Assembly: GCF_004023665.1 (NCBI RefSeq)
Contig: NZ_SAUF01000001.1
Span: 978,501-1,042,500 of the forward strand
Length of the DNA: 64,000 nt
Direction of reading: 5' to 3'
Source of the DNA: Afifella aestuarii
GTDB taxonomy: Bacteria > Pseudomonadota > Alphaproteobacteria > Rhizobiales > Afifellaceae
Part shown: piece after piece, positions 1 through 64,000 of the stretch
Layout of the letters: each line of letters starts with the position of its first letter
Position numbering within the stretch: position 1 is the stretch's first letter
The notes under the pieces: generated by a model
Database searches by the model: none
Seen by the model: the letters and a program-made list of their open reading frames with translations, nothing else
Told to the model about the DNA's origin: nothing
Program-made: the position numbers and the translations under genes

Positions 1-1
1 G

Positions 2-1387
2 CTGGGAGATCTCCAGCATATCCGCAACTTCGTCACCGGCGGCACGCTTCTGGCGATGCTCGATGCGCCGCTTGCGCCGATCTTTATCCTGGCGGTTTTC
101 CTCGTCCACCCGCATCTCGGTTTCATCGTCTGCACGTCGATCCTGCTCTTGATGATCGTTGCGTTCATCAACCGTCAGATCACGGCGAAACCCTTCGCGG
201 AAGCCAATGCGCATCTGACGATGGCCAACCTCAACCTGGAATCCCTGTCGCGCAATTCGCAGATCATCAATGCGCTCGGCATGATCCCGGAGGCCGTGCG
301 CATGTGGGGACGTGCCAATGCCAACTCGCTCCGCCACCAGGTAACCGCGCAGGATCGCAACGTCTTCTTCACCGGCGTGTCGAAGGGGGTTCGCCTCTTT
401 GCCCAGATCGCCATGCTCGGCTGGGGTGCGCATCTGGCACTCGACGGGCGGCTGACGGGCGGCATGGTGATTGCCTCCTCGATTATTGCGAGCCGCGCGC
501 TCGCACCGGTCGAAGGCACGATCGAGGGATGGCGCACCTATATCCAGTCCCGCGCGGCCTATGACCGGATCGCCAACTTACTGCGGACCTCGCCGCTCAA
601 TGTGGAACGCCTCAGACTGCCGCAACCGACGGGCCGCCTCGACGTGGAGCGCGTGCTCTTCGTGCCGCCGCCCAACAAGCGGGTCATTCTGAACGGCGTC
701 ACCTTCAGCCTGGAACCCGGAGAGACCCTGGCGATCATCGGGGATTCCGGCGCCGGCAAGTCGACTTTGGGCAAAATGCTGGTCGGATCGATCGTGCCGA
801 CGGCGGGAAGTGTGCGGCTCGATCTCATGGAACTGAAGAACTGGGACCCGCGGCAGCTCGGTGAGAACATCGGCTATCTTCCGCAGGACATTCAGCTCTT
901 TCCCGCCTCCATCAAGGCGAACATCGCCCGTATGCGCGAGGATGTGACGGATGAGATGATCTTCGAGGCCGCCTCTCTCGCCGGGGTGCACAAGCTGATC
1001 GCATCGCTGCCGCAGGGCTATGAGACCATGATCGCGGGCGATGGCGCGCCGCTCTCCGGAGGCCAGAAGCAGCGGATCGGCCTGGCCCGCGCCTTCTTCG
1101 GCAATCCGCGTCTCGTCATCCTCGACGAGCCGAACTCCAATCTCGACACGGCCGGCGAGCAGGCGCTCGCCCAGGCGATCGAAAAGGCGAAGACGGTCGG
1201 CACGACGGTTATCGCCATCACCCAGCGCACGGCACTTCTGCGGTGCGTCGACAAGATCATGGTCATGAAGGACGGCACCGTTCAGGCGATCGGTGAGCGG
1301 CAGGCGATGCTGCAAGCTCTTGCCGGTCCGAAAAAACCCGGGCCCGGGGGTGCGCCCGGCGGAGAGGTGAGGGGAGACCAGGCATGA
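2..1387 (+). CDS. prtD: Type I secretion ABC exporter (PrtD-like), 5' end outside window
   Basis: Inner-membrane ABC exporter that would energise one-step secretion of a protein through a PrtD-PrtE-TolC type channel. The reading frame is open from base 2, so the true start lies upstream; 461 residues are visible. The first half holds the end of the transmembrane domain. The ATPase domain has Walker A GDSGAGKST, signature LSGGQKQR and Walker B RLVILDEPN. The stop overlaps the start of the next gene by ATGA, so the two are translationally coupled. The substrate gene and the outer-membrane partner are not in view. The family call is firm; the symbol follows the PrtD subfamily and the substrate is unknown. 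Confidence 0.9.
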   Translation: MGDLQHIRNFVTGGTLLAMLDAPLAPIFILAVFLVHPHLGFIVCTSILLLMIVAFINRQITAKPFAEANAHLTMANLNLESLSRNSQIINALGMIPEAVRMWGRANANSLRHQVTAQDRNVFFTGVSKGVRLFAQIAMLGWGAHLALDGRLTGGMVIASSIIASRALAPVEGTIEGWRTYIQSRAAYDRIANLLRTSPLNVERLRLPQPTGRLDVERVLFVPPPNKRVILNGVTFSLEPGETLAIIGDSGAGKSTLGKMLVGSIVPTAGSVRLDLMELKNWDPRQLGENIGYLPQDIQLFPASIKANIARMREDVTDEMIFEAASLAGVHKLIASLPQGYETMIAGDGAPLSGGQKQRIGLARAFFGNPRLVILDEPNSNLDTAGEQALAQAIEKAKTVGTTVIAITQRTALLRCVDKIMVMKDGTVQAIGERQAMLQALAGPKKPGPGGAPGGEVRGDQA

Positions 1388-2727
1388 GCAAGAAAGCTGG
1401 CGGAGACTACCCGCTGGAGGAATGGTATGCGCCCGTTCCTCGCTCCATCGCGTCGGCCTCTCTTGCCGGCGCCCTTGTGATCGGGCTCGCGTTTGCGGGC
1501 TTCGGAGGCTGGGCGGCGACGGCACCGCTTGCCGCGGCGGTCGTGGCGAGCGGCACCTTCGTGTCCACCGGCCAGAACAAGCTGGTGCAGCATCTCGAAG
1601 GCGGCATTATCCGGGAAATCCGGGCGCGAGAGGGTGACCGGGTCGATGCTGGCCAGACCCTGCTCGTGCTCGATTCCGTTGCTCCGCGCGCCAATGCGCG
1701 GCGCCTGTCGATCCGGCTGGCGCGTCTGCAGGCGGCGAGCGACCGGCTCTCGGCCCAGGCGGCCGGGCGCGAGGCGTTGGTCTTCCGCGATGTGCGTTTG
1801 AACGATGCGGATGGCGAGGAGATCCAGCAAATCCAAGATATGCAGAGACGCCTCTTCGATGCCGCGCTGGCGCAGCTGAAGGGCAATGAGCACATCGTCG
1901 AAGGCAGCATTCAGGCGCTGCGCGAAAGGCTGAAGGGTGTGGAAGCCCAGAAGGCCGCCGTTTCCGAGCAGCTCCGGCTCATCCTCAAGGAGCGCGAAGG
2001 CAAGGCCGTGCTTCAGGAGAAAGGCCTCTTGCCGCTGAGCCGTCTGTTCGAAATGGACCGGGTGATCGCCGAAGCGCGGGGCATGGTCGGCAAACTCGAG
2101 GGGGACGAAGGCGATCTCAAGAGCCAGATTGCCCGCCATGAGGCGGAAATCGCTCAGCTTCGCCAGGAAACGCGGCAGCGGGCCGGCGACGAATTGCAGA
2201 CCGTCAACAGCGACCTCGACGATATCCGCGAGCAGCTGGCCGCGGCCTCGGACGTTCTCGGCCGCGTCGAGATCCGCTCGCCGGTCGCCGGCATCATCGT
2301 CAAGTTCAACTACAATACGATCGGCGGCGTCATCGAAAGCGGCAAAGACATTCTGGAGATCTTGCCGGAGAACGAGGATCTCATCATCGAGGCGCCGGTG
2401 AAACCGTCCGACATCGACGATGTGGCGCTCGGGCAAGCCGCGACCGTCAACCTGACGAGCTTCAACCGCAGGACCACGCCGGCCTTCACCGGCACGGTGA
2501 TTTACGTGTCCGCCGATACGATCCGCGGCAAGGATCGCGACAACCCGAAAGACGTCTACCTCGTTCGTGTGCTTCTCGACGACAAGCATCTGGCGCAGGC
2601 GCAGGAGTTGCACATCACGCCGGGCATGCCAGCCGAGATCTTCATCGAGACGGCGTCGCGCACGTTCCTCGATTACATCACGAAGCCGGTGAGAGACAGT
2701 ATGGGCCGCGCCTTCCGGGAAAGCTGA
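1384..2727 (+). CDS. prtE: Type I secretion membrane-fusion protein (HlyD/PrtE family)
   Basis: Periplasmic adaptor of 447 residues that would join the upstream ABC exporter to an outer-membrane TolC-like channel. One transmembrane segment lies near residues 20-45, followed by a biotinyl-lipoyl-like half (QHLEGGIIREIRAREGD), a long alpha-helical hairpin rich in E/Q/R/L (about residues 95-290), the second half of the lipoyl fold (VEIRSPVAGIIV) and a beta-barrel C-terminus ending in the usual PGMPAEIFIETASRT region. The ATG sits in the stop of the exporter gene. Length and order of parts match PrtE/HlyD adaptors. Confidence 0.9.
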   Translation: MSKKAGGDYPLEEWYAPVPRSIASASLAGALVIGLAFAGFGGWAATAPLAAAVVASGTFVSTGQNKLVQHLEGGIIREIRAREGDRVDAGQTLLVLDSVAPRANARRLSIRLARLQAASDRLSAQAAGREALVFRDVRLNDADGEEIQQIQDMQRRLFDAALAQLKGNEHIVEGSIQALRERLKGVEAQKAAVSEQLRLILKEREGKAVLQEKGLLPLSRLFEMDRVIAEARGMVGKLEGDEGDLKSQIARHEAEIAQLRQETRQRAGDELQTVNSDLDDIREQLAAASDVLGRVEIRSPVAGIIVKFNYNTIGGVIESGKDILEILPENEDLIIEAPVKPSDIDDVALGQAATVNLTSFNRRTTPAFTGTVIYVSADTIRGKDRDNPKDVYLVRVLLDDKHLAQAQELHITPGMPAEIFIETASRTFLDYITKPVRDSMGRAFRES

Positions 2728-2837
2728 GCCCGGGAAAGCCGAGCCGCCTCCGGAGGGGGATCCGGCGGTTCCTTTCGCAAGCGTCGTCTCAAGGGGGATC
2801 GGGCGCGAGCGTTTCGGGATGATGGCCGGCAGGCGCG

Positions 2838-2875
2838 AGTGTCCTCCCGGCGGTTCGCCGCCGGGAGGACACGTT
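2838..2875 (+). terminator. Strong hairpin terminator after the secretion operon
   Basis: A perfect 15-bp inverted repeat (2838-2852 and 2857-2871) closes a TTCG tetraloop and is followed by GTTTTC on the plus strand. It lies between the end of prtE and the convergent end of cydX, so it can end plus-strand transcription. The stem may also stop the minus-strand cyd operon, although no T-run follows on that side. Confidence 0.85.
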
Positions 2876-2876
2876 T

Positions 2877-3026
2877 TCAGGCTTGGGTCGGTCGCTCGGC
2901 GGCCGGTTTTTGGGGCGAATGCGCTTCGATGCGCTCATCCTCTTCCATGAGTTCGAACCACATGGCGTTGAGAACGGCAAAGGCGGCTGCCAGCGGCAGG
3001 CCGAGAAGCCAGGCGAAATACCACAT
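2877..3026 (-). CDS. cydX: Cytochrome bd oxidase small subunit CydX
   Basis: A 49-residue single-span membrane protein that stabilises the CydAB haem centres. It begins MWYFAWLLGLPLA, the signature of CydX/YbgT proteins, followed by a hydrophobic helix and a conserved ELMEEDERIE stretch, then a charged tail. The ATG at 3024-3026 is preceded by AGGAGGAG, which decides the start. It is the last gene of the cyd operon, 19 bases after cydB. Confidence 0.92.
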   Translation of the reverse strand: MWYFAWLLGLPLAAAFAVLNAMWFELMEEDERIEAHSPQKPAAERPTQA

Positions 3027-3045
3027 CTCAATCTCCTCCTGTCGC

Positions 3046-4209
3046 TTAGTAGGCGTGGCTCTTGCCACCGCTGATTTCGTCCTCGTCGACCTTGCCCCAC
3101 AGCACCCGATAGACCCAGGCGGTATAGACAAGGATGATCGGCACGAAGATCGCCGTGACGACGAGCATGATGAAGAGCGTGAGGTGGCTCGACGAGGCAT
3201 CCCAGACGGTGAGGCTCGCCTTCGGCATGAGCGACGACGGCAGGATGAAGGGAAACATCGACGCACCGACGGTCGAAATGATGCCGACGATCGAAAGGCC
3301 GCTGACGATCACGGTGAGACCTTCCAGGCGGATCCTGAGCAGGATGAGCGCCAGGAAGGCCGCGGCGATGCCGAGGATCGGCGCCGCCATCATCCAGGGA
3401 TAGGTCTCGTAATTGCCGAGCCAGATCCCTTCTCCCATCTCGACCGATTTTACGAGCGGGTTTGAAGGCCCGACCGGGTTGATCGAGCCGACGATCCGGT
3501 AGCCGTCGACGAAAGCCCAGATATAGGCGCCGGCAAGCACGAAGAGGGCGATCGTCGCGATTGCGGCGATGCTTCCATAGTTGCGGGCGCGCTCACGCAC
3601 GTCACCTTGCGTCTTCAAGACGAGCCAGGCGCCGCCATGCATGATGAGCATCGAGACGGAGACGAGACCGCACAAAAGCGCGAAGGGATTGAGCAGCCCG
3701 AAAAACGTGCCGTCGTAGAAGATGCGCAGATCGCTGTTGAAGCGGAAGGGAACGCCCTGGAGGACGTTGCCGACGGCGACACCGAAGATGAGCGCCGGCA
3801 CGAACGAGCCGATGAAGAGAGCCCAATCCCAGTTCCGACGCCATGTGGGGCTCTCGCGTTTGGAGCGGTATTTGAAGCCGACCGGCCGCAAGATGAGCGC
3901 GAACAGGATCGCGAACATGGCGAGATAGAAACCGGAGAAGGACACCGCATAAAGCGGCGGCCAGGCGGCGAAGATCGCGCCGCCTCCGAGGATCAGCCAG
4001 ACCTGGTTGCCTTCCCAGACCGGGCCGACGGAGTTGATGACGACACGTCGTTCCAGATCGTTCCTGGCGACGAAAGGCAGCAACGTGCCCGTGCCGAGAT
4101 CGAAGCCGTCGGTGACGGCAAAGCCGATCAACAGAATGCCGAGGAGCCCCCACCAGATCAGGCGAAGGACATCGTAGGAGATAAGGTCGTGAAGGATCAT
4201 AGCTGTCAC
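3046..4209 (-). CDS. cydB: Cytochrome bd ubiquinol oxidase subunit II
   Basis: Integral membrane subunit (387 residues) of the high-affinity quinol oxidase. It has the family's N-terminal IWWGLLGILLIGFAVTDGFDLG motif region and several hydrophobic helices along its length. Its ATG overlaps the cydA stop (ATGA), so the two subunits are coupled. An internal ATG three codons later (4198-4200) is a possible alternative start. Length matches the CydB family. Confidence 0.95.
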   Translation of the reverse strand: MTAMILHDLISYDVLRLIWWGLLGILLIGFAVTDGFDLGTGTLLPFVARNDLERRVVINSVGPVWEGNQVWLILGGGAIFAAWPPLYAVSFSGFYLAMFAILFALILRPVGFKYRSKRESPTWRRNWDWALFIGSFVPALIFGVAVGNVLQGVPFRFNSDLRIFYDGTFFGLLNPFALLCGLVSVSMLIMHGGAWLVLKTQGDVRERARNYGSIAAIATIALFVLAGAYIWAFVDGYRIVGSINPVGPSNPLVKSVEMGEGIWLGNYETYPWMMAAPILGIAAAFLALILLRIRLEGLTVIVSGLSIVGIISTVGASMFPFILPSSLMPKASLTVWDASSSHLTLFIMLVVTAIFVPIILVYTAWVYRVLWGKVDEDEISGGKSHAY

Positions 4210-5783
4210 TCCGCCGGTACGACGTGGGAGGAGATGGCCGGGCTTTCAGGCTCTTCCTCGGGATCGGGCCCTTTGCGGATCGCCGCCACCATCAGGCCCA
4301 TCTCGATGATGAAGAGGGTCGTGTAGATGAGGACGAAGCCGATAATGGTCATCAAGACCGTGCCGGCACCGAGATCCGAGACTGCTGCGGCGGTCGGCAA
4401 TACGCCTTCGATGATCCAAGGCTGACGTCCGAATTCGGCGACGAACCAGCCGCTTTCGGCCGCAATCCATGGCAGGGGGATGGAAAAGACCGCCACCCAG
4501 AGGAGCCAGCGGCGCTTCTCCAACGTGTGCTGGGCCGACAAGACGAAGAAGACGCCCATCAACAGGATGAAGAAGAAGCCGAGGCCTACCATGATGCGGA
4601 AGGTCCAGAAGAGCGGCAAGACGCCTGGGACCGTGTCCCATGCCGCCTTGGTGATCTCCTCTTCGCTGGCATTGCGCGGGTCGTCGACGTAGCGCTTCAG
4701 AAGAAGCGCATAGCCGAGCTCGTGACCGTTGTCTTCGAAGGTCTTGCGAAGGTTGCCCGGAACTGTGTCACCCGGTGGGAGACTGCGGATCTGCTGCAAG
4801 GCGTCGAAGGCCGTAATGCCTTGCCGGATGCGCACTTTTGCGAGTTCGACGAGCTCCTCGATCCCGGGGATCTCGGTGTTGATCGAGCGCGTGCCGATGA
4901 GGCCCATCACCCAGGGAATATGCACCGCGTAATGCGTTTCGCGGTCTTCCTGGTCGGGGATGCCGACGACGGTGAAGGCCGCGGGAGCGGGCTCGGTGTG
5001 CCACATGGCCTCGATCGCAGCGAGCTTCATCTTCTGATGCTCGGTCGAGAGGTAGCCGCTCTCGTCACCCAGAACGACGACAGAGAGGGCGGAAGCGAGG
5101 CCGAAGGAGGCCGCGACCGCCATGGAGCGCTTGGCCAGCGCGATGTGGCGCCCCTTCAAGAGATACCAGGCGGAGACGCCGAGTACGAAGACGGCGGCCG
5201 TCACATAGCCGGCGGAGACCGTGTGTACGAATTTCGCCTGCGCCACAGGGTTGAAGAGAACCGCGGCGAAATCCGTCACCTCCATGCGCATCGTGTCGAA
5301 GTTGAAGGCCGAACCGACGGGGTTCTGCATCCAGCCGTTGGCGATCAGGATCCACAAGGCGGAGAGGTTGGAGCCGATGGCCACCGCCCAGGTTGCGGTG
5401 AGGTGGCCGCGCTTCGACATTTTGTCCCAGCCGAAGAAGAAGAGGCCGACGAAGGTCGCTTCCAGGAAGAAGGCCATCAGACCTTCAATGGCGAGAGGCG
5501 CGCCAAAAATGTCGCCGACATAGTGGCTGTAATAGCTCCAGTTCATGCCGAACTGGAATTCCATGACGATGCCGGTCGCGACCCCGACGACGAAGTTGAT
5601 GCCGAAGAGCACGCCCCAGAACTTCGTCATCTGCCGCCAGATCGGGCGGTCGGTCATGACGTAGACCGTCTCCATGATGGCAAGCATGATGGAGAGGCCG
5701 AGGGTCAGAGGCACGAAAAGGAAGTGGTAAAGCGCCGTCAACGCAAATTGCAGGCGCGATAGATCTACAATGTCGAGTTCCAT
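4206..5783 (-). CDS. cydA: Cytochrome bd ubiquinol oxidase subunit I
   Basis: Catalytic subunit (525 residues) that carries the haems b558, b595 and d and the quinol site. The N-terminus LSRLQFALTALYHFLF contains the conserved haem-ligand His (residue 20). KFVHTVSAGYV and GRQPWIIEGVLPT are also family hallmarks. Length is close to the long Q-loop type such as E. coli CydA. It follows cydC by 81 bases and is coupled to cydB. Together with cydX and cydDC the full set needed for an assembled bd oxidase is present. Confidence 0.96.
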   Translation of the reverse strand: MELDIVDLSRLQFALTALYHFLFVPLTLGLSIMLAIMETVYVMTDRPIWRQMTKFWGVLFGINFVVGVATGIVMEFQFGMNWSYYSHYVGDIFGAPLAIEGLMAFFLEATFVGLFFFGWDKMSKRGHLTATWAVAIGSNLSALWILIANGWMQNPVGSAFNFDTMRMEVTDFAAVLFNPVAQAKFVHTVSAGYVTAAVFVLGVSAWYLLKGRHIALAKRSMAVAASFGLASALSVVVLGDESGYLSTEHQKMKLAAIEAMWHTEPAPAAFTVVGIPDQEDRETHYAVHIPWVMGLIGTRSINTEIPGIEELVELAKVRIRQGITAFDALQQIRSLPPGDTVPGNLRKTFEDNGHELGYALLLKRYVDDPRNASEEEITKAAWDTVPGVLPLFWTFRIMVGLGFFFILLMGVFFVLSAQHTLEKRRWLLWVAVFSIPLPWIAAESGWFVAEFGRQPWIIEGVLPTAAAVSDLGAGTVLMTIIGFVLIYTTLFIIEMGLMVAAIRKGPDPEEEPESPAISSHVVPAE

Positions 5784-5864
5784 CGGCGGTAACCGGTTTG
5801 CCCGGTCTCCTTTCTCTGCCGGCTCCCATCGGGTGCGAGGCCGGCGGTTGATCCCGCGTCGCTC

Positions 5865-7562
5865 CTAATCGGGACGGAGGGCTTCGAGCGCCTGCTCGAA
5901 ACCCGGTTCGTTGCGCCGCGGGGCCGCAACGATCTGCCCCTGTTCCAGGATGACGAGACGGTCGGCGATCTCCGCCTCCCGCCGCAAATGTGTGCTGATG
6001 ACGAGGCTGCGGCCGCGTCTCTGGCCCTTAAGGCGTCGCATGATTTCGCGCGCGGTCGGGCCATCGAGGCCTTCGGTCGGCTCGTCGAGAAGCCAAAGAG
6101 GCGTGTCGCGCAGGAAAAGACGCGCCAGCGAGAGGCGTCGTGCCTGGCCGCCGGAAAGGCCGAGCCCGCCTTCACCGAGCCGGGTTTCGAGACCAGCAGA
6201 GAGAGCTTCGACATCCGCTCGAAGGCCGGCGGCCTCAAGCGCGCGCCAGAGCCTCGCCTCGTTCGCGTCAGGATCGGCGATCTGAAGATTGCCGGCGAGT
6301 GTGTCCTGAAAAAGCTCGGTGCGCTGGGTCAAAAGCGTGGCGGGAAGATGCGCGATGTCGCCCGCCTCGGGTGTGGCTTCGTCGGCCAGGAGCGCGAGCA
6401 ACGTCGATTTGCCGGCGCCGCTCGGCCCCACGATCGCCAGGGTCTCGCCTTCCGCGAGGGTGAGCGAGATGTCGCTCAGGCAAAGCCTTTTCGCACCAGG
6501 GTAACGGAAACCGACGGACTTCAGGCGCGCCGCTTCCCCGTTTGGCGGCATAGAAGGCGATCGTGCCGGAGCCACAGGATCTGTCTCGAGGCGCGGAGCG
6601 AGACGGCGTGCCCCAAGCCTTGTGCGGCCGAGCTCGACGGCGCCGCGTTTGAGGGCGGCAAAAGGTTCGACGGCTGCAAAGACGACGAGGATCGCAAGCG
6701 CTGCCGCTGGCGCGCCGATCTCGTTCGCCTCGGCAAGGCGCGCCGCGACATAGAGCGTGCCGGCAAGAAGCAGGGCGCCGGCAATGCCGAACGCGGCGGA
6801 GGCCTTCGTCTCGATGCGGTTCAGACGCTCATCGGTGGCGACGAGGCGCGCATCTGTCCGTTCGATCACACGGCGCTCTGCCGTGAGACGGGCGGCCATT
6901 GCAAGTTCCGTCTGGCCGGCGATGAGATCGATGGTGCGCGCCCGCAGAGCTTCCGTGAGATGCGCACGTTGCAGCCCAGGAGGGAGCGCGGCTGCGGCCG
7001 TTTTGAGGGGAATGGCAAGGCCGAGGACGGCAAGCCAGAGAAAGGCGGCGAGGCCGAGCCAGGGGTTGAGCGCGGCGAGAACGAGGCCGGAGGCAGCCGC
7101 CGCGGCGAATGCCGCCAGGAACGGTACCAGAATTCGCAGATAAACGGAATCGAGCGCATCGATGTCGACCGTCAGGCGGAAAAGAAGTCGTGCCGGGCGC
7201 TCCAAAAGATGCCGCGCCGCGCCGGCCGGGGCCCAGCCGCGGAACAGCCTTTCGCGCAAGGCGGCGAGCGCGCTCAGGGTCGCTTCATGTGTCGTCAGCC
7301 GCTCACCGTAGCGGCCGGCCGTGCGGGCGATCGCCAGGAAGCGGATGGCGGCGGCGGGGGCGAAGACATCGAAAGCGAGGGCTGTGGCCGTCGAGAGGCC
7401 GGCGATCGCCGTTGCCGTGATGAACCAGCCGGAAAGGCCGAGAAGGCCGACGCCGGCGAGAACCGTCACCGCGGCAAGGGCAGCGCCCGCCGCCAGCATG
7501 GGCCGGCGCTCGGCGAGGAGCACCGCGAGAACGGGACGAAGATCGGTCCAGGCCGCTCTCAT
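5865..7562 (-). CDS. cydC: Cysteine/glutathione ABC exporter CydC
   Basis: Fused permease-ATPase half-transporter (565 residues) that pairs with CydD to export reductant to the periplasm, needed for bd oxidase assembly. The first half is a six-helix exporter domain (LAGVGLLGLSGWFITATAIAG). The ATPase has Walker A GPSGAGKST, signature LSGGQARRLSLARL and Walker B LWLLDEPTEG. The gene starts 10 bases after the cydD stop. The order cydD-cydC-cydA-cydB is typical. Confidence 0.93.
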   Translation of the reverse strand: MRAAWTDLRPVLAVLLAERRPMLAAGAALAAVTVLAGVGLLGLSGWFITATAIAGLSTATALAFDVFAPAAAIRFLAIARTAGRYGERLTTHEATLSALAALRERLFRGWAPAGAARHLLERPARLLFRLTVDIDALDSVYLRILVPFLAAFAAAAASGLVLAALNPWLGLAAFLWLAVLGLAIPLKTAAAALPPGLQRAHLTEALRARTIDLIAGQTELAMAARLTAERRVIERTDARLVATDERLNRIETKASAAFGIAGALLLAGTLYVAARLAEANEIGAPAAALAILVVFAAVEPFAALKRGAVELGRTRLGARRLAPRLETDPVAPARSPSMPPNGEAARLKSVGFRYPGAKRLCLSDISLTLAEGETLAIVGPSGAGKSTLLALLADEATPEAGDIAHLPATLLTQRTELFQDTLAGNLQIADPDANEARLWRALEAAGLRADVEALSAGLETRLGEGGLGLSGGQARRLSLARLFLRDTPLWLLDEPTEGLDGPTAREIMRRLKGQRRGRSLVISTHLRREAEIADRLVILEQGQIVAAPRRNEPGFEQALEALRPD

Positions 7563-7572
7563 GCCACGACCT

Positions 7573-9336
7573 TCATGCCACGGCCCTCATGGCCTGTTTC
7601 GGCAGATAGACGATGCGGTCCATGCGGTGCGCCAGAAGCGGGTCGTGGGTCGCCACGATCAGGGTGCGGCCTTTGGCGAAGGCGAGGAGATGGTCGGCGA
7701 TGTCTTCGGCGGTTTCGTTGTCGAGATGGGCGGTCGGCTCATCGGCGAGAACGAGCGAGATGCCGGGATCGGCCGTCAGCCTTGCCAGCGCCACACGCAG
7801 GGCTTCTCCGCCGGAGAGGCCTGAGCCGCCTTCGCCAAGATGGCCATCGCGGCCGTCAAGGATGTGGGAGAGGCCGGCCGCCGCGAGGGCCTGTCGCGCC
7901 TCGTTGCCACCGATCCAGGGACGGTGAAGCGTGACATTGGAGACGAGGTTGCCGCCGAAAATGTGCGGTGTCTGGCCGATCCAGGCGATCTGACGGCGCA
8001 GCGATCCGGCGTTGGTCTTGTCCAGAGGTCGCTCTGCGATGCGGACGCAGCCGCCATCCGCGGGTGCAAGCCCGGCGATCAGAGCAAGAAGTGTCGACTT
8101 GCCGGAGCCGCTCGGCCCGAAGAGGGCGATCTTTTCGCCCGCCGCAACAGAGAGAGAGAAGTCCTCGATCGCCGCCTGCTCGGTTCCGGCATGGGCGAAG
8201 GAGAGATTTTCAAGCCGCACGGCCGGTGCGGGTGTGCGCGCGCCGTCTCGCTGGTCGCCGTCTGCGTCATCGGTGCCCGCATCCAGGAGGGCTAAGTCCA
8301 TTGCGGAGAGATCGTCGAGCGCCTTCAGGGCGGCTTCGCCCGCAGCCCGGTCGTGCCAGATGCTGGACAGATCCCGCAAAGGCTCAAAGAAGGCGGGAGC
8401 CAGAAGGAGGACGAAGAGCCCCTCGCCGAGGCTGAGCCGGCCGCCCCAGGCGCCGAAGGGGAGCTGGCCGAGCAGATGGAAGCCGATATAGACCGCCACC
8501 ATGGCGACGCCGAGCGCGGCGAAGAGCTCCAGAACGGCGGAGGAAAGAAAAGCGATCCTGAGAACCGCCATGGTGCGCGCCCGCAGGGTTTCCGCCTCCT
8601 GGCGCAGGCGCCTGGCCGTGGCATCGACTGCGCCCATAGCGCGGATGGTTGCAAGGCCGCGCAGACGGTCGAGGAGAAAGCCGTTCATGTCGCCGAGCCC
8701 GGCAAGCTGCGCTTCGCTCGCGGCCTGGGCGCGCCAGCCGATCAACGCCATGAAGACCGGAATGAGAGGGGCTGCGATCAGAAGGACGATCGCTGCCGCC
8801 CATGAGACCGGGAAGACGGCGAGAACGATCGCGAGCGGCACGATCACGGCTTTGAGGCGTGCGGGACGATAGCGGGAGAGGTAAGGCACGATCGCCTCGC
8901 CCTGTTCGCCGAGAATGCTGGCTGCCACGCCTGAGGCGGGACGCCCGGAATCGAGTGGCGAGCGTGCGGCGAGGGCTTTTGCGGCCTTGGCCCGCCGCTC
9001 GGAGAGGATCTGGCGGGCGCGCCGGAAGCAGAGGCGGCCGGCATAGCCGTCGAGAAGTGCCCGGACGATGCCGAGTGTGGCGACGGCCAAAGCGGCCGTT
9101 GCGACGTTCAGCCCGAAATCCTCAGGCGCGGGGCCCTGACCGGCCAGATCGCCGATGACGAGGGCGATCAACGCGGCCTGCGGGAGCCAAAGAAGAGCAG
9201 CGAGCACTTGCAAGCCGGCACCCAGGCGCATGGGCGGCAGAGGTTCAGTCCGCGCCTTGCGGCGGCGGGAGCGTGGGCTTCTTGCGACCGAGCTCTCTCG
9301 CATCTGCGGGCTTTCGTATGTCGCCTGGCGGATCAC
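7573..9336 (-). CDS. cydD: Cysteine/glutathione ABC exporter CydD
   Basis: Partner half-transporter of CydC (587 residues). The N-terminal about 40 residues are basic and precede the membrane domain. The ATPase has Walker A GPSGSGKST, signature LSGGEALRVALARL and Walker B ISLVLADEPTAHLD. The start is GTG, overlapping the stop of the upstream regulator (GTGA), so the exporter is translationally coupled to its presumed regulator. A later in-frame ATG (MRLGAGLQ) is a weaker alternative start. Confidence 0.92.
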   Translation of the reverse strand: MIRQATYESPQMRESSVARSPRSRRRKARTEPLPPMRLGAGLQVLAALLWLPQAALIALVIGDLAGQGPAPEDFGLNVATAALAVATLGIVRALLDGYAGRLCFRRARQILSERRAKAAKALAARSPLDSGRPASGVAASILGEQGEAIVPYLSRYRPARLKAVIVPLAIVLAVFPVSWAAAIVLLIAAPLIPVFMALIGWRAQAASEAQLAGLGDMNGFLLDRLRGLATIRAMGAVDATARRLRQEAETLRARTMAVLRIAFLSSAVLELFAALGVAMVAVYIGFHLLGQLPFGAWGGRLSLGEGLFVLLLAPAFFEPLRDLSSIWHDRAAGEAALKALDDLSAMDLALLDAGTDDADGDQRDGARTPAPAVRLENLSFAHAGTEQAAIEDFSLSVAAGEKIALFGPSGSGKSTLLALIAGLAPADGGCVRIAERPLDKTNAGSLRRQIAWIGQTPHIFGGNLVSNVTLHRPWIGGNEARQALAAAGLSHILDGRDGHLGEGGSGLSGGEALRVALARLTADPGISLVLADEPTAHLDNETAEDIADHLLAFAKGRTLIVATHDPLLAHRMDRIVYLPKQAMRAVA

Positions 9337-9911
9337 GTCTTCCGGCCATTCCTTTTAGAGGAGCCGAGGGCGACAATCTTGTCCTTGGTCTCCAACAATT
9401 TCGTGACCCGGGCGCCGAGCGCGAGCAACGTTGCGAGACGCTCCGTTTCGAGCGTCTTCACGTCGTCGTACCAGCCGGTGAGCTGCTCGATGAGGGCATG
9501 CATGTCGCGCATTTTCGCCTGGGCATGCGCTTCCGCCTCGTTGGCGGGCGGCTCCATCAATGCCTCGCGCAGAAAGGTCAGGGTGGGATCGATCTCGCGG
9601 CGCTTGCGGCCTTCGGCCAGGGTTCTGAGGATCTCCCAGACATCGTCCGGCGTCGTGAAGAAATCGCGCCGGTCGTCCGGCAGATGGCGCAGCAGGACGA
9701 GGTTCCAGCTCTGCAATTCGCGCAGGCTCATGGAGACGTTGGAGCGCGAGACGCCGAGAGCATCGACGATGTCGTCGGCGCAGAGCGGTCGCGGCGAGAT
9801 GTAGAGAAGCGCGTAGATCTGCCCGACCGTCCGGTTGATACCCCACCGGCTGCCCATCTCGCCAAAATGCAGGATGAAGGACTGGACCGGGGGCGGAAGA
9901 TCTGGGCGCAA
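9333..9911 (-). CDS. GbsR/MarR-like winged-helix regulator of the cyd operon
   Basis: A 192-residue DNA-binding protein. A winged helix covers about residues 25-95 (LCADDIVDALGVSRSNVSMSL is the recognition region) and a helical C-terminus follows. It is the first gene of the cyd operon and its stop overlaps the cydD start, so it very probably controls the operon. The start is TTG at 9909-9911, with GGAG about nine bases upstream. The small-molecule or redox signal cannot be read from the sequence; no cysteine is present in the protein. Confidence 0.8.
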   Translation of the reverse strand: MRPDLPPPVQSFILHFGEMGSRWGINRTVGQIYALLYISPRPLCADDIVDALGVSRSNVSMSLRELQSWNLVLLRHLPDDRRDFFTTPDDVWEILRTLAEGRKRREIDPTLTFLREALMEPPANEAEAHAQAKMRDMHALIEQLTGWYDDVKTLETERLATLLALGARVTKLLETKDKIVALGSSKRNGRKT

Positions 9912-10177
9912 GAGTGATTTCTCCAGTTAGTTCAGAAATCTTTGAAATTCATAAAGACGAATTCGTTCGGGGGCAACGCGGGCAGAACGAAGGGGATATG
10001 GGGATCATTGGGCGCGTGCCCGGCCGATCAAGCCCCGGGCAGACGGAAAGCTGCAAATATTAGAATGGCTTCAGCTTGGCGCGCCGGGTTGCGCGCGAAC
10101 CGTCCCCGAAGAGCTATGCGAAAAGCTATGGTCTGATATGAGGCGGCAAACGAAATGCGGTGGCTTCTGCCGGCGTC
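9912..10177. other. Intergenic region upstream of the cyd operon
   Basis: This 266-base gap must hold the cyd promoter. I see no FNR-type TTGAT-N4-ATCAA box here, unlike the cbb3 region. It carries a direct repeat AGCTATG at 10112-10118 and 10124-10130, one helical turn apart, near the end of the lysR-type gene. Confidence 0.5.
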
Positions 10178-11131
10178 TCAAGTCCTGGCGGACGAGGTGG
10201 GATGCGGGCGCGCCTGACCTGCCCGCCAGGCGGCAAGCCGGTTCTCCTGCGGTGAGGCGACCGCATCGGCGAGCCGCCGAACGAGATTTGACACCGGCCG
10301 ATCACGCGGCAGGCAGATAACGAGATCGCGCTGCGACCAGTCGTCGGAGATGGCGATGACCTTGGCACCCTTTTCCAAGGTTTCCGCCGGGATGACGCTC
10401 GCCGGCACGATCGACACGCCGGCGCCGGCGGCCACCATGCGGCAGACGCTGCCGAAGCTTCTGACCCGGATGCGGATGGTCAATTCGCGGCCGAGCCGGT
10501 GCGCGTGCTTTTTCAGATGCGCGGAAATCGCCGAGCGGGTGTCGAGGGTGATGAAGCTCTCGTCGAGGAGATCCGTGAAGGTGACGGCGCTGCGCTGCGC
10601 CAGCGGATGCCCCGCTGGGGCGATGAAGACAAGGCGGTCGGAGAGGATCGGAATGGTCTCGATACCGTCGAGCTGGGCGTTTTCCGCCGCAATGCCGATG
10701 TCGGCCTCGCCGGAGCGCACGGCGGTGGCGATCTCATCGGAGGTGTCTTCCTCCAGATCGACGATCACGTCCGGGTGGCGGGCGAGAAAGCTCGCCAGCA
10801 CGTCGGGAAGAAAGCTGGTGATGGCATTGGAATTGGCGCGCAGCTTGATGAGACCGCTTTCGCGCTGCTTCCAGGCCTCCACCGCACCGTCGAGGCGCTC
10901 CGCCTGCAAGAGGACGGCTCGGGCATGGCCCGCGACCATGAGGCCCGCGCGCGTCGGCTTGGAGCCTCGGGCGGTGCGCTCCAGCAAAGGCACGCCGGCG
11001 CGGCTTTCCAGGATCTTCATGCGCTCGTGCAAGGCGGAGACGGAGATGTGATGGAGACGTGCCGCCTCCGCCATGCTGCCGAGCTCGCTCACCGCCACGA
11101 AGAGCCTGAGATCGGTCAGGTCGAAATGCAT
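10178..11131 (-). CDS. LysR-family transcriptional regulator
   Basis: A 317-residue LTTR. The N-terminus MHFDLTDLRLFVAVSELGS opens the helix-turn-helix (to about residue 60, with MAEAARLHHISVSALHERM), followed by a periplasmic-binding-like effector domain. An open frame runs further upstream, but the ATG at 11129-11131 matches the family start and has GGAG nearby. It is divergent from the CoA transferase operon with 181 bases between, the usual arrangement for a LysR activator and its target. Confidence 0.9.
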   Translation of the reverse strand: MHFDLTDLRLFVAVSELGSMAEAARLHHISVSALHERMKILESRAGVPLLERTARGSKPTRAGLMVAGHARAVLLQAERLDGAVEAWKQRESGLIKLRANSNAITSFLPDVLASFLARHPDVIVDLEEDTSDEIATAVRSGEADIGIAAENAQLDGIETIPILSDRLVFIAPAGHPLAQRSAVTFTDLLDESFITLDTRSAISAHLKKHAHRLGRELTIRIRVRSFGSVCRMVAAGAGVSIVPASVIPAETLEKGAKVIAISDDWSQRDLVICLPRDRPVSNLVRRLADAVASPQENRLAAWRAGQARPHPTSSART

Positions 11132-11312
11132 CCAGCTTTCTCCGTTGCCGAAAGCAGCATCCAGAGAATACGACTGGTCCGCAAGCTCTTTCCTGTCGTA
11201 GGCGGCATGGATCGTCTTCGAAGCCCGCCGCAGAATGTGGGCCCGTAGCGAACCCGCGAGGAGAGAGGAAAGCGAACCATGAGAGGCTGCGTATGAGAGG
11301 CGGGGCGACGCC

Positions 11313-12491
11313 GTGACGAGGCCGCTCGATGGAATTCTCGTCGTCAGCATCGAGCAGGCGATCGCGGCCCCCTATGCGACGCGGCTTCTGGCCGATCTCG
11401 GGGCGCGCGTCATCAAGGTAGAGCGGCCGGATGGTGGCGATTTCGCGCGCGAATACGACAAGCGGGCGCGCGATATGGCGAGCCATTTCGTCTGGACGAA
11501 CCGTTCCAAGGAAAGCCTCACGCTCGATCTGAAGCGTGAAGAGGGCGTCGCGATCCTGAAGCGGCTTTTGAAGAAGGCCGACGTCTTCGTGCAGAATCTC
11601 GCGCCGGGTGCCGCCGAGCGGCTCGGTCTCGGAGAGAAGACGCTGCGGGCGGACAACGAAAAGCTGATCACCTGCGCGATTTCGGGCTACGGCGAGGGCG
11701 GGCCTTACGGCAAGAAGAAGGCCTATGATCTTCTCATCCAGGCCGAGGCCGGCTTCGTCTCGGTGACGGGTTCGCCCGGCCAGCCGGCCAAGGCCGGGAT
11801 CTCGATCGCCGACATCGCTGCGGGCGTCTCCGCCTACAGCACCATCCTCGCCGCGCTTCTCAACCGCCACAAAACGGCGAGGGGCGACCATATCGAGATC
11901 TCCATGCTGGAGGCGATGGCCGAATGGATGGGCTATCCAATGTATTTTGCGACCGATGGGGCACCGCCGCCGCCGCTCGCGGGCGCCGGACATGCCACGA
12001 TCTTCCCTTATGGGCCCTATCGCACGGCCGACGGCACGGTGATTTTCGGCCTGCAGAACGATCGCGAATGGGCGGCCTTCTGCCAGACGGTGCTGGAGCG
12101 GGACGATCTCGCCGGCGATGCGCGCTTCAAGGGCAATGCCGGGCGCGCGGCGCATATGGATGAGATCAACGAGGCCATCAACGGTGTCCTTTCGCGTCTC
12201 ACCACTGCCGAGGCGATGGCGCGGCTCGAGAAAGCCAATATCGGCACGGCGAGCCTCAACGACATGGCCGCGCTCTGGGCCCATCCGCAGCTTGCCGCCC
12301 GCAATCGCTGGCAGGAAATCGCCATTCCGACGGGGACGATTCCGGCCCTTCGTCCGATCTCCGGCGCGGCCTGGCAGCCACGGCTCGATCCCGTGCCGGC
12401 GCTCGGCGAGCACACACGCGCCATCCTGGACGAACTTGATATCACGCAAGAGGAGGCTGCGGCGCTCGCAGCTTCCGGAAAAGACGAGTGA
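11313..12491 (+). CDS. Family III CoA transferase (CaiB/BaiF)
   Basis: 392 residues; would move CoA between carboxylic acids, activating a substrate for the following enzymes. It has the family's N-terminal GILVVSIEQAIAAPYATRLLADLGARVIKVE, and the YDLL motif with the probable catalytic Asp at residue 139. The start is GTG. It is first in a run of four genes with gaps or overlaps of a few bases (acyl-CoA dehydrogenase, MmgE/PrpD, CitE-like lyase). The substrate is unknown; the neighbours suggest a C4-C5 dicarboxylate. Confidence 0.9.
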   Translation: MTRPLDGILVVSIEQAIAAPYATRLLADLGARVIKVERPDGGDFAREYDKRARDMASHFVWTNRSKESLTLDLKREEGVAILKRLLKKADVFVQNLAPGAAERLGLGEKTLRADNEKLITCAISGYGEGGPYGKKKAYDLLIQAEAGFVSVTGSPGQPAKAGISIADIAAGVSAYSTILAALLNRHKTARGDHIEISMLEAMAEWMGYPMYFATDGAPPPPLAGAGHATIFPYGPYRTADGTVIFGLQNDREWAAFCQTVLERDDLAGDARFKGNAGRAAHMDEINEAINGVLSRLTTAEAMARLEKANIGTASLNDMAALWAHPQLAARNRWQEIAIPTGTIPALRPISGAAWQPRLDPVPALGEHTRAILDELDITQEEAAALAASGKDE

Positions 12492-12492
12492 C

Positions 12493-13653
12493 ATGATTGC
12501 AGACGAGGAAGACCACCGCGATCTCCGCGACGCGCTTCGCGCGCTGTGCTCCGAATTCCCGGCCGAATACCACCGCAAGCACGGGGCTGCGGAGACCTAT
12601 CCGGAAGAGTTCATCACGGCTCTGACGGAGGCAGGCTGGCTCGCCGCCATGATCCCTGAGGAATATGGCGGATCAGGACTTGGCCTGACGGAGGCCTCCA
12701 TCATCATGGAGGAGATCAACCGCTCGGGCGGCAATGCCGGGCATTGCCACGGCCAGATGTACAATATGGGCACGCTGTTGCGGCACGGTTCGGAGGCGCA
12801 GAAGAAAGAGTTTCTGCCGAAGATCGCGTCGGGCGAGCTCCGGCTCCAGTCGATGGGCGTGACGGAGCCGACGACGGGCACCGACACGACGAAACTGAAG
12901 ACGACGGCGGTCAAGAAAGGCGACCGCTATGTCGTCAACGGCCAAAAGGTCTGGATCTCGCGCATCCAGCATTCCGACCTGATGATCCTGCTCGCCCGCA
13001 CCACGCCGCTTGCCGACGTGAAGCGGAAATCGCAGGGGTTGTCGATCTTCCTGGTCGATCTCAAGGAGGCGATCGGCAACGGCCTCTCGGTGACGCCCAT
13101 CCGCAACATGGTGGGCCACGAGACCAACGAACTCTTCTTCGACGATCTGGAAATTCCGGCTGAAAGCCTCATCGGCGAAGAGGGCCGGGGTTTCAAATAT
13201 ATCCTCGACGGGCTCAACGCGGAGCGCACGCTGATCGCCGCCGAATGCATCGGCGACGGCTATTGGTTCGTCGACAAGATGGTCGCCTATGCCAATGAGC
13301 GCACCGTCTTCGAACGCCCGATCGGTCAGAACCAGGGGGTGCAGTTTCCGATCGCGCGCGCCTATGTCGACATCGAGGCGGCCAATCTCATGCGCTTCAA
13401 GGCGGCGCGGAAGTTCGATGCACATGCCGATTGCGGCGCAGAGGCGAACATGGCGAAACTTCTCGCCGCCGACGCCTCCTGGAAGGCTGCGAATGTCTGC
13501 CTGCAGACGTTTGGTGGCTTCGGCTTCGCCGAGGAATACGACGTGGAGCGCAAGTTCCGGGAGACGCGGCTTTACCAGGTGGCGCCGATCTCCACCAATT
13601 TCATCCTCTCCTATGTCGCCGAGCATGTTCTCGGCCTGCCGCGCTCCTTCTGA
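12493..13653 (+). CDS. Acyl-CoA dehydrogenase family protein
   Basis: 386-residue flavoprotein that would introduce a 2,3-double bond into an acyl-CoA. It has the family's MGVTEPTTGTDTTKLKT flavin region and the C-terminal LQTFGGFGFAEEYDVERKFRE block. The short-chain YEGT catalytic motif is absent at the C-terminus (LYQVAPISTNFIL instead), so the base is probably the Glu in LNAERTLIAAECIG, as in isovaleryl-CoA-type enzymes. The ATG lies one base after the stop of the CoA transferase. The open frame extends upstream, but that part is inside the transferase gene. Confidence 0.9.
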   Translation: MIADEEDHRDLRDALRALCSEFPAEYHRKHGAAETYPEEFITALTEAGWLAAMIPEEYGGSGLGLTEASIIMEEINRSGGNAGHCHGQMYNMGTLLRHGSEAQKKEFLPKIASGELRLQSMGVTEPTTGTDTTKLKTTAVKKGDRYVVNGQKVWISRIQHSDLMILLARTTPLADVKRKSQGLSIFLVDLKEAIGNGLSVTPIRNMVGHETNELFFDDLEIPAESLIGEEGRGFKYILDGLNAERTLIAAECIGDGYWFVDKMVAYANERTVFERPIGQNQGVQFPIARAYVDIEAANLMRFKAARKFDAHADCGAEANMAKLLAADASWKAANVCLQTFGGFGFAEEYDVERKFRETRLYQVAPISTNFILSYVAEHVLGLPRSF

Positions 13654-13661
13654 GGTTCCGA

Positions 13662-15077
13662 ATGGCTGATGCCGGACAGCGCAACCCGCTTTTGATGCAG
13701 GCGACAGGCCGGGAAAGCGCCGAGCTCGCGGCCTTCGCTGCCGGCCTCGATCTCGACGCCGTGCCCGAAGAGGTGGTGGCACGGGCCGTCGATTTCTTCG
13801 TCGACTGGGCGGGCTCGGCTCTCTCCGGGCGCGGGCATCGCGCTATCGGCGTTCTGGAGCGCTATGCCGAGACGATGGGCCCCGCTGATGGGGGCGCTGA
13901 AATGCTCACCAATCGACGTGCTACCTCGCCCGTCTTCGCCGCGATCGTGAATGCGGCCGCGAGCCATATCTCCGAGCAGGACGACGTTCACAACGGCTCC
14001 GTCTTCCATCCGGCGACCGTCGTCTTCTCGCCGGCGCTGGCCGTGGCGCAGACGGTCGGCGCCTCAGGCCGCGATTTCCTGGCGGCCGCAATCGCCGGCT
14101 ATGAGGTCGGTATCCGGGTCGGCGAATTTCTCGGCCGCTCGCATTACACGGTCTTTCACACGACCGGCACGGCGGGGACTTTTGCGGCGGCAGCGGCCGT
14201 CGGCCGTCTTCTCGGGCTCTCTGCCGGAGAGATGGGCGAGGCCTTCGGTTCCGCCGGCACGCAATCGGCCGGGCTTTGGGAATTCCTGCGCGATGCCGCC
14301 GATTCCAAGCAACTGCACACGGCGAAAGCGGCGGAGAACGGTCTGATGGCCGCCTATCTGGCGCGCGATGGCTTCACCGGGGCAAAACGGATCCTGGAAG
14401 GAAAGCAGGGGCTAGCTGCCGGGACATCATCAGATGCCGATCCCGCAAAGCTTGTCGACCGGCTTGGTGAACGCTGGGCGCTCGCCGAGACATCGTTCAA
14501 GTTTCACGCCTCGTGCCGACACACGCATCCGGCGGCCGACGCGCTCCTGAAGGTTGTGATGGAGCACGATCTTGCCGCAAGCGATATCGCCACCGTCACA
14601 ACCCATGTGCATCAGGGCGCGATCGATGTTCTGGGCGCCGTCACACAGCCGCAGAGCGTGCATCAGGCGAAGTTTTCCATGGGCGCCACGCTCGGCCTCA
14701 TAGCCGCACATCGCAAAGCGGGTCTTTCGGAGTTTGCCAGCGTGCTCGACGATCGCGTCGCGCTGTCCTTCATCGACAAGGTGGACATGGCGCTCGATGC
14801 GGAAGTCGATCAGGCCTATCCGGCGCGCTGGATCGGCAAGGTCATGGTGACGACCGGCGATGGGCGGCGGCTCGAAGGGCGTGTCGACGTACCGAAAGGC
14901 GACCCCGGCAACACGCTGAGCCGGGCCGAGATTACCGAGAAGGCGCGGGCGCTGGCAGTGTCGTCCGGTGCGGTTGAGCCAGGCGAACTGGACCCACTGA
15001 TGGACCGGCTTTGGTCCATCCCTGAGGCCGAGAAGATTGGTTTTCTTCTTCCTCGAAGGAGAAGCGATGATGGCTGA
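13662..15077 (+). CDS. MmgE/PrpD family protein (dehydratase/hydratase-like)
   Basis: 471 residues. Family members include 2-methylcitrate dehydratase, cis-aconitate decarboxylase and other (de)hydratases of branched tricarboxylates or dicarboxylates. Family features seen are SEQDDVHNGSVFHPATVV, the GTQSAGLWEFL...HTAKAAENGLMAA block and the KFHASCRHTHPAADAL motif. It begins eight bases after the acyl-CoA dehydrogenase and overlaps the next gene. In this setting it could hydrate an enoyl intermediate, but this is inference; the exact reaction cannot be read. Confidence 0.85.
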   Translation: MADAGQRNPLLMQATGRESAELAAFAAGLDLDAVPEEVVARAVDFFVDWAGSALSGRGHRAIGVLERYAETMGPADGGAEMLTNRRATSPVFAAIVNAAASHISEQDDVHNGSVFHPATVVFSPALAVAQTVGASGRDFLAAAIAGYEVGIRVGEFLGRSHYTVFHTTGTAGTFAAAAAVGRLLGLSAGEMGEAFGSAGTQSAGLWEFLRDAADSKQLHTAKAAENGLMAAYLARDGFTGAKRILEGKQGLAAGTSSDADPAKLVDRLGERWALAETSFKFHASCRHTHPAADALLKVVMEHDLAASDIATVTTHVHQGAIDVLGAVTQPQSVHQAKFSMGATLGLIAAHRKAGLSEFASVLDDRVALSFIDKVDMALDAEVDQAYPARWIGKVMVTTGDGRRLEGRVDVPKGDPGNTLSRAEITEKARALAVSSGAVEPGELDPLMDRLWSIPEAEKIGFLLPRRRSDDG

Positions 15078-15942
15078 AACGCGTTTTCCGTTCCTGCCGC
15101 TCTTCGTGCCGGCCGACAGGCCGGAGCGTTTCGGCAAGGCTGCCGCGTCCGGCGCCGACGCCGTCATCATCGATCTCGAAGATGCCGTTGCGCCCGCTGC
15201 CAAAGAGGCGGCGCGGGAGGGGCTCGGGCAGGGCCTTGCGGGACTCAAGCCGGGCGAGACGGAGATCTATGTTCGCCTCAATGGCGCCGATACGGGATAT
15301 TTCGCCGACGACCTGGAAGCTGTCGCGACTTTGCCTCTGACGGGCATCGTTCTGCCAAAAGCGGAAGATCCCGCCATTCTGCGGATTGCCCGAGAAACGC
15401 TCGGGGCGAACGGCCGCGTCATTGCCCTTGTCGAAACGCCCCTCGGCATCGTGCGCGCCCGCGAGCTTGCGCAGGTTGCCGACCGTCTCGCCTTCGGTTC
15501 TCTCGATTATGCCGTTGCGCTCGGCGCGCGTCATGTGCGGCACGCGCTCGATGCGGCCCGTCAGGAACTCGTCCTCGCCTCCGCCTGCGCGGGGCTGCCT
15601 GGCCCGATCGACGGGGTGACCACGACCTACCGCGACGAGCAGGCGGTCGTTGATGACGCCGCCTATGCGGCCGATCTCGGCTTCGGCGGCAAGCTTCTCA
15701 TCCATCCGGCACAGATCGCCCCCGCCATTCGCGGCTTTTCGCCGACGGGTGAAGAAATCGTCCGTGCGGAGAAGATCCTGTCGGCTCTCACGGAGAGGGA
15801 GGGGGGCGCTGTGTCTCTCGATGGAGCGATGGTGGATGCTCCCGTCGTGAAATGGGCGCAGACCGTCAAATCGCGGGCGCTCCGGCTTCAGGCTTTGCAG
15901 ACGGACGGCGAAGCGGGCGCTGCGGCACGGGCTCGATCGTGA
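15067..15942 (+). CDS. HpcH/HpaI (CitE-like) CoA-ester lyase
   Basis: 291-residue TIM-barrel lyase of the CitE/malyl-CoA/citramalyl-CoA lyase group. Motifs are LPLFVPADRPERFGKAAASG, DAVIIDLEDAV (metal and phosphate-binding region), VALVETPLGIV and GKLLIHPAQIAPA. The ATG has GAAGGAGAA just upstream and overlaps the end of the MmgE/PrpD gene; the frame opens ten codons earlier, but inside the neighbour. It would cleave a hydroxyacyl-CoA into two smaller products as the last step of the four-gene pathway. Confidence 0.87.
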   Translation: MMAETRFPFLPLFVPADRPERFGKAAASGADAVIIDLEDAVAPAAKEAAREGLGQGLAGLKPGETEIYVRLNGADTGYFADDLEAVATLPLTGIVLPKAEDPAILRIARETLGANGRVIALVETPLGIVRARELAQVADRLAFGSLDYAVALGARHVRHALDAARQELVLASACAGLPGPIDGVTTTYRDEQAVVDDAAYAADLGFGGKLLIHPAQIAPAIRGFSPTGEEIVRAEKILSALTEREGGAVSLDGAMVDAPVVKWAQTVKSRALRLQALQTDGEAGAAARARS

Positions 15943-15961
15943 AATCGCCCTGATGCCGAAA

Positions 15962-15985
15962 AGGGCGGAGCCTTCGCCCCGCCCT
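15962..15985. terminator. Hairpin between convergent lyase and SDR genes
   Basis: Arms AGGGCGG (15962-15968) and CCGCCCT (15979-15985) enclose a ten-base loop. It lies in the short gap between two convergent genes and can serve both directions; T-runs are weak on either side. Confidence 0.6.
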
Positions 15986-16013
15986 CTGTTCTCTGATGCA
16001 GACTGGCGTCAGG

Positions 16014-16775
16014 TCAGGCCTGAACCGGCTGGCCATTCGAGGCCGACACACCGCCATCGACGGGCACATTGGCGCCGGTCATGAAGCTCGCGTCGTCGCT
16101 TGCGAGGAAGGCGATGACGGCAGCCACCTCCTCCGGTTCGCAGGGGCGGCCGAGGGGAATGCGGCCGCGAAAGGCGTCGACGAGTTCCTTATCGTCCAGC
16201 ATGTCCTCGGTCAGGCCGGTCTTGGTGAAGCTCGGGCAGACGGAATTGACGCGGATGCCGCGCTTGCCGAGATCGAGTGCAAGCGCTCGTGTGTAGTTCA
16301 CGATCGCGCCCTTCGCGGCGTTGTAGGGGCTCATGCCCCAATCGCCCCCGGTTCCGGAGACGGATGCCGTGTTGATGATCGACCCCTTGGTCTTCTCCAG
16401 CTCCGGAATGGCGGCGCGGCTGCCATAAAAGACCCCGTCCACATCCGTCTTCATGACCTTGTGCCACTGCTCGTCCGTGATGTCTTCGGGGTTGCCGTTT
16501 TCCAGGACGCCCGCATTGTTGACGAGGATGTCGAGCCGGCCGAACTGATCGATCGTCTTGCGGACGGTGCCGTCGACTTCCTCGCGTTTGGAGACGTCGG
16601 CGCGGATCGACAGGGTCCGTTCGGTCGGCAGGCTGCCGGCCACTTCTTCGAGCCTGTCGGAGAGGTCGACCAGCGCCACATTGGCGCCCTCGCTGGAAAA
16701 GCGCCGGGCTGTCGCCTCACCCATGCCGGAGGCGGCGCCGGTTACGAGAACGACCTTGTTGTTAAAGCGGTGCAT
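16014..16775 (-). CDS. Short-chain dehydrogenase/reductase (SDR)
   Basis: 253-residue classical SDR that would oxidise a hydroxyl or reduce a ketone with NAD(P). It has TGAASGMGEA (cofactor binding), NNAGV, the catalytic Ser in the SVSGTGG region and the YNAAKGA active-site motif, then a C-terminal VPVDGGVSA. The ATG at 16773-16775 has AAGGAG upstream; a longer frame is less likely. It converges on the CoA-pathway operon but is transcribed separately, so a link is only by position. Confidence 0.88.
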   Translation of the reverse strand: MHRFNNKVVLVTGAASGMGEATARRFSSEGANVALVDLSDRLEEVAGSLPTERTLSIRADVSKREEVDGTVRKTIDQFGRLDILVNNAGVLENGNPEDITDEQWHKVMKTDVDGVFYGSRAAIPELEKTKGSIINTASVSGTGGDWGMSPYNAAKGAIVNYTRALALDLGKRGIRVNSVCPSFTKTGLTEDMLDDKELVDAFRGRIPLGRPCEPEEVAAVIAFLASDDASFMTGANVPVDGGVSASNGQPVQA

Positions 16776-16791
16776 GGAACAACTCCTTCCG

Positions 16792-16812
16792 GGCAGGCGC
16801 GAGGCGCCTGCC
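16792..16812 (-). promoter_or_regulatory. GC-rich hairpin just upstream of the SDR start
   Basis: A perfect 9-bp inverted repeat (GGCAGGCGC at 16792-16800, GCGCCTGCC at 16804-16812, loop GAG) ends about 17 bases upstream of the SDR ATG, next to its Shine-Dalgarno. If transcribed it would sit in the 5' leader and could affect translation; it has no T-run. Confidence 0.45.
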
Positions 16813-16999
16813 AATCTTCATTGTGTGCGGATTGTATGAAGGAGCAACGCGGCAGCCGCCCGGACGATCCTCGGTTTTTGCCGAAGGGGGCTTTTGGAAC
16901 GCGTCGGGACTTGGGTGTCGACGCAAGTGCCGGATCTGGCTTGCTTCGAAACCCTGTGGATGAGGAGAGTTGGTTTCCGGAGGGGGCCCGGAGAGAACG

Positions 17000-17761
17000 T
17001 CAGCTCTTCAGGCGCCAACCGGTTTTGAAGATCCACCAGATCGCCGCAAGGCAAATGATGAGGAAGAGCGCGGTCATGATCAGGCTGACGGTGACTGAGA
17101 CGTCGGCCAGACCGTAAAAACTCCAGCGGAAGCCTGAGATCAGATAGACGACGGGGTTGAACAGCGTCACCTTCTGCCAGAAGGGCGGCAGCATATCGAT
17201 CGAATAGAAGCTGCCGCCGAGGAAGGTCAGAGGCGTGATGATGAGAAGCGGCACGATCTGCAGCTTCTCGAAACCATCGGCCCAGATGCCGATGATGAAG
17301 CCAAACATGGAGAAAGTGACTGCGGTCAGCACCAGGAACGTCACCATCCACAGCGGATGTTCGATCCTGAGCGGCACGAAAAGCGTGGCGGTCGCGAGAA
17401 TGATGACCCCCAGGATGACCGATTTCGTGGCCGCAGCACCGACATAGGCAATGACGATCTCGAGGAAGGAGACCGGCGCGGACAGGTGCTCGAAGATCGT
17501 TCCGGTGAACTTCGGAAAATAGATGCCGAAGGCGGCGTTCGTCACGCTCTGCGTCAGAAGCGAGAGCATGACGAGGCCCGGGACAATGAAAGCGCCGTAG
17601 CTGACGCCCCCCACTTCGTCGATGCGCGAGCCGATGGCGGAGCCGAAGACGACGAAATAGAGCGTCGTCGACAAGACCGGCGCCAGAATGCTCTGCATCA
17701 GCGTGCGGGCGGTGCGGGCCATCTCGAATTTGTAGATGGCGCGAATGGCGTAAATGTTCAT
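17000..17761 (-). CDS. ABC-2 type exporter permease
   Basis: 253-residue membrane protein with about six hydrophobic segments and the ABC2_membrane layout ([38 protein letters not shown]). Its ATG overlaps the stop of the ATPase gene, so the two form one exporter. Related systems export drugs, polysaccharides or Nod factors; the substrate is unknown. The frame opens further upstream, but that part lies in the ATPase gene. Confidence 0.9.
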
Positions 17762-18684
17762 GCCGCCTCGTGAACCAGACTGACGAAGATTTCTTCGAGC
17801 GTGCTCTCGCGTGTCTCGATGTCGCTGAAACGGATGCCTGCCTCGGTCAGATCGTGCAGAAGGGAGGTGATCCCCTTGCGGTTCTGCGCCGTTTCGTAGG
17901 TGTAGGTGAGGTAGGTGCCGTCTTCGGAAAGCTCCAGCTCGTACGATGCGAGCGATTCCGGCACAGCGTGGAGAGGTTCCTGGAGGCACAGGCGGAGCTG
18001 CTTGCGGCCAAGTTTGCGCATCAGCTCTTTCTTTTCCTCCACGAGAACGATCTCGCCGTGATTGATGACGCCCACCCGATCGGCCATCTCCTCGGCCTCT
18101 TCGATGTAGTGCGTCGTCAAGATGACGGTGACGCCCGTCTCCCTCAAGGAGCTGATCAGTCGCCACATGTCGCGACGTAGCTCCACGTCGACGCCCGCCG
18201 TCGGCTCGTCGAGAAAGAGGATTTCAGGCTCATGTGAGAGCGCCTTGGCGATCAGAACCCGTCGCTTCATACCGCCCGAGAGCGTGATAATCTTGGAATC
18301 GCGCTTCTCCCAGAGAGACAGATCGCGCAGCACGCTCTCCAGATGGGCCGGGTTCGGCTTCTTTCCGAAAAGGCCGCGCGAGAACGAGACAGTTGCCCAG
18401 ACAGTTTCGAAGGCGTCCGTCGAAAGCTCCTGCGGCACGAGCCCGATCTTGGAGCGGGCGGCGCGGTAATCGGAGATGATGTCGTGACCGTCCACGGTCA
18501 CGGTGCCCGTGGTTGGATTGACGATGCCGCAAATGATGCCGATGAGCGTCGTCTTGCCGGCGCCGTTGGGACCGAGGAGCGCGAACAGCTCTCCCTTTTC
18601 GATCTCAAGATCGATGTTTTTCAGCGCCTGAAAGCCGCTCTCATAGGTTTTGGACAGGCCGGAAACGGAAAGGACGTTCGACAT
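17758..18684 (-). CDS. ABC transporter ATP-binding protein, ABC-2 exporter type
   Basis: 308-residue ATPase: Walker [10 protein letters not shown], signature LSGGMKRR, Walker [12 protein letters not shown], then a C-terminal extension common in drug and lipid exporters. I chose the ATG at 18682-18684 ([15 protein letters not shown]) because it fits the family start; a 15-codon longer frame exists and neither has a clear Shine-Dalgarno. It is coupled to the permease downstream. Confidence 0.9.
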
Positions 18685-18820
18685 GGGGTGCGGGCGACAT
18701 CCGGAAAGGAAGGAATGGTAAGCCGGCATTTAGGCCGCCGGCAAAAAAGGGCCAGAGCAGAAAGTGGCGGTGCGTGACAATCCACCCCACGCCATGGGGC
18801 GTCCGAGACGAAACGCTGCC

Positions 18821-19297
18821 TCAGGCGACGGCCTTGCGCAGTTCGTCCGGTCGTTGCTGAAATTCGAGCGCATGCCCGTCCATGGCGAGTTCCTCCAGCA
18901 TGCTGAGCAGCATTTCCATCCTCTCTTCGCCGAAGATTGTCTCGATGCGCTTGTAAACGTCTTCGATGGCAGGCGAGGCGAGGCGGATGAGACTGCGGCC
19001 ATTCTCCGTAATGTCGATCTTCAGGCGACGGCTGTCCTGGCCGTCCTGACCGCGTGTGATGAGGCCGCGCTCTTCCAGGGCTTTCAGGATGCGCGTCATG
19101 GAGGGGGTGAGAAGACACGCGCGGGCCGACAGCGCCGTGGCATCGGAAGGACCGGCTTCGTCCAAGATGCGGAGAACGCGCCATTGCTGTTCGGTGCAGC
19201 CATATTCGGCGATGATCGGCCGCAGATGCATCATGAAGGCTTCGCGGGCGCGCAGAAGCGCCACCGGCACTGAACGACCTGTCTGGCGTAGGGTCAT
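18821..19297 (-). CDS. MarR-family regulator, HpaR-like
   Basis: 158 residues with the HpaR-type opening (TGRSVPVALLRAREA) and a MarR winged helix (TEQQWRVLRILDEAG to LITRGQDGQDSRR). HpaR proteins control aromatic-acid catabolism, but no aromatic pathway genes are in view. The ATG at 19295-19297 has GGGAG upstream; a longer frame exists. It precedes the ABC-2 exporter on the same strand with 136 bases between, so it might control that exporter; this is inference. Confidence 0.82.
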   Translation of the reverse strand: MTLRQTGRSVPVALLRAREAFMMHLRPIIAEYGCTEQQWRVLRILDEAGPSDATALSARACLLTPSMTRILKALEERGLITRGQDGQDSRRLKIDITENGRSLIRLASPAIEDVYKRIETIFGEERMEMLLSMLEELAMDGHALEFQQRPDELRKAVA

Positions 19298-19594
19298 GAT
19301 GGCGACGTCTCCCGGCGATCCTGTCAGGCATTGTAGCGGGAAGTCGTCCTCGACCAAAGACGCGGCCTTCCCAGGCTTCTGCCGGTGGCAAGGCGCCCGG
19401 GCACCGGACGGTTCCGCCGAGATACTATCAGATTGTTCGCTTCTGCGGCTGCGACGCGTCAGCGTTCGCCCGAGCCCGCTTTGAGGGCTTGCCCGGGCTG
19501 GATCGCTGCACCGCGTGATCTGCCGCCGGCGACCATCCAGAATCGTCCCCTGAAGGGTCGGTGCAGATCCGCAGAGGCGTCGCTGGAGGCGCTC

Positions 19595-20845
19595 TCAGGC
19601 CTGCGTGGCCGCCTTGCGCTGAGCCTGGGTGAAGGCACGAAGATCGAAGTCGGGATCTTCGACCTGATGGGCGCGGATTTCGACGCCGAGTTTCATCAAG
19701 GTCCGCACCGCCATATGGTCGGCCGGCCGGTTGACGGATTCCACCGCGATCAGGCGTCCTTCCTTGAAACAGAAGACAGAAAAAGTCTCCGCTTCCGGAT
19801 CTCCGCGCAGGATCGTCTGATCCGTGCCAAAGGGAAGTCCGACCATCTGCAGCTTCAGGTTCGACTGATCGCTCCAGAACCAGGGAACGTCGCAATAGGC
19901 GGTCGGTTTGCCCACGAGGCGCGCGGCGAGGCAGCGGGCCTGGTCGACGGCGTTTTGCACCGATTCAAGCCGCATCGACTTGCCTGCCTGGACGTTCGGG
20001 TGATTGGCCACGTCGCCGATCGCCGAGATGGCCGGATCGGACGTGGCGAGAAACTCATCGACCACGATGCCGTCCTTGACCTCCAGGCCAGCGGCTTCGG
20101 CGAGCTCGGAATTGGCGAGAACGCCAATGCCATAGAGAACGAGATCGGCGGCGACGTTGCGCCCATCGGCGAGCACCACGCCCGTGACGTGATCGTTTTC
20201 CCCTTCGAGCCGCTGCACGCGTGCATCCGTGATGATGTGGACGCCGCGGCGACGATGGGCATTTTCGAAGAATTCCGACATCTTCGGCGTCACGACGCGC
20301 GCCATGACACGCGGCGCCAGTTCCACAACGGTCACGGTCTTGCCGAGCTTGGCGGCAACTGCGGCAAGCTCCAGGCCGATGAACCCGCCACCGACGACGA
20401 CGAGGCTGGACGCCGCCTCGATGCGTTCACGCAGCCGGTTGGAATCGGCGAGCCCGCGCACGGCGAAGACGCCGTCGAGCTCGGCGCCCGGCACCGGCAG
20501 CGGACGATTGCGGACACCGAGGGCCAACGTCAAATGATCGTAGCGCAGGCGACGTCCCGACTGCAGCTCGACCTCGCGGGCCGCCCGGTCGATGGTGGTG
20601 ACCGCTTCGCCGAGAATGAGCTCGATGTTGCGGTCCTCATAGAATTTCTCGCCGCGGAGAAGCAGCCCTTCGGCGCTGACGGTGCCGATCAGATAGCCTT
20701 TCGACAGGGGCGGCCGCTGATAGGGCAGATCAGTTTCTTCGCCGATCAGAACGATGCGCCCGGTGAAGCCAAGCTCGCGCAGCGAGGCGGCGAGCTGCAC
20801 GCCCGCATGGCCGGTACCAACGATGATCTGGGTTTCTTCGGACAT
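19595..20845 (-). CDS. FAD/NAD(P)-dependent ferredoxin reductase
   Basis: 416-residue flavoprotein of the putidaredoxin/rhodocoxin reductase family that passes electrons from NADH to a 2Fe-2S ferredoxin. Two dinucleotide folds are seen (IIVGTGHAGVQLAASL at the N-terminus, VVVGGGFIGLELA in the middle), with a conserved IGDVANHP and the reductase C-terminal domain. The second of two ATGs (20843-20845) is chosen because AAGGA has correct spacing only for it. No ferredoxin or P450 gene lies nearby. Confidence 0.9.
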   Translation of the reverse strand: MSEETQIIVGTGHAGVQLAASLRELGFTGRIVLIGEETDLPYQRPPLSKGYLIGTVSAEGLLLRGEKFYEDRNIELILGEAVTTIDRAAREVELQSGRRLRYDHLTLALGVRNRPLPVPGAELDGVFAVRGLADSNRLRERIEAASSLVVVGGGFIGLELAAVAAKLGKTVTVVELAPRVMARVVTPKMSEFFENAHRRRGVHIITDARVQRLEGENDHVTGVVLADGRNVAADLVLYGIGVLANSELAEAAGLEVKDGIVVDEFLATSDPAISAIGDVANHPNVQAGKSMRLESVQNAVDQARCLAARLVGKPTAYCDVPWFWSDQSNLKLQMVGLPFGTDQTILRGDPEAETFSVFCFKEGRLIAVESVNRPADHMAVRTLMKLGVEIRAHQVEDPDFDLRAFTQAQRKAATQA

Positions 20846-21322
20846 TTCGAACATTCCTTTCGGCGCTGCTTTTGGCGCACCGTCTGGCGAAGCGCAACGA
20901 TGCCGTTCTCGTCTCGTCTCAGATAGAGAGGGCTGAGAGGCAATCGCCGGCCATAAGGCCGATCGGCGGCAGGGGGAACCGATACGGTGTCGCGGGCGAT
21001 GGCGCGCATCGCTTCCTCAAGGCACACTCTGATGCGCTTTTGCAGAAAGGCGATGTGGAAGAAGGGGCGAAACTGCCGGTTCTGCTGCAAGAAGCTGCCG
21101 ACATGATCGGCCGTGAAGGGCCCCGCTTTCGCCATCTTCGCTCGGCTTTCCTACAAATAGTCTGGAATTTCGCAGCCGAAGCCTCCGGTGGCGCAAGGCG
21201 AGAGCTTGCTGGTCCGGTTGTGTTTGTGCCATCTCCCTTGCGGGATCGGCTCCGGATCGCATGATGGATTGGGGAGCCTGCGGATCTTGCCGCGGTAGCC
21301 TGGCGGCCGAAGGGGGCCTTGA
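20846..21322. other. Long intergenic region with a possible gene stub
   Basis: These 477 bases between the reductase and the polysaccharide gene hold no complete gene. On the minus strand an ATG with an AGGAAAG site starts a short stretch that reads like the front of a MetE-like methyltransferase and then loses resemblance (see the separate entry). The rest shows nothing I recognise. Confidence 0.5.
21088..21135 (-). pseudogene. Possible 5' stub of a MetE-like methyltransferase gene
   Basis: The first 16 codons read MAKAGPFTADHVGSFL, very like the opening of cobalamin-independent methionine synthase-like proteins (PFRADHVGSFLRP in the family). After that the frame stays open to 20746 but no longer resembles the family, and neither other frame on that strand recovers it. 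An AGGAAAG lies about 12 bases before the ATG. It may be the surviving front of a deleted gene, or chance. Confidence 0.35.
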
Positions 21323-22618
21323 TTGCAAAGAAAACGTGTCCTCGCCGCGAACCTCCCTTCGATCGCTTCCTTTATCGGTCTTGCTCTCGCTTTCGTCTTC
21401 GTGCCGTTCATCACCTTTCTGTCGACACGGTCAGCGCCGGCGGTGTTGAGCTTTGCGACGCTGTTTCTGCTCCTTGGCGCCTATTGGCGAGCTGAGACGT
21501 GGCGGGATTTCGCAGCACGCTTCACCGAAGTGGCCCGGCAGCCCTTGGCGATCGCGATCGCCTCGTTCGTGCTTGCAGCGTTTGTAAGCGTCTCGTGGTC
21601 GGTCGAGCCTTTGATGAGTCTGCAATACTCGTTTCGTCTGTTGGGGAACTGTCTGCTCGGCTTCGCCTTCGTCGTCGTCATCGCTGGGGAGCACCGACGA
21701 CACATCATGAAATTTCTGGTGGTCGGGCTCGTGATCACCCTGCCGCTTCTGGCAAACGAGCTGCACGGGCCTTTCCAGCTCAGACAACCCTTCTCCGATA
21801 CGCTCGGCTCAGAATCTCTCAACCGGGCGGTTCTCGTGACGAGCATCCTGGCTGCGCTCTTTCTGGCCCTCGCTTGTGCGGAGAAATGGCTGTCCTGGCT
21901 GGCGCTTTTTCTCTCGCTTGTCGCTGCCGTCGTTGCGGTTCTCTCCTCCTCGCAGTCCTCCGTCCTTTTTTGGGGCGTGGTGGTGATCGCCTGGCCGCTT
22001 GCCGCCTACGCTCCCAGGGCAACGGCCCGCGCCGTCACCGCGACAGCCTTTGCGTGCCTCGTCCTCTTTCCATTCTTCGCCATGCTCTACACGCCCTGGA
22101 TGCGCCGCCTGCTCGGCGGGGTTCCGGAAGATGTCGTGCATGCGACGAGCGCGCAGATTCGCCTTTCCATCTGGGAGAATTTTGCCGAGCTCATCCCGCA
22201 CGAGCCTCTCCTCGGCTGGGGCTATTATGCCGAACGCGCCATGAGCAAGGGGCTCGCCGGCCCCGCCGCATCCGCGGTGATCGGCAGCGCCCATCCGCAT
22301 GATGTCGCGATCCAATTGTGGGTCGATTTCGGTCTTCTGGGCGTCTTCGTGGCGGGTCTCATCGGCTTCGCCTGGCTGCGGCGTCTCTTGCAGGCGGAGA
22401 CGGCCGTTTTGACGGCCGGAAGCGCGATCACCGCAGGCGTCTTTGCGGTCTGGATGGTGAGCCACGGCGCCTGGCAGGAATGGTGGCTGGCGATGATGTC
22501 ACTGGTCTTCGCAACGCTTCTGCGTAGCACGCCGGGTGGCCAGGCTATTTCCTTTTGGCGGAAAGCCGAAACGCGAGCGCATCCACCATTCCATGGCGCA
22601 ACGCCACCCAAAACGTGA
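21323..22618 (+). CDS. O-antigen ligase/polymerase-like membrane protein
   Basis: 431-residue polytopic protein with about ten hydrophobic segments and the long hydrophilic loop of the Wzy_C (O-antigen ligase/ExoQ) family in the second half (the GWGYYAERAMSKG...AHPHDVAIQLWVDFG region). It would polymerise or ligate surface polysaccharide repeat units. The start is TTG directly after an in-frame stop, with AAGGGGG before it. Its 3' end overlaps the convergent wecA-like gene by 74 bases. Confidence 0.82.
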   Translation: MQRKRVLAANLPSIASFIGLALAFVFVPFITFLSTRSAPAVLSFATLFLLLGAYWRAETWRDFAARFTEVARQPLAIAIASFVLAAFVSVSWSVEPLMSLQYSFRLLGNCLLGFAFVVVIAGEHRRHIMKFLVVGLVITLPLLANELHGPFQLRQPFSDTLGSESLNRAVLVTSILAALFLALACAEKWLSWLALFLSLVAAVVAVLSSSQSSVLFWGVVVIAWPLAAYAPRATARAVTATAFACLVLFPFFAMLYTPWMRRLLGGVPEDVVHATSAQIRLSIWENFAELIPHEPLLGWGYYAERAMSKGLAGPAASAVIGSAHPHDVAIQLWVDFGLLGVFVAGLIGFAWLRRLLQAETAVLTAGSAITAGVFAVWMVSHGAWQEWWLAMMSLVFATLLRSTPGGQAISFWRKAETRAHPPFHGATPPKT

Positions 22619-23573
22619 GCGAACTCACATAGGCCGCCACGACAGCCGCGTAGGGGGCTCGCGTCGAGATCACGGCGAGCGCGATGCAGAAGAGGCTGTT
22701 AAGGGTGAGCGCGAGCACCACCTGATCGTGCTTCCAGCCCCGCCGCACGGCCTTCTGGTAGGCATGTTCGCTATGGGCGAGCCAGATGCGCTCGCCACGG
22801 CGCGCGCGAATGAGAAGGGTGAGGCCGGTGTCGGTGAGATAATAGGCCGGCAGAATGAGGGCGGCGGCAATCTCTTCCTTAAGAGCGAGCGCGACCAGAA
22901 GAGAGCCGACACAAAAGCCCACGAAAACGCTGCCGGCATCGCCCAGAAAAATTCGCGCCGGGTGCCAGTTGTGGAGGAGAAAGCCGAGGCTCGCCGCGAT
23001 GAGAAGGCAGGGCAGGAGCGGCAGGTCGCCCAAGGGAGTGGCGACAAGCAGAACGCCGATCGCGATCGCAATCGTCGTCACGCCGGTGATGCCGTCGATG
23101 CCGTCCATGAAGTTGTAGGCATTGACGAAGCCGAGCAGGAAGAACCACAGGACGAAGCGCTCGACCAAAAAAGGCAGGGCAGGGCTGAGGTTCACCGACA
23201 GTGGCAGGGACGCGACGGCCAACGCCACGAGGCCTGCCTGGGCAATGAAGCGCGTGGCAGCCCTCAGGCCGACGAGATCGTCGAAGGCGGAGACGAGTGC
23301 AAGCGCCACGGCGATCGCGAGGAATGAAACCTCTCTTGCTGACGGCAGGCCGGCCGGGATCCCAAGCACGAGGCCGATGGCGAGGCAGAGCGCGATGACC
23401 GGCACGAGCGCAAACCCGGCGCCGCGGGGGACGGGTGTTTCATGATTGCGACGTGCGTCCGGCAAATCGAGAAGCGCGCGGCGGGTGAGGACGGGGATGA
23501 GGTTGCGAATGCCGACCCACGTGACAGCGAAGGCTGCAAGCGACAGCCACAAGGCGTTGAGCTGATCCATCAC
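22545..23573 (-). CDS. Undecaprenyl-phosphate sugar-1-phosphate transferase (WecA/MraY family)
   Basis: About 342 residues and many membrane segments. It has the family motifs SAFDDLVGL, NAYNFMDGIDGITG and ARIFLGDAGSVFVGF, which hold the conserved acidic residues that bind Mg and undecaprenyl phosphate. It would start a lipid-linked glycan for O-antigen or exopolysaccharide. The start is GTG at 23571-23573 or the following ATG at 23568-23570. It follows the CapD-like gene by five bases, so the two are probably one operon. Confidence 0.88.
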   Translation of the reverse strand: MMDQLNALWLSLAAFAVTWVGIRNLIPVLTRRALLDLPDARRNHETPVPRGAGFALVPVIALCLAIGLVLGIPAGLPSAREVSFLAIAVALALVSAFDDLVGLRAATRFIAQAGLVALAVASLPLSVNLSPALPFLVERFVLWFFLLGFVNAYNFMDGIDGITGVTTIAIAIGVLLVATPLGDLPLLPCLLIAASLGFLLHNWHPARIFLGDAGSVFVGFCVGSLLVALALKEEIAAALILPAYYLTDTGLTLLIRARRGERIWLAHSEHAYQKAVRRGWKHDQVVLALTLNSLFCIALAVISTRAPYAAVVAAYVSSLTFWVALRHGMVDALAFRLSAKRK

Positions 23574-23578
23574 GCGGC

Positions 23579-25513
23579 TCAGCCGGGGGCTCTGTCCATC
23601 AAAGAGCGCACATTGTTGGTCGGTCGGGCGCAGAGCTCAGTGATGCCGCTGCGCAAGAGGCCGACGCAGGCGGCATTGTCGCCGTGCATCGCGGCCGTGT
23701 GGAGATCAGTCAAATAGACGTCGAGGCGCTCGGGCAGGATCGCGGGCGCGCTGGCGAGCAAGACACCCGCGACGGGCGTATGCGTGACCGTCTCGTTCTC
23801 GCTGACGAGATCTTCATGCAGCTTCTCGCCCGGGCGCAGGCCGGTGAACACCACCGGCACATCAACGTCCGGCTTCCGTCCGGCAAGACGAATGAGATTT
23901 CGGGCCAGATCGGCGATGCGTACAGGTTCGCCCATGTCGAGGAGGTAGATCTTGCCGCCGCCTTCGGGATGGGCGACGCCATAGGCCGACGCCTGCAGAA
24001 CGAGCTGTGCCGCTTCGCTCGGCGTCATGAAATAGCGCGTGACATCGGCATGGGTGACCGTCAAAGGCCCGCCGTTCTTGAGCTGCTCTTCGAAGAGCGG
24101 CAGGACGGAGCCCCGCGAGCCCAGAACGTTGCCGAAGCGCACGATCATGAAGCGGGTGCCTTTCTGCTCGCGGTCGAGCTTCTGGCAGTAGCGTTCGGCA
24201 AGTCCCTTGGTCAGACCGAGGACGTTCTTGGCGTTGGCGGCCTTGTCGGTCGAGATCATGATGAAGGCGCTGGCGCCGGATGCGCAGGCGGCGTCGGCGA
24301 CGTTCTTGGTGCCGAAGACGTTGGAAAGAACCGCCTCGACGGGGTTTCTCTCCACGATCGGCACGTGCTTCAGCGCCGCGGCGTGGAAGACGAGTTCCGG
24401 CCGTTCGCGCATGAACAGCGCCTTCAGTGCTTCGCGGTCGCGGATGTCGCAGAGGATCGGCACCACCTGCGCCTGGATGCTCGGATTTTTCCGGATACGG
24501 CGATCGATCTCATAGAGATTGTGCTCGCTGTTCTCCAGCAGGATGAGGCGTGAAGCACCGAAGCGCACGACCTGCTTGACGATTTCGGAGCCGACCGAAC
24601 CACCGGCACCCGTGATGAGGACGCTGCGCCCGGCGATCAGGCGGTTGATGCCTTCCTCGTCGAGCACCACGGGCTGGCGGCCGAGCAGGTCTTCGATCTT
24701 GACCGCTTCGGGCTCCACGTTCTGCTGCGAGGCCTGCAGATCCTGAATGTTCGGCAGCCGGTTCACGGTCAGCCCAACCTGCGAGGCGGCATCGACCAGC
24801 TCGTTCAGGACATCGCGCGGCGTGTTCACACGCGCGACAATGATCTGGGTCGGCGGCGTCGACGTGCGCCTCAGCTGCGTCACCTGCCGCGCCATGCCCT
24901 CGATCGTGCTCAAGACCGGAACGCCGTGAAGCTGGCGCCCGACGTGTCTCGGGTTCGTTTCGATGATGCCGACGATGAGAAAGCGCGATTTGCGGTCGCG
25001 TTTGACGGCGCGGATGAAGACATCGGCCTCGTCATTGAAGCCGAAAAGCAGCACCGGCTCGAGCGGGTTGCGCGGATCGTGGCTGGAGCGGCCGATGAGG
25101 CTGTCGCGATAAAGCCGGTAGGCCATACGCGGCGCGCCCAGCATGACGGTCAGAACGAACCATTCGATAACAAGAACCGAACGGGGCAGGGCGCCGCCGC
25201 GCTGGATGAGGAAAATGACGAGCAGAAAGATGAAGATGGAGGCGGTGACCGCCTTCGAGATCGCGTAGATATCGCGCACCGACGCGTAGCGCCAGGAGCC
25301 GCTGTGCAGCCGGAAGATCGGAAAGACGAGCACGCAGACGAGCGTGAAAATGCCAATGAGGCTCACGACCTCGCCGGGGGCGAAGGTCGGTTCCGTCCCC
25401 GTGCGCAGGTAATAGGAAAGGCCGAGGGAGATCGCTGCGGCCGAAAAATCGTAGCCGTAGATAATCCAGCTGCGCATGCGCCGGGAGATGCGTCTGACCA
25501 CCTGATCGATCAC
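23579..25513 (-). CDS. CapD/WbpM-like UDP-sugar 4,6-dehydratase, membrane-bound
   Basis: 644 residues: an N-terminal block of four hydrophobic segments (to about residue 150), a CoA-binding-like linker domain, then an SDR-type domain with LITGAGGSVGSEIVKQ, the MISTDKAANAKNVLG site and the SRGSVLPLFEEQLK region. Relatives make UDP-4-keto-6-deoxy sugars for surface glycans. The start is GTG with GGGAG seven bases before it. It precedes the wecA-like gene. Confidence 0.9.
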   Translation of the reverse strand: MIDQVVRRISRRMRSWIIYGYDFSAAAISLGLSYYLRTGTEPTFAPGEVVSLIGIFTLVCVLVFPIFRLHSGSWRYASVRDIYAISKAVTASIFIFLLVIFLIQRGGALPRSVLVIEWFVLTVMLGAPRMAYRLYRDSLIGRSSHDPRNPLEPVLLFGFNDEADVFIRAVKRDRKSRFLIVGIIETNPRHVGRQLHGVPVLSTIEGMARQVTQLRRTSTPPTQIIVARVNTPRDVLNELVDAASQVGLTVNRLPNIQDLQASQQNVEPEAVKIEDLLGRQPVVLDEEGINRLIAGRSVLITGAGGSVGSEIVKQVVRFGASRLILLENSEHNLYEIDRRIRKNPSIQAQVVPILCDIRDREALKALFMRERPELVFHAAALKHVPIVERNPVEAVLSNVFGTKNVADAACASGASAFIMISTDKAANAKNVLGLTKGLAERYCQKLDREQKGTRFMIVRFGNVLGSRGSVLPLFEEQLKNGGPLTVTHADVTRYFMTPSEAAQLVLQASAYGVAHPEGGGKIYLLDMGEPVRIADLARNLIRLAGRKPDVDVPVVFTGLRPGEKLHEDLVSENETVTHTPVAGVLLASAPAILPERLDVYLTDLHTAAMHGDNAACVGLLRSGITELCARPTNNVRSLMDRAPG

Positions 25514-25679
25514 GTCCGGCTCCCGATTTGATGCTGAGGTGCAAAAAGCGATCGCAGGCTAAAGCCGCTGCCCTGTCGCGCGTTCCCATGCCAGGTCTCG
25601 CTCAGGCGATCCAACCTCGCAGCTATGTCAAAGCTATGGCAGAAGCGCATACGGTTTCTTGCCGCCCCCTCTCGGAAAG
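25514..25679. other. Intergenic region with an AGCTATG direct repeat
   Basis: 166 bases upstream of the CapD-like gene. AGCTATG occurs at 25621-25627 and 25632-25638, about 110 bases before the start codon. The same paired heptamer occurs at 10112-10130. It could be an operator; no other element stands out. Confidence 0.4.
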
Positions 25680-26735
25680 CTACTCGGCCGGGGTCTTGGT
25701 CGAGTGCTGTTTCAACTGGCGGATATCGGCAAGGGCTTGAAAGAAACGGTCTTCGGCCCCCCTCGGCTTGTCCTGTGCGGGCCCGTTCGAGGCATCTGAA
25801 GAAGCCTCTTCGCCGGCCGAGGCGTGACCGTTCTTCGCCTCGGTGTTGCCGTCCGTCTGTGTACCGTTCTTGTTTGTGAAGCCGTTGGCGCCGGCGGGCT
25901 GCATCGGCCGGTCGGCCGACATGCGGCGGATGTCTTCGCTGATGCGCGCGATTTCCTCCGCGCCGATCGGCTCTGCGTCTTTGGCCGTGTCTCTGGCAGT
26001 GTGATTGCGGGAAAGATGGCGGCCGGCCTGCGTGCGGTGGCCGGGCGCGCGCCGCGCCTCGCTGCGCCGCGGGGCGCCTTTCGCGTCTTTCCGGCCGGGC
26101 CTTTTGCCTTCTTCCGAAGCCCCGGCTTTCTCCGGCGCCGGGTCGTGTTGGCCGGCCTCCGGATCCTCCTCGGAGGCGGCGTTCCCCATGACGGAGCGGA
26201 GGTAGTCGATTTCCGCGCGCATGCCGATCAGGTCGACGCGGCGATCCTCCGCCAGGCTCTTCAGGTCCTGGATCTCATCTTGCATGGCAAGCCGGCGTTC
26301 CATCTCCGCTTCGAGCGCGTTGCGGCCGGCGCGCAGCGCGGTGCCGGTCTCGGCCAGACGCTTCTTGGTTTCGATGAGTTCGGCGTTGGTTTGTTCGAGG
26401 CGGGTGCCGAGCTCGCCGATCTCTTCGTCTCGGGACGCGAGATCGCTGCGCAATGCGGCAATCTCCTGCGTCTTGAGATCGGAATCGAGGCGATAGGCAG
26501 TGACGCGGTCGCGAAAAGTGCTCGCATCACGTTCCAGCCGGCGTATGGCCATCGCATTGCGGGCGCGCATCTCGTCGCGCTCCGTATCGAAATCGGCTCT
26601 CGTTATCGCCAGGCTCGCCTTCAGACGCTGTTCCGTCACGCGCCGGATGCGGCGAGCAAGGACCGTGAAAAACGCAAGACAGAACAATCCGCTCGCAAAT
26701 GCGCCAAGGGCGAACAGCATAGCCGCTTGTATCAT
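25680..26735 (-). CDS. Membrane-anchored coiled-coil protein of unknown function
   Basis: 351 residues. One transmembrane helix lies near the N-terminus (FALGAFASGLFCLAFFTVLA), then a long charged coiled coil (about residues 35-190), then a low-complexity tail rich in K/R/E/A/P (about 190-330) and a short helical end (DRFFQALADIRQLKQH). The ATG at 26733-26735 is preferred because CGGAG precedes it at good spacing. I do not recognise a named family. Its place between polysaccharide genes and EipA suggests an envelope or division role, which is inference. Confidence 0.75.
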   Translation of the reverse strand: MIQAAMLFALGAFASGLFCLAFFTVLARRIRRVTEQRLKASLAITRADFDTERDEMRARNAMAIRRLERDASTFRDRVTAYRLDSDLKTQEIAALRSDLASRDEEIGELGTRLEQTNAELIETKKRLAETGTALRAGRNALEAEMERRLAMQDEIQDLKSLAEDRRVDLIGMRAEIDYLRSVMGNAASEEDPEAGQHDPAPEKAGASEEGKRPGRKDAKGAPRRSEARRAPGHRTQAGRHLSRNHTARDTAKDAEPIGAEEIARISEDIRRMSADRPMQPAGANGFTNKNGTQTDGNTEAKNGHASAGEEASSDASNGPAQDKPRGAEDRFFQALADIRQLKQHSTKTPAE

Positions 26736-26874
26736 CACCGGCTCCGTCCGCGGCAGGCCCTTAGAAATAGAGGCAGGTTGCGCAGACGGCAACAAGAGCT
26801 TGGCCGGAGCGTGCGCGTGTCCGCGACACTATCGCAAAAATGTCACGGCTTGTTCAAGCTTTGCGTGGGCTTGC

Positions 26875-27495
26875 TCAGAACGGATTCCAGGTCGGCCTGG
26901 AGGTGAACTTGAGATAGCCGAGATTGACGCCCAGCCGGGCACCGACGCCGGTGCGGATCGGCACGACATAGATCGGGTCGTGCACGCCGGTATGCGAGAG
27001 CACGGTCATGCCGAGACCGCCGACCATATAAGCGGAACCGTTCACGCCAGCGAAGCGCTGGTAGATGGAATTGTAGCTCGGCAGGTTGTAGACGAGCATC
27101 ATCGTGCGATTGCCATCGCCGCCGAAATCCCACCCGACCGAAGGGCCCTGCCAGAAGATGTGGCTGGGCGGTGCGAGCTTGGTATAAATCGTGCCTTCGC
27201 CGTAGCGCAGGCCGCCGATGAGGGCGCCGGAGCCCTCCTGGCCGATGATGTAGCCGTTGGGAAGGCCGTAACGCTGGATGGCCTTTTCCACGAGCGTGGC
27301 CAAGCCCCCGGATGCGGCTCCAAAGACGTGATGGCCCGCTTCGACGACCTCCGCCGCCGTGTAGTTGAGGCTACCGGGTTCACCGGCCTGGGCCGAAGCC
27401 GGCTGGACCGCACCCGCCTGAGTGGCGAAGGCGGCCGGAGCGACCGCGATCTGGACTGCCAGCGCGCCGGCGGCAAGAAGTCTGGCTATGGGCAT
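26875..27495 (-). CDS. eipA: EipA/DUF1134 envelope protein
   Basis: 206 residues with a signal peptide (ARLLAAGALAVQIAVAPAAFA) and a DUF1134 body: AGHHVFGAASGGLATLVEKA, GLPNGYIIGQEGSGA, GPSVGWDFGGDGNR and a C-terminal GARLGVNLGYLKFT. In Brucella, EipA is a periplasmic protein of envelope integrity linked to the cell-cycle network. Here it lies just before chpT and ctrA on the opposite strand, which fits that link. The symbol follows the family. Confidence 0.88.
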   Translation of the reverse strand: MPIARLLAAGALAVQIAVAPAAFATQAGAVQPASAQAGEPGSLNYTAAEVVEAGHHVFGAASGGLATLVEKAIQRYGLPNGYIIGQEGSGALIGGLRYGEGTIYTKLAPPSHIFWQGPSVGWDFGGDGNRTMMLVYNLPSYNSIYQRFAGVNGSAYMVGGLGMTVLSHTGVHDPIYVVPIRTGVGARLGVNLGYLKFTSRPTWNPF

Positions 27496-27677
27496 GGGCC
27501 CTCCTGCGACGGCTTGTTAATGACCTCGATTGGTCCACAGGAAACGGCAGAATGGTAAATGTCGGGTAAACCCCCGAGAAATGGGGCGCTCCGGCTGGTC
27601 CGCGGCAGGCGCGCTCGATACGATGGGTCAACCATGAGCGACGAATCGCTTTCTGTCCCAATTTCGGATTTCAGCCG

Positions 27678-28322
27678 ATGACCAGCCTTAAAATCGCGCC
27701 AGTCGACCTTGCCGCCTTGATCGCGAGCCGGGTCTGTCATGACGTCATCAGCCCTGTCGGCGCCATTGCCAACGGACTCGAAGTCCTCGATGAGGAAACC
27801 GATCCGAGCATGCGCGACTTCGCGATGGATCTCATTCGCAAGAGTGCCCGTCAGGCCTCTGTGAAATTGCAGTTCTCGCGTTTGGCCTTCGGCGCGTCCG
27901 GCGGGGCGGGCGCGCAGATCGATATGGCCGATGCAGGTCGGTGTGCGGGCGAGTTTCTGGAGCGCGAGAAGGCCAATCTCGACTGGCGGGTCGACGCGCA
28001 GATGCTGCCGAAAGCAGAGGCGAAGATCCTGCTCAACCTCCTGCTTCTCGGTGCCAACACGATCGCCCGGGGCGGCACTCTGACGGTCGGCGCCACGCAG
28101 GGCGAGAACGGGGTGACGATCAGCGTGGTGGCTGCCGGCGACCGCGCGCGCCTTTCCGAGAGCGTCCGCACGGTGCTTCTTTCGGGCGAAGTCCCAGAAC
28201 AGCTGGATGCGCATTCGGTCCAGCCGCTTTATGCGGTCATGCTCGCCGAAGAGGTCGGCCTCGGCTTCGAGATCGCCGAAGAGGAAGGGAAGGTCTCTTT
28301 CCTCGCCCGCCCGAAAGCCTGA
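27678..28322 (+). CDS. chpT: Histidine phosphotransferase ChpT
   Basis: 214-residue phosphotransfer protein that relays phosphate from the CckA kinase to CtrA and CpdR. The N-terminal helix carries the phospho-acceptor His21 in SRVCHDVISPVGAIANGLE, followed by a degenerate ATPase-like domain (LLNLLLLGANTIARGG). It is convergent with ctrA, its phosphorylation target, across a terminator. Length and position match the Hyphomicrobiales chpT-ctrA pair. Confidence 0.93.
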   Translation: MTSLKIAPVDLAALIASRVCHDVISPVGAIANGLEVLDEETDPSMRDFAMDLIRKSARQASVKLQFSRLAFGASGGAGAQIDMADAGRCAGEFLEREKANLDWRVDAQMLPKAEAKILLNLLLLGANTIARGGTLTVGATQGENGVTISVVAAGDRARLSESVRTVLLSGEVPEQLDAHSVQPLYAVMLAEEVGLGFEIAEEEGKVSFLARPKA

Positions 28323-28370
28323 GCCGGGCCCATCCCCACGTGCCAAGACGGGCGCGCGCGTTGTGCGCAA

Positions 28371-28404
28371 AACGAAAAGCCCCGCGACCTTGCGGTGCGG
28401 GGCT
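28371..28404 (-). terminator. Terminator of ctrA between convergent chpT and ctrA
   Basis: Arms AGCCCCGC (28378-28385) and GCGGGGCT (28397-28404) with an 11-base loop. Read on the minus strand the hairpin is followed by TTTTCGTTTT, a good intrinsic terminator for ctrA. The plus side (chpT) has no T-run. Confidence 0.85.
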
Positions 28405-28427
28405 ATCGAAGGGGATTGAGGGAGGCT

Positions 28428-29129
28428 TCAGGCGCTTTCGCGGAACTCTTCCTGATCGGGCTCGCGCAGCACGTAGCCGCGACCCCAGACCGTCTCGATA
28501 TAATTCTCGCCGTCGGTCGCAGCCGCGAGCTTCTTTCTGAGCTTGCAGATGAACACGTCGATGATTTTGAGCTCAGGCTCGTCCATGCCGCCGTAGAGAT
28601 GGTTGAGGAACATCTCCTTCGTCAGCGTCGTGCCCTTTCTGAGGGAGAGGAGCTCCAGCATCTGGTACTCCTTGCCGGTCAGATGCACGCGCTGGCCGGC
28701 CACTTCGACGGTTTTGGTGTCGAGGTTGACCCGGAGATTGCCGGTCTGGATGACCGATTCCGCATGTCCTTTGGAGCGACGGACGACCGCGTTGATGCGC
28801 GCGACCAGCTCATCCTTGTGGAAGGGCTTGGTCATATAATCGTCGGCGCCGAAGCCCAGGCCACGGACCTTGTCTTCGATGCCGCCCAAGCCTGAAAGGA
28901 TCAGGATCGGCGTCTTCACCTTGGCGACACGCAGCTGCTTCAAGACATCGTAGCCGGTCATATCCGGCAAGTTGAGGTCGAGAAGGATAATGTCGTAGTC
29001 GTAGAGCTTGCCGAGGTCGACACCTTCCTCACCGAGGTCGGTCGTATAGACGTTGAAGCTTTCCGACTTCAGCATCAATTCGATCGACTGTGCGGTGGCG
29101 CTGTCGTCCTCGATCAGAAGAACACGCAT
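28428..29129 (-). CDS. ctrA: Cell-cycle master response regulator CtrA
   Basis: 233-residue OmpR-type regulator. The receiver domain has the acidic pocket IEDD and phospho-acceptor Asp51 ([14 protein letters not shown]), with Lys in [10 protein letters not shown]. The DNA-binding domain has the near-invariant [20 protein letters not shown] and WGRGYVLR. It binds TTAA-N7-TTAA sites to control cell-cycle genes. The C-terminus ends in ESA rather than the AA of Caulobacter CtrA. The leader upstream has a CtrA half-site and four GANTC sites. Confidence 0.97.
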
Positions 29130-29221
29130 GCCAATCCCCTCCTAGCCCTTTTCGTGCCGCTCGAGTGGTGTGTGGCTCGAGCCGACTGAACAGGCAAAAC
29201 CGCAGCCACATTTACGTCGGA

Positions 29222-29240
29222 ATGGTTAACAGACTCTAAC
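29222..29240 (-). promoter_or_regulatory. CtrA-type site with embedded CcrM site upstream of ctrA
   Basis: On the minus strand TTAACCAT (29222-29229) is preceded by TTAG six bases away, close to the TTAA-N7-TTAACC consensus. A GAGTC (29232-29236) lies in the spacer. It is about 95 bases upstream of the ctrA start, which fits autoregulation. Confidence 0.6.
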
Positions 29241-29301
29241 TCCCGGCAGCAAGCCCATAACGTCAGCTGCTTAAAATAGAGTCTTGATTCCATTCCGATT
29301 C
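29232..29301. promoter_or_regulatory. Cluster of four GANTC (CcrM) sites upstream of ctrA
   Basis: GANTC occurs at 29232-29236, 29279-29283, 29286-29290 and 29297-29301. CcrM methylates this sequence in alphaproteobacteria and its state can tie ctrA transcription to replication. Four in 70 bases is denser than expected in GC-rich DNA. Confidence 0.6.
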
Positions 29302-29522
29302 CGCTGGGTCACCTGCGTCGAGAAACGTTGTGGTACCGATGCGGCTGGACGCCTTCGCGCCGGCGCCGGACCGGCCAACTCAAAGCAAACGGCATCAAGC
29401 GATTTACCGTGCCTTAAGTCCTCGTCCCTATCATTAACGCCAGTCGTAAACGAACGGTTACCGCCGCCCGTTGCCGGTGTCATGTGGAGCGGGTGGACCC
29501 TCGGGGCTGGGGAGTATTGAGT

Positions 29523-29894
29523 ATGAAGTCGCGAGACGCATCCATCCGGCAAAAACGCTTTAAAGTTGAAGATTGCGAGCGGCGGCTCGGCCAGATCGAC
29601 GCCATGATCGAAGAATTCAGCCGGATGGCGGCCGATCTAGAACACGAGATAGCGGCTGAAAAGCGGCGGACGGGGATCGAAGACGAAAAGCATTTCGCCT
29701 ATTCGACCTTCGCACGTGCGGCCGGCCAGAGGCGCGAGAACCTGCTCGCTTCGGTTGATGATTTGAACCGGCAGCGCGAAGCCGCCCAGGCGGCGCTCGA
29801 AACCGCGCGCGCCGAGCTTCAGCGCGAAGAAGGGCGGCTCGGCCGGGAAAACCCCGGGACAGCTCCGTCCGGCCACGGTCGTCTGGCAAGCTGA
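29523..29894 (+). CDS. fliJ: FliJ-like flagellar export coiled-coil protein
   Basis: 123 residues, almost all charged alpha-helix (KRFKVEDCERRLGQIDAMI, REAAQAALETARAELQRE), the pattern of the FliJ-like protein found beside ctrA in Hyphomicrobiales. FliJ joins the flagellar export ATPase to the gate. The ATG at 29523 has GGGGAG upstream. No other flagellar gene is in the window, so motility itself is not shown. The assignment rests on size, coiled coil and position. Confidence 0.7.
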   Translation: MKSRDASIRQKRFKVEDCERRLGQIDAMIEEFSRMAADLEHEIAAEKRRTGIEDEKHFAYSTFARAAGQRRENLLASVDDLNRQREAAQAALETARAELQREEGRLGRENPGTAPSGHGRLAS

Positions 29895-29945
29895 GATATC
29901 GTTCCGCGCCCTCGGTCAGGCCGGGGGCGCCGATCAAAAGTGCGA

Positions 29946-30710
29946 TCAGGGCGTGAGCTTGTGTCGGGCGAGTCGCTCGTAGAGCGGCAATGCCTCGGCC
30001 GCCACTTCCTTGAGCCCGTCATCTTCCAACTCCGGCAGCGGCGCCGGCGGCTGAAAGCCCGTCGAGCGATGCACTGCATCGTACCAATGCGCGGCCCAAA
30101 CGCCGTCGCTGTCGCGGGGACCGGCCGGCCAGGCGAGCATTGCCGGAGAAAAATCGATCTCGAGAGCCGCGCAAAGGGCACGCAGCATCGCTTCCGGATT
30201 TGCGAGAAGATCGTCGGCGTCGACGACCGGAGGGATCCTTCCGCCCAATTCTGTCGCCAGGTGAAAAAGCTCATCCTGCTCGACGAATCCGATATCTGAA
30301 AGGCTCGGGCCAGCGCGCTTGCGGGCATAGGAAGCGAGCACGCGCGCCGGATGACGGATCAGGAACGCGTGGCGACAGCTGCGCATCCAATCGCGGCCGA
30401 TCTCCGCGATCATGTGGTGCGTCATGTGCTTCTGGTAGAAGATACGGCTGCCAAACGGCGGCGCGCCCGCGAGGCGTTCCGCCACCTTTTGCCAATCGGC
30501 TTCATGGGCGGCACAGATTTCCTCGCGCATCGGATGATCGATGCCGGTCACCTTCAGCCATGCCGCATAGAACGGCTCGTCCCATACTTCGGTGTCGGGA
30601 CGGTTTTCGAAGGCGCGCATCATCGCGGTCGAGATGTTGCGCGGGCCGGACCACATGGCGATGCGGATCGTCTCGTCGCTCTTCGCGGGCGAGGGTCTCT
30701 CAAACGCCAT
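29946..30710 (-). CDS. Sulfotransferase-like (P-loop) family protein
   Basis: 254 residues. IAMWSGPRNISTAMMRAFE is the P-loop/PAPS-binding region of sulfotransferase-fold proteins, and HAFLIRHPARVLASYARKR matches the second nucleotide-binding segment. The ATG at 30708-30710 is preferred; an in-frame extension would cross the tRNA-like gene upstream. Relatives often sit beside a class IV aminotransferase, as here. The biological substrate is not known to me. Confidence 0.8.
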   Translation of the reverse strand: MAFERPSPAKSDETIRIAMWSGPRNISTAMMRAFENRPDTEVWDEPFYAAWLKVTGIDHPMREEICAAHEADWQKVAERLAGAPPFGSRIFYQKHMTHHMIAEIGRDWMRSCRHAFLIRHPARVLASYARKRAGPSLSDIGFVEQDELFHLATELGGRIPPVVDADDLLANPEAMLRALCAALEIDFSPAMLAWPAGPRDSDGVWAAHWYDAVHRSTGFQPPAPLPELEDDGLKEVAAEALPLYERLARHKLTP

Positions 30711-30735
30711 CACGGCACCTGGAATGCTGGAGAAA

Positions 30736-30812
30736 TGGAGACCTGACCGCGGACTCGAACCGCAGATATTTGACGCTGCACCGCCAACGGGTACCCGTTC
30801 CCCCATCAGGTC
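30736..30812 (-). tRNA. Irregular tRNA-like gene (Cys-type features)
   Basis: 77 bases. The 7-bp acceptor arms (GACCTGA / TCAGGTC) pair perfectly and are followed by T73 and an encoded CCA. The T-arm has loop TTCGAGT and a 5-bp stem, and the D-arm is GGG/CCC with a normal GGG-bearing loop. Two oddities stand out: the anticodon arm gives TTGGC/GTCAA with an eight-base loop (or a 6-bp stem with a six-base loop that places GCA in anticodon position), and one extra G lies between T-stem and acceptor. GCA plus T73 would point to cysteine. It may be a degenerate or specialised tRNA. Confidence 0.5.
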
Positions 30813-30898
30813 GATGAGAGATTAGGCGAACACGAATGCGTGAGAAAACCATCACGTGCCGATGTGGTTAAAATCTTAGTCTTTGCCTTAGAGAGGGC

Positions 30899-31825
30899 TC
30901 AAGACAAGGGTGTGGCGAAGGCGCGGATGCGCTCGCGGTAGAGTTGCGTCAGCCGCGGCAAGAGCTTCGGCCTGTCGGGATGAAGCGTGCCGATCATCCG
31001 TCCGTCGACGGAGCGGACCGGGACCAGCCCGGCGAACGTGCCTGTGATAAAGGCCTCGTCGGCCCCATAGACGTCGGTCAGCGAAAAGCGCCTTTCATGT
31101 GCCGGGATGCCGGCCTCTCGGGCGGCTTTCAGCACCTGTCCGCGGGTGACTCCGCCGAGGCAGTAATCGCCCGTCGAGGTCCAGACCTCGCCGTTGCGGA
31201 CGATGAAGAAATGCGTGGAATTGCAGGTGGCGACAAAGCCTGCCGGGTCGAGCATCAGCCCTTCATCCGCGCCGGCCTTGGCGGCTTGAATGCATGCAAG
31301 GATGCAGTTGAGCTTGGAATGGGAATTGATCTTCTGGTCCTGCTCGGCAGGCCCCGTGCGCCGCACATGAACGGTGAAAAGCGTGACGCCTTCGCCTGCG
31401 ATTTCAGGCTTCGGGTTTTTGTATTCGGGAATGACGACGATCGTGGGTGCGCCGATCGTCATGCGCGGATCCTGATAAGGGGTGCGCTTCACGCCGCGCG
31501 TGATCATCAGGCGCACATGCACGCCGTCGCGCATGTCGTTGGCGGCGAGGCATTCCATCACCCGGGCGGTGAGGCCGGCGCGATCGAGCCCGATATCCAT
31601 GTCGAGCGCCGCAGCGCCCTCAAACAGGCGGTCGAGATGCTCGTCGAGGAAGGCGATGCCCCCGTCGGTGACGCGCAGGCCTTCCCAGACGCCGTCGCCC
31701 AGGATGAAACCGGAATCGAAGACGGAGACGACCGCCTTGTCTCGCGGCAAGAGTTCGCCGTTGACCGAGATCAGGATCTCGGCGTTGCGCGGATCGTCTT
31801 CGTATTCGTGGGTGCCTGTCGCCAT
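30899..31825 (-). CDS. Class IV PLP aminotransferase (branched-chain/D-amino acid type)
   Basis: 308 residues of the BCAA aminotransferase/D-amino acid aminotransferase/4-amino-4-deoxychorismate lyase fold. Features are SVFDSGFILGDGVWEGLR, the SHSKLNCILACIQAAKAGADEGLMLD region with the likely PLP Lys, and GVTRGQVLKAAREAGI. Substrate choice among branched-chain, D-amino and other acids cannot be settled. It lies between sciP and the tRNA-like gene on the minus strand. Confidence 0.87.
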   Translation of the reverse strand: MATGTHEYEDDPRNAEILISVNGELLPRDKAVVSVFDSGFILGDGVWEGLRVTDGGIAFLDEHLDRLFEGAAALDMDIGLDRAGLTARVMECLAANDMRDGVHVRLMITRGVKRTPYQDPRMTIGAPTIVVIPEYKNPKPEIAGEGVTLFTVHVRRTGPAEQDQKINSHSKLNCILACIQAAKAGADEGLMLDPAGFVATCNSTHFFIVRNGEVWTSTGDYCLGGVTRGQVLKAAREAGIPAHERRFSLTDVYGADEAFITGTFAGLVPVRSVDGRMIGTLHPDRPKLLPRLTQLYRERIRAFATPLS

Positions 31826-31931
31826 TTCGCCGCCCGATCACTGGAGATTTCAATGAAACCATTCCGGCAAAGCCGGGGTGCGGGCGGCTGTCAAGGGCAA
31901 GTGGGGGCGAAGCCCCGCTAGAGGCGGGACA

Positions 31932-32207
31932 TCAATTGCGGTATTGCTGAATTCGGGTCGTGCGCAGCCCAGCAAGGCCGTGAGACTCGATCGACATCTG
32001 CCAGGAGAGAAACTCCTCGACTGTCAGCGTATAGCGCGAGCAAGCTTCATCGAGGCTCAATAAGCCGCCGCGGACGGCGGCAACAACCTCAGCCTTGCGG
32101 CGGATTACCCAGCGCTTGGTATTGGGGGGTGGAAGATCAGCAATCGTGAGCGGGCTTCCATCCGGTCCGATAACGTATTTCACTCTCGGTCGGACATGCT
32201 CGGCCAT
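31932..32207 (-). CDS. sciP: CtrA inhibitor SciP (DUF1153)
   Basis: 91-residue helix-turn-helix protein with RVKYVIGPDGSPLTIADLPPP and RWVIRRKAEVVAAVRGGLLS, the hallmarks of SciP. In Caulobacter it binds CtrA and blocks transcription of CtrA-activated genes. A near-consensus CtrA site lies 53-69 bases upstream, so the inhibitor is probably itself CtrA-controlled. It shares the region with chpT and ctrA. Confidence 0.93.
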   Translation of the reverse strand: MAEHVRPRVKYVIGPDGSPLTIADLPPPNTKRWVIRRKAEVVAAVRGGLLSLDEACSRYTLTVEEFLSWQMSIESHGLAGLRTTRIQQYRN

Positions 32208-32259
32208 GGCAGACTCTTATACAAACTCACCAACTGAGCTCGTTATAAGGTGGCACGGC

Positions 32260-32278
32260 TTAACAAGCGTCTAACCAT
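32260..32278 (-). promoter_or_regulatory. CtrA box upstream of sciP
   Basis: TTAA (32260-32263), seven bases, then CTAACCAT (32271-32278), one base off the TTAA-N7-TTAACC consensus. It lies between sciP (minus) and mnmA (plus) and is best placed to control sciP. Confidence 0.7.
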
Positions 32279-32367
32279 CCGTAACGGAAATCTTAAGCGC
32301 AACCGGGGCATTTTTTTAGAAACCGCGGGCGCTTGACAGAACGTCGCAAGCACTGCAACCAAAGCCC

Positions 32368-33519
32368 ATGCTGGACATCGATCTTGAGCTGCCAGGCCCG
32401 CGCAGCAAAGCCCGCGTCCTCGTCGCTATGTCCGGCGGGGTCGATTCCTCCGTTGCTGCCGCGCTCGTCAATGCGGCGGGCTACGAAACCATTGGCGTGA
32501 CCCTGCAACTCTATGATCATGGGGCGGCGATCCATCGCTCCGGGGCCTGCTGTGCGGGGCAGGACATTCACGACGCCAAACGTGTCGCCCAGGCGCTCGG
32601 CATCGCTCATTATGTTCTCGATTATGAAAGCCGTTTCCGCGAGGCGGTGATCGAGCCTTTTGCGGCGAGCTATCTGTCGGGCGAGACGCCGGTGCCCTGC
32701 GTCGCCTGTAATCAGTCGGTGAAATTCTCCGATCTCCTCGACACAGCCCGCCAGCTTGGGGCCGCCGCCATGGTGACCGGCCATTATGTGCGCACCCGCT
32801 CCGTTGGAGGCCGGCGTGCGCTTTTCCGGCCTGTCGATGCGGACCGCGACCAGAGCTACTTCCTTTATGCGACGACGGCCGAGCAGCTCGACTTCCTGCG
32901 CTTCCCCCTCGGCGATTTCACCAAGCCGGAGGTGCGGGCGCTGGCGGCCGAGATCGGTTTGAGCGTCGCAGAGAAGAGCGACAGTCAGGATATCTGCTTC
33001 GTGCCACAGGGACGCTACAGCGACGTCATCGAAAAGCTGAAGCCCAACGCGGCCGACGAGGGCGATATCGTGCATATCGACGGGCGGGTGCTCGGTCGCC
33101 ATCGGGGCATCATGCATTACACCGTCGGCCAGCGGCGCGGGCTCGGGATTTCGGCCGCCGAGCCGCTCTTCGTCGTGCGGTTGGATGCCGCGGCAAAGCG
33201 CGTGATTGTCGGTCCGCGCGAGGCTTTGGCGACCCGCCGCTTCCGGCTGCGCGATCTGAACTGGCTCGGGGATGGCGATCCCTCCGCCTGGACGGAAGGG
33301 CAGGAGGTCTATGCTCGCGTGCGCTCGACGCGTCCCCCGGTCAAAGCATCCGTTTCCGTGCAAGCCGGTGAAGCGTCTGTCATTCTCGAGGATAGCGAGA
33401 TGGGCGTGGCGCCGGGGCAGGCGTGCGTCTTCTACGATCGAGATGCGTCCGATGCGCGTGTTCTGGGCGGTGGCGTGATCGCTCAGGAGACCACGAGCGA
33501 ACAAGCCTGCGCCGCCTGA
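32368..33519 (+). CDS. mnmA: tRNA 2-thiouridylase MnmA
   Basis: 383 residues; transfers sulfur to uridine 34 of Lys, Glu and Gln tRNAs. It has the PP-loop [11 protein letters not shown], the catalytic [12 protein letters not shown] and second cysteine [10 protein letters not shown], then the central and beta-barrel domains ([18 protein letters not shown]). It starts with ATG and is divergent from sciP. Position after the sciP/ctrA block is typical of the order. Confidence 0.96.
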
Positions 33520-33587
33520 GCAGTCGCACGGCGGCTCAAAGCTGGTCGAACAGGCTTGCCACACCGGCAAAACCCCCGTCTTTGCTT

Positions 33588-33612
33588 GGAACTCCGCTCG
33601 CAGCGCCACGTT
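33588..33612 (+). promoter_or_regulatory. EcfG-type general-stress promoter for the YqjD-like gene
   Basis: GGAAC at 33588-33592 and CGTT at 33609-33612 are 16 bases apart, the exact EcfG (sigma) promoter pattern of alphaproteobacteria. It lies 40 bases before the ATG of the DUF883 gene. Confidence 0.75.
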
Positions 33613-33651
33613 ACCTGAGCGACCCAGCCAATCGATAGAAGGAGGCATCCC

Positions 33652-34017
33652 ATGGCAGAGACGAATGTGCCCGGCGGCAAGAGCGAGACGGAACGCAAGG
33701 CCGATGAGACCAAGCGCAAGGCTGAAGACGTTCGCCACGACCTCAACGCCGAGTTCGAGATTCTGAAGGCGGATGTCGCCGAACTCAGCACCCGGATCTC
33801 AGACCTTTTGCGCACCGGCGCCCGCGAAGGAAAAGACATGTTGAACGAACGTGCCGATTATTACCGCCGCGAAGGCCGCAGGCGCGCCGACGCAGCCATG
33901 TCCGAAGCCGAGGCTCTGTCCGATGATCTGAGCCAGTCGATCAGTCGCAATCCCTTCACTGCCGTTCTCGTGGCGTTGGGGCTGGGCTTTCTCGTCGGCG
34001 CCATTTCCCGGCGCTAG
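33652..34017 (+). CDS. DUF883/YqjD-like ribosome-associated membrane protein
   Basis: 121 residues: a long charged coiled coil (TERKADETKRKAEDVRHDL and on) and a C-terminal membrane helix NPFTAVLVALGLGFLVGAISRR. E. coli YqjD of this family tethers stationary-phase ribosomes to the membrane. An EcfG-type promoter lies upstream. The next gene starts five bases later and is YqjE-like, so the pair parallels the E. coli yqjDE layout. Confidence 0.85.
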   Translation: MAETNVPGGKSETERKADETKRKAEDVRHDLNAEFEILKADVAELSTRISDLLRTGAREGKDMLNERADYYRREGRRRADAAMSEAEALSDDLSQSISRNPFTAVLVALGLGFLVGAISRR

Positions 34018-34022
34018 TCTTC

Positions 34023-34451
34023 ATGCTCAGGCTGCTTTCTTCGATCAGCTTTGCCTACGGCGCCGCAAATCTGCGGCGCCGTATCCGCGTCATGGCGCGG
34101 CAGGCTATTCTCATGGCGGTCGGCGCCGTCATTCTGCTTTACGCGCTCGGTTTCGGGCTGGTGACGCTCCATATCTGGCTCTCCAGCATGTGGGGTTCGC
34201 TCGTGTCCGCCGGCGTGATCGGTGCCGTGCTTTTTGTCATCGGGCTTATCGTCCTGCTTCTGGCTCTGAGGCCTCACCGCGAGCAGGCGCGTTCTGTCGA
34301 ACAGCCTCTCAACCAGATGAGCGCCACCGCGCACGATACCTATGACCGGATGCAGCGCTCGCTTCGCCAAAGCGGTTCGCCTCTTGCCAATCCGGTCGTG
34401 CAGGCGGCGGGCATCGCTCTCATCATCGGCGTCCTTCTCGGACGCCGGTAA
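34023..34451 (+). CDS. YqjE/holin-X-like membrane protein
   Basis: 142 residues with two strong hydrophobic helices (AILMAVGAVILLYALGFGLV, SAGVIGAVLFVIGLIVLLLAL) and a third at the C-terminus ending VQAAGIALIIGVLLGRR. This matches the holin-X/YqjE (Phage_holin_3_6) group, which is not phage-derived in this setting. It probably acts with the YqjD-like partner in general stress. Confidence 0.75.
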   Translation: MLRLLSSISFAYGAANLRRRIRVMARQAILMAVGAVILLYALGFGLVTLHIWLSSMWGSLVSAGVIGAVLFVIGLIVLLLALRPHREQARSVEQPLNQMSATAHDTYDRMQRSLRQSGSPLANPVVQAAGIALIIGVLLGRR

Positions 34452-34763
34452 CCGTCCCGTGATCGCCTCGGCATGTTCCGAGCCGCGGAGACATGTTTCG
34501 GCCGCTCGTCTCTTTTCGAGGCGGGCGGTCTTTTTGATTGTGCGTCGGCGCCAGGGCTTCGGGAGCGGTGTGGCCTCGCGACAAGATCGCCGAGGTCTGA
34601 AAGCTCATCTGCCAAGGCTAGGGGCCTTAGGCCGCCCAGAAAAATGCTTTCCGATCTCTTGCCAGCTCTGAGATAGCCGGGGCCGGTCCGGTAACGTTCC
34701 TCTCATTTTCTCCGACTATAGTTCTCCGGCAGGCCGTGCTCAGGCCGGTCCGGAGGGGATACG
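34452..34763. other. Intergenic region before the PilZ gene
   Basis: 312 bases. It contains a normal Shine-Dalgarno (GGAGGGG) just before the PilZ ATG. I see no EcfG, CtrA or FNR box, no gene and no strong hairpin here. Confidence 0.5.
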
Positions 34764-35246
34764 ATGCTTCACTCGAAGGCGCTGCCTGGCAGCGCGTCCG
34801 ATGTGCCAATCGCAGAAAATCCAGCCGATGCCCGGCCGGAAGGATCCCGCTTTGGGCGGCACACCCAATTGCAGCGGGAGGACGATCTACCACGTGAGAC
34901 GGAGACCCGTGGCGCGGAGATGCCCAATGCCGTTGCCGACAAGGTGACAGATCTTCTCGATTTTCGCCGTCGTGGCGCGGTGCGGCTGCAGACGGCGATC
35001 GACGCCCATCTGGTGGTTTCGGAAAACAGCATCTCACGCTGCATCATCCGTGACCTCTCCACCGCCGGCGCGCAGCTCGAGGTCGAGGAGGGCATCACGC
35101 CGGAGCGCGAGATGATCCTCGCCGTGCCTCAGGTGAATATCGCGATCGTTTGCGAGCTCGCGTGGCGGCGCGGCAAACGCATGGGCGTTCAGTTCTGCCG
35201 TGGGCGGATTCCAGCCGATAAGATCGCCGAGATGATGAAGCTCTGA
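34764..35246 (+). CDS. PilZ-domain protein (c-di-GMP binding)
   Basis: 160 residues. The C-terminal half is a PilZ domain with the RxxxR-type RRRGAVR (residues 68-74) and the DLSTAGAQLEV motif, the two parts that hold cyclic di-GMP. The first 60 residues are polar and probably disordered. The start has a strong GGAGGGG at proper spacing. It stands alone between the YqjE-like gene and an unknown gene. PilZ proteins of this size usually act by protein contact; no target is evident. Confidence 0.85.
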   Translation: MLHSKALPGSASDVPIAENPADARPEGSRFGRHTQLQREDDLPRETETRGAEMPNAVADKVTDLLDFRRRGAVRLQTAIDAHLVVSENSISRCIIRDLSTAGAQLEVEEGITPEREMILAVPQVNIAIVCELAWRRGKRMGVQFCRGRIPADKIAEMMKL

Positions 35247-35593
35247 CGAGGACGCGTGCGGAGCACGCGTTCGCCCGTCAGGCAAGAAAACCGCCGGCTG
35301 CGCCCCCACCGCCCGCAGAGCGGCGGCCGCGGCCGGGAACCGTCCGTCATTTCCCCCATCAGGCTTGCGCGCGTCCTGCGTCACCTAAGTGGCGCACAGC
35401 GGCGTCTGATCTCTCTCCGTCATGCTTTCGGCGCGGTGCTCGTACCTCCAGACGATCGCATGCTCACCCCCATGCGGCGGTGCGGGGAAGCGCGCTGCGC
35501 CGCCGAAGGTCTTTGAAACCGGAGTCTTATTGTCTACTTTATGTCCGTTCAAAAGTGCGATCCTATTGTCAGGCGCTTGCGCAGAGAGGTTTC
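35247..35593. other. Intergenic region after the PilZ gene
   Basis: 347 bases. A terminator-like inverted repeat ACGCGTGC/GCACGCGT (35252-35259 and 35263-35270) follows the PilZ stop directly, without a T-run. Open frames here show no family features. Upstream of the next gene AGAGAGG marks the ribosome site. Confidence 0.5.
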
Positions 35594-36094
35594 ATGGCAC
35601 TGAGGCATGGACAGGGTAGCGAAGCCGCGGAGGTGATTTCCGCCGACCGGGGGGCGAATGTCGTCGCCTTTCCCGCCTGCGAAGCCTTCGGCCCGAGGGC
35701 CTCGGATGCGCGCGGTCTGACGGAAGCGGAAGAGATCGAGCTCGATCGTCTGCGCTGGTTCGTCCTCAAAAGTCTTTTGTCCTCTCAAACCGATCTCGAA
35801 CGCGCCTGTTTCGTGCTGGCCGCCGATCCGGACGCGTCGCTCGAACGCTTCGCGATCGCTTTTTTTCGGGCCATGTCGTCCAAGGCACGACGACAGCTCG
35901 TTTTCTACCGGCCGGGCACGCGCAATTTCTCCACCGACGAAGCCTGGCTTCTGCGACTAATGGGTGCATGGCGCTCAGGCGACGAAATGAGCGTTCGCGC
36001 GTTAATCGCCTGGAGGGTCAAGCCCGAGGGGCACCGCTGGCTGCGTTTCTTGTCGCGCGGGCTGGCATTTGCTCTCGTTGCGGAAACCCCTTGA
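35594..36094 (+). CDS. Hypothetical protein of unknown function
   Basis: 166 residues, no signal peptide or membrane helix. It looks mainly alpha-helical, with an acidic TEAEEIELDRLRWFVLKSL segment in the middle and an R/K-rich, aromatic C-terminus (SVRALIAWRVKPEGHRWLRF). The ATG at 35594 has AGAGAGG upstream; the frame is open further 5' but with poor coding character. I do not recognise the family. It lies upstream of dps, with 75 bases between. Confidence 0.55.
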   Translation: MALRHGQGSEAAEVISADRGANVVAFPACEAFGPRASDARGLTEAEEIELDRLRWFVLKSLLSSQTDLERACFVLAADPDASLERFAIAFFRAMSSKARRQLVFYRPGTRNFSTDEAWLLRLMGAWRSGDEMSVRALIAWRVKPEGHRWLRFLSRGLAFALVAETP

Positions 36095-36116
36095 AGCTGG
36101 AATGGGTCTGGCATAG

Positions 36117-36133
36117 TTTAGAGATATTCTAAT
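36117..36133 (+). promoter_or_regulatory. Irr/ICE-like inverted repeat upstream of dps
   Basis: TTTAGAG-N3-TTCTAAT, close to the iron-control element reported for the regulator Irr (arms TTTAGAA and TTCTAAA around three bases); two arm positions differ. It ends 36 bases before the chosen dps start, a place where a bound regulator could block transcription. Confidence 0.45.
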
Positions 36134-36169
36134 TTAGGCAGACGCCGAATCGTACCGATGGAGGGCACA

Positions 36170-36649
36170 ATGGGTCTGGTGGCAGCAAAAATTGAACCGA
36201 GCGCGAAACAGGACATCGTCGCGGGTCTCACGCAGAGTCTCGCGGAGACGGCTGTGGAAATGACGAAGGCGCAGAATTTCCACTGGAACGTCACAGGCAT
36301 GGCTTTCGGCCCGCTGCATGAGCTGTTCCAGAAAATGTACGAAGATCACTTCGAGGCGATGGACGTGCTCGCCGAGCGGGTCAAGGCGCTCGATGAGCAC
36401 GCGGAAGGCCGCTATTCGAAGTATCTGGAACGCAGCGCTGTGGAAGAGCATGACGGCCATGCGACCGATCGCGAGATGGTTGCCGCGCTCCTGGCCGACC
36501 AGGAAACGCTGTCGTCCACGCTCTCGGCTCTGTGCAGCGTATCGGAAAAGCACGGCGATTGGGCAACCAATGATCTCGCCACCGAGCGGGTGGCTGCGCA
36601 CGACAAGTTCGCATGGATGCTGCGGGCTCATCTCGGCGAAAACGCCTGA
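36170..36649 (+). CDS. dps: Dps ferritin-like DNA-protection protein
   Basis: 159-residue mini-ferritin that oxidises iron with peroxide and protects DNA. The signature FHWNVTGMAFGPLHELFQ and DHFEAMDVLAERVKALDEH holds the ferroxidase His and Asp/Glu residues. Two ATGs are possible; the second (36170) has GGAGG at ideal spacing. A possible Irr-type box precedes it and a terminator-like hairpin follows. Confidence 0.95.
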   Translation: MGLVAAKIEPSAKQDIVAGLTQSLAETAVEMTKAQNFHWNVTGMAFGPLHELFQKMYEDHFEAMDVLAERVKALDEHAEGRYSKYLERSAVEEHDGHATDREMVAALLADQETLSSTLSALCSVSEKHGDWATNDLATERVAAHDKFAWMLRAHLGENA

Positions 36650-36662
36650 TCGGTTTCGAAGA

Positions 36663-36681
36663 AGGAGCCTTTACGGCTCCT
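36663..36681 (+). terminator. Hairpin after dps
   Basis: Arms AGGAGCC (36663-36669) and GGCTCCT (36675-36681) with loop TTTAC, 14 bases after the dps stop. The T-run is weak. Confidence 0.6.
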
Positions 36682-36698
36682 CATGCGCTGATTGTTGT

Positions 36699-36728
36699 CA
36701 GGGGCTGGTGCAAACGCACCGGCCCCTG
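36699..36728 (+). terminator. Long 13-bp stem-loop between dps and a small gene
   Basis: Arms 36699-36711 and 36716-36728 pair over 13 bases with one T-G wobble around an AAAC loop. It is the second hairpin in 70 bases. It may be a further terminator or a leader structure for the small gene that starts 41 bases later. Confidence 0.55.
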
Positions 36729-36768
36729 ATGCGTTGTTGTCTCGTGATGTGCGCGAAGGAGTGTTCGC

Positions 36769-36978
36769 ATGAGCAATCAGGGGTTTCATGGACATGCCGG
36801 CCGGCCAACATCCGAAGCGGGCAAGACGACGCGAGAGAGCAATGCGGACCGGCTCGCCGCGGAAAGGCTCGCGACGGAAAAGCTTGATCGCGAGCTCGAC
36901 GAGGGGCTCGAGGAATCATTCCCCGCAAGCGATCCGCCGGCTCCGACGCAGCCGCACAAAGAGGTCGACGAGGATTGA
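36769..36978 (+). CDS. Small protein with LDEGLEESFPASDPP motif
   Basis: 69 residues, highly charged, without membrane segments. The motif DEGLEESFPASDPP near the C-terminus is common in small uncharacterised proteobacterial proteins. The N-terminus (HGHAGRPTSEAGKTT) is polar and probably disordered. The gene follows dps, so a stress role is possible, but the function is unknown. Confidence 0.7.
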   Translation: MSNQGFHGHAGRPTSEAGKTTRESNADRLAAERLATEKLDRELDEGLEESFPASDPPAPTQPHKEVDED

Positions 36979-37034
36979 TTTCGGCGCCGGGGACACGGGT
37001 TTAGGACGAGGCGATCGAACGCCGCGCCCTTACC

Positions 37035-37307
37035 TCATGCGTCGACTGTGAGCTTGTCGAGCGGGCAGGGGACGCCCTGTTTTTCACATTTTCGACGGTA
37101 GGCGGTCGCCCAAAAGGGAAGGCCGCCCTGTTCCCTCAGTCTCTCCACCAAGGCCGTCAGGAACGCCTTCTTGTCTTCCTTGCTGTCGAGCCGCTTGAAC
37201 GAGGCCTTGTCCTCTCGCGACATGCTGCAGCCGATGCAGCGGCCTTTGCGCTTGAATTTGCACACGTCAATGCACGGCGAGGGTGCATTCTTCCAAGTCT
37301 TGGTCAT
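37035..37307 (-). CDS. DUF1289 domain protein
   Basis: 90 residues with the DUF1289 core: PCIDVCKFKRKGRCIGCSMS, whose four cysteines could bind a metal or Fe-S cluster, then a charged helix and a Cys-containing end (KCEKQGVPC). The ATG at 37305-37307 fits the family start (MTKTWKNAPSP); the longer frame does not. Function unknown. Confidence 0.8.
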   Translation of the reverse strand: MTKTWKNAPSPCIDVCKFKRKGRCIGCSMSREDKASFKRLDSKEDKKAFLTALVERLREQGGLPFWATAYRRKCEKQGVPCPLDKLTVDA

Positions 37308-37716
37308 GCGGCTCTGGCGGTCTCGGTCAGTCAATGAGGGGCGTCTCGCAATCCTGCGAGCAATCTGAAACATTTGTCGAACGATCGACGACGTCAAGTG
37401 GGGAAGTTGTCCCGCACAATCCGTTTCAAAGGGCTGGCTTGGCCGCTGCCGATCATCTTGCCTCCGGCCGTTCCTCCTCTGAGCTGGAGAAGGTCACCGT
37501 CACGACCAAATGATCGGGGTCGTCTCGAAGCCTTATGATGGTCGTGTCCTGGCCGCAAAGCTCTCCGAGACTGGTGTCGCAGTGCGCCCGGCAGCACCCG
37601 TCTGACAGAAATTTAAGTCGCTCTTCCTATGTGCGGCGCGGTAACATGACATCTCTTGATGTGCCCGGTCGGCCCCCGCGTCGGCTGCTGAAAGGTCGCG
37701 ACAGCGGAGCGCCTCT
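37308..37716. other. Intergenic region upstream of the RND efflux operon
   Basis: 409 bases between divergent genes. I find no FNR, EcfG or CtrA box, no clear operator palindrome and no small gene. The RND pair's promoter must lie here. GGAG about eight bases before the TTG start supports that start. Confidence 0.5.
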
Positions 37717-38826
37717 TTGTCCCTTGTGAAGCAGGTCATTTTCGTCGCTTTGATCGGAGCGGCCGCGTTGGCGGGCTATGCCGTCTTCGACACGTGGTTC
37801 AATGGGAGCCGCGGCAGCGAGGAGGCGCGGGCCGCGCGCGGCCCTGCGGCGATTGCAGTCGAGGTGGCACGTGCCAAGGCTGAGACGATCGAGCGTAGCT
37901 TTGATGCGGTGGGCTCCACGCGTGCCCGCCGTTCCGTCGAGATCGTTCCCCTCGCGTCAGGACGGATCACCGAGCTTTTCTTCGAAGCCGGCCAGAAGAT
38001 TGAGGCTGGCGCGCCGCTGTTGACGCTCGACGACGATATCGAGGCGGCGGACGTCAAAGAGGCGGAAGCGAAACTGCGTGAGGCCGAGCTCGCATTGGAG
38101 CGGGCTCGCTCTCTGCACCAGTCGAACACGGTCACGGCCGCCACCGTCGAAACGCTGACGGCGGCGCGGGTCACCGCGGAGGCCGAGCTGGAGCGGGCCC
38201 GCCGCCGGTTTGCGGATCGGACCGTGCGGGCTCCGTTCTCCGGCATTGCCGGATTGCGCCGGATCGACCTTGGTGCGCGTGCCGACGACCAGACGGTGAT
38301 CACCACGCTCGATGATCTCTCGTCCGTCGAAGTGGAATTCGCCCTGCCGGAAACTGCGTTCGGCGAGATCGAGACCGGGATGCCGATCTTTGCGCGCAGC
38401 GCGGCTTTCCCCGACAAGACCTTCTCAGGGAAGATCATCGCTATCGATAGCCGCATCGATCCGGCTTCGCGCGCCTTCAAGGTCCGGGCGTCCATCCCCA
38501 ATGAAGATTTCGTTCTGCCGGCCGGCATGTTCATGACGCTGTCTGTGGTTCTCGACCGGCGCACCGGGGTGATGGTGCCCGAAGAAGCGGTGATGGTGGA
38601 GGGGGACGGCGCCTATCTGTTCGTGGCGGATGGCGAGACGGCGCGGCGCCGCGCCGTCGAATTGGGCCAGCGGCAAAGAGGGGCGGTCGAAATCTCCAAG
38701 GGGCTTGAGGACGGTGAAGCCGTCATCGTGCGCGGCGTGCAACGCCTGCGCGACGGGTCACAAATCCGCATCGTCGAAGATGCGGAGAATGGCAAGGCGG
38801 CCGCGGACGCTGACGGCATCGGATGA
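37717..38826 (+). CDS. RND efflux periplasmic adaptor
   Basis: 369-residue membrane-fusion protein: N-terminal membrane anchor (VIFVALIGAAALAGYAVF), a lipoyl-like half (VPLASGRITELFFEAGQKI), a helical hairpin, the second lipoyl half (TVRAPFSGIAGLRRIDLG) and barrel domains. The start is TTG at 37717, with GGAG correctly placed; a GTG three codons later is an alternative. It overlaps the pump gene by ATGA. It would link the pump to an outer-membrane channel not in view. Confidence 0.9.
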   Translation: MSLVKQVIFVALIGAAALAGYAVFDTWFNGSRGSEEARAARGPAAIAVEVARAKAETIERSFDAVGSTRARRSVEIVPLASGRITELFFEAGQKIEAGAPLLTLDDDIEAADVKEAEAKLREAELALERARSLHQSNTVTAATVETLTAARVTAEAELERARRRFADRTVRAPFSGIAGLRRIDLGARADDQTVITTLDDLSSVEVEFALPETAFGEIETGMPIFARSAAFPDKTFSGKIIAIDSRIDPASRAFKVRASIPNEDFVLPAGMFMTLSVVLDRRTGVMVPEEAVMVEGDGAYLFVADGETARRRAVELGQRQRGAVEISKGLEDGEAVIVRGVQRLRDGSQIRIVEDAENGKAAADADGIG

Positions 38827-41800
38827 TTCTCTCCGATATCAGCATCAAGCGGCCGGTTCTCGCCGCAGTCGCCTCGATCCTGATCGTGGTCTTCGGGCTG
38901 GCGGCGATTTTGAGCATTCCGATCCGGGAACTGCCCGACGTCGATACCGCCGTCGTAACCGTCACCACGTCTTACGCCGGGGCGGCGCCCGAAATCGTGG
39001 ATACGGATATCACCGAGACGATCGAAGGGGCCGTCGCCGGCATCAGCGGCGTCAAATCGATCAGCTCCGAAAGCCGTCGCGGCCGCAGCCGCACCACCAT
39101 CGAATTCGTCATCGGCCGCGACATCGACGAGGCGGCGAACGATGTCCGGAGCGCTGTTGCGCGCGTGCGCGGCGACCTGCCGGATGATGTCGACGAACCG
39201 CAGGTGGTCAAGAACGACGCCGATGCCGATCCCGTCATCCGCCTTGCGGTGACCGACCCCCATATGTCGTCGGCGCAGATCACCGACTATCTGCAGCGCT
39301 ATCTCGTCGACAGGCTGGCGACGCTCGATGGGGTCGCCAATGTCGAAATTTTCGGTGAGCGCAGCTATGCGATCCGCATCTGGCTCAACCGCGAAGCGAT
39401 GGCGGCGCGCAATCTCACCGTTGCCGACGTGGAAGATGCGATCCGCCGCAACAACGTCGAATTGCCGGCCGGAGATCTGGAATCCTCGCGTCGCCAGCTC
39501 GCCGTGCGGGTCGACAGTCGCGTCGCCGGCGTGGACGCCTTCTCGAACATCGTCGTGGACCGCATTGCCGGTTTCCCGGTTCGGCTGAAGGATATCGCGA
39601 AAGTCGAGCTCGGCGTGGAAGATGACACGACGCTCGTGCGCCTCAACGGCGTGGAGGCGGTCGGTCTCGGCATTTCGCGTCAATCCCAGGCCAATACGAT
39701 CGCCATCTCGCGGGCCGTGGCCGCCGAGCTGGAGCGCATCCGCCCGACGCTGCCGGAGGGGATGGAGATCACCGTCGGGTCCGACGATGCCGTCTTCATT
39801 CAGGCGTCGATCCGCGAGGTTTTGATCGCGCTCGTGATCTCTCTCGTCCTCGTCGTGCTGGTCATTCTGGCATTCCTCTTGTCGGTACGCGCGACGCTGG
39901 TGCCGGCCGTCACCATTCCGGTGTCGTTGATCGGCTGCTTCATTCTCATTTCGGCGCTCGGCTTTTCCATCAACGTCTTGACGCTGCTCGCCCTCATTCT
40001 CGCGATCGGGCTCGTCGTCGACGACGCGATCGTGGTTTTGGAAAACATCCAGCGGCGTATCGACGAGGGCGAGACGCCGATGGTGGCGGCGTTTCTGGGC
40101 TCAAGGCAGGTGACGTTTGCCGTTCTCGCGACCTCGCTCACGTTGATCGCGGTCTTCATCCCCATCTCCTTTTTGCAGGGGCAGGCGGGGCGGCTCTTCA
40201 CCGAATTCGGCTTCGTCATGGCGAGTGCCGTGGCAATCTCCACCTTCGTTGCTTTGACACTGTGTCCCGTCCTCGCCTCGCGGCTCCTGAAGCGACATCG
40301 GCATCCGGCGGGCCAGGATGACAGCGGTCGGCCTTCGAGGTTCAGGCGTGGCTATGAAGGTCTGCTGCGGCGGGCGCTCGGCATGCCGCTCGTCGTGATC
40401 TCCGTCGCTCTCGTCGTCGCGGGAGGAGGCATATTTCTCTATCAGGAGCTGCCGCGAGAGCTGACACCCAAAGAGGATCGCGGCGTCATCTTCGTTCCGC
40501 TGACCACGCCGCAGGGGTCCACCACCGCCTATACCGACGGCGAAGTGCGCGTTTTGGAGCGGGAGCTCGAGCCGCTCCTTCAAGGCGCCGACGTGCGCTC
40601 GGTGTATTCGATCGTCGGGTCCTGGGGCCGTCCGTATCGTGCGTTCGTGCTGGTGCGTCTGGCTCCCTGGGAGGAGCGTGAGCGCGGCCAGGCGGAGGTG
40701 CAGCGCGACATCATTCCGGCAGTCGGCAAGGTGATCGGAGCGACCGGATTTCCGGTGACGCCCGCGGGCCTCGGTCTTCGCGGTAGCAGCACGCCGCTGC
40801 GCGTGGTCGTGGGTGGCCCCGACTTCGAGAGCGTGAAGGAATGGGCCAATACGCTCCTGGACAAGGCGCGGCAGAACGAGGGGCTGCGCAATGCCGAGCT
40901 CGATTTCGAAGAAAATCAGCCGCAGGCCGACATTCGCATCGACCGCGAGCGCCTGGACGATCTCGGCGTCAGCGTCCAGACGGTCGCGCAGACGCTGCAG
41001 ACCATGTTCGCCTCGCGCGAAATTTCCGACTGGGTCGACCGTGGCCGCGAATATCCCGTGATCCTGCAGGCGCGCGAGGAAGATCGACGCGTGCCTTCCG
41101 ATATCGGCAACATCTTCATGCGCGCCGGGGACGGGGAGAATCTCTTCCCCTTGTCATCGGTCGTGACCGTCAAGGAAGCCGCGGCCGCACCGGAGCTGCG
41201 CCGATACAATCGCCTGCCGTCCATCACATTGGAGGCGGCGCTTGCAGAAAACTACGACCTCGGCTCCGCCATCGATTTCATCCGCGAGGCGGCCGCGGAA
41301 AGCCTGCCGCCGGAAGCCCAGATCGCGTTTGCCGGCCAGTCGCAGCAATATCTCGAAACATCGAGCGGCGTGGCCGTCACCTTCGGTCTCGCGATCCTCA
41401 TCGTGTTTCTGGTTTTGGCGGCGCAGTTCGAGAGCTTCGTCCATCCGCTCGTGATCATGCTCTCGGTGCCGCTCGCCTTCGCCGGGGCGATCTACGCGCT
41501 CTATTTCGCTGGGCTCTCGCTCAATATCTACAGCCAGATCGGCATCATTCTGCTGGTCGGCTTGATGGCGAAGAACGGGATTCTGATCGTCGAGTTCGCC
41601 AATCAGCTGCGCGACGAGGGAATGGAGGTGCGCGAGGCGGTGATCGAAGCGTCGATCCTGCGCTTTCGCCCGATCATCATGACCGTGATTTCGACCGTGC
41701 TGGGGGCCGTACCGCTGGTGCTGGCATCCGGCGCCGGAGCCGAAAGCCGCAGCGCGATCGGCGTCGTCATCGTCGGGGGGCTGATGCTCGCGTCGCTTCT

Positions 41801-41915
41801 GACGCTCGTCGTGACGCCCGTGCTCTACGATCTTCTGGCGCGGTTCACCGAGCCGAGGGGCGCGGTCGAGAAGCGGCTCGCGGCGGAGTTACCGTCAGGC
41901 GGGCGCCGCACGTAA
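38823..41915 (+). CDS. RND multidrug efflux pump (HAE-1 family)
   Basis: 1030-residue inner-membrane proton-driven exporter. It shows the AcrB-like plan: N-terminal SIKRPVLAAVASILIVVFG, two large periplasmic loops, and the proton-relay GLVVDDAIVVLENIQRR with the paired Asp of TM4. The C-terminal half repeats the pattern (GIILLVGLMAKNGILIVEFAN). It is coupled to the adaptor. Substrate is unknown; antibiotics, solvents or signals are typical. Confidence 0.94.
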   Translation: MILSDISIKRPVLAAVASILIVVFGLAAILSIPIRELPDVDTAVVTVTTSYAGAAPEIVDTDITETIEGAVAGISGVKSISSESRRGRSRTTIEFVIGRDIDEAANDVRSAVARVRGDLPDDVDEPQVVKNDADADPVIRLAVTDPHMSSAQITDYLQRYLVDRLATLDGVANVEIFGERSYAIRIWLNREAMAARNLTVADVEDAIRRNNVELPAGDLESSRRQLAVRVDSRVAGVDAFSNIVVDRIAGFPVRLKDIAKVELGVEDDTTLVRLNGVEAVGLGISRQSQANTIAISRAVAAELERIRPTLPEGMEITVGSDDAVFIQASIREVLIALVISLVLVVLVILAFLLSVRATLVPAVTIPVSLIGCFILISALGFSINVLTLLALILAIGLVVDDAIVVLENIQRRIDEGETPMVAAFLGSRQVTFAVLATSLTLIAVFIPISFLQGQAGRLFTEFGFVMASAVAISTFVALTLCPVLASRLLKRHRHPAGQDDSGRPSRFRRGYEGLLRRALGMPLVVISVALVVAGGGIFLYQELPRELTPKEDRGVIFVPLTTPQGSTTAYTDGEVRVLERELEPLLQGADVRSVYSIVGSWGRPYRAFVLVRLAPWEERERGQAEVQRDIIPAVGKVIGATGFPVTPAGLGLRGSSTPLRVVVGGPDFESVKEWANTLLDKARQNEGLRNAELDFEENQPQADIRIDRERLDDLGVSVQTVAQTLQTMFASREISDWVDRGREYPVILQAREEDRRVPSDIGNIFMRAGDGENLFPLSSVVTVKEAAAAPELRRYNRLPSITLEAALAENYDLGSAIDFIREAAAESLPPEAQIAFAGQSQQYLETSSGVAVTFGLAILIVFLVLAAQFESFVHPLVIMLSVPLAFAGAIYALYFAGLSLNIYSQIGIILLVGLMAKNGILIVEFANQLRDEGMEVREAVIEASILRFRPIIMTVISTVLGAVPLVLASGAGAESRSAIGVVIVGGLMLASLLTLVVTPVLYDLLARFTEPRGAVEKRLAAELPSGGRRT

Positions 41916-41953
41916 CGCCCGCTCGCAGTCGTTCATCCAGAGAGGTGAAGGGT

Positions 41954-42430
41954 CTAGGTCGACAGCATCCCGGGGATATCGACACCCATCGTCAGACGAT
42001 CGATCTCGTCACCTGCGTCGCCGCTGTGCCCTGGATTGCGCAGCATCAGGTCTTCGAGCGTGTGCTGGTCGAGAACTTCCGTAAAGGCTCCGAGCGCCTG
42101 GCTGAAGATCCGGTTGACCGGCGACAGCGGTCGGATCGAACAGTCAATCGTTTCGCCGAAGCAATCGGCCTCGACACTCGTCGCCTCCGTGAGGCGCACG
42201 ACATCGCCGAGATGGATCTCAGCGGGCGTGCAGGCGAGACGCACGCCGCCTGTGCGGCCGCGCATGGTCTTCAAGAACCCGCCCTGCACCAGGAGCGCGA
42301 CGAGCTTGGCGACATTGTGCTCCGTGATGAGCGTCGCGCGCGCGATCTCTCCGGCATTCGTCTGGCGTCCGAGACGCGCGCAGTGCAGCAGAATCCGCAG
42401 TGCCTGACTGGTCTGTTTCGTGAGCCGCAT
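41954..42430 (-). CDS. Rrf2-family regulator with an incomplete cysteine set
   Basis: 158 residues. The winged helix (ARATLITEHNVAKLVALLVQ, MRGRTGGVRL) is typical of Rrf2 regulators such as NsrR, IscR and RirA. These bind an Fe-S cluster through three cysteines; here C90 and C97 are present but the third position reads SPVNRIF without Cys, though C67 lies elsewhere. It converges on the RND pump. The target and signal are not evident. AGGAG precedes the ATG. Confidence 0.85.
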   Translation of the reverse strand: MRLTKQTSQALRILLHCARLGRQTNAGEIARATLITEHNVAKLVALLVQGGFLKTMRGRTGGVRLACTPAEIHLGDVVRLTEATSVEADCFGETIDCSIRPLSPVNRIFSQALGAFTEVLDQHTLEDLMLRNPGHSGDAGDEIDRLTMGVDIPGMLST

Positions 42431-42565
42431 GGAATTGCGCTCCTAGATGTTTGGCACGTCCGGATTCGGGACGGACATGCTCCTGCCTGCAATATGCCTT
42501 CGGCCCGAAGAGCGTCAACGGGTGCGTCAAAATACCGTGCCGATAAGTTGTGAAAACAGCGTGCT

Positions 42566-43075
42566 TTAACGCAGACGGTGCAGCGCCGTGGCGAGGTTCT
42601 CTTCCATCTGTCCCAGAACGGCGGCGGCGCTGTTGAGAGCTTCCGGTGAGAAGTCGCGCGTGGCGATCTCCGCGAGCCGTTTCCAGACGGCATCGATGGT
42701 GCTGAGCGTCGCTTCGCCGTCGCGGCTCAGGCGCACAACGCTTCTCCGGTGATCGGAACGGTGGTTGTCGCGCTCGATCAGGCCGCCCGCTTCGAGCCGC
42801 TCGAGCATCTTGCTGACCGTCGGCGGACGAACACGTAAATCCCTGGACAGGGAGGAAGGGGAGTGTTCGCCATTCCCATACAAAGCGCGCAGAAGCTGGT
42901 CCTGGCCGGGATGAATGCCGATCTCAGCCAGTTCGATGCCGAGAAGAGCGCGGCAGAGTTTGGCGGCTTCGACGAGCCTCAAGACGGCTTCAAGGCGAAG
43001 GTCGTCGGGGCCACGGGCGGCGCTGGAATTCGATGCCGTCTCTGGAGGACGGTCGTCATGATCGGATGCTTGCAT
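42566..43075 (-). CDS. MarR-family regulator
   Basis: 169 residues. A winged helix at about 55-115 (GEHSPSSLSRDLRVRPPTVSKMLERL) with the DNA-wing RDNHRSDHRRSVVRLSRDGE. A palindrome upstream could be its own operator. It lies between the Rrf2 and the Crp/Fnr genes on the same strand; targets are unknown. The Shine-Dalgarno is weak and the first 25 residues are polar. Confidence 0.87.
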   Translation of the reverse strand: MQASDHDDRPPETASNSSAARGPDDLRLEAVLRLVEAAKLCRALLGIELAEIGIHPGQDQLLRALYGNGEHSPSSLSRDLRVRPPTVSKMLERLEAGGLIERDNHRSDHRRSVVRLSRDGEATLSTIDAVWKRLAEIATRDFSPEALNSAAAVLGQMEENLATALHRLR

Positions 43076-43138
43076 TCACGCTTGGAATTGTCGGGTGCCG
43101 CGTCATCCTCGGTGATGTCGTGGCGGTCCGCAGCGTGC

Positions 43139-43154
43139 ATTAAAGTGCTTTAAT
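43139..43154. promoter_or_regulatory. Palindrome ATTAAAG-TG-CTTTAAT, probable MarR operator
   Basis: Arms of 7 bases (43139-43145, 43148-43154) with a two-base centre, an A/T-rich inverted repeat in GC-rich DNA, 64 bases upstream of the MarR gene. A related half-site GTGCTTTAA lies just after the MarR gene near 42560. Confidence 0.6.
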
Positions 43155-43174
43155 TCCCATCTGCGGTCACGCGG

Positions 43175-43909
43175 CTAACGGCTCGGGAACCAGCTCGTGT
43201 CGATCTCGTAATAGTGGTCGGCGAAATCGGTCAGCTCCGTCGCACGCTCTTCGTTGGGAAACGAGATGCGATGTCCGTCGCGGGCGATGAGCCCATCCTC
43301 CCTGAGCTGCTTCAGCGCGTTGCTGACGGAAATGTTGCTGAGGCCAACCATGTCGCCGATGACCTCCTGCTGCAGAGGCAGCTCGAATCCATCGGCGGAG
43401 GAGGGCTCCATGATCCGCAGGCGCGCCCGGCATTGCAGAAGAACGAGAAGCACCCGCGAGGCCGCCGGCATGCGACCGGTGGCTCGCAGGCGGTCGAGAA
43501 CTGCCGCATGGTCGATCATGGCGAACGTGTAGAAGAGCGCCGTGAGCTTCGGAGAATTCGAGAAGACCCCATGGAGGCCTGATTTCGGGAACGGGCAGAT
43601 GGTGGCATCCGTCGCCGCCGCGATGCCGTAGGTGCTCTCGGCGAACGCGACCTGGTTGGTGCCGACAGCGTCGCCCGGAAAATGCAGGTCGAGGATCTGA
43701 CGGCGGCCGTCTGGCGTGTGGACGAAGGTGTAGACCCAGCCAGAGTCCAGAACGAAAAGACGGTTCGTCTCGCCTTCGTCCACCAGTGTCTCGTGCCGCC
43801 GGACCGTGCGGCTTTCTCGCTCCAATTCACTGAGCAGACGTCTCTCGGCATCGCTCAGGGGGATGTAATGCGATATCTTGCGGACCAGACAGCTTTCGTC
43901 CCCGTGCAC
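43175..43909 (-). CDS. Crp/Fnr-family regulator without an Fe-S cluster set
   Basis: 244 residues. A cyclic-nucleotide-binding-like domain (VDEGETNRLFVLDSGWVYTF, LDLHFPGDAVG) and a C-terminal helix-turn-helix (EVIGDMVGLSNISVSNALKQL). It lacks the N-terminal Cys cluster of FNR, so it probably senses another signal. The start is GTG with AAGGGA upstream. It is divergent from the HWE kinase gene with 248 bases between, but a link is not shown. Confidence 0.85.
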   Translation of the reverse strand: MHGDESCLVRKISHYIPLSDAERRLLSELERESRTVRRHETLVDEGETNRLFVLDSGWVYTFVHTPDGRRQILDLHFPGDAVGTNQVAFAESTYGIAAATDATICPFPKSGLHGVFSNSPKLTALFYTFAMIDHAAVLDRLRATGRMPAASRVLLVLLQCRARLRIMEPSSADGFELPLQQEVIGDMVGLSNISVSNALKQLREDGLIARDGHRISFPNEERATELTDFADHYYEIDTSWFPSR

Positions 43910-44157
43910 GATCCTTATTCCCTTCTACCGGCCAGGCTGTTGAGGCGAGGCAGCGCCCGTTAGGCTTGCCGTTCACATGAACTTGGTCATGTTGCCCTTG
44001 TCTGCGGAGCTGTGCGTGCTTCAAAGACGCGAACAAACAACCTAGATCTATTCGATGGTCGATTCTTCTAGCACGGTTTGATGTTCGCCACTCAGTCGTA
44101 CAATTCTCGGCGGATCTCCTTCTTCATGCCCCCGCCCGTTCGATAGGTGACGCCAGC

Positions 44158-46368
44158 GTGCCGCTTTCCAGGCTTCTTTACGAATCTCCGGCTTCCCAGG
44201 AACCGTCCCCATCCCCGCCGAGCCCTTCTCTGGCCCGCACCGCGGCGCTCGTCGGTGTGCTTGGCGCCTTCATCGTGCTCGCTGCGGTCGCGTCGATCTC
44301 CTACCTGCAGTGGCGCGATTTAACGGAGAACACGCGCAGTGCCACGGCGAGCTCCGCGTTTTTTCTGGCCGATCACGCCGCCAGGCTTTTTGAGGTTTCC
44401 GATCTTGCGCTGAGGAAGGCCGTCGATGCCATCGGGGAGCGCAATTGGGACGAGATCGAAGCCTCGCGGCCGCTTTTCGAAGAGCTGACCGAGCTGCGTG
44501 CCGATCTGCCCTATGTCGATGAATTGTGGGTCAATGACAGCACGGGCGACCTGCGCCTCACCACCTTTGGTTTTCCGGCGCCGCAGGCCAATCTCTCTGA
44601 CCGTGATGTGTTTCAGGCCCACCAGGCGGAGGACGCCGGTCTCTTCGTCGGCCAGCCGATCATCGGACGCGTAACGGACAGGCCGACCTTCCTCGTCAGT
44701 CGCCGGCTCGGCGGGGATGAATTCAAAGGCATCGTGTCGGCGAGCCTCGCGCTCGACTATTTCAACACCTTCTGGAAACGCATCCCGCTGCCGCCCGATG
44801 CCCGGGTCGCGCTCTTCCGTAAGAGCGATCAGGCGGTCCTGGCACGTTTTCCGCAAACTCCGGCTGAGACCGCGCCGCTCCCCTTCAACGCGGCACTCGA
44901 AGAGATGCTTGCGGAAAACCCGGAGGAGGGGAGCTACACCAACCTGGCGCAGGAAAAGGACGTCAGGTTCGGCTCCTATCACCAGGTCGGCAATCTGCCG
45001 ATTTACGTTCGTGTCAGCGTGCCGCGGGAGGCACTCTCCTCATTGTGGTTGGAGCAGGCTCAGCCGAACGCGTTCTTCGCGCTTGCGGCAATTCTGTCGC
45101 TGATCGCTTTGACCGCCTTCGCTCGCCATCAGGCCCGGCGCGAGGACGAAAGCAGAGCCTTCCTGAAAGACGAGGTGGCGCGGCAAACGGTGGCGCTGCG
45201 GGAAGAAACCCAGGCGCTCGAGGCGCTCAACGGCGCGAGCCGAATCCTTTCCGCTGAGCTCGATCCTGGCCGCGCAATCCGCACCATCGTGCAGGCGAGC
45301 GTCGTGATGAGCGGGGCGCGTGCGGGCGCCTTTCTGCCGGCTGATCAGAGGCGGGTGGACAGAAACGAGAGCGATCGTATCGTTGTCCGTAGCGAGGACT
45401 TTCGCCCCGGTTTTCTGAGCTTTGTCTCCGAACATCGGGGCGAGCTTCTGCGTTCCGGTCACAATATCCTGCGGGTCGACGAAACCGCTGAGTGGACGCA
45501 GGAGCGTGAAGTATCCGGCGTCGGCAGCTTTCTTGCCGTGCCGATCATCTCCCGCTCGGGCGAAGTGCATGGCGAGCTGTTTTTGGCCCATTCGAACGCG
45601 CATGCGTTCGGGACGCGGGCGGAACGGTTGTCTGTGGGGCTCGCCGCCCAGGCCGCAATTGCGATCGACAACGCCAATCTCTTCGAGGCCGCGCAGAAGG
45701 AAATCGCGGCCCGAAAGGAAACCCAGGTGAAGCAGGAGCTCTTGATCCGCGAGCTCCATCACCGGGTGAAGAACACTCTGGCGGTCGTCCAGGCAATCGC
45801 CGGTATGACGGCACGTTCGGCCGAGGATATGAGTGCCTTCAACGATGCCTTCGCGGGTCGATTGTCGTCTCTCGCCTCCACACATACCCTTTTGACAGAA
45901 TTTGCCTGGCAGAAAGTGCCTCTCGGGGATCTCATCCGCGGGCAGCTCGAGCCCTATCCAGAGCGCGTTCACCTCGAAGGGCCGAATCTTGAGCTGGCGG
46001 CGGCACAAGCCGTCCCGATCGGCATGGCCATCCACGAGCTCGCCACCAACGCGATCAAATATGGCGCGCTTTCAAAGGCCGAGGGTCATTTGTCCGTCGT
46101 CTGGCGGGTCGAGGAGGACAAAAGCGGAGACACGCGCGGAACTTTGTTCCTGGAATGGCGCGAAAGCGGGGGCCCTCCCGCCGTCTCTCCGGCGCGACGC
46201 GGCTTCGGCTCGCGGCTGTTGAGCGATGTCTTAAGGGTGCAGCTTCGTGCCCGCACGGAGACCCGTTTCGAACCGGAAGGCCTCGTGTTCGAGCTTGAAG
46301 TTCCCATTGCGCCGCTCGTCGTGTCCGACTACCCTGGCTCAGCCGTCGAGGAGAGCGCTCAGGCGTGA
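44158..46368 (+). CDS. HWE/HisKA_2 sensor histidine kinase with periplasmic sensor and GAF domain
   Basis: 736 residues. Two membrane helices (about 27-50 and 305-322) flank a Cache-like periplasmic sensor (DDLADLP...VSASLALDYF). A GAF domain (about 360-510) follows, then HisKA_2 with IRELHHRVKNTLAVVQAIAG (residues about 531-550) and an HWE-type ATPase end (ATNAIKYGALS, GFGSRLLSDVL). The start is GTG. HWE/HisKA_2 kinases are the usual sensors of the alphaproteobacterial general stress response. A response regulator gene lies 142 bases downstream. Confidence 0.9.
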   Translation: MPLSRLLYESPASQEPSPSPPSPSLARTAALVGVLGAFIVLAAVASISYLQWRDLTENTRSATASSAFFLADHAARLFEVSDLALRKAVDAIGERNWDEIEASRPLFEELTELRADLPYVDELWVNDSTGDLRLTTFGFPAPQANLSDRDVFQAHQAEDAGLFVGQPIIGRVTDRPTFLVSRRLGGDEFKGIVSASLALDYFNTFWKRIPLPPDARVALFRKSDQAVLARFPQTPAETAPLPFNAALEEMLAENPEEGSYTNLAQEKDVRFGSYHQVGNLPIYVRVSVPREALSSLWLEQAQPNAFFALAAILSLIALTAFARHQARREDESRAFLKDEVARQTVALREETQALEALNGASRILSAELDPGRAIRTIVQASVVMSGARAGAFLPADQRRVDRNESDRIVVRSEDFRPGFLSFVSEHRGELLRSGHNILRVDETAEWTQEREVSGVGSFLAVPIISRSGEVHGELFLAHSNAHAFGTRAERLSVGLAAQAAIAIDNANLFEAAQKEIAARKETQVKQELLIRELHHRVKNTLAVVQAIAGMTARSAEDMSAFNDAFAGRLSSLASTHTLLTEFAWQKVPLGDLIRGQLEPYPERVHLEGPNLELAAAQAVPIGMAIHELATNAIKYGALSKAEGHLSVVWRVEEDKSGDTRGTLFLEWRESGGPPAVSPARRGFGSRLLSDVLRVQLRARTETRFEPEGLVFELEVPIAPLVVSDYPGSAVEESAQA

Positions 46369-46423
46369 CCCGTCCCGTTGCGACGGGAACAAAGGACGGT
46401 TTTCCAAAAAATGTCTTCTCGCC

Positions 46424-46448
46424 GGAACCACTTTCGTTCCGTCGCGTT
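46424..46448 (+). promoter_or_regulatory. EcfG-type general-stress promoter for the response regulator
   Basis: GGAAC at 46424-46428 and CGTT at 46445-46448, 16 bases apart, 62 bases before the response regulator ATG. This matches the EcfG promoter and suggests that the regulator is a member of the general stress regulon. Confidence 0.75.
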
Positions 46449-46510
46449 AAATCCAGGCTGCGTATTGCCGTTTGCCAGCAGAAGACGTTTTTGCAGGAGA
46501 AATAGCTCGT

Positions 46511-46903
46511 ATGCCCGCCATTTGTGCAGGAGAGAAAGCGGCGCCTCTCCGCGATTGTCAGATCCTACTGGTTGAAGACGAAGCTTTGGTTGCGATGGAC
46601 CTTGCCTACGAGCTCGAGAAGGCCGGGGCCGAGGTGACCTTTGCTTCCACGCTCGCGGAGGCGCTTGCCATTGCCAATAGCAACGATCCTCCCCACTCCG
46701 CGGCGGTTCTCGATATCAATCTGCGCGGTGAAGAGGTTTATCCGGCGGCCGAACGGCTCGCCCAAACTGGCGTGCCCTTCCTGTTTTGCACGGGGCACGG
46801 CAAGCTCGAGGACGTGGCGCCTCGCTTTCCGGATGCGCCGGTGCTGAACAAGCCGATCATCGGGCGCCAGCTCGTTTGCGCACTCGCTGCACTTCTTCCT
46901 TGA
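46511..46903 (+). CDS. FATGUY-type single-domain response regulator
   Basis: 130 residues, one receiver domain with no output domain. The acidic pair VEDE, the phospho-acceptor Asp in AAVLDINLRGEEV and the segment PFLFCTGHG, which matches the FATGUY motif (PFxFATGxG) of response regulators that feed stress kinases onto PhyR/EcfG. The ATG at 46511 has AGGAG upstream. It lies after the HWE kinase on the same strand behind an EcfG-type promoter. Confidence 0.85.
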   Translation: MPAICAGEKAAPLRDCQILLVEDEALVAMDLAYELEKAGAEVTFASTLAEALAIANSNDPPHSAAVLDINLRGEEVYPAAERLAQTGVPFLFCTGHGKLEDVAPRFPDAPVLNKPIIGRQLVCALAALLP

Positions 46904-46972
46904 GGCATCCTTCGCTGAGGCGCCATTGAGGGGCAGACCTGCTAGCGCTTCTTCGCGGTTCCCCCACTCTCT

Positions 46973-48127
46973 TCACCTGGCCTTGCCTGCGTGTACCCGC
47001 CAAATGGCTCCGTTCGCTTCGTCCGTCAGGAGGTAGAGCGCGCCATCCGGCCCTTCGGCGACATCGCGGATGCGTTGGGAACGTTCGTGCAGGAGACGTT
47101 CCTCGTGGGCCACTTTCTCGCCGTCCAGCTCCAGGCGAACGAGGGCTTGTGAGGCGAGGCCCCCGACGAAAATGTCCCCTTGCCATTCGGGAAACATGTC
47201 TCCCTCGTAAAAGATCATGCCGGAGGGGGCTATCACCGGTGTCCATTGATAAAGCGGATCGACCATGCCTTCCGCCTGCGCCTTGCCGGAGCCGACGGGT
47301 GTGCCGTTGTAATTGACGCCATAGGAGATGACGGGCCAGCCGTAATTCTCGCCTGGGCGGGCAATGTTGAGCTCGTCGCCGCCCTTCGGGCCGTGCTCGA
47401 TCTCCCAAAGCTCGCCCGTCTCCTGATTGAGCGCGGCCGCCTGGACGTTGCGATGCCCGTAGGACCAGATCTCCGGGCGCGCATCATCGCGGCCGACATA
47501 AGGGTTGTCGTCCGGAATCGAGCCGTCCGGGTTGAGGCGCACGATCTTGCCGAGATCGGAATCGAGCTCCTGCGCCTGGCCGCGGAACGCCCTCGAAAAG
47601 CGCTCTCCAAGTGTCACGAAGAGATGGCCTTCGCGGTCGAAGACGAGGCGCGAGCCATAATGGGCGGAGCTTGCGACTTTGGGCTCTTGCGAGAAGATCA
47701 CCTCGACATTCTGCATCTCCGTCCTGTCGTCGGAGAGTTCGCCGCGGGCAACGGCCGTCGAGGTCGTGCCGCCGTCACCGGGTTCCGCATAGCTCCAATA
47801 GACGAGGCGGTTCTCTTCAAATTCGGGATCGAGGGTGACGTCGAGAAGTCCGCCCTGGCTGCGATTGTCGACCTCGGGCAGGCCAGAAATCGGCTCCGAT
47901 ACGTCTCCGGCGGGCGTGACATGACGCAGGTTTCCGGAGCGTTCTGTCACCAGCATCGAACCATCGGGCAGGAAAGCGAGCCCCCAGGGATGGGACAGGC
48001 TCTCCGTCACGGTTTCTACGGCAATGTTCGGTCCCTCCGTCGAAAGCGCCTCCTGGGCAAGGCTGGTGCTGGCGAGGAGCGTCGCTGCGAGAATTCCGCC
48101 TGTCCCCAAGAACATGCCTCTGGTCAT
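46973..48127 (-). CDS. Periplasmic PQQ-dependent sugar dehydrogenase
   Basis: 384 residues with an N-terminal signal peptide (GGILAATLLASTSLAQEA) and the beta-propeller of soluble aldose/glucose dehydrogenases (HPWGLAFLPDGSMLVTER, GLLDVTLDPEFEE, YGSRLVFDREGHLF, WEIEHGPKGGDELNIARP). It would oxidise aldose sugars in the periplasm using pyrroloquinoline quinone. GGAGG precedes the ATG. No PQQ synthesis genes are in view. Confidence 0.88.
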   Translation of the reverse strand: MTRGMFLGTGGILAATLLASTSLAQEALSTEGPNIAVETVTESLSHPWGLAFLPDGSMLVTERSGNLRHVTPAGDVSEPISGLPEVDNRSQGGLLDVTLDPEFEENRLVYWSYAEPGDGGTTSTAVARGELSDDRTEMQNVEVIFSQEPKVASSAHYGSRLVFDREGHLFVTLGERFSRAFRGQAQELDSDLGKIVRLNPDGSIPDDNPYVGRDDARPEIWSYGHRNVQAAALNQETGELWEIEHGPKGGDELNIARPGENYGWPVISYGVNYNGTPVGSGKAQAEGMVDPLYQWTPVIAPSGMIFYEGDMFPEWQGDIFVGGLASQALVRLELDGEKVAHEERLLHERSQRIRDVAEGPDGALYLLTDEANGAIWRVHAGKAR

Positions 48128-48652
48128 GATGATCCTCCGAAAGCTGCGCCGGCGGGCTTAGACCCGGCTCTGCGAACCAATCGGCAGTGGGAAACTCAGT
48201 TCCCGTTGCGGGGCGAGGACGGGATAACGTTCGCTTGAAAATTCAGAGAGAAGCGCTGCGCTTTGCGATGAAGCGCTGAGCTTCGCGATTTTGCGGGCGC
48301 CTGTCTCTCGAAAAACTGCCGCGATGCGCAAAGACGTCGCGGATTGGTCGGCGTCTCTCACTCTCTCGCATCATCCCGGCGCCCGCAGCGCCCGCGTTCG
48401 CCGCGGAGGGCTTTGGAGCCCGGCGTATCCCCCGTGGAACACAAAAGAATTTCCGACCGGCTCGGGTGAATTTCGAGCGCTCCTGCGACATGATCGGAAG
48501 GCATTCTGGGCGGACGATCCGACAAGAGGATCGACGCCTGAAGGAAGACGGTCGGGCGAGGCTTCCTCGCTGGGTTTTTGACCTTTGCGCCAGGTTCTCT
48601 AAAACCAGAGGCAACGTTTCATTCTTATTCCTCAACCAGCAGAGAAAATTTC
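48128..48652. other. Long intergenic region before the NAGGN operon
   Basis: 525 bases. It contains two imperfect 20-base direct repeats at 48251-48270 and 48271-48290. No gene with family features is seen, and no EcfG pattern with correct spacing. The osmolyte operon's promoter probably lies here. Confidence 0.55.
48251..48290. repeat. Tandem 20-base imperfect repeat
   Basis: Two copies starting AAGCGCTG and ending TTTGCGAT or TTCGCGAT (48251-48270 and 48271-48290) agree at most positions. They lie between the sugar dehydrogenase and the NAGGN operon. Confidence 0.7.
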
Positions 48653-50428
48653 ATGTGCGGCATTTGCGGCGAAGTGAGCTTCACCGGCTCGCAGGCCGAT
48701 CCTTCAGCGATCGGACGTATGCTCGACGTCCTCTCCGCCCGCGGTCCCGATTCCTCCGGGGCCGTCATTCGAGGCCGTGTCGGCCTCGGGCATCGCCGGC
48801 TCCAAATCATCGATCTGTCGGCACGCTCCGAACAGCCACTCGTCGATTCCGATCTCGGTCTGTCGATCGTCTTCAACGGCTGCATCTACAATTACCAGGA
48901 GCTGCGCACCGAGCTTCAGGCGAAGGGCTATCGGTTCTTCTCCTCCGGTGACACGGAAGTGATCCTCAAGGCCTGGCATGCCTGGGGCGAGGACTGCGTC
49001 AACCGCTTCCACGGCATGTTCGCCTTCGCCATTCATGAGCGCGAAAGCGGCCGGGTGGTGCTGGCGCGCGACCGTTTCGGCATCAAGCCGCTCTATCTTT
49101 CGGAGACGAACGGCACGCTGCGTTTCGCCTCGTCGCTGCCGGCGCTCGTCAAGGCGGGTGGTGTCGACACAACGATCGATCCCGTGGCGCTGCAATTCTA
49201 CATGTCGTTCCATGCGGTCGTGCCCGCGCCCTACACCATCCTCAAGGGCGTGCGGAAACTCGCGCCCGCCACGATCCGCGTGATCGAGGCTGACGGGACG
49301 AGCCGTGAGAAGGTCTATTGGGATCCGCGCTACGAACGCTCCAGCGAAGAGGTGACGCGCTCCTTCGGCGAATGGCAGGAGATGGTGCTCGATGCGCTGC
49401 GGACGGCCGTCGACCGCCGCATGGTCGCCGACGTGCCTGTCGGCGTGCTGCTTTCGGGTGGCGTCGATTCCTCGCTGATCGTCGGGCTTCTCGCCGAGGC
49501 CGGGCAGAAGGATCTGATGACCTTCTCGATCGGCTTTGAGGAGGCGCACGGCGAGAAGGGCGACGAATTCGTCTATTCCGACATCATCGCCAAGCATTTC
49601 AACACCGACCATCAAAAGCTCTTCGTGCCGTCTTCCGACCTGTTGAAAGAGCTGCCGGGCGCGATTTCGGCGATGTCGGAACCGATGGTCTCCTACGACA
49701 ATATCGGTTTCTATCTCCTGTCGCGGGAGGTCGCGAAGCACATCAAGGTGGTGCAATCCGGACAGGGCGCCGACGAGATCTTTGGCGGCTATCACTGGTA
49801 TCCGCCGCTCGCGCATTCGAACAATCCGGCCGCCGATTACGCCAAGGTCTTCTTCGACCGCGACCACGACAAGCTCGGCCAGCATCTGTCGCCCGATTGG
49901 ATGGCTGCCAAGGACGAGGCGCGTGCCTTTGTTGAGGCGCATTTCAACAAGGCCGGGGCGGAAGATCCCGTCGACAAGGCGCTTCGGCTCGATTCCACCA
50001 TCATGCTCGTCGACGATCCGGTGAAGCGGGTCGACAACATGACGATGGCTTGGGGGCTGGAGGCTCGCGTCCCCTTCCTCGATCATGAGCTTGCCGAGCT
50101 CGCCGCGCGGATTCCGCCGGAGCACAAGCTTGCCGATGGCGGCAAAGGCATCCTCAAGGCGGTGGCACGCGAGGTCGTGCCGAAAGAGGTGGTGGATCGC
50201 GAAAAGGGCTATTTCCCGGTTCCGGCGCTCAAATATATCGCCGGCGATACGCTCGACATGGTGCGCGACACGCTGACGAGCCAAGCCGCCCGTGAGCGTG
50301 GTCTTTTCCGCAGCGATTATCTCAACGCGCTCTTCGATGATCCGAGTGCCCATATCACGCCGCTCCGTGGGTCGGAGCTCTGGCAGGTGGGGCTCCTGGA
50401 GCTCTGGCTGCAGAACCACGAGCTTTAA
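48653..50428 (+). CDS. asnO: N-acetylglutaminylglutamine amidotransferase (asparagine synthetase-like)
   Basis: 591 residues. A class II glutaminase domain starts at the nucleophile Cys2 (MCGICGEVS) and runs to about 215; an Asn-synthase domain with the PP-loop LLSGGVDSSLIVGLL follows. It makes the terminal amide of N-acetylglutaminylglutamine amide, an osmolyte. The ATG is placed so that Cys2 is the N-terminus; the frame is open upstream. It opens a three-gene operon, 12 bases before the synthetase gene. Confidence 0.93.
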   Translation: MCGICGEVSFTGSQADPSAIGRMLDVLSARGPDSSGAVIRGRVGLGHRRLQIIDLSARSEQPLVDSDLGLSIVFNGCIYNYQELRTELQAKGYRFFSSGDTEVILKAWHAWGEDCVNRFHGMFAFAIHERESGRVVLARDRFGIKPLYLSETNGTLRFASSLPALVKAGGVDTTIDPVALQFYMSFHAVVPAPYTILKGVRKLAPATIRVIEADGTSREKVYWDPRYERSSEEVTRSFGEWQEMVLDALRTAVDRRMVADVPVGVLLSGGVDSSLIVGLLAEAGQKDLMTFSIGFEEAHGEKGDEFVYSDIIAKHFNTDHQKLFVPSSDLLKELPGAISAMSEPMVSYDNIGFYLLSREVAKHIKVVQSGQGADEIFGGYHWYPPLAHSNNPAADYAKVFFDRDHDKLGQHLSPDWMAAKDEARAFVEAHFNKAGAEDPVDKALRLDSTIMLVDDPVKRVDNMTMAWGLEARVPFLDHELAELAARIPPEHKLADGGKGILKAVAREVVPKEVVDREKGYFPVPALKYIAGDTLDMVRDTLTSQAARERGLFRSDYLNALFDDPSAHITPLRGSELWQVGLLELWLQNHEL

Positions 50429-50440
50429 CAGGGGGCTGTC

Positions 50441-52231
50441 ATGTCACGCCGACCGGACAAGAAGGGCCAGGGCAAACGCGCCAATGTCGTTGGCCACAGG
50501 CTGTTGCGCATGCGCGAGCAGGGCACGCGGCCGCATCTCGAGCAGGATAGCGAGCGGCCGCATCCCAATGCGGTGATCGATTGTGGCTGGGGGCGGATCC
50601 TCTTCACGCAGACATTCGAGACGAGTGAGGCGATGATCGACAAGCTCGGGGCCGAGGGCCCCGACCGGCGCGATATCGCCTTTTATGTGCGCGACCCGCA
50701 TGTCGTGCTCGCGGCGGCTCCGAACGAGCTCTTCCTCGATCCCTCGCACACGTACCGGCTCGATCTCACCACCTACCGGGCGAAATGGCGCAAGCTGCCC
50801 GGTTTTTTCGTGCGGCGGCTGACTTCTCTGGCCGATGCGGAGACGGTCAACCGTATCTATGCGAGCCGCAACATGGTGCAGGTGAACCCGGAGTTTTTCT
50901 GGTCGAACCGAGACAGCCGCGCGCTCACCTATTTCGTCGCGGAGGACGAGGCGACGGGCGAGGTGATCGCCACCGTCACCGGCGTCGATCACCAGCGGGC
51001 CTTCAACGATCCCGAGCGTGGCTCCTCGCTTTGGTGTCTCGCCGTCGATCCGCAGGCGCCTTACCCGGGCATCGGCGAGGCGATGGTGCGCCGGCTCGCG
51101 GAGCATTATCAGGCACGCGGGGCGGCCTTCATGGATCTCTCCGTCCTGCACGACAACGACAAGGCGATCAATCTCTACGACAAGCTCGGCTTCCGGCGCA
51201 TCCCGATCTTTGCGGTGAAGCGCAAGAACCCGATCAACGAGAAGCTCTTTTCCGGCCCCGACCCGGCCGAGAACCTCAACCCCTATGCCCGGATCATCGT
51301 CGATGAAGCGCGGCGGCGGGGCATCGATGTCGAGGTGATCGACGATCAGGCGGGCTTCTTCCGGCTCTCGTCCGGCGGACGGTCCGTGCGTTGTCGCGAG
51401 AGCCTGTCAGAGCTCACGAGCGCGGTCTCCATGTCGCTTTGCGATGACAAGTCGGCGACTCGTCGTATCGTGGAAAAAGCCGGGGTGAAGGTGCCAGCCC
51501 AGATGGAGGCCGGCGAGGAGAAGGAGCTCGAAGCTTTCCTCGCCGAGCACAAGAGCGTCGTCGTCAAGCCGGCGCGCGGTGAACAGGGGCGGGGCGTCGC
51601 CGTCGATCTCGACACGCTCGATGACGTCAAGGCCGCGATCGAAGAGGCAAAGAAATCCGCCGACCGGGTGGTGCTGGAATCTTACTTCTCCGGCACCGAT
51701 CTCCGGCTGATCGTCATCAATTTCCGGCTCGTCGCCGCAGCAATCCGCGTTCCTGCGCAGGTGGTGGGCGACGGCAAGAGCAGCGTGCGCGACCTGATCG
51801 TCAAGCAGAGCCGACGGCGTGAAGCGGCGACCGGCGGAGAATCGAAGATCCCGCTCGACGGAGAGACGGAACGCTGCATCGCCCGCAATGGCTTTTCTCT
51901 CGATTCCGTCCTGCCGGAGGGCGAGACGCTGCAGGTGCGGAAATCCGCCAATCTGCACACCGGAGGCACCATTCACGACGTCACGGCGGCCGTGCATCCG
52001 ACGCTCGTCGAGGCCGCGATTTCGGCCGCCCGTGCCATCGACATTCCTGTGGTCGGCATCGATCTGATGGTGACGGCGCCGCATCTGCCGGAATATGTCT
52101 TCATCGAGGCGAATGAGCGACCGGGCCTTGCCAATCACGAACCGCAGCCGACCGCGCAGCGCTTCGTCGATCTTCTGTTTCCGCTCTCGATGCCCGCCTC
52201 CGTCAGAATGGCGCAGGAAAGGAAGGGATGA
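50441..52231 (+). CDS. ngg: N-acetylglutaminylglutamine synthetase (GNAT plus ATP-grasp)
   Basis: 596 residues: an N-terminal region, a GNAT acetyltransferase domain (about 115-270, VNRIYASRNMVQVNPEFF to LYDKLGFRRIPIFAVKRKN) and an ATP-grasp ligase domain (about 290-590, KSVVVKPARGEQGRG, FIEANERPGLANHEPQ). It couples acetylation with dipeptide formation to give N-acetylglutaminylglutamine. It overlaps the peptidase gene by ATGA. GGGGG precedes the ATG. Confidence 0.92.
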   Translation: MSRRPDKKGQGKRANVVGHRLLRMREQGTRPHLEQDSERPHPNAVIDCGWGRILFTQTFETSEAMIDKLGAEGPDRRDIAFYVRDPHVVLAAAPNELFLDPSHTYRLDLTTYRAKWRKLPGFFVRRLTSLADAETVNRIYASRNMVQVNPEFFWSNRDSRALTYFVAEDEATGEVIATVTGVDHQRAFNDPERGSSLWCLAVDPQAPYPGIGEAMVRRLAEHYQARGAAFMDLSVLHDNDKAINLYDKLGFRRIPIFAVKRKNPINEKLFSGPDPAENLNPYARIIVDEARRRGIDVEVIDDQAGFFRLSSGGRSVRCRESLSELTSAVSMSLCDDKSATRRIVEKAGVKVPAQMEAGEEKELEAFLAEHKSVVVKPARGEQGRGVAVDLDTLDDVKAAIEEAKKSADRVVLESYFSGTDLRLIVINFRLVAAAIRVPAQVVGDGKSSVRDLIVKQSRRREAATGGESKIPLDGETERCIARNGFSLDSVLPEGETLQVRKSANLHTGGTIHDVTAAVHPTLVEAAISAARAIDIPVVGIDLMVTAPHLPEYVFIEANERPGLANHEPQPTAQRFVDLLFPLSMPASVRMAQERKG

Positions 52232-53385
52232 TGACGCGGCTCGCGATCGATACGGACTACCTGGCCGATTGGCTGGCGCGGCTTTTAGCGACGCCGAGCC
52301 CGACCGGATACACCGACACGATCGTGCGCGATTGCTGTGCGGAGCTGGAGAGGCTCGGCGTCGGCTACGAGATCACGCGCCGGGGCGCCATTCGTGCCAT
52401 CTATCAGGGCTCCCGCCGCAAGGCGGCCCGCGCCATCGTCGCCCATCTCGATACGCTCGGCGCCCAGGTGAAGGGGCTCAAGGAGAACGGTCGTCTGGAA
52501 CTCGTGCCCGTTGGCCATTGGTCGGCGCGGTTTGCGGAAGGGGCGCGGGCGACGATTTTTACCGATCACGGTTCCTATCGCGGCACGATTTTGCCGCTGA
52601 AAGCCTCGGGGCATACCTTCGCCGATGAGGTCGACACCCTGCCGGTCGGTTGGGATTACGTGGAGCTTCGCATCGACGCGCCGGCGACCGACAAGCCGTC
52701 GCTTGAAAAACTCGGTGTGGAGGTCGGCGATATGGTGGCGATCGATCCGCAACCCGAATTCGTCGAAAACGGCTTCATCGTTTCGCGCCATCTCGACAAC
52801 AAGGCGGGCGTTGCAGTCATGTTTGCGGCACTCGAAGCGATGGTGAAGGAAGATGCGATCACGCCGGTCGACATCCACTTCCTCTTGACCATCGCCGAAG
52901 AGGTAGGCGTGGGCGCCTCTGCCATCCTCTCCCACGACGTCGCCTCGATGGTGGCGGTCGACAACGGCACGACGGCTCCCGGCCAGAACTCTTCGGAATT
53001 CGGCGTCACTGTCGCCATGGCCGACCAGACCGGCCCGTTCGACTACCATCTGACGCGCAAGCTCGCGCGTCTCTGCCTGGAAAACGACATCCGCTACCAG
53101 AAGGACGTTTTCCGCCATTACCGCTCCGATTCGGCCTCTGCGATCGAATCGGGCGCCGATGTGCGTACGGCGCTCATCACCTTCGGCGTCGATGCGAGCC
53201 ACGGCTACGAGCGCATCCACATGCATGCGTTGCGGTCTCTCGCAGAACTCATCACCGCCTATGTGACGAGCCCCGTCGAGATCCAGCGCGACAGCAAAGA
53301 GCTCGGCAGCCTCCAGGGCTTTACCACCCAGCCGACCGAGGACGAGGCGGCCGAGGAGGCGAAGGACGAACCTGTCGTGCTGTGA
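52228..53385 (+). CDS. M42-family peptidase of the NAGGN system
   Basis: 385-residue metallopeptidase. The metal site is seen in AIVAHLDTLGAQVKG, SRHLDNKAGVAV, LTIAEEVGVGAS and the C-terminal GVDASHGYERIHMHAL. A member of this family is regularly found with NAGGN synthesis genes and may degrade or trim the osmolyte dipeptide. The last 40 residues are acidic and probably flexible. A neighbouring ATG three bases later (52231) is an alternative start. Confidence 0.9.
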   Translation: MMTRLAIDTDYLADWLARLLATPSPTGYTDTIVRDCCAELERLGVGYEITRRGAIRAIYQGSRRKAARAIVAHLDTLGAQVKGLKENGRLELVPVGHWSARFAEGARATIFTDHGSYRGTILPLKASGHTFADEVDTLPVGWDYVELRIDAPATDKPSLEKLGVEVGDMVAIDPQPEFVENGFIVSRHLDNKAGVAVMFAALEAMVKEDAITPVDIHFLLTIAEEVGVGASAILSHDVASMVAVDNGTTAPGQNSSEFGVTVAMADQTGPFDYHLTRKLARLCLENDIRYQKDVFRHYRSDSASAIESGADVRTALITFGVDASHGYERIHMHALRSLAELITAYVTSPVEIQRDSKELGSLQGFTTQPTEDEAAEEAKDEPVVL

Positions 53386-53483
53386 CACTTTGCGCCGGTA
53401 GGCGGCTTCGTCGATCGTCCCGTGGCGCTTGACCCGCTTCCCTGTGAAGGCGCGATATCGCGTTCTTTAGGAAGGGATGCGAC

Positions 53484-53696
53484 ATGACAAAGAAATCTCA
53501 TGAAGCGGAGGCTGCAGCGGATCGCTGCTGCCAGGACCAGGCTGCCGGTGAGCATGAAGGCTGCGGCTGTGGCGGCAAAGGCCACGGCAAGCACAAGGAG
53601 CACGGGGACCACAAGCACGGCTCGTGCGGCTGTGGCGGCCACGGCCATAAGCACGCGCATGGGGCGGGCGAGGGCGGTTGCGGCTGCGATCATTAA
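53484..53696 (+). CDS. Small Cys/His/Gly-rich protein, probable metal binder
   Basis: 70 residues. The C-terminal 50 residues are repeats of GCGCGG and HGHK/HKHG type, with eight cysteines and many histidines, a composition typical of metal-chelating proteins. The ATG has AGGAAGG-type site upstream. No family is recognised; zinc, nickel or copper storage or chaperoning is a reasonable guess only. It stands alone after the NAGGN operon. Confidence 0.75.
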   Translation: MTKKSHEAEAAADRCCQDQAAGEHEGCGCGGKGHGKHKEHGDHKHGSCGCGGHGHKHAHGAGEGGCGCDH

Positions 53697-53781
53697 GACC
53701 GGCTTTTATCGCTTGGCGCGGAGCTTGGCCGGGGGTGAGGACGCTGCATTTTGAAGCGGCGTCCTAAAGGCGATTGAAAAG

Positions 53782-53812
53782 GCGGGCGCCGGTTCTTGTG
53801 CCGGCTGCCCGC
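53782..53812 (+). terminator. Hairpin after the metal-binder gene
   Basis: Eleven base pairs with one bulge (53782-53792 and 53801-53812) around an eight-base loop, in the gap between convergent genes. No T-run. Confidence 0.55.
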
Positions 53813-53820
53813 TCCTCAGA

Positions 53821-53840
53821 CGCCCCGCACAAGCGGGGCG
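53821..53840. terminator. GC-rich hairpin between convergent genes
   Basis: CGCCCCGC (53821-53828) and GCGGGGCG (53833-53840) with loop ACAA, 21 bases from the end of the stress-protein gene. Could end either strand; no T-run. Confidence 0.55.
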
Positions 53841-53861
53841 CGCCCTCAACCTCGTAGATAT

Positions 53862-54701
53862 TCAGTGCGACATCAAAATCGGAACCGTCATCTGGTCGAT
53901 GATCGATTGCGTGGCGCCGCCGAAGACGGTCTCGCGCAGACGCGAATGGCCGTAGCAGCCCATGATGATCAGATCCGCGCCGAGGTCGGTCGCGCGGTTC
54001 AGGATTTCTCCGCCGACCGAGGTGCGGTCCGGCCGTGCCGTCATGTTCTCGACGTCGAGACCGTGGCGCGACAGCGTGCGTGCAAGCGCATCGCCCGGCA
54101 CCAATCCCTTGCCCGGCTCATTGTGGCCGGCCTCGACACAGAGGATGTACACCTTGGCACCCTTCTGGATGAGCGGAAGGGCGTCGAAAGCCGCACGGGC
54201 CGCCTCGCGGCTGCCGTTCCAGGCGATGAGGACCGTATGGCCGACATCGGTGTACTCGCCCGAGGTGGGGACCACCAGGACGGGCCGACCGGCCCCGAGC
54301 ACCAGATCCTCCGGACGGTAGTAGGAGGGGAGCTCTTCGGCCGCCTGCGCCGTCACCACGAGATCTGCATTGCGGCAGGTGCGGCAGGCGAGCTGCGTCG
54401 CGTTGACGTCGCGCGCATCGAGCTGAAGCCAGGAATTCGCGATCGTTTCCGCCGCGGCTGCGCGATTGAAGGCCGCTCCGATCTCTTCCGCCAGCTGATT
54501 GTCGCGCTCCATCTGCATGGACAACCATTCTCCGCCGAGCGGGTCGACGACGTCCGGCGGAATGCGCGGGATCAAATGCAGGCCGACGATGTGAGCAGAA
54601 TGATCGCGCGCAATCGGCACCGCGACATTCATGAGGCGCGGGATGACATCCACCGTCGGAAGGTGGATCATAATCGTTCCGAGAGGATAACGGCTGCTCA
54701 C
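53862..54701 (-). CDS. Universal stress protein, two-domain UspA type
   Basis: 279 residues, about twice a single UspA domain. The second domain keeps the ATP site (GADLIIMGCYGHSRLRETVFGGAT). The start is GTG with AAAGGAAAG upstream. It shares a 142-base region containing a consensus FNR box with fnrL, which suggests low-oxygen induction. Such proteins help survival under energy or redox stress. Confidence 0.9.
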   Translation of the reverse strand: MSSRYPLGTIMIHLPTVDVIPRLMNVAVPIARDHSAHIVGLHLIPRIPPDVVDPLGGEWLSMQMERDNQLAEEIGAAFNRAAAAETIANSWLQLDARDVNATQLACRTCRNADLVVTAQAAEELPSYYRPEDLVLGAGRPVLVVPTSGEYTDVGHTVLIAWNGSREAARAAFDALPLIQKGAKVYILCVEAGHNEPGKGLVPGDALARTLSRHGLDVENMTARPDRTSVGGEILNRATDLGADLIIMGCYGHSRLRETVFGGATQSIIDQMTVPILMSH

Positions 54702-54787
54702 GGCTCTTTCCTTTCAAACGCGTGGAGGAAGGCAGGGGCAGGGTTTAACCAACAGTCTATTATAGAACCTAGCGCCGAATTGCCGCG

Positions 54788-54801
54788 TTGATCAGGATCA
54801 A
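54788..54801. promoter_or_regulatory. FNR box between the stress protein and fnrL
   Basis: TTGAT-CAGG-ATCAA, a perfect FNR/FixK palindrome at 54788-54801. It is 42 bases upstream of the fnrL ATG and about 87 bases upstream of the stress protein GTG, so it may serve either or both. Confidence 0.85.
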
Positions 54802-54843
54802 GCCCCCCTGGAATTGAGGCGTTTTCATCGCTAAGACTGCGGT

Positions 54844-55581
54844 ATGATGAAGCTGGTGCCAATCGCCCCCCTTGAGACGGATCCCGTGCCCGATCTTTGC
54901 CGGGCATGCAAGGCTCGAAACAGGGGGATCTGCGGCGCGCTCAACGCATCGCAGCTGTCGGAGCTGACCCGCCGCGCTCACAGGCAGGTGGTCGAGCCGG
55001 GAAAGACCCTACTCGATGCCGAGCAGCCGACATCCAACTATTCCAATGTGCTCGCGGGTGTCGTGAAACTGTCAAAAATGCTGCCGGATGGACGGCAGCA
55101 GATCGTCGGTCTTCAGTTTGCGCCAGATTTCGTCGGCCGCCCGTTCTCGCCGGAGAGTTCGCTCAAGGCCGAAGCGGTGACCAGCACGGTTCTGTGCACC
55201 TTCCCGCGGCAGCTTCTGGAGCGGATGATCAGCGAATCACCGGAGCTGGAGCATAAGCTCTACCTTCAGGCGCTCGATGAACTCGATGATGCGCGCGATC
55301 TTCTCCTCACGCTCGGCCGCAAGACGGCGCGTGAGCGGGTTGCGACGTTCCTTCTGATGATTGCGCGCCATTCTCCGCATGCCGATGACAGCGAGGAAGG
55401 TGGTACCGGCTTCGAACTGCCGCTGACGCGCGCCGAAATCGCCGACTTCCTCGGGCTCACCATTGAAACCGTGAGCCGGCAATTGACCAAGTTGAAGGGC
55501 TCCGACGTGATCCGCGTGGAGCAGAACCGGCGCATCCGTGTCCCGGATATGGAGCTCCTGACAGCTGAAACGGGCGACTAA
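54844..55581 (+). CDS. fnrL: Oxygen-sensing Fnr-type regulator (FnrL/FnrN)
   Basis: 245 residues with C19, C22, C30 and C118 (PDLCRACKARNRGICGAL and VLCTFPR), the four-cysteine pattern that binds a 4Fe-4S cluster. The cyclic-nucleotide-like fold is followed by the helix-turn-helix EIADFLGLTIETVSRQLTKLK with the FNR-type E-SR contacts. It would activate the cbb3 genes when oxygen is low; its own promoter has an FNR box. Start is at ATG 54844 or the next ATG 54847. Confidence 0.94.
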   Translation: MMKLVPIAPLETDPVPDLCRACKARNRGICGALNASQLSELTRRAHRQVVEPGKTLLDAEQPTSNYSNVLAGVVKLSKMLPDGRQQIVGLQFAPDFVGRPFSPESSLKAEAVTSTVLCTFPRQLLERMISESPELEHKLYLQALDELDDARDLLLTLGRKTARERVATFLLMIARHSPHADDSEEGGTGFELPLTRAEIADFLGLTIETVSRQLTKLKGSDVIRVEQNRRIRVPDMELLTAETGD

Positions 55582-55735
55582 GCTCAGGCTTGGTCCGCCC
55601 GCTACTTGCTAAAAACTGCACAGGGACGTTTCAAAAAGTGCCTGTCAACGCGGTATCCGGGCGCGGCTTTTCTGGCCCTTTTGAGCGCATAATCTTCGTT
55701 CGGGCGGGATGCGTTTGGGTGGAATGAACCGGGCG

Positions 55736-56392
55736 TCAGCCAGCCTGTGCCTGACGCCCGTCCTTGCGAAGAGAATGTCTTCCGACGATCCTGACTTCGC
55801 TTGCCAATAGGATGGCGAGAGGCTGGCTGTCGCAGCGCATGCGGTGGCGCAGGAGCGCTGCTCCGAGATCCGCCCGTGCCGATGGCGAGAAGCAGGTGCG
55901 GGCCATGGGGAAAACCACCGTCTCCTCCCAGGCGATATGCCGGCGCTGCGATTCGAAGAACGCACGCAGGAGATAGCCGAGAGCCTCGGCTTCGCGGTAG
56001 CCGCCTTCCTCGTCATGGGCATCCAAAGCGTCGGCCAGTTCCAGCGCTGCCTGTTCGTCGGCGTCATGTTCGGAGCGGGCGAGGGCAACCGCCTCCCGGA
56101 TGCCGCGGTCGGCGCGGCAGGGCGCGGCGAGAGCCGGAAACAGGATGTCGTTTTCCAGCCGGATATGGGCGGGGAAGTAGAAGCGCAGCGTCAAAGCCGC
56201 AGCGCGCGCCGTCTCCTGGATGACGTCTCGGGGGAGGGCATCGGCGATTGCTTCCAGAAGATCGCACAGACGCTCCTGGAGGGCATGCTCGTAAGCGATC
56301 AGCTGGAAGGGGTCTTCCCGAATTATTTCTGCCGTGGGCGCGTCCGCCGCGCAGGCGAGCAGCGCCTCAAGATGGCGTCTCTGCGGCCGCAT
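55736..56392 (-). CDS. Hemerythrin/HHE domain protein
   Basis: 218 residues with the helical HHE cation-binding pattern: YEHALQERLCDLLEA, FYFPAHIRLENDILFPAL, SEHDADEQAALEL and ESQRRHIAWEETVVFPMA, the His/Glu sites of a di-iron centre. It could bind oxygen, nitric oxide or iron. AAGGA precedes the ATG. It is divergent from ccoN and shares the FNR box at 56460-56473, so it should be low-oxygen induced. Confidence 0.85.
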   Translation of the reverse strand: MRPQRRHLEALLACAADAPTAEIIREDPFQLIAYEHALQERLCDLLEAIADALPRDVIQETARAAALTLRFYFPAHIRLENDILFPALAAPCRADRGIREAVALARSEHDADEQAALELADALDAHDEEGGYREAEALGYLLRAFFESQRRHIAWEETVVFPMARTCFSPSARADLGAALLRHRMRCDSQPLAILLASEVRIVGRHSLRKDGRQAQAG

Positions 56393-56459
56393 CTTGGGAA
56401 ATCCTTCCCAATCGTTCCCCTTGATTTACTAAGTGTGCCGGAACTCCCCCCTTTCCAAC

Positions 56460-56473
56460 TTGATCTGAATCAA
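56460..56473. promoter_or_regulatory. FNR box between hemerythrin gene and ccoN
   Basis: TTGAT-CTGA-ATCAA, a perfect FNR/FixK palindrome, 88 bases upstream of ccoN and 67 bases upstream of the hemerythrin gene. Confidence 0.9.
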
Positions 56474-56561
56474 GGATCAGTTTCCCCTAAAGTCGATAGC
56501 TACTTTGGAAGCCTTCTAGCGCGTCGCTTGGGCGCACTTGGCAAGTTTATAGGAGATGGCC

Positions 56562-58169
56562 ATGGGGATGGCACAAGCCGGCATCTTGTTCCTGATCGCG
56601 CTGGTTGCCGTCATAGCCTCTGTGAAGGCTCATGACATGCAGTTCGCGGTCCATATGGGACTGGTTGCCTTGATCGCTCTTGGCGCTGCCATCTGGCGGC
56701 TGCGCACCATGGATGTTTCTGGGAAGAACATCCCGCTGCGCGAGCGTCCGGACGGCTACATGGACGACGTGATTCGCTATGGCGCCGTGGCGACAGTGGG
56801 TTGGGGCGTCGTCGGCTTCATGGTCGGCGTGTTGATCGCGTTCCAGCTCGCCTTTCCCCATCTTAATCTTGAGCCTTATTTCAACTTCGCGCGTTTGCGG
56901 CCGCTGCACACATCGGCAGTGATTTTCGCCTTCGGCGGCAATGCGCTCATCTGCACCTCGTTCTACGTCGTGCAGAGGACGACCGGTGCCCGCCTCTTCG
57001 GCGGAGGTCTGCCGTGGTTCGTCTTCTGGGGCTATCAGCTTTTCATCGTGCTTGCCGCCACCGGCTATCTCCTCGGTGTCACGCAGTCGAAGGAATATGC
57101 CGAGCCGGAATGGTACATCGACCTGTGGCTGACGATCGTCTGGGTCGCCTATCTCGTCGTCTTCGTCGGCACCATCGCCAAGCGCAAAGAACCCCACATC
57201 TACGTGGCGAACTGGTTCTATCTGGCGTTCATCGTGACGATCGCGATGCTGCACGTCATCAACAACCTCGCCGTGCCGGTCTCCTTCCTCGGTTCGAAGA
57301 GCTACTCGGCCTTCTCCGGCGTCCAGGATGCCCTGACGCAGTGGTGGTACGGCCATAACGCGGTCGGCTTCTTCCTCACCGCCGGCTTCCTCGGCATGAT
57401 GTATTATTTCATTCCGAAGCAGGCCGAGAGGCCGGTCTATTCCTACCGGCTTTCCATCGTCCATTTCTGGTCGCTGATCTTCCTCTACATCTGGGCCGGC
57501 CCGCACCATCTGCACTACACCGCGCTGCCCGACTGGGCGCAGACGCTCGGCATGGTGTTCTCGGTGATGCTGTGGATGCCGTCGTGGGGCGGCATGATCA
57601 ACGGCCTGATGACGCTCTCGGGTGCCTGGGACAAGCTCCGGACCGATCCGATCATCCGCATGATGGTGATCGCCGTCGCGTTTTACGGCATGTCGACCTT
57701 CGAGGGCCCGATGATGTCCATCAAGGCGGTCAACTCGTTGTCGCACTACACCGACTGGACTATCGGCCACGTGCATTCCGGTGCGCTCGGCTGGGTTGGC
57801 ATGATCTCCTTCGGCGCGATCTACTTCCTGGTGCCGAAGCTCTGGTTCCGCCCGCGGCTCTACTCAGTGCGGCTCGTGTCCTGGCACTTCTGGCTCGCCA
57901 CGATCGGCATCGTTCTCTACGCCGCCTCCATGTGGGTCTCGGGCATCATGCAGGGGCTGATGTGGCGTGAGTACAACCAGGAAGGCTTCCTCGTTTACTC
58001 CTTCGTGGAAACCGTTGCGGCCATGCATCCCTACTACATCATCCGCGCTCTCGGCGGCACGCTTTACCTCGCCGGCGGGCTGATCATGGCGTTCAACATC
58101 TACAAGACGATCCGTGGTGATCTCCGTCAGGAGACCCCGATCGGCGCTGCCGTCGAACCGGCCGAGTGA
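56562..58169 (+). CDS. ccoN: cbb3-type cytochrome oxidase subunit I
   Basis: 535-residue catalytic subunit with 12-plus membrane helices. It carries the haem and Cu-B ligands in [13 protein letters not shown] and [19 protein letters not shown] (plus the [12 protein letters not shown] end). It reduces oxygen at very low concentration. AGGAG ends at 56555, so the ATG at 56562 has the right spacing; the earlier ATG at 56556 abuts the site. It is followed by ccoO with 13 bases between. Confidence 0.95.
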
Positions 58170-58182
58170 TAGGAGACACAAC

Positions 58183-58938
58183 GTGCTCGACCCGTTTACG
58201 AAATTCATCCTGCGCAACCATGACAGGGTGGAACGGAACATCACCGTTCTCTTCGTGCTCTCCTTCATCGTCGTCGCGATCGGCGGCCTCGTCGAAATCG
58301 TGCCTCTGTTTTACGTGCAGAACACGATCGAGAAGGTCGAAGGTATGCGGCCCTATACGCCGCTGGAGCTTGCTGGCCGCAACATCTACATCCGCGAGGG
58401 GTGCTATCTGTGCCACTCGCAGATGATCCGTCCGATGCGCGACGAAGTCGAGCGTTACGGCCATTACTCGCTTGCGGCGGAATCGATGTACGACCACCCC
58501 TTCCAATGGGGGTCGAAGCGGACGGGGCCTGATCTGGCGCGCGTCGGCGGGCGTTATTCCGATGCGTGGCACGTGGAGCATTTGACCGATCCGCGTTCCG
58601 TGGTGCCGGAATCGATCATGCCCACCTACAGCTTCCTCAAGAAAACGCCGCTCAAGGCCGACGACATCGCCGAGCATCTCAAAGTGAACGCGGTTGTCGG
58701 CGTGCCCTATTCTGAGGACATGATCGCCAATGCGCAGGCGGATCTGCGGGCGCAGGTCGATCCCAACGGCGATCCGAGCGGGCTGGAAGAGCGCTACCCG
58801 AAGGTGAACGTGCGCGACTTCGACGGCAATCCGTCAGAGATCACGGAGATGGACGCTCTGGTGGCCTATCTTCAAATGCTCGGCACGCTGGTGGACTTCA
58901 CCACCTACGAGCCGCTCGCCGAAGACAATCTCAGGTGA
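58183..58938 (+). CDS. ccoO: cbb3-type oxidase monohaem subunit CcoO
   Basis: 251 residues: an N-terminal membrane helix ([20 protein letters not shown]) and a periplasmic domain with one haem motif CYLCH in [19 protein letters not shown], the family signature. The start is GTG 12 bases after AGGAG; the frame is open earlier but inside the ccoN end. It passes electrons from CcoP to CcoN. Confidence 0.95.
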
Positions 58939-58942
58939 GGCG

Positions 58943-59149
58943 ATGAGCACCTACGATACCCTGCGCCACTTCGCGGACAAATGGGGGCTTCTCTTCATGC
59001 TCCTGGTCTTCGCTGCGGCGGTTCTGTGGGTCTATCGTCCGGGCGCCCGTGCATCTTACCGCGCCCAAGGCGATATTCCCTTCAAACATGACGAGCGGCC
59101 GGCTCAAGAGCAGCCACCGCGTGACCAGACTCCTGGACGTGGAGAGTAA
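58943..59149 (+). CDS. ccoQ: cbb3-type oxidase small subunit CcoQ
   Basis: 68 residues, one membrane helix (GLLFMLLVFAAAVLWVYRPG) and a charged tail. CcoQ stabilises the CcoNOP complex. It sits between ccoO and ccoP; its TAA overlaps the ccoP ATG (TAATG). Confidence 0.9.
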   Translation: MSTYDTLRHFADKWGLLFMLLVFAAAVLWVYRPGARASYRAQGDIPFKHDERPAQEQPPRDQTPGRGE

Positions 59150-60084
59150 TGATGGCCACCAAGAAAGATGGCGCTTCGAACGAGCCGCGAGGCCATGGCG
59201 TCGAGATCGACAAGGTCACCGGGACGGAAACGACCGGTCATGAATGGGACGGGATCAAGGAGCTCAACAATCCCCTGCCGCAGTGGTGGCTGTACATTTT
59301 CTACGGCTGCACGATCTTCGCTCTCGTCTATGTCGTGCTCTATCCGGCGATCCCGCTGATCAAAAGCGGCACCGATGGAGTTCTCGGCTGGCATTCGCGC
59401 TCAGCGATAGCGCGTGAGCTTACCGCCGTGGAGGAAAGCCGCCAGGCGGTGATGAACCAGATCCGCGACACGCCGCTGGAAGAAATCCGCACCAACGACG
59501 AGTTGATGCAGGTTGCCTTCCGGGGAGGTGAATCGGCGTTCAAGGTCAATTGCGTGCAGTGCCACGGCTCTGGTGCCGAAGGCGGCTATGGCTATCCGAA
59601 CCTCAATGACGATGCCTGGATATGGGGTGGAACGCTCGAAGATATCCACACCACGCTCCAGCACGGTGTCCGCTACGAACAGGACGATGAGACGCGGATC
59701 TCCGAGATGCCGGCCTTCGGTCGTGATGGTCTCCTGGATTCAAGCCAGATCGAGCAGGTGGCGAATTACGTCCGCTCGCTGTCCGGCCTCGAACATGACG
59801 GGGCTCTCGCCGAAGAGGGCGCACAGGTCTTCGCCGACAATTGCGCGGTGTGCCATGGTGAGAACGGGCAGGGCCAGCACATGCTGGGAGCGCCCGCGCT
59901 CAACGACCAGGTGTGGCTCTACAGCCCGGATCTCGAGCAGATCGAATCGCAGGTGAACAACCCCAAGCACGGCGTTATGCCAGCCTGGTCGGGGCGCCTC
60001 AGTGAAGTCACCATCAAGCAGCTGGCGCTTTATGTCTGGTCGCTGGGTGGTGGTCAGAACGCGGATGCGACCGCCGCGAACTGA
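59149..60084 (+). CDS. ccoP: cbb3-type oxidase dihaem subunit CcoP
   Basis: 311 residues with an N-terminal helix (WWLYIFYGCTIFALVYVVLYP) and two haem motifs, CVQCH and CAVCH. It accepts electrons from cytochrome c. The frame starts ATGATG; GGAG spacing slightly favours the second ATG (59152). The stop is followed by a terminator. Confidence 0.95.
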   Translation: MMATKKDGASNEPRGHGVEIDKVTGTETTGHEWDGIKELNNPLPQWWLYIFYGCTIFALVYVVLYPAIPLIKSGTDGVLGWHSRSAIARELTAVEESRQAVMNQIRDTPLEEIRTNDELMQVAFRGGESAFKVNCVQCHGSGAEGGYGYPNLNDDAWIWGGTLEDIHTTLQHGVRYEQDDETRISEMPAFGRDGLLDSSQIEQVANYVRSLSGLEHDGALAEEGAQVFADNCAVCHGENGQGQHMLGAPALNDQVWLYSPDLEQIESQVNNPKHGVMPAWSGRLSEVTIKQLALYVWSLGGGQNADATAAN

Positions 60085-60111
60085 GGCGCGTCTCTCCGAT
60101 CTGAGGTTTTA

Positions 60112-60144
60112 AAACGGGCGGCCGGCGGCTGCCCGTTTCTTTAT
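60112..60144 (+). terminator. Terminator of the ccoNOQP operon
   Basis: AAACGGGC (60112-60119) and GCCCGTTT (60131-60138) pair perfectly with an 11-base loop, followed by CTTTAT. Confidence 0.8.
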
Positions 60145-60364
60145 ATCCCGTTTCCCTGATATGATCGGTTCGATGGGACGGATTGCCGGTCTATTCGTCG
60201 TCGACGAAGGCGCGACTTTCTGGCATCCAGGTCTTGTCGTAATCACGATCTGCTGGGTTGAACCGGCCGGAACGTGCGCATGGCTGCGTTGCCTGGCGCT
60301 TTGGCATCTCAGCTTTTTATTGTCGCATGCGGCGAATGCGCTCAGTCCGAGCCGGAAACCTGGA

Positions 60365-60378
60365 TTGACTTGGGTCAA
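60365..60378 (+). promoter_or_regulatory. FNR box upstream of ccoG
   Basis: TTGAC-TTGG-GTCAA, one step off the perfect palindrome (C/G for T/A in each arm), 62 bases before the ccoG ATG. Confidence 0.7.
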
Positions 60379-60440
60379 ACGGATTAGACCGTTTCCAAGC
60401 TATCCACGGCGCATGCTGTCGCGGCAGCAATGGAATCTAA

Positions 60441-61973
60441 ATGGCCAAGATGAATCAGGACACCTACGCGGGGGGCGGGGTTGTCGACCAGGTCGAGGCC
60501 GATCCGGTCAATAGCCGCAACGAACGGTCGCTTTATGCGGCGCGTCTCAAGATTTTTCCTCAGAAAGTCTCCGGTGCTTTCCGGCGGCTGAAATGGCTGA
60601 TCATGTTCGTCACCCTGGGCATCTACTGGGTGACGCCATGGATTCGCTGGGACCGGGGGCCGAATGCACCCGACCAGGCGGTGCTCGTCGACCTTGCCAG
60701 TCGCCGCTTCTATTTCTTCTCGATCGAGATCTGGCCGCAGGAATTCTACTATGTCGCCGGTCTGCTCATCATGGCGGGCCTCGGCCTCTTCCTGATCACG
60801 TCGGTCGTCGGCCGGGCCTGGTGCGGCTACACCTGTCCGCAGACGGTGTGGACCGACCTCTATATGGCGGTCGAACGACGGATCATCGGCGACCGAAACG
60901 CCCAGATGCGTCTCGACAAGGCGCCTTGGGGTTTCGCCAAGATCCGCAAGATCGCCACCGTGCATGCGATCTGGCTCCTCATCGCGATCGCGACCGGCGG
61001 TGCGTGGGTTTTCTATTTCGCGGACGCTCCGGGGCTCGCCGTCGATCTCGTGACGCTGAAGGCGCCTCCTGCCGCCTATGTGACGATCGCGGTCCTGACT
61101 TTTACGACCTATGTCTTCGCCGGCTTCATGCGCGAGCAGGTGTGCACCTATATGTGCCCGTGGCCGCGCATTCAGGGCGCCATGCTCGATGAAGATTCGC
61201 TCATCGTCACCTACAACGACTGGCGTGGCGAGCCGCGCTCGCGCCACCGCAAGAAGAGCGAGCAGCAGGGGCTGGACACCGGCGATTGCGTCGATTGCAA
61301 CGCCTGCGTCGCGGTCTGCCCCATGGGCATCGACATTCGCGACGGCCAGCAGCTCGAATGCATCACCTGCGCTTTGTGCATCGATGCCTGCAACAACATC
61401 ATGGACAAGGTGAACAAGCCGCGCGGGCTGATTTCCTATTCCACGTTGCAGGATTATCAGGTCCATGCCGCTGCCGCGGTGAGCAAGGGCCGCGAAGTGG
61501 CGAAGGAAGAGCAGCGCCGCTTTTCCGTGTCCCACATCGTACGTCCGCGTACGGTCATCTACTTCACGCTATGGTCGCTCATCGGCGTTGCCATGCTCGT
61601 TACGCTCGCCATGCGCGACCGTCTCGATATCAACGTCCTGCATGAGCGCAATCCGCTCTTCGTTACGCTCTCCGACGGGTCGGTGCGCAACACCTATACG
61701 GTGAAGCTCCTCAACATGCTGCCGGAACTCAAGACGTTCTCGGTGACGCTCGACGGGCTGCCTGGGGCGGAGATGTGGTACGCTGGTGCGGAAGAGGAAA
61801 AGAGCCGGAACCTGATCGTCGAGGTGCAGCCGGATCGCGTACGCGATCTCAGGGTGTTTGTGGTGATGCCGGAAGGGGCCCGAGGGTCTCAGGATTTCGA
61901 TTTCGTTGTCACCGATCCCGAGACGGGTCAGACTTCTTCGGCTGATGCGCAATTCCACGGGCCGACGCGATGA
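60441..61973 (+). CDS. ccoG: cbb3 oxidase accessory protein CcoG (FixG/RdxA)
   Basis: 510-residue membrane protein with two 4Fe-4S motifs (DCVDCNACVAVCP and ECITCALCIDAC) and five hydrophobic segments. The family reduces copper for the cbb3 assembly. The C-terminus forms an Ig-like domain. It overlaps ccoH by ATGA. The N-terminus is soluble (about 45 residues). Confidence 0.94.
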   Translation: MAKMNQDTYAGGGVVDQVEADPVNSRNERSLYAARLKIFPQKVSGAFRRLKWLIMFVTLGIYWVTPWIRWDRGPNAPDQAVLVDLASRRFYFFSIEIWPQEFYYVAGLLIMAGLGLFLITSVVGRAWCGYTCPQTVWTDLYMAVERRIIGDRNAQMRLDKAPWGFAKIRKIATVHAIWLLIAIATGGAWVFYFADAPGLAVDLVTLKAPPAAYVTIAVLTFTTYVFAGFMREQVCTYMCPWPRIQGAMLDEDSLIVTYNDWRGEPRSRHRKKSEQQGLDTGDCVDCNACVAVCPMGIDIRDGQQLECITCALCIDACNNIMDKVNKPRGLISYSTLQDYQVHAAAAVSKGREVAKEEQRRFSVSHIVRPRTVIYFTLWSLIGVAMLVTLAMRDRLDINVLHERNPLFVTLSDGSVRNTYTVKLLNMLPELKTFSVTLDGLPGAEMWYAGAEEEKSRNLIVEVQPDRVRDLRVFVVMPEGARGSQDFDFVVTDPETGQTSSADAQFHGPTR

Positions 61974-62479
61974 GACGGGTGATGAGTGCTTTCTGGCCAA
62001 GCGAGGAAAATCCCCTCAACGGCTGGCATTTCTTCGGCATCATCTCGCTGTTTTTCGGCACCATCATCATCGTGAATTTCACGATGGCCTTCTTTGCGAC
62101 ATCGACCTTCCCGGGGCTCATCGTCGAGAACTCCTACGTCGCGAGCCAGAATTACAACAAATGGCTGGCGGCGAGCCGGGCGCAGGATGCGCGCGGCTGG
62201 GACGCGAAGTTCGACACGACCGACGGTATTCTGACTGTCGATCTGCGCGACAAGAGCGGGTCAGCGATCACGGGTCTCGATGTCTCCGCCATCATCGGGC
62301 GTGCGTCGGACTGGAACGAGGATCGTCTGGTGACGTTGCAGCAGGTCGCCGACGGCTACCGCGCCGATGAGCCGTTGGGGCCGGGACGCTGGATGGTGGA
62401 GCTCAAGGTCCGCTCCGGCGAGGATCTGGTCTTTCGCACGACCGAGCCGGTGATCGTCAACAGCGGACCAGCCTCATGA
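61970..62479 (+). CDS. ccoH: cbb3 oxidase accessory protein CcoH (FixH)
   Basis: 169 residues with one membrane helix near the start (WHFFGIISLFFGTIIIVNFT) and a periplasmic FixH domain (SYVASQNYNKWLAASRAQD). It is coupled to ccoG before it and to ccoI after it through ATGA overlaps. Needed for cbb3 assembly. Confidence 0.92.
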   Translation: MRRVMSAFWPSEENPLNGWHFFGIISLFFGTIIIVNFTMAFFATSTFPGLIVENSYVASQNYNKWLAASRAQDARGWDAKFDTTDGILTVDLRDKSGSAITGLDVSAIIGRASDWNEDRLVTLQQVADGYRADEPLGPGRWMVELKVRSGEDLVFRTTEPVIVNSGPAS

Positions 62480-64000
62480 GCTGCTGCGGGGAAGGCGCCT
62501 CGCTTGCCGCGATCGAGCTTGCCCGGTCGCAACCCGACCCTGTTGATGATCACGTCGATCCGGCCTTCCTGCGCGAAGCGAAGGACGGTGCGACCGAACT
62601 GACGCTGATCGTGCCGGGCATGCATTGTGCCGGCTGCCTCGCGAAGGTGGAGCGGGCCCTTCTCTCGGTCGCGGGTGTGTCGCGGGCGCGCGCCAATCTG
62701 ACGGCGCACAAGGCGGTCGTCGGTTTCGATCCGCAGACGGCAGAAGCCGAAGAGCTGATCGCGGCCGTCCGCGGCGTTGGCTATGCGGCAAGGCCCGTCG
62801 ATCCGGCCGTCTTCAGCAATGCTGCCGACGAGGAGGCGGGAGCGGAGCTGTTGCGCTCGCTTGCCGTGGCCGGATTTGCCGCCGGTAATGTCATGCTCTT
62901 GTCGGTTTCCGTCTGGTCTGGAGCCGACGAAGCGACGCGAAACCTCTTCCACTGGATTTCGGCGATGATCGCGCTGCCGGCGATCGCTTATGCCGGGCGG
63001 CCTTTCTTCCGCTCCGCGGCGCGTGCGCTTTCGGCCCGCAGCCTGAATATGGATGTGCCGATCTCGCTTGCCGTCGTGCTGGCTGCCTTGATGAGCCTGC
63101 ACGAGACGATCATCGGTGCCCCGCATGCCTGGTTCGATGCCTCGATCACGCTCCTCTTCTTTCTGCTGATCGGGCGGGTGCTCGATTTCCGCATGCGTGG
63201 GGTGGCGCGTGCCGCCGCGACGCGGCTCTTGTCGCTGTCGGCCGACAGCGCGCGGCTCGTTACCGATGATGGCCGTATCAGCCTCGTGCGCGCGGGGACG
63301 GTGAAACCTGGAGATGTCGTCGAAGTGGCGGCCGGGGAGCGTGTGCCGCTCGACGGGACGGTCATTTCGGGCTGGAGCGACATCGACAAATCGCCGTTGA
63401 CGGGCGAACCCTTGCCCGAGGCGGTTCGGGACGGCAGTGCCGTCTTTGCCGGCACGCTCAATGTCACAGGGCCGATCCGTCTCAAGGTGGAGAAGGGGGC
63501 GGGGGACAGTCTCCTCGCCGACATCATCCGTCTGATGGAAGGCGCGGAAGCGGGCCGGGGCCGCTTTGTCGGTCTCGCCGACCGTGCTGCCCGCATCTAT
63601 GCGCCCGCCGTCCATATCCTGGCGGCTCTCGCCTTCGTCGGCTGGTTGCTCGTCGGCATCGGCTGGCACGATTCCTTGATGATCGCCATCGCCGTTCTCA
63701 TCATCACCTGTCCTTGTGCGCTCGGCCTTGCGGTGCCTGCGACACAGATCGTGGCGAGCGGGCGGCTCTTGAAGGAAGGCATCATCGTCAAGGACGGCGC
63801 GGCCCTCGAACGCCTTGCCGGCGTCGATACGGTCGTTTTCGACAAGACCGGCACCTTGACCGGCGGGGATCCCCGTCTTGCCGAGGAGCCGGAGGTGGAC
63901 GGCAGGAGCTGGGCGCTGGCCGCGTCGCTCGCCAGCAAGAGCCGCCATCCGCTCGCCAAGGCTCTTGCCTCGGCGGCTCAAGACCGTGGGGTTTCGCCTC
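62476..64000 (+). CDS. ccoI: Copper-exporting P1B-type ATPase CcoI (FixI), 3' end outside window
   Basis: 508 residues are visible and the frame runs past base 64000. It has an N-terminal Cys pair (SCCGEG), an HMA domain with GMHCAGC, the membrane motif CPCALGLAVP, the phosphorylation site DKTGTLTGG and a TGEP segment in place of the usual TGES. It supplies copper for the cbb3 binuclear centre. It overlaps ccoH by ATGA. The missing end holds the rest of the nucleotide-binding domain. Confidence 0.94.
   Translation, partial: MSCCGEGASLAAIELARSQPDPVDDHVDPAFLREAKDGATELTLIVPGMHCAGCLAKVERALLSVAGVSRARANLTAHKAVVGFDPQTAEAEELIAAVRGVGYAARPVDPAVFSNAADEEAGAELLRSLAVAGFAAGNVMLLSVSVWSGADEATRNLFHWISAMIALPAIAYAGRPFFRSAARALSARSLNMDVPISLAVVLAALMSLHETIIGAPHAWFDASITLLFFLLIGRVLDFRMRGVARAAATRLLSLSADSARLVTDDGRISLVRAGTVKPGDVVEVAAGERVPLDGTVISGWSDIDKSPLTGEPLPEAVRDGSAVFAGTLNVTGPIRLKVEKGAGDSLLADIIRLMEGAEAGRGRFVGLADRAARIYAPAVHILAALAFVGWLLVGIGWHDSLMIAIAVLIITCPCALGLAVPATQIVASGRLLKEGIIVKDGAALERLAGVDTVVFDKTGTLTGGDPRLAEEPEVDGRSWALAASLASKSRHPLAKALASAAQDRGVSP

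Follow-up and report, generated by a model that had tools for sequence, protein, structure and literature searches.

The window, a 64-kb stretch of Afifella aestuarii DNA, carries on its minus strand (30736..30812) a 77-nt gene with an encoded CCA end that, judged by its sequence and those of its relatives, is a real tRNA-like gene, neither decay nor a chance fold. We consider it likely, with a probability of roughly 0.6, that this gene encodes a functional, non-decoding, trans-acting RNA that derives from tRNA-Cys and is added to the ordinary one. To our knowledge, few bacterial tRNAs with a role outside translation are known; the family described below makes it possible to test which process requires a cysteine tRNA that apparently cannot decode, and its product, if charged, would point to a new tRNA-dependent cysteine pathway and, if not, to a tRNA-derived regulator.

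Form of the gene and its relation to tRNA-Cys

ARAGORN calls a tRNA of unknown type at coordinates identical to these (30736–30812, minus strand), and the covariance family supports the same element; the individual arms were assigned from the sequence and from relatives or the loop census as well. The acceptor stem consists of seven perfect pairs between GACCTGA (30806..30812) and TCAGGTC (30740..30746), followed by the discriminator T73 and the encoded CCA (30736..30739). The D arm reads GGG-GAACGGGTA-CCC (30789..30803), the anticodon arm (30770..30787) has a 6-bp stem TTGGCG/CGTCAA around the six-base loop GTGCAG (30776..30781, with GCA at 30777–30779), and the T arm (30747..30765) has a 6-bp stem CTGCGG/CCGCGG with the loop TTCGAGT. 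A sequence-only reading of the window had described a 77-base element with this acceptor pairing, T-loop, T73 and CCA, all of which we find in place.

The element shares U73 and CCA with canonical tRNA-Cys; in place of the canonical 7-base loop on a 5-bp anticodon stem it has a six-base loop, and in place of a 7/5 acceptor–T stack and an Rfam tRNA match it has a 7/6 stack and no such match. Rfam covariance models give no match to the element at gathering score, the element is absent from the 42 Rfam tRNA matches of the genome, and in the 251 bases around it (30650–30900) a search up to E = 10 yields neither a tRNA nor a tRNA-Sec match, just one hit of an unrelated snoRNA model to the opposite strand (E = 0.71). 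The minimum-energy fold of the single sequence from the window is not a cloverleaf and is just slightly better than shuffles (z = −1.62; 11/200 shuffles equally good), and the same folding program gives no cloverleaf for an ordinary tRNA-Cys either. Comparison with the tRNAs of the same genome (the best 30 of 42 matches, giving 35 ARAGORN records and 31 distinct genes) places tRNA-Cys closest to the element, with a score of 59 against 39 for the next, and in the alignment of the two the anticodon arm of the element is longer by one base and its T stem by one base pair. The Cys-type features noted earlier (GCA together with T73) are present, and this closest match supports a Cys-type origin.

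Selection on the structure is observed among relatives. Covariance model R1, built on three Afifella sequences, gave matches in 28/397 genomes of the order at E ≤ 1e-9 (one of them, in G052, being an ordinary tRNA-Cys), and model R2 was built from 23 of these matches. Applied to 82 loci known to hold a copy (lowest scorers included; 70 distinct sequences), R2 gives an alignment in which 99.2% of 1481 cells hold standard pairs and 14 of the 22 pairs change on both sides among the distinct sequences. Compensatory cells number 139, compared with 30.4 in shuffles (0/500 reach the observed value) and 6–20 in slid controls, a count that is biased upward in that the alignment is fitted to the model structure and the shuffles ignore relatedness. 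Within Afifella alone (three distinct sequences) covariation does not go beyond shuffles (148/500 reach it); the RNA of carrier G004 differs from that of the window at seven positions, comprising acceptor pair 2 (A-U to G-C), a G-U to G-C change, a C-G to U-G change and three loop changes. Across 1500 random pairs drawn from 60 f35-type copies, identity is 91.5% in the RNA, 55.8% in the 60 bases upstream, 33.3% from −95 to −61 and 39.7% in the 60 bases downstream. Uncompensated broken pairs, which define a tRNA pseudogene, are not what these relatives display (99.2% of cells paired), and we regard the pseudogene reading as ruled out by the covariation. The family instead has what marks a pseudo-tRNA, a tRNA fold conserved despite altered or lost decoding elements, and the option of a non-decoding tRNA mimic, one of several raised from the sequence alone, is supported.

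The relatives also settle the shape of the anticodon arm, previously left as either a 5-bp stem with an eight-base loop or a 6-bp stem with a six-base loop; the latter is the rule, with the sixth pair standard in 62/70 distinct sequences (changed on both sides in 26) and non-standard in eight, with double changes in all six pairs of the stem, and with a six-base loop in 81/82 copies. The loops are GTGCAT (30 copies), GTGCAA (27), GGGAAC (11), ATGCAT (5), GTGCAG, CAGCAA and ATGCAA (2 each), CGGCAG and ATGAAA (1 each), and the seven-base CCGCAAG of G097. GCA is thus present in 70/82 loops and GAA in the other 12, with the first (G) and third (A) bases of the triplet invariant, and a T occupies the place equivalent to U33 in 67/82. 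The 11 GGGAAC copies are all 11 copies of genus g39 in the set; viewed by eye, these sequences may form a 7–8-bp stem capped by a GGAA tetraloop on a G-C closing pair, and the minimum-energy fold of one g39 copy differs from this arrangement. A suppressor tRNA, proposed among the earlier options, was rejected on two grounds, as GCA does not correspond to any stop codon and genus g39 as a whole has an altered loop (GGGAAC in 11/11 copies read). The combination of GCA with T73 in the window copy, together with the frequent T at the U33 place, would suit a variant tRNA-Cys that still decodes, as a second isoacceptor or as a frameshift or recoding tRNA; the six-base loop in 81/82 copies and the GGGAAC loop of g39 speak against such a tRNA, which we judge improbable.

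Elsewhere in the fold, the three pairs of the D arm are kept in 70/70 distinct relatives. The D-loop GG is present in 22/22 copies outside the f35 type compared with 3/60 within it, and with 57/60 f35-type D loops lacking it, conservation of the tRNA elbow is not general. T73 is invariant in the 70 distinct relatives, 81/82 copies end in CCA (L194 101–177, the exception, terminates in CTCTA rather than CTCCA), and there is little variation at the top of the acceptor stem, G1:C72, C3:G70 and C4:G69 being invariant. The 13-pair stack that had been proposed on the basis of one extra G holds as 7+6 in the clade of the window, the sixth T-stem pair occurring in 11/70 distinct sequences (CG in five, GC in three, UA in three, none broken); the other 59 have a T stem of five pairs and hence the ordinary 7/5 arrangement. 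A stack longer than 7/5 in these 11 is a further point against a decoding tRNA. Bacterial tRNA-Sec, to which this stack had been linked, resembles the element in stack length for that subset of the family only; the element is 7/6 and not 8/5, its variable region is short where tRNA-Sec has a long arm, its anticodon triplet is not UCA, and Rfam finds no tRNA-Sec match up to E = 10. The selenocysteine link was accordingly dropped.

Distribution and the coexisting tRNA-Cys

By BLAST the element is found in 4/61 genomes, all from the genus of the window and its own genome among them, and in 4/11 genomes of the family. The covariance model reaches farther: R2 scores family members at 73–93 bits compared with ~63–73 for 74-nt tRNA-Cys-type matches, and the lowest members (G351 and G839, 73 bits) touch the latter range, yet are 77 nt long with the loop of the family. 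At E ≤ 1e-14, carriers amount to 40/397 genomes of the order in 9/141 genera and five families (four in f1 g1, two in f1 g4, 13 in f34 g39, four in f34 g121, 15 in f35, and one each in f14 and f52), a lower bound given that member G351 falls just under the cut. The RNA is present in 13/13 genomes of g39 and in 112/117 species genomes of genus g40 (E ≤ 1e-13; genomes drawn from a larger group). The g40 genomes without it (G782, G816, G826, G864 and G884) are among the smaller ones, at 4.3–6.7 Mb compared with 4.3–10.4 Mb for the genus, and the G+C content of g40 is 0.63–0.65 (five stretches of 20 kb or 14 kb). The core of Br-REP1, a repeat reported for Bradyrhizobium (PMC5082802), had no match in 232 loci, and that name for g40 is a guess. 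Among the matches listed for 385 genomes of the class, inspected by eye under stricter filters, just G000 and G044 from the window's own order exceed 73 bits, the remainder being 74 nt long (one of 75), and a distant member with a tRNA-Cys-like score could stay hidden in this class-wide search.

Family members range from 73 to 78 nt and ARAGORN leaves most of them untyped; Rfam matched 0/9 family copies up to E = 1, and in one of these loci it did detect an ordinary tRNA. We recognized no report of the family in the open-access literature: it is not described in the available portions of PMC7590224, PMC12037408, PMC8762117, PMC8124441, PMC5082802 and PMC2873474, and a term search of PMC5424206 returned nothing on it.

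The family RNA coexists with an ordinary-type tRNA-Cys. In 34/35 carriers a single family member is accompanied by a single 74-nt tRNA-Cys-type match (which ARAGORN types as tRNA-Cys just in carriers G000 and G044), so the family RNA adds to that gene and does not replace it; the presence of this separate match also weighs against a decoding role for the family RNA. Under laxer filters the non-carriers G002, G005, G006, G009, G023, G782, G826, G864 and G884 have one match each, G816 has two and G008 none, and all 11, like the lower match in G044, are called tRNA-Cys with GCA by ARAGORN. The exception among carriers is G097, an 84%-complete assembly with two family members (L143, 6582–6659; L149, 4464–4541) and no other tRNA-Cys match. 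ARAGORN types both copies as tRNA-Cys, and the one in the alignment has the seven-base loop; the pair could be an ancestral, still-decoding form, which would favor the decoding variant, or could reflect a gap in the assembly.

Each genome has a single CysRS: one strong full-length match was found in 33/33 genomes, carriers and non-carriers alike, and weaker partial matches were taken for other class I synthetases. A second CysRS as partner of the family RNA was rejected, none being found in the 33.

Possible roles and comparison with known systems

The steps that we infer for the RNA are its transcription, processing, charging and use outside translation. The family would have arisen from tRNA-Cys with the loss of decoding and is probably transcribed on its own; the RNA would be trimmed and CCA-ended like a tRNA and would act in trans via its acceptor arm (U73-CCA, G1:C72, C3:G70 and C4:G69); in lineages that keep GCA it would probably be charged by the only CysRS of the cell, and the cysteine it carries would be used, or sensed, off the ribosome. 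With an acceptor end in which U73 never varies and a GCA that is retained in the majority of copies, charging with cysteine is plausible for most clades. Judging by studies of the E. coli enzyme, an anticodon change from GCA to GAA should harm charging by CysRS; with GAA instead of GCA in 12/82 copies charging cannot be general, and the sequences of the g39 clade argue that charging by CysRS is not the selected trait everywhere.

A more specific form of the reading, which we put forward tentatively and at rather less than even odds, would make the RNA a dedicated cysteine carrier: a paralogue freed from decoding that brings cysteine, or a charging signal, to a non-ribosomal pathway, is expressed under a regulated promoter that belongs to it and has become fixed in several genera. 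Among known systems, the staphylococcal cell-wall tRNA-Gly supplies amino acids to a pathway off the ribosome, and its transferases are known. The likeness lies in a dedicated tRNA off translation; the family described here is a putative case. Pseudo-tRNAs are mentioned in connection with peptidoglycan synthesis in PMC3399842.

The loss of the anticodon in g39 (11/11 copies read, in a genus with the RNA in 13/13 genomes) suits an uncharged regulatory mimic or decoy that would bind CysRS, RNase P, EF-Tu or a stringent-response factor, or would pair with mRNAs, within a regulated response, and would never be aminoacylated in use. An upstream box that sets the family apart from the ordinary tRNA genes of the genome (see below) is in keeping with such a mimic, as is the proposal, in PMC3399842, that a Bacillus cereus pseudo-tRNA is an element of a regulatory RNA. 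The invariant U73, the CCA in 81/82 copies, the near-constant acceptor top and the GCA in 70/82 copies exceed what a mere scaffold needs, and we give an uncharged mimic odds close to those of the cysteine carrier.

By analogy, the pseudo-tRNA of B. cereus is the nearest functional parallel to the proposed non-decoding RNA, and selC* tRNA-Cys the nearest in identity. The former (tRNA-Other), as presented in PMC3399842, is a tRNA-like gene with no function in translation and with regulated expression; the apparent lack of a translational role, deduced from sequence in the present case, is the shared feature. It differs in having a Trp-type anticodon, in being part of a longer RNA and in occurring in some bacilli, whereas the present family is Cys-derived, has an altered loop length and belongs to one alphaproteobacterial order. 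The selC* tRNA-Cys species (Mukai et al, 2017; as given in PMC7609411) are non-canonical tRNA-Cys with U73, an anticodon that is either GCA or UCA, and an acceptor branch that departs from the usual one, and so resemble the element in U73, in GCA and in the altered branch. Their stack is 8/4 with a bulged A51a, their variable arm is longer, and they come from anaerobes, partly together with a CysRS* or SelB* of their own, whereas the present family is 7/6 or 7/5 with a short variable region; the 8/4 stack, the bulge and the longer arm are all missing from the element, and in place of the CysRS*-like second synthetase of some selC* carriers there is one CysRS in 33/33 genomes. Allo-tRNAs, which occur in bacteria including Proteobacteria and whose stem lengths are likewise unusual (PMC7609411), resemble the element in that respect; their Ser identity, their longer variable arm and their 12-pair branch (8/4 or 9/3), as described there, are all absent from the element.

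Gene neighborhoods and upstream sequences

In the window the RNA gene lies between two open reading frames of the same strand, an upstream gene (30899..31825, minus) that we take to be branched-chain aminotransferase-like and a downstream gene (29946..30710, minus) that we take to be sulfotransferase-like, a name it had also been given in the earlier reading. Conservation beside this pair, suggested in that reading as a check, holds within Afifella (4/5 genomes compared, the RNA lying between the two genes in all four carriers) and fails beyond it, other clades having other neighbors. In the fifth genome (G002) a gap of ~100 bases without the element separates the two genes; an Afifella genome lacking the RNA indicates that it is not indispensable in the genus. 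In G007, G010 and several others the two genes abut, and in some outgroups a different gene lies ahead of the sulfotransferase (all three arrangements judged by eye). The sulfotransferase frame is open back across the tRNA-like gene to an ATG at 30806, as it is in G004, L139 and L141, and gene calls may consequently carry a false N-terminal extension (29946–30806, minus).

No neighbor gene is common to all clades. One adjacent gene, presumably methyltransferase-like, is constant in 37/37 f35-type loci, of which 13 have a gene that we take to be carB within 1.5 kb; a presumed gyrA lies beside the RNA in 12/13 g39 loci; presumed carB and greA genes adjoin it in three f34 g121 stretches; and other genes do so in f1 g4, f14 and f52. 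The carB–greA pair is flanked oppositely in two groups, with the RNA upstream of carB in f35 (L132, L134 and L148) and downstream of greA in f34 g121 (L139–L141). A general role as a cis-element of the sulfotransferase or as a carB leader was rejected, since the neighbors vary by clade and, for carB, other genes intervene in some g40 loci.

The patchy presence of the RNA in five families, the change of neighbors from clade to clade and its absence from G002 are what a decaying tRNA-Cys duplicate or the remnant of a mobile-element attachment site might leave behind. Set against this are the double changes in 14/22 pairs, near-universal presence in genera g40 and g39, and the constant adjacent gene of the 37 f35-type loci with flanks near saturation, and we find such an origin scarcely credible. 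Searches of plasmids (three queries), phages (one query) and viral contigs (one exact g40/g39-type pattern) gave no copy, which likewise opposes a remnant and led us to discard a mobile or phage origin.

Sequences upstream of the RNA are conserved in part. The consensus of 60 f35-type copies has GTTA-N4-TAA at −59 to −49 and ATGAT at −11 to −7, and the former box, at about −60 to −49, is also found in most g39 loci and in f1 g4. In a relaxed form (TTA[AG]N2-3TWA starting between −66 and −46) it is present in 64/82 copies compared with 34/38000 random 30-base windows, a contrast flattered by the mostly coding nature of the random windows and by the relatedness of the copies. TTAA occurs within 75 bases upstream of 0/31 ordinary tRNA genes of the genome, and the box may be the binding site of a regulator. 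It fails in 18/82 copies. Among these are the three from Afifella, in which TTAACC is seen by eye at about the distance of the box; in the window this possible counterpart of the conserved TTA box lies at −59 to −54 (30866..30871, minus), where the distance fits and the full two-part box fails. A perfect palindrome of the upstream box does not occur in the 64-kb window, and a simple sigma-70 scan gave no promoter at the window copy, where CCTAAT (30821..30826, minus) was picked out by eye as a possible −10 element with no match to the sigma-70 consensus.

Two further features were noted by eye. A short palindrome of the form TCAC...GTGA lies upstream of the RNA in several families (L070, L071, L072 and L181, and farther away in L076), in the window as CACGCATTCGTG at −30 to −19 (30831..30842, minus). 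Several g39 copies have a hairpin followed by a run of T just 3′ of the RNA.
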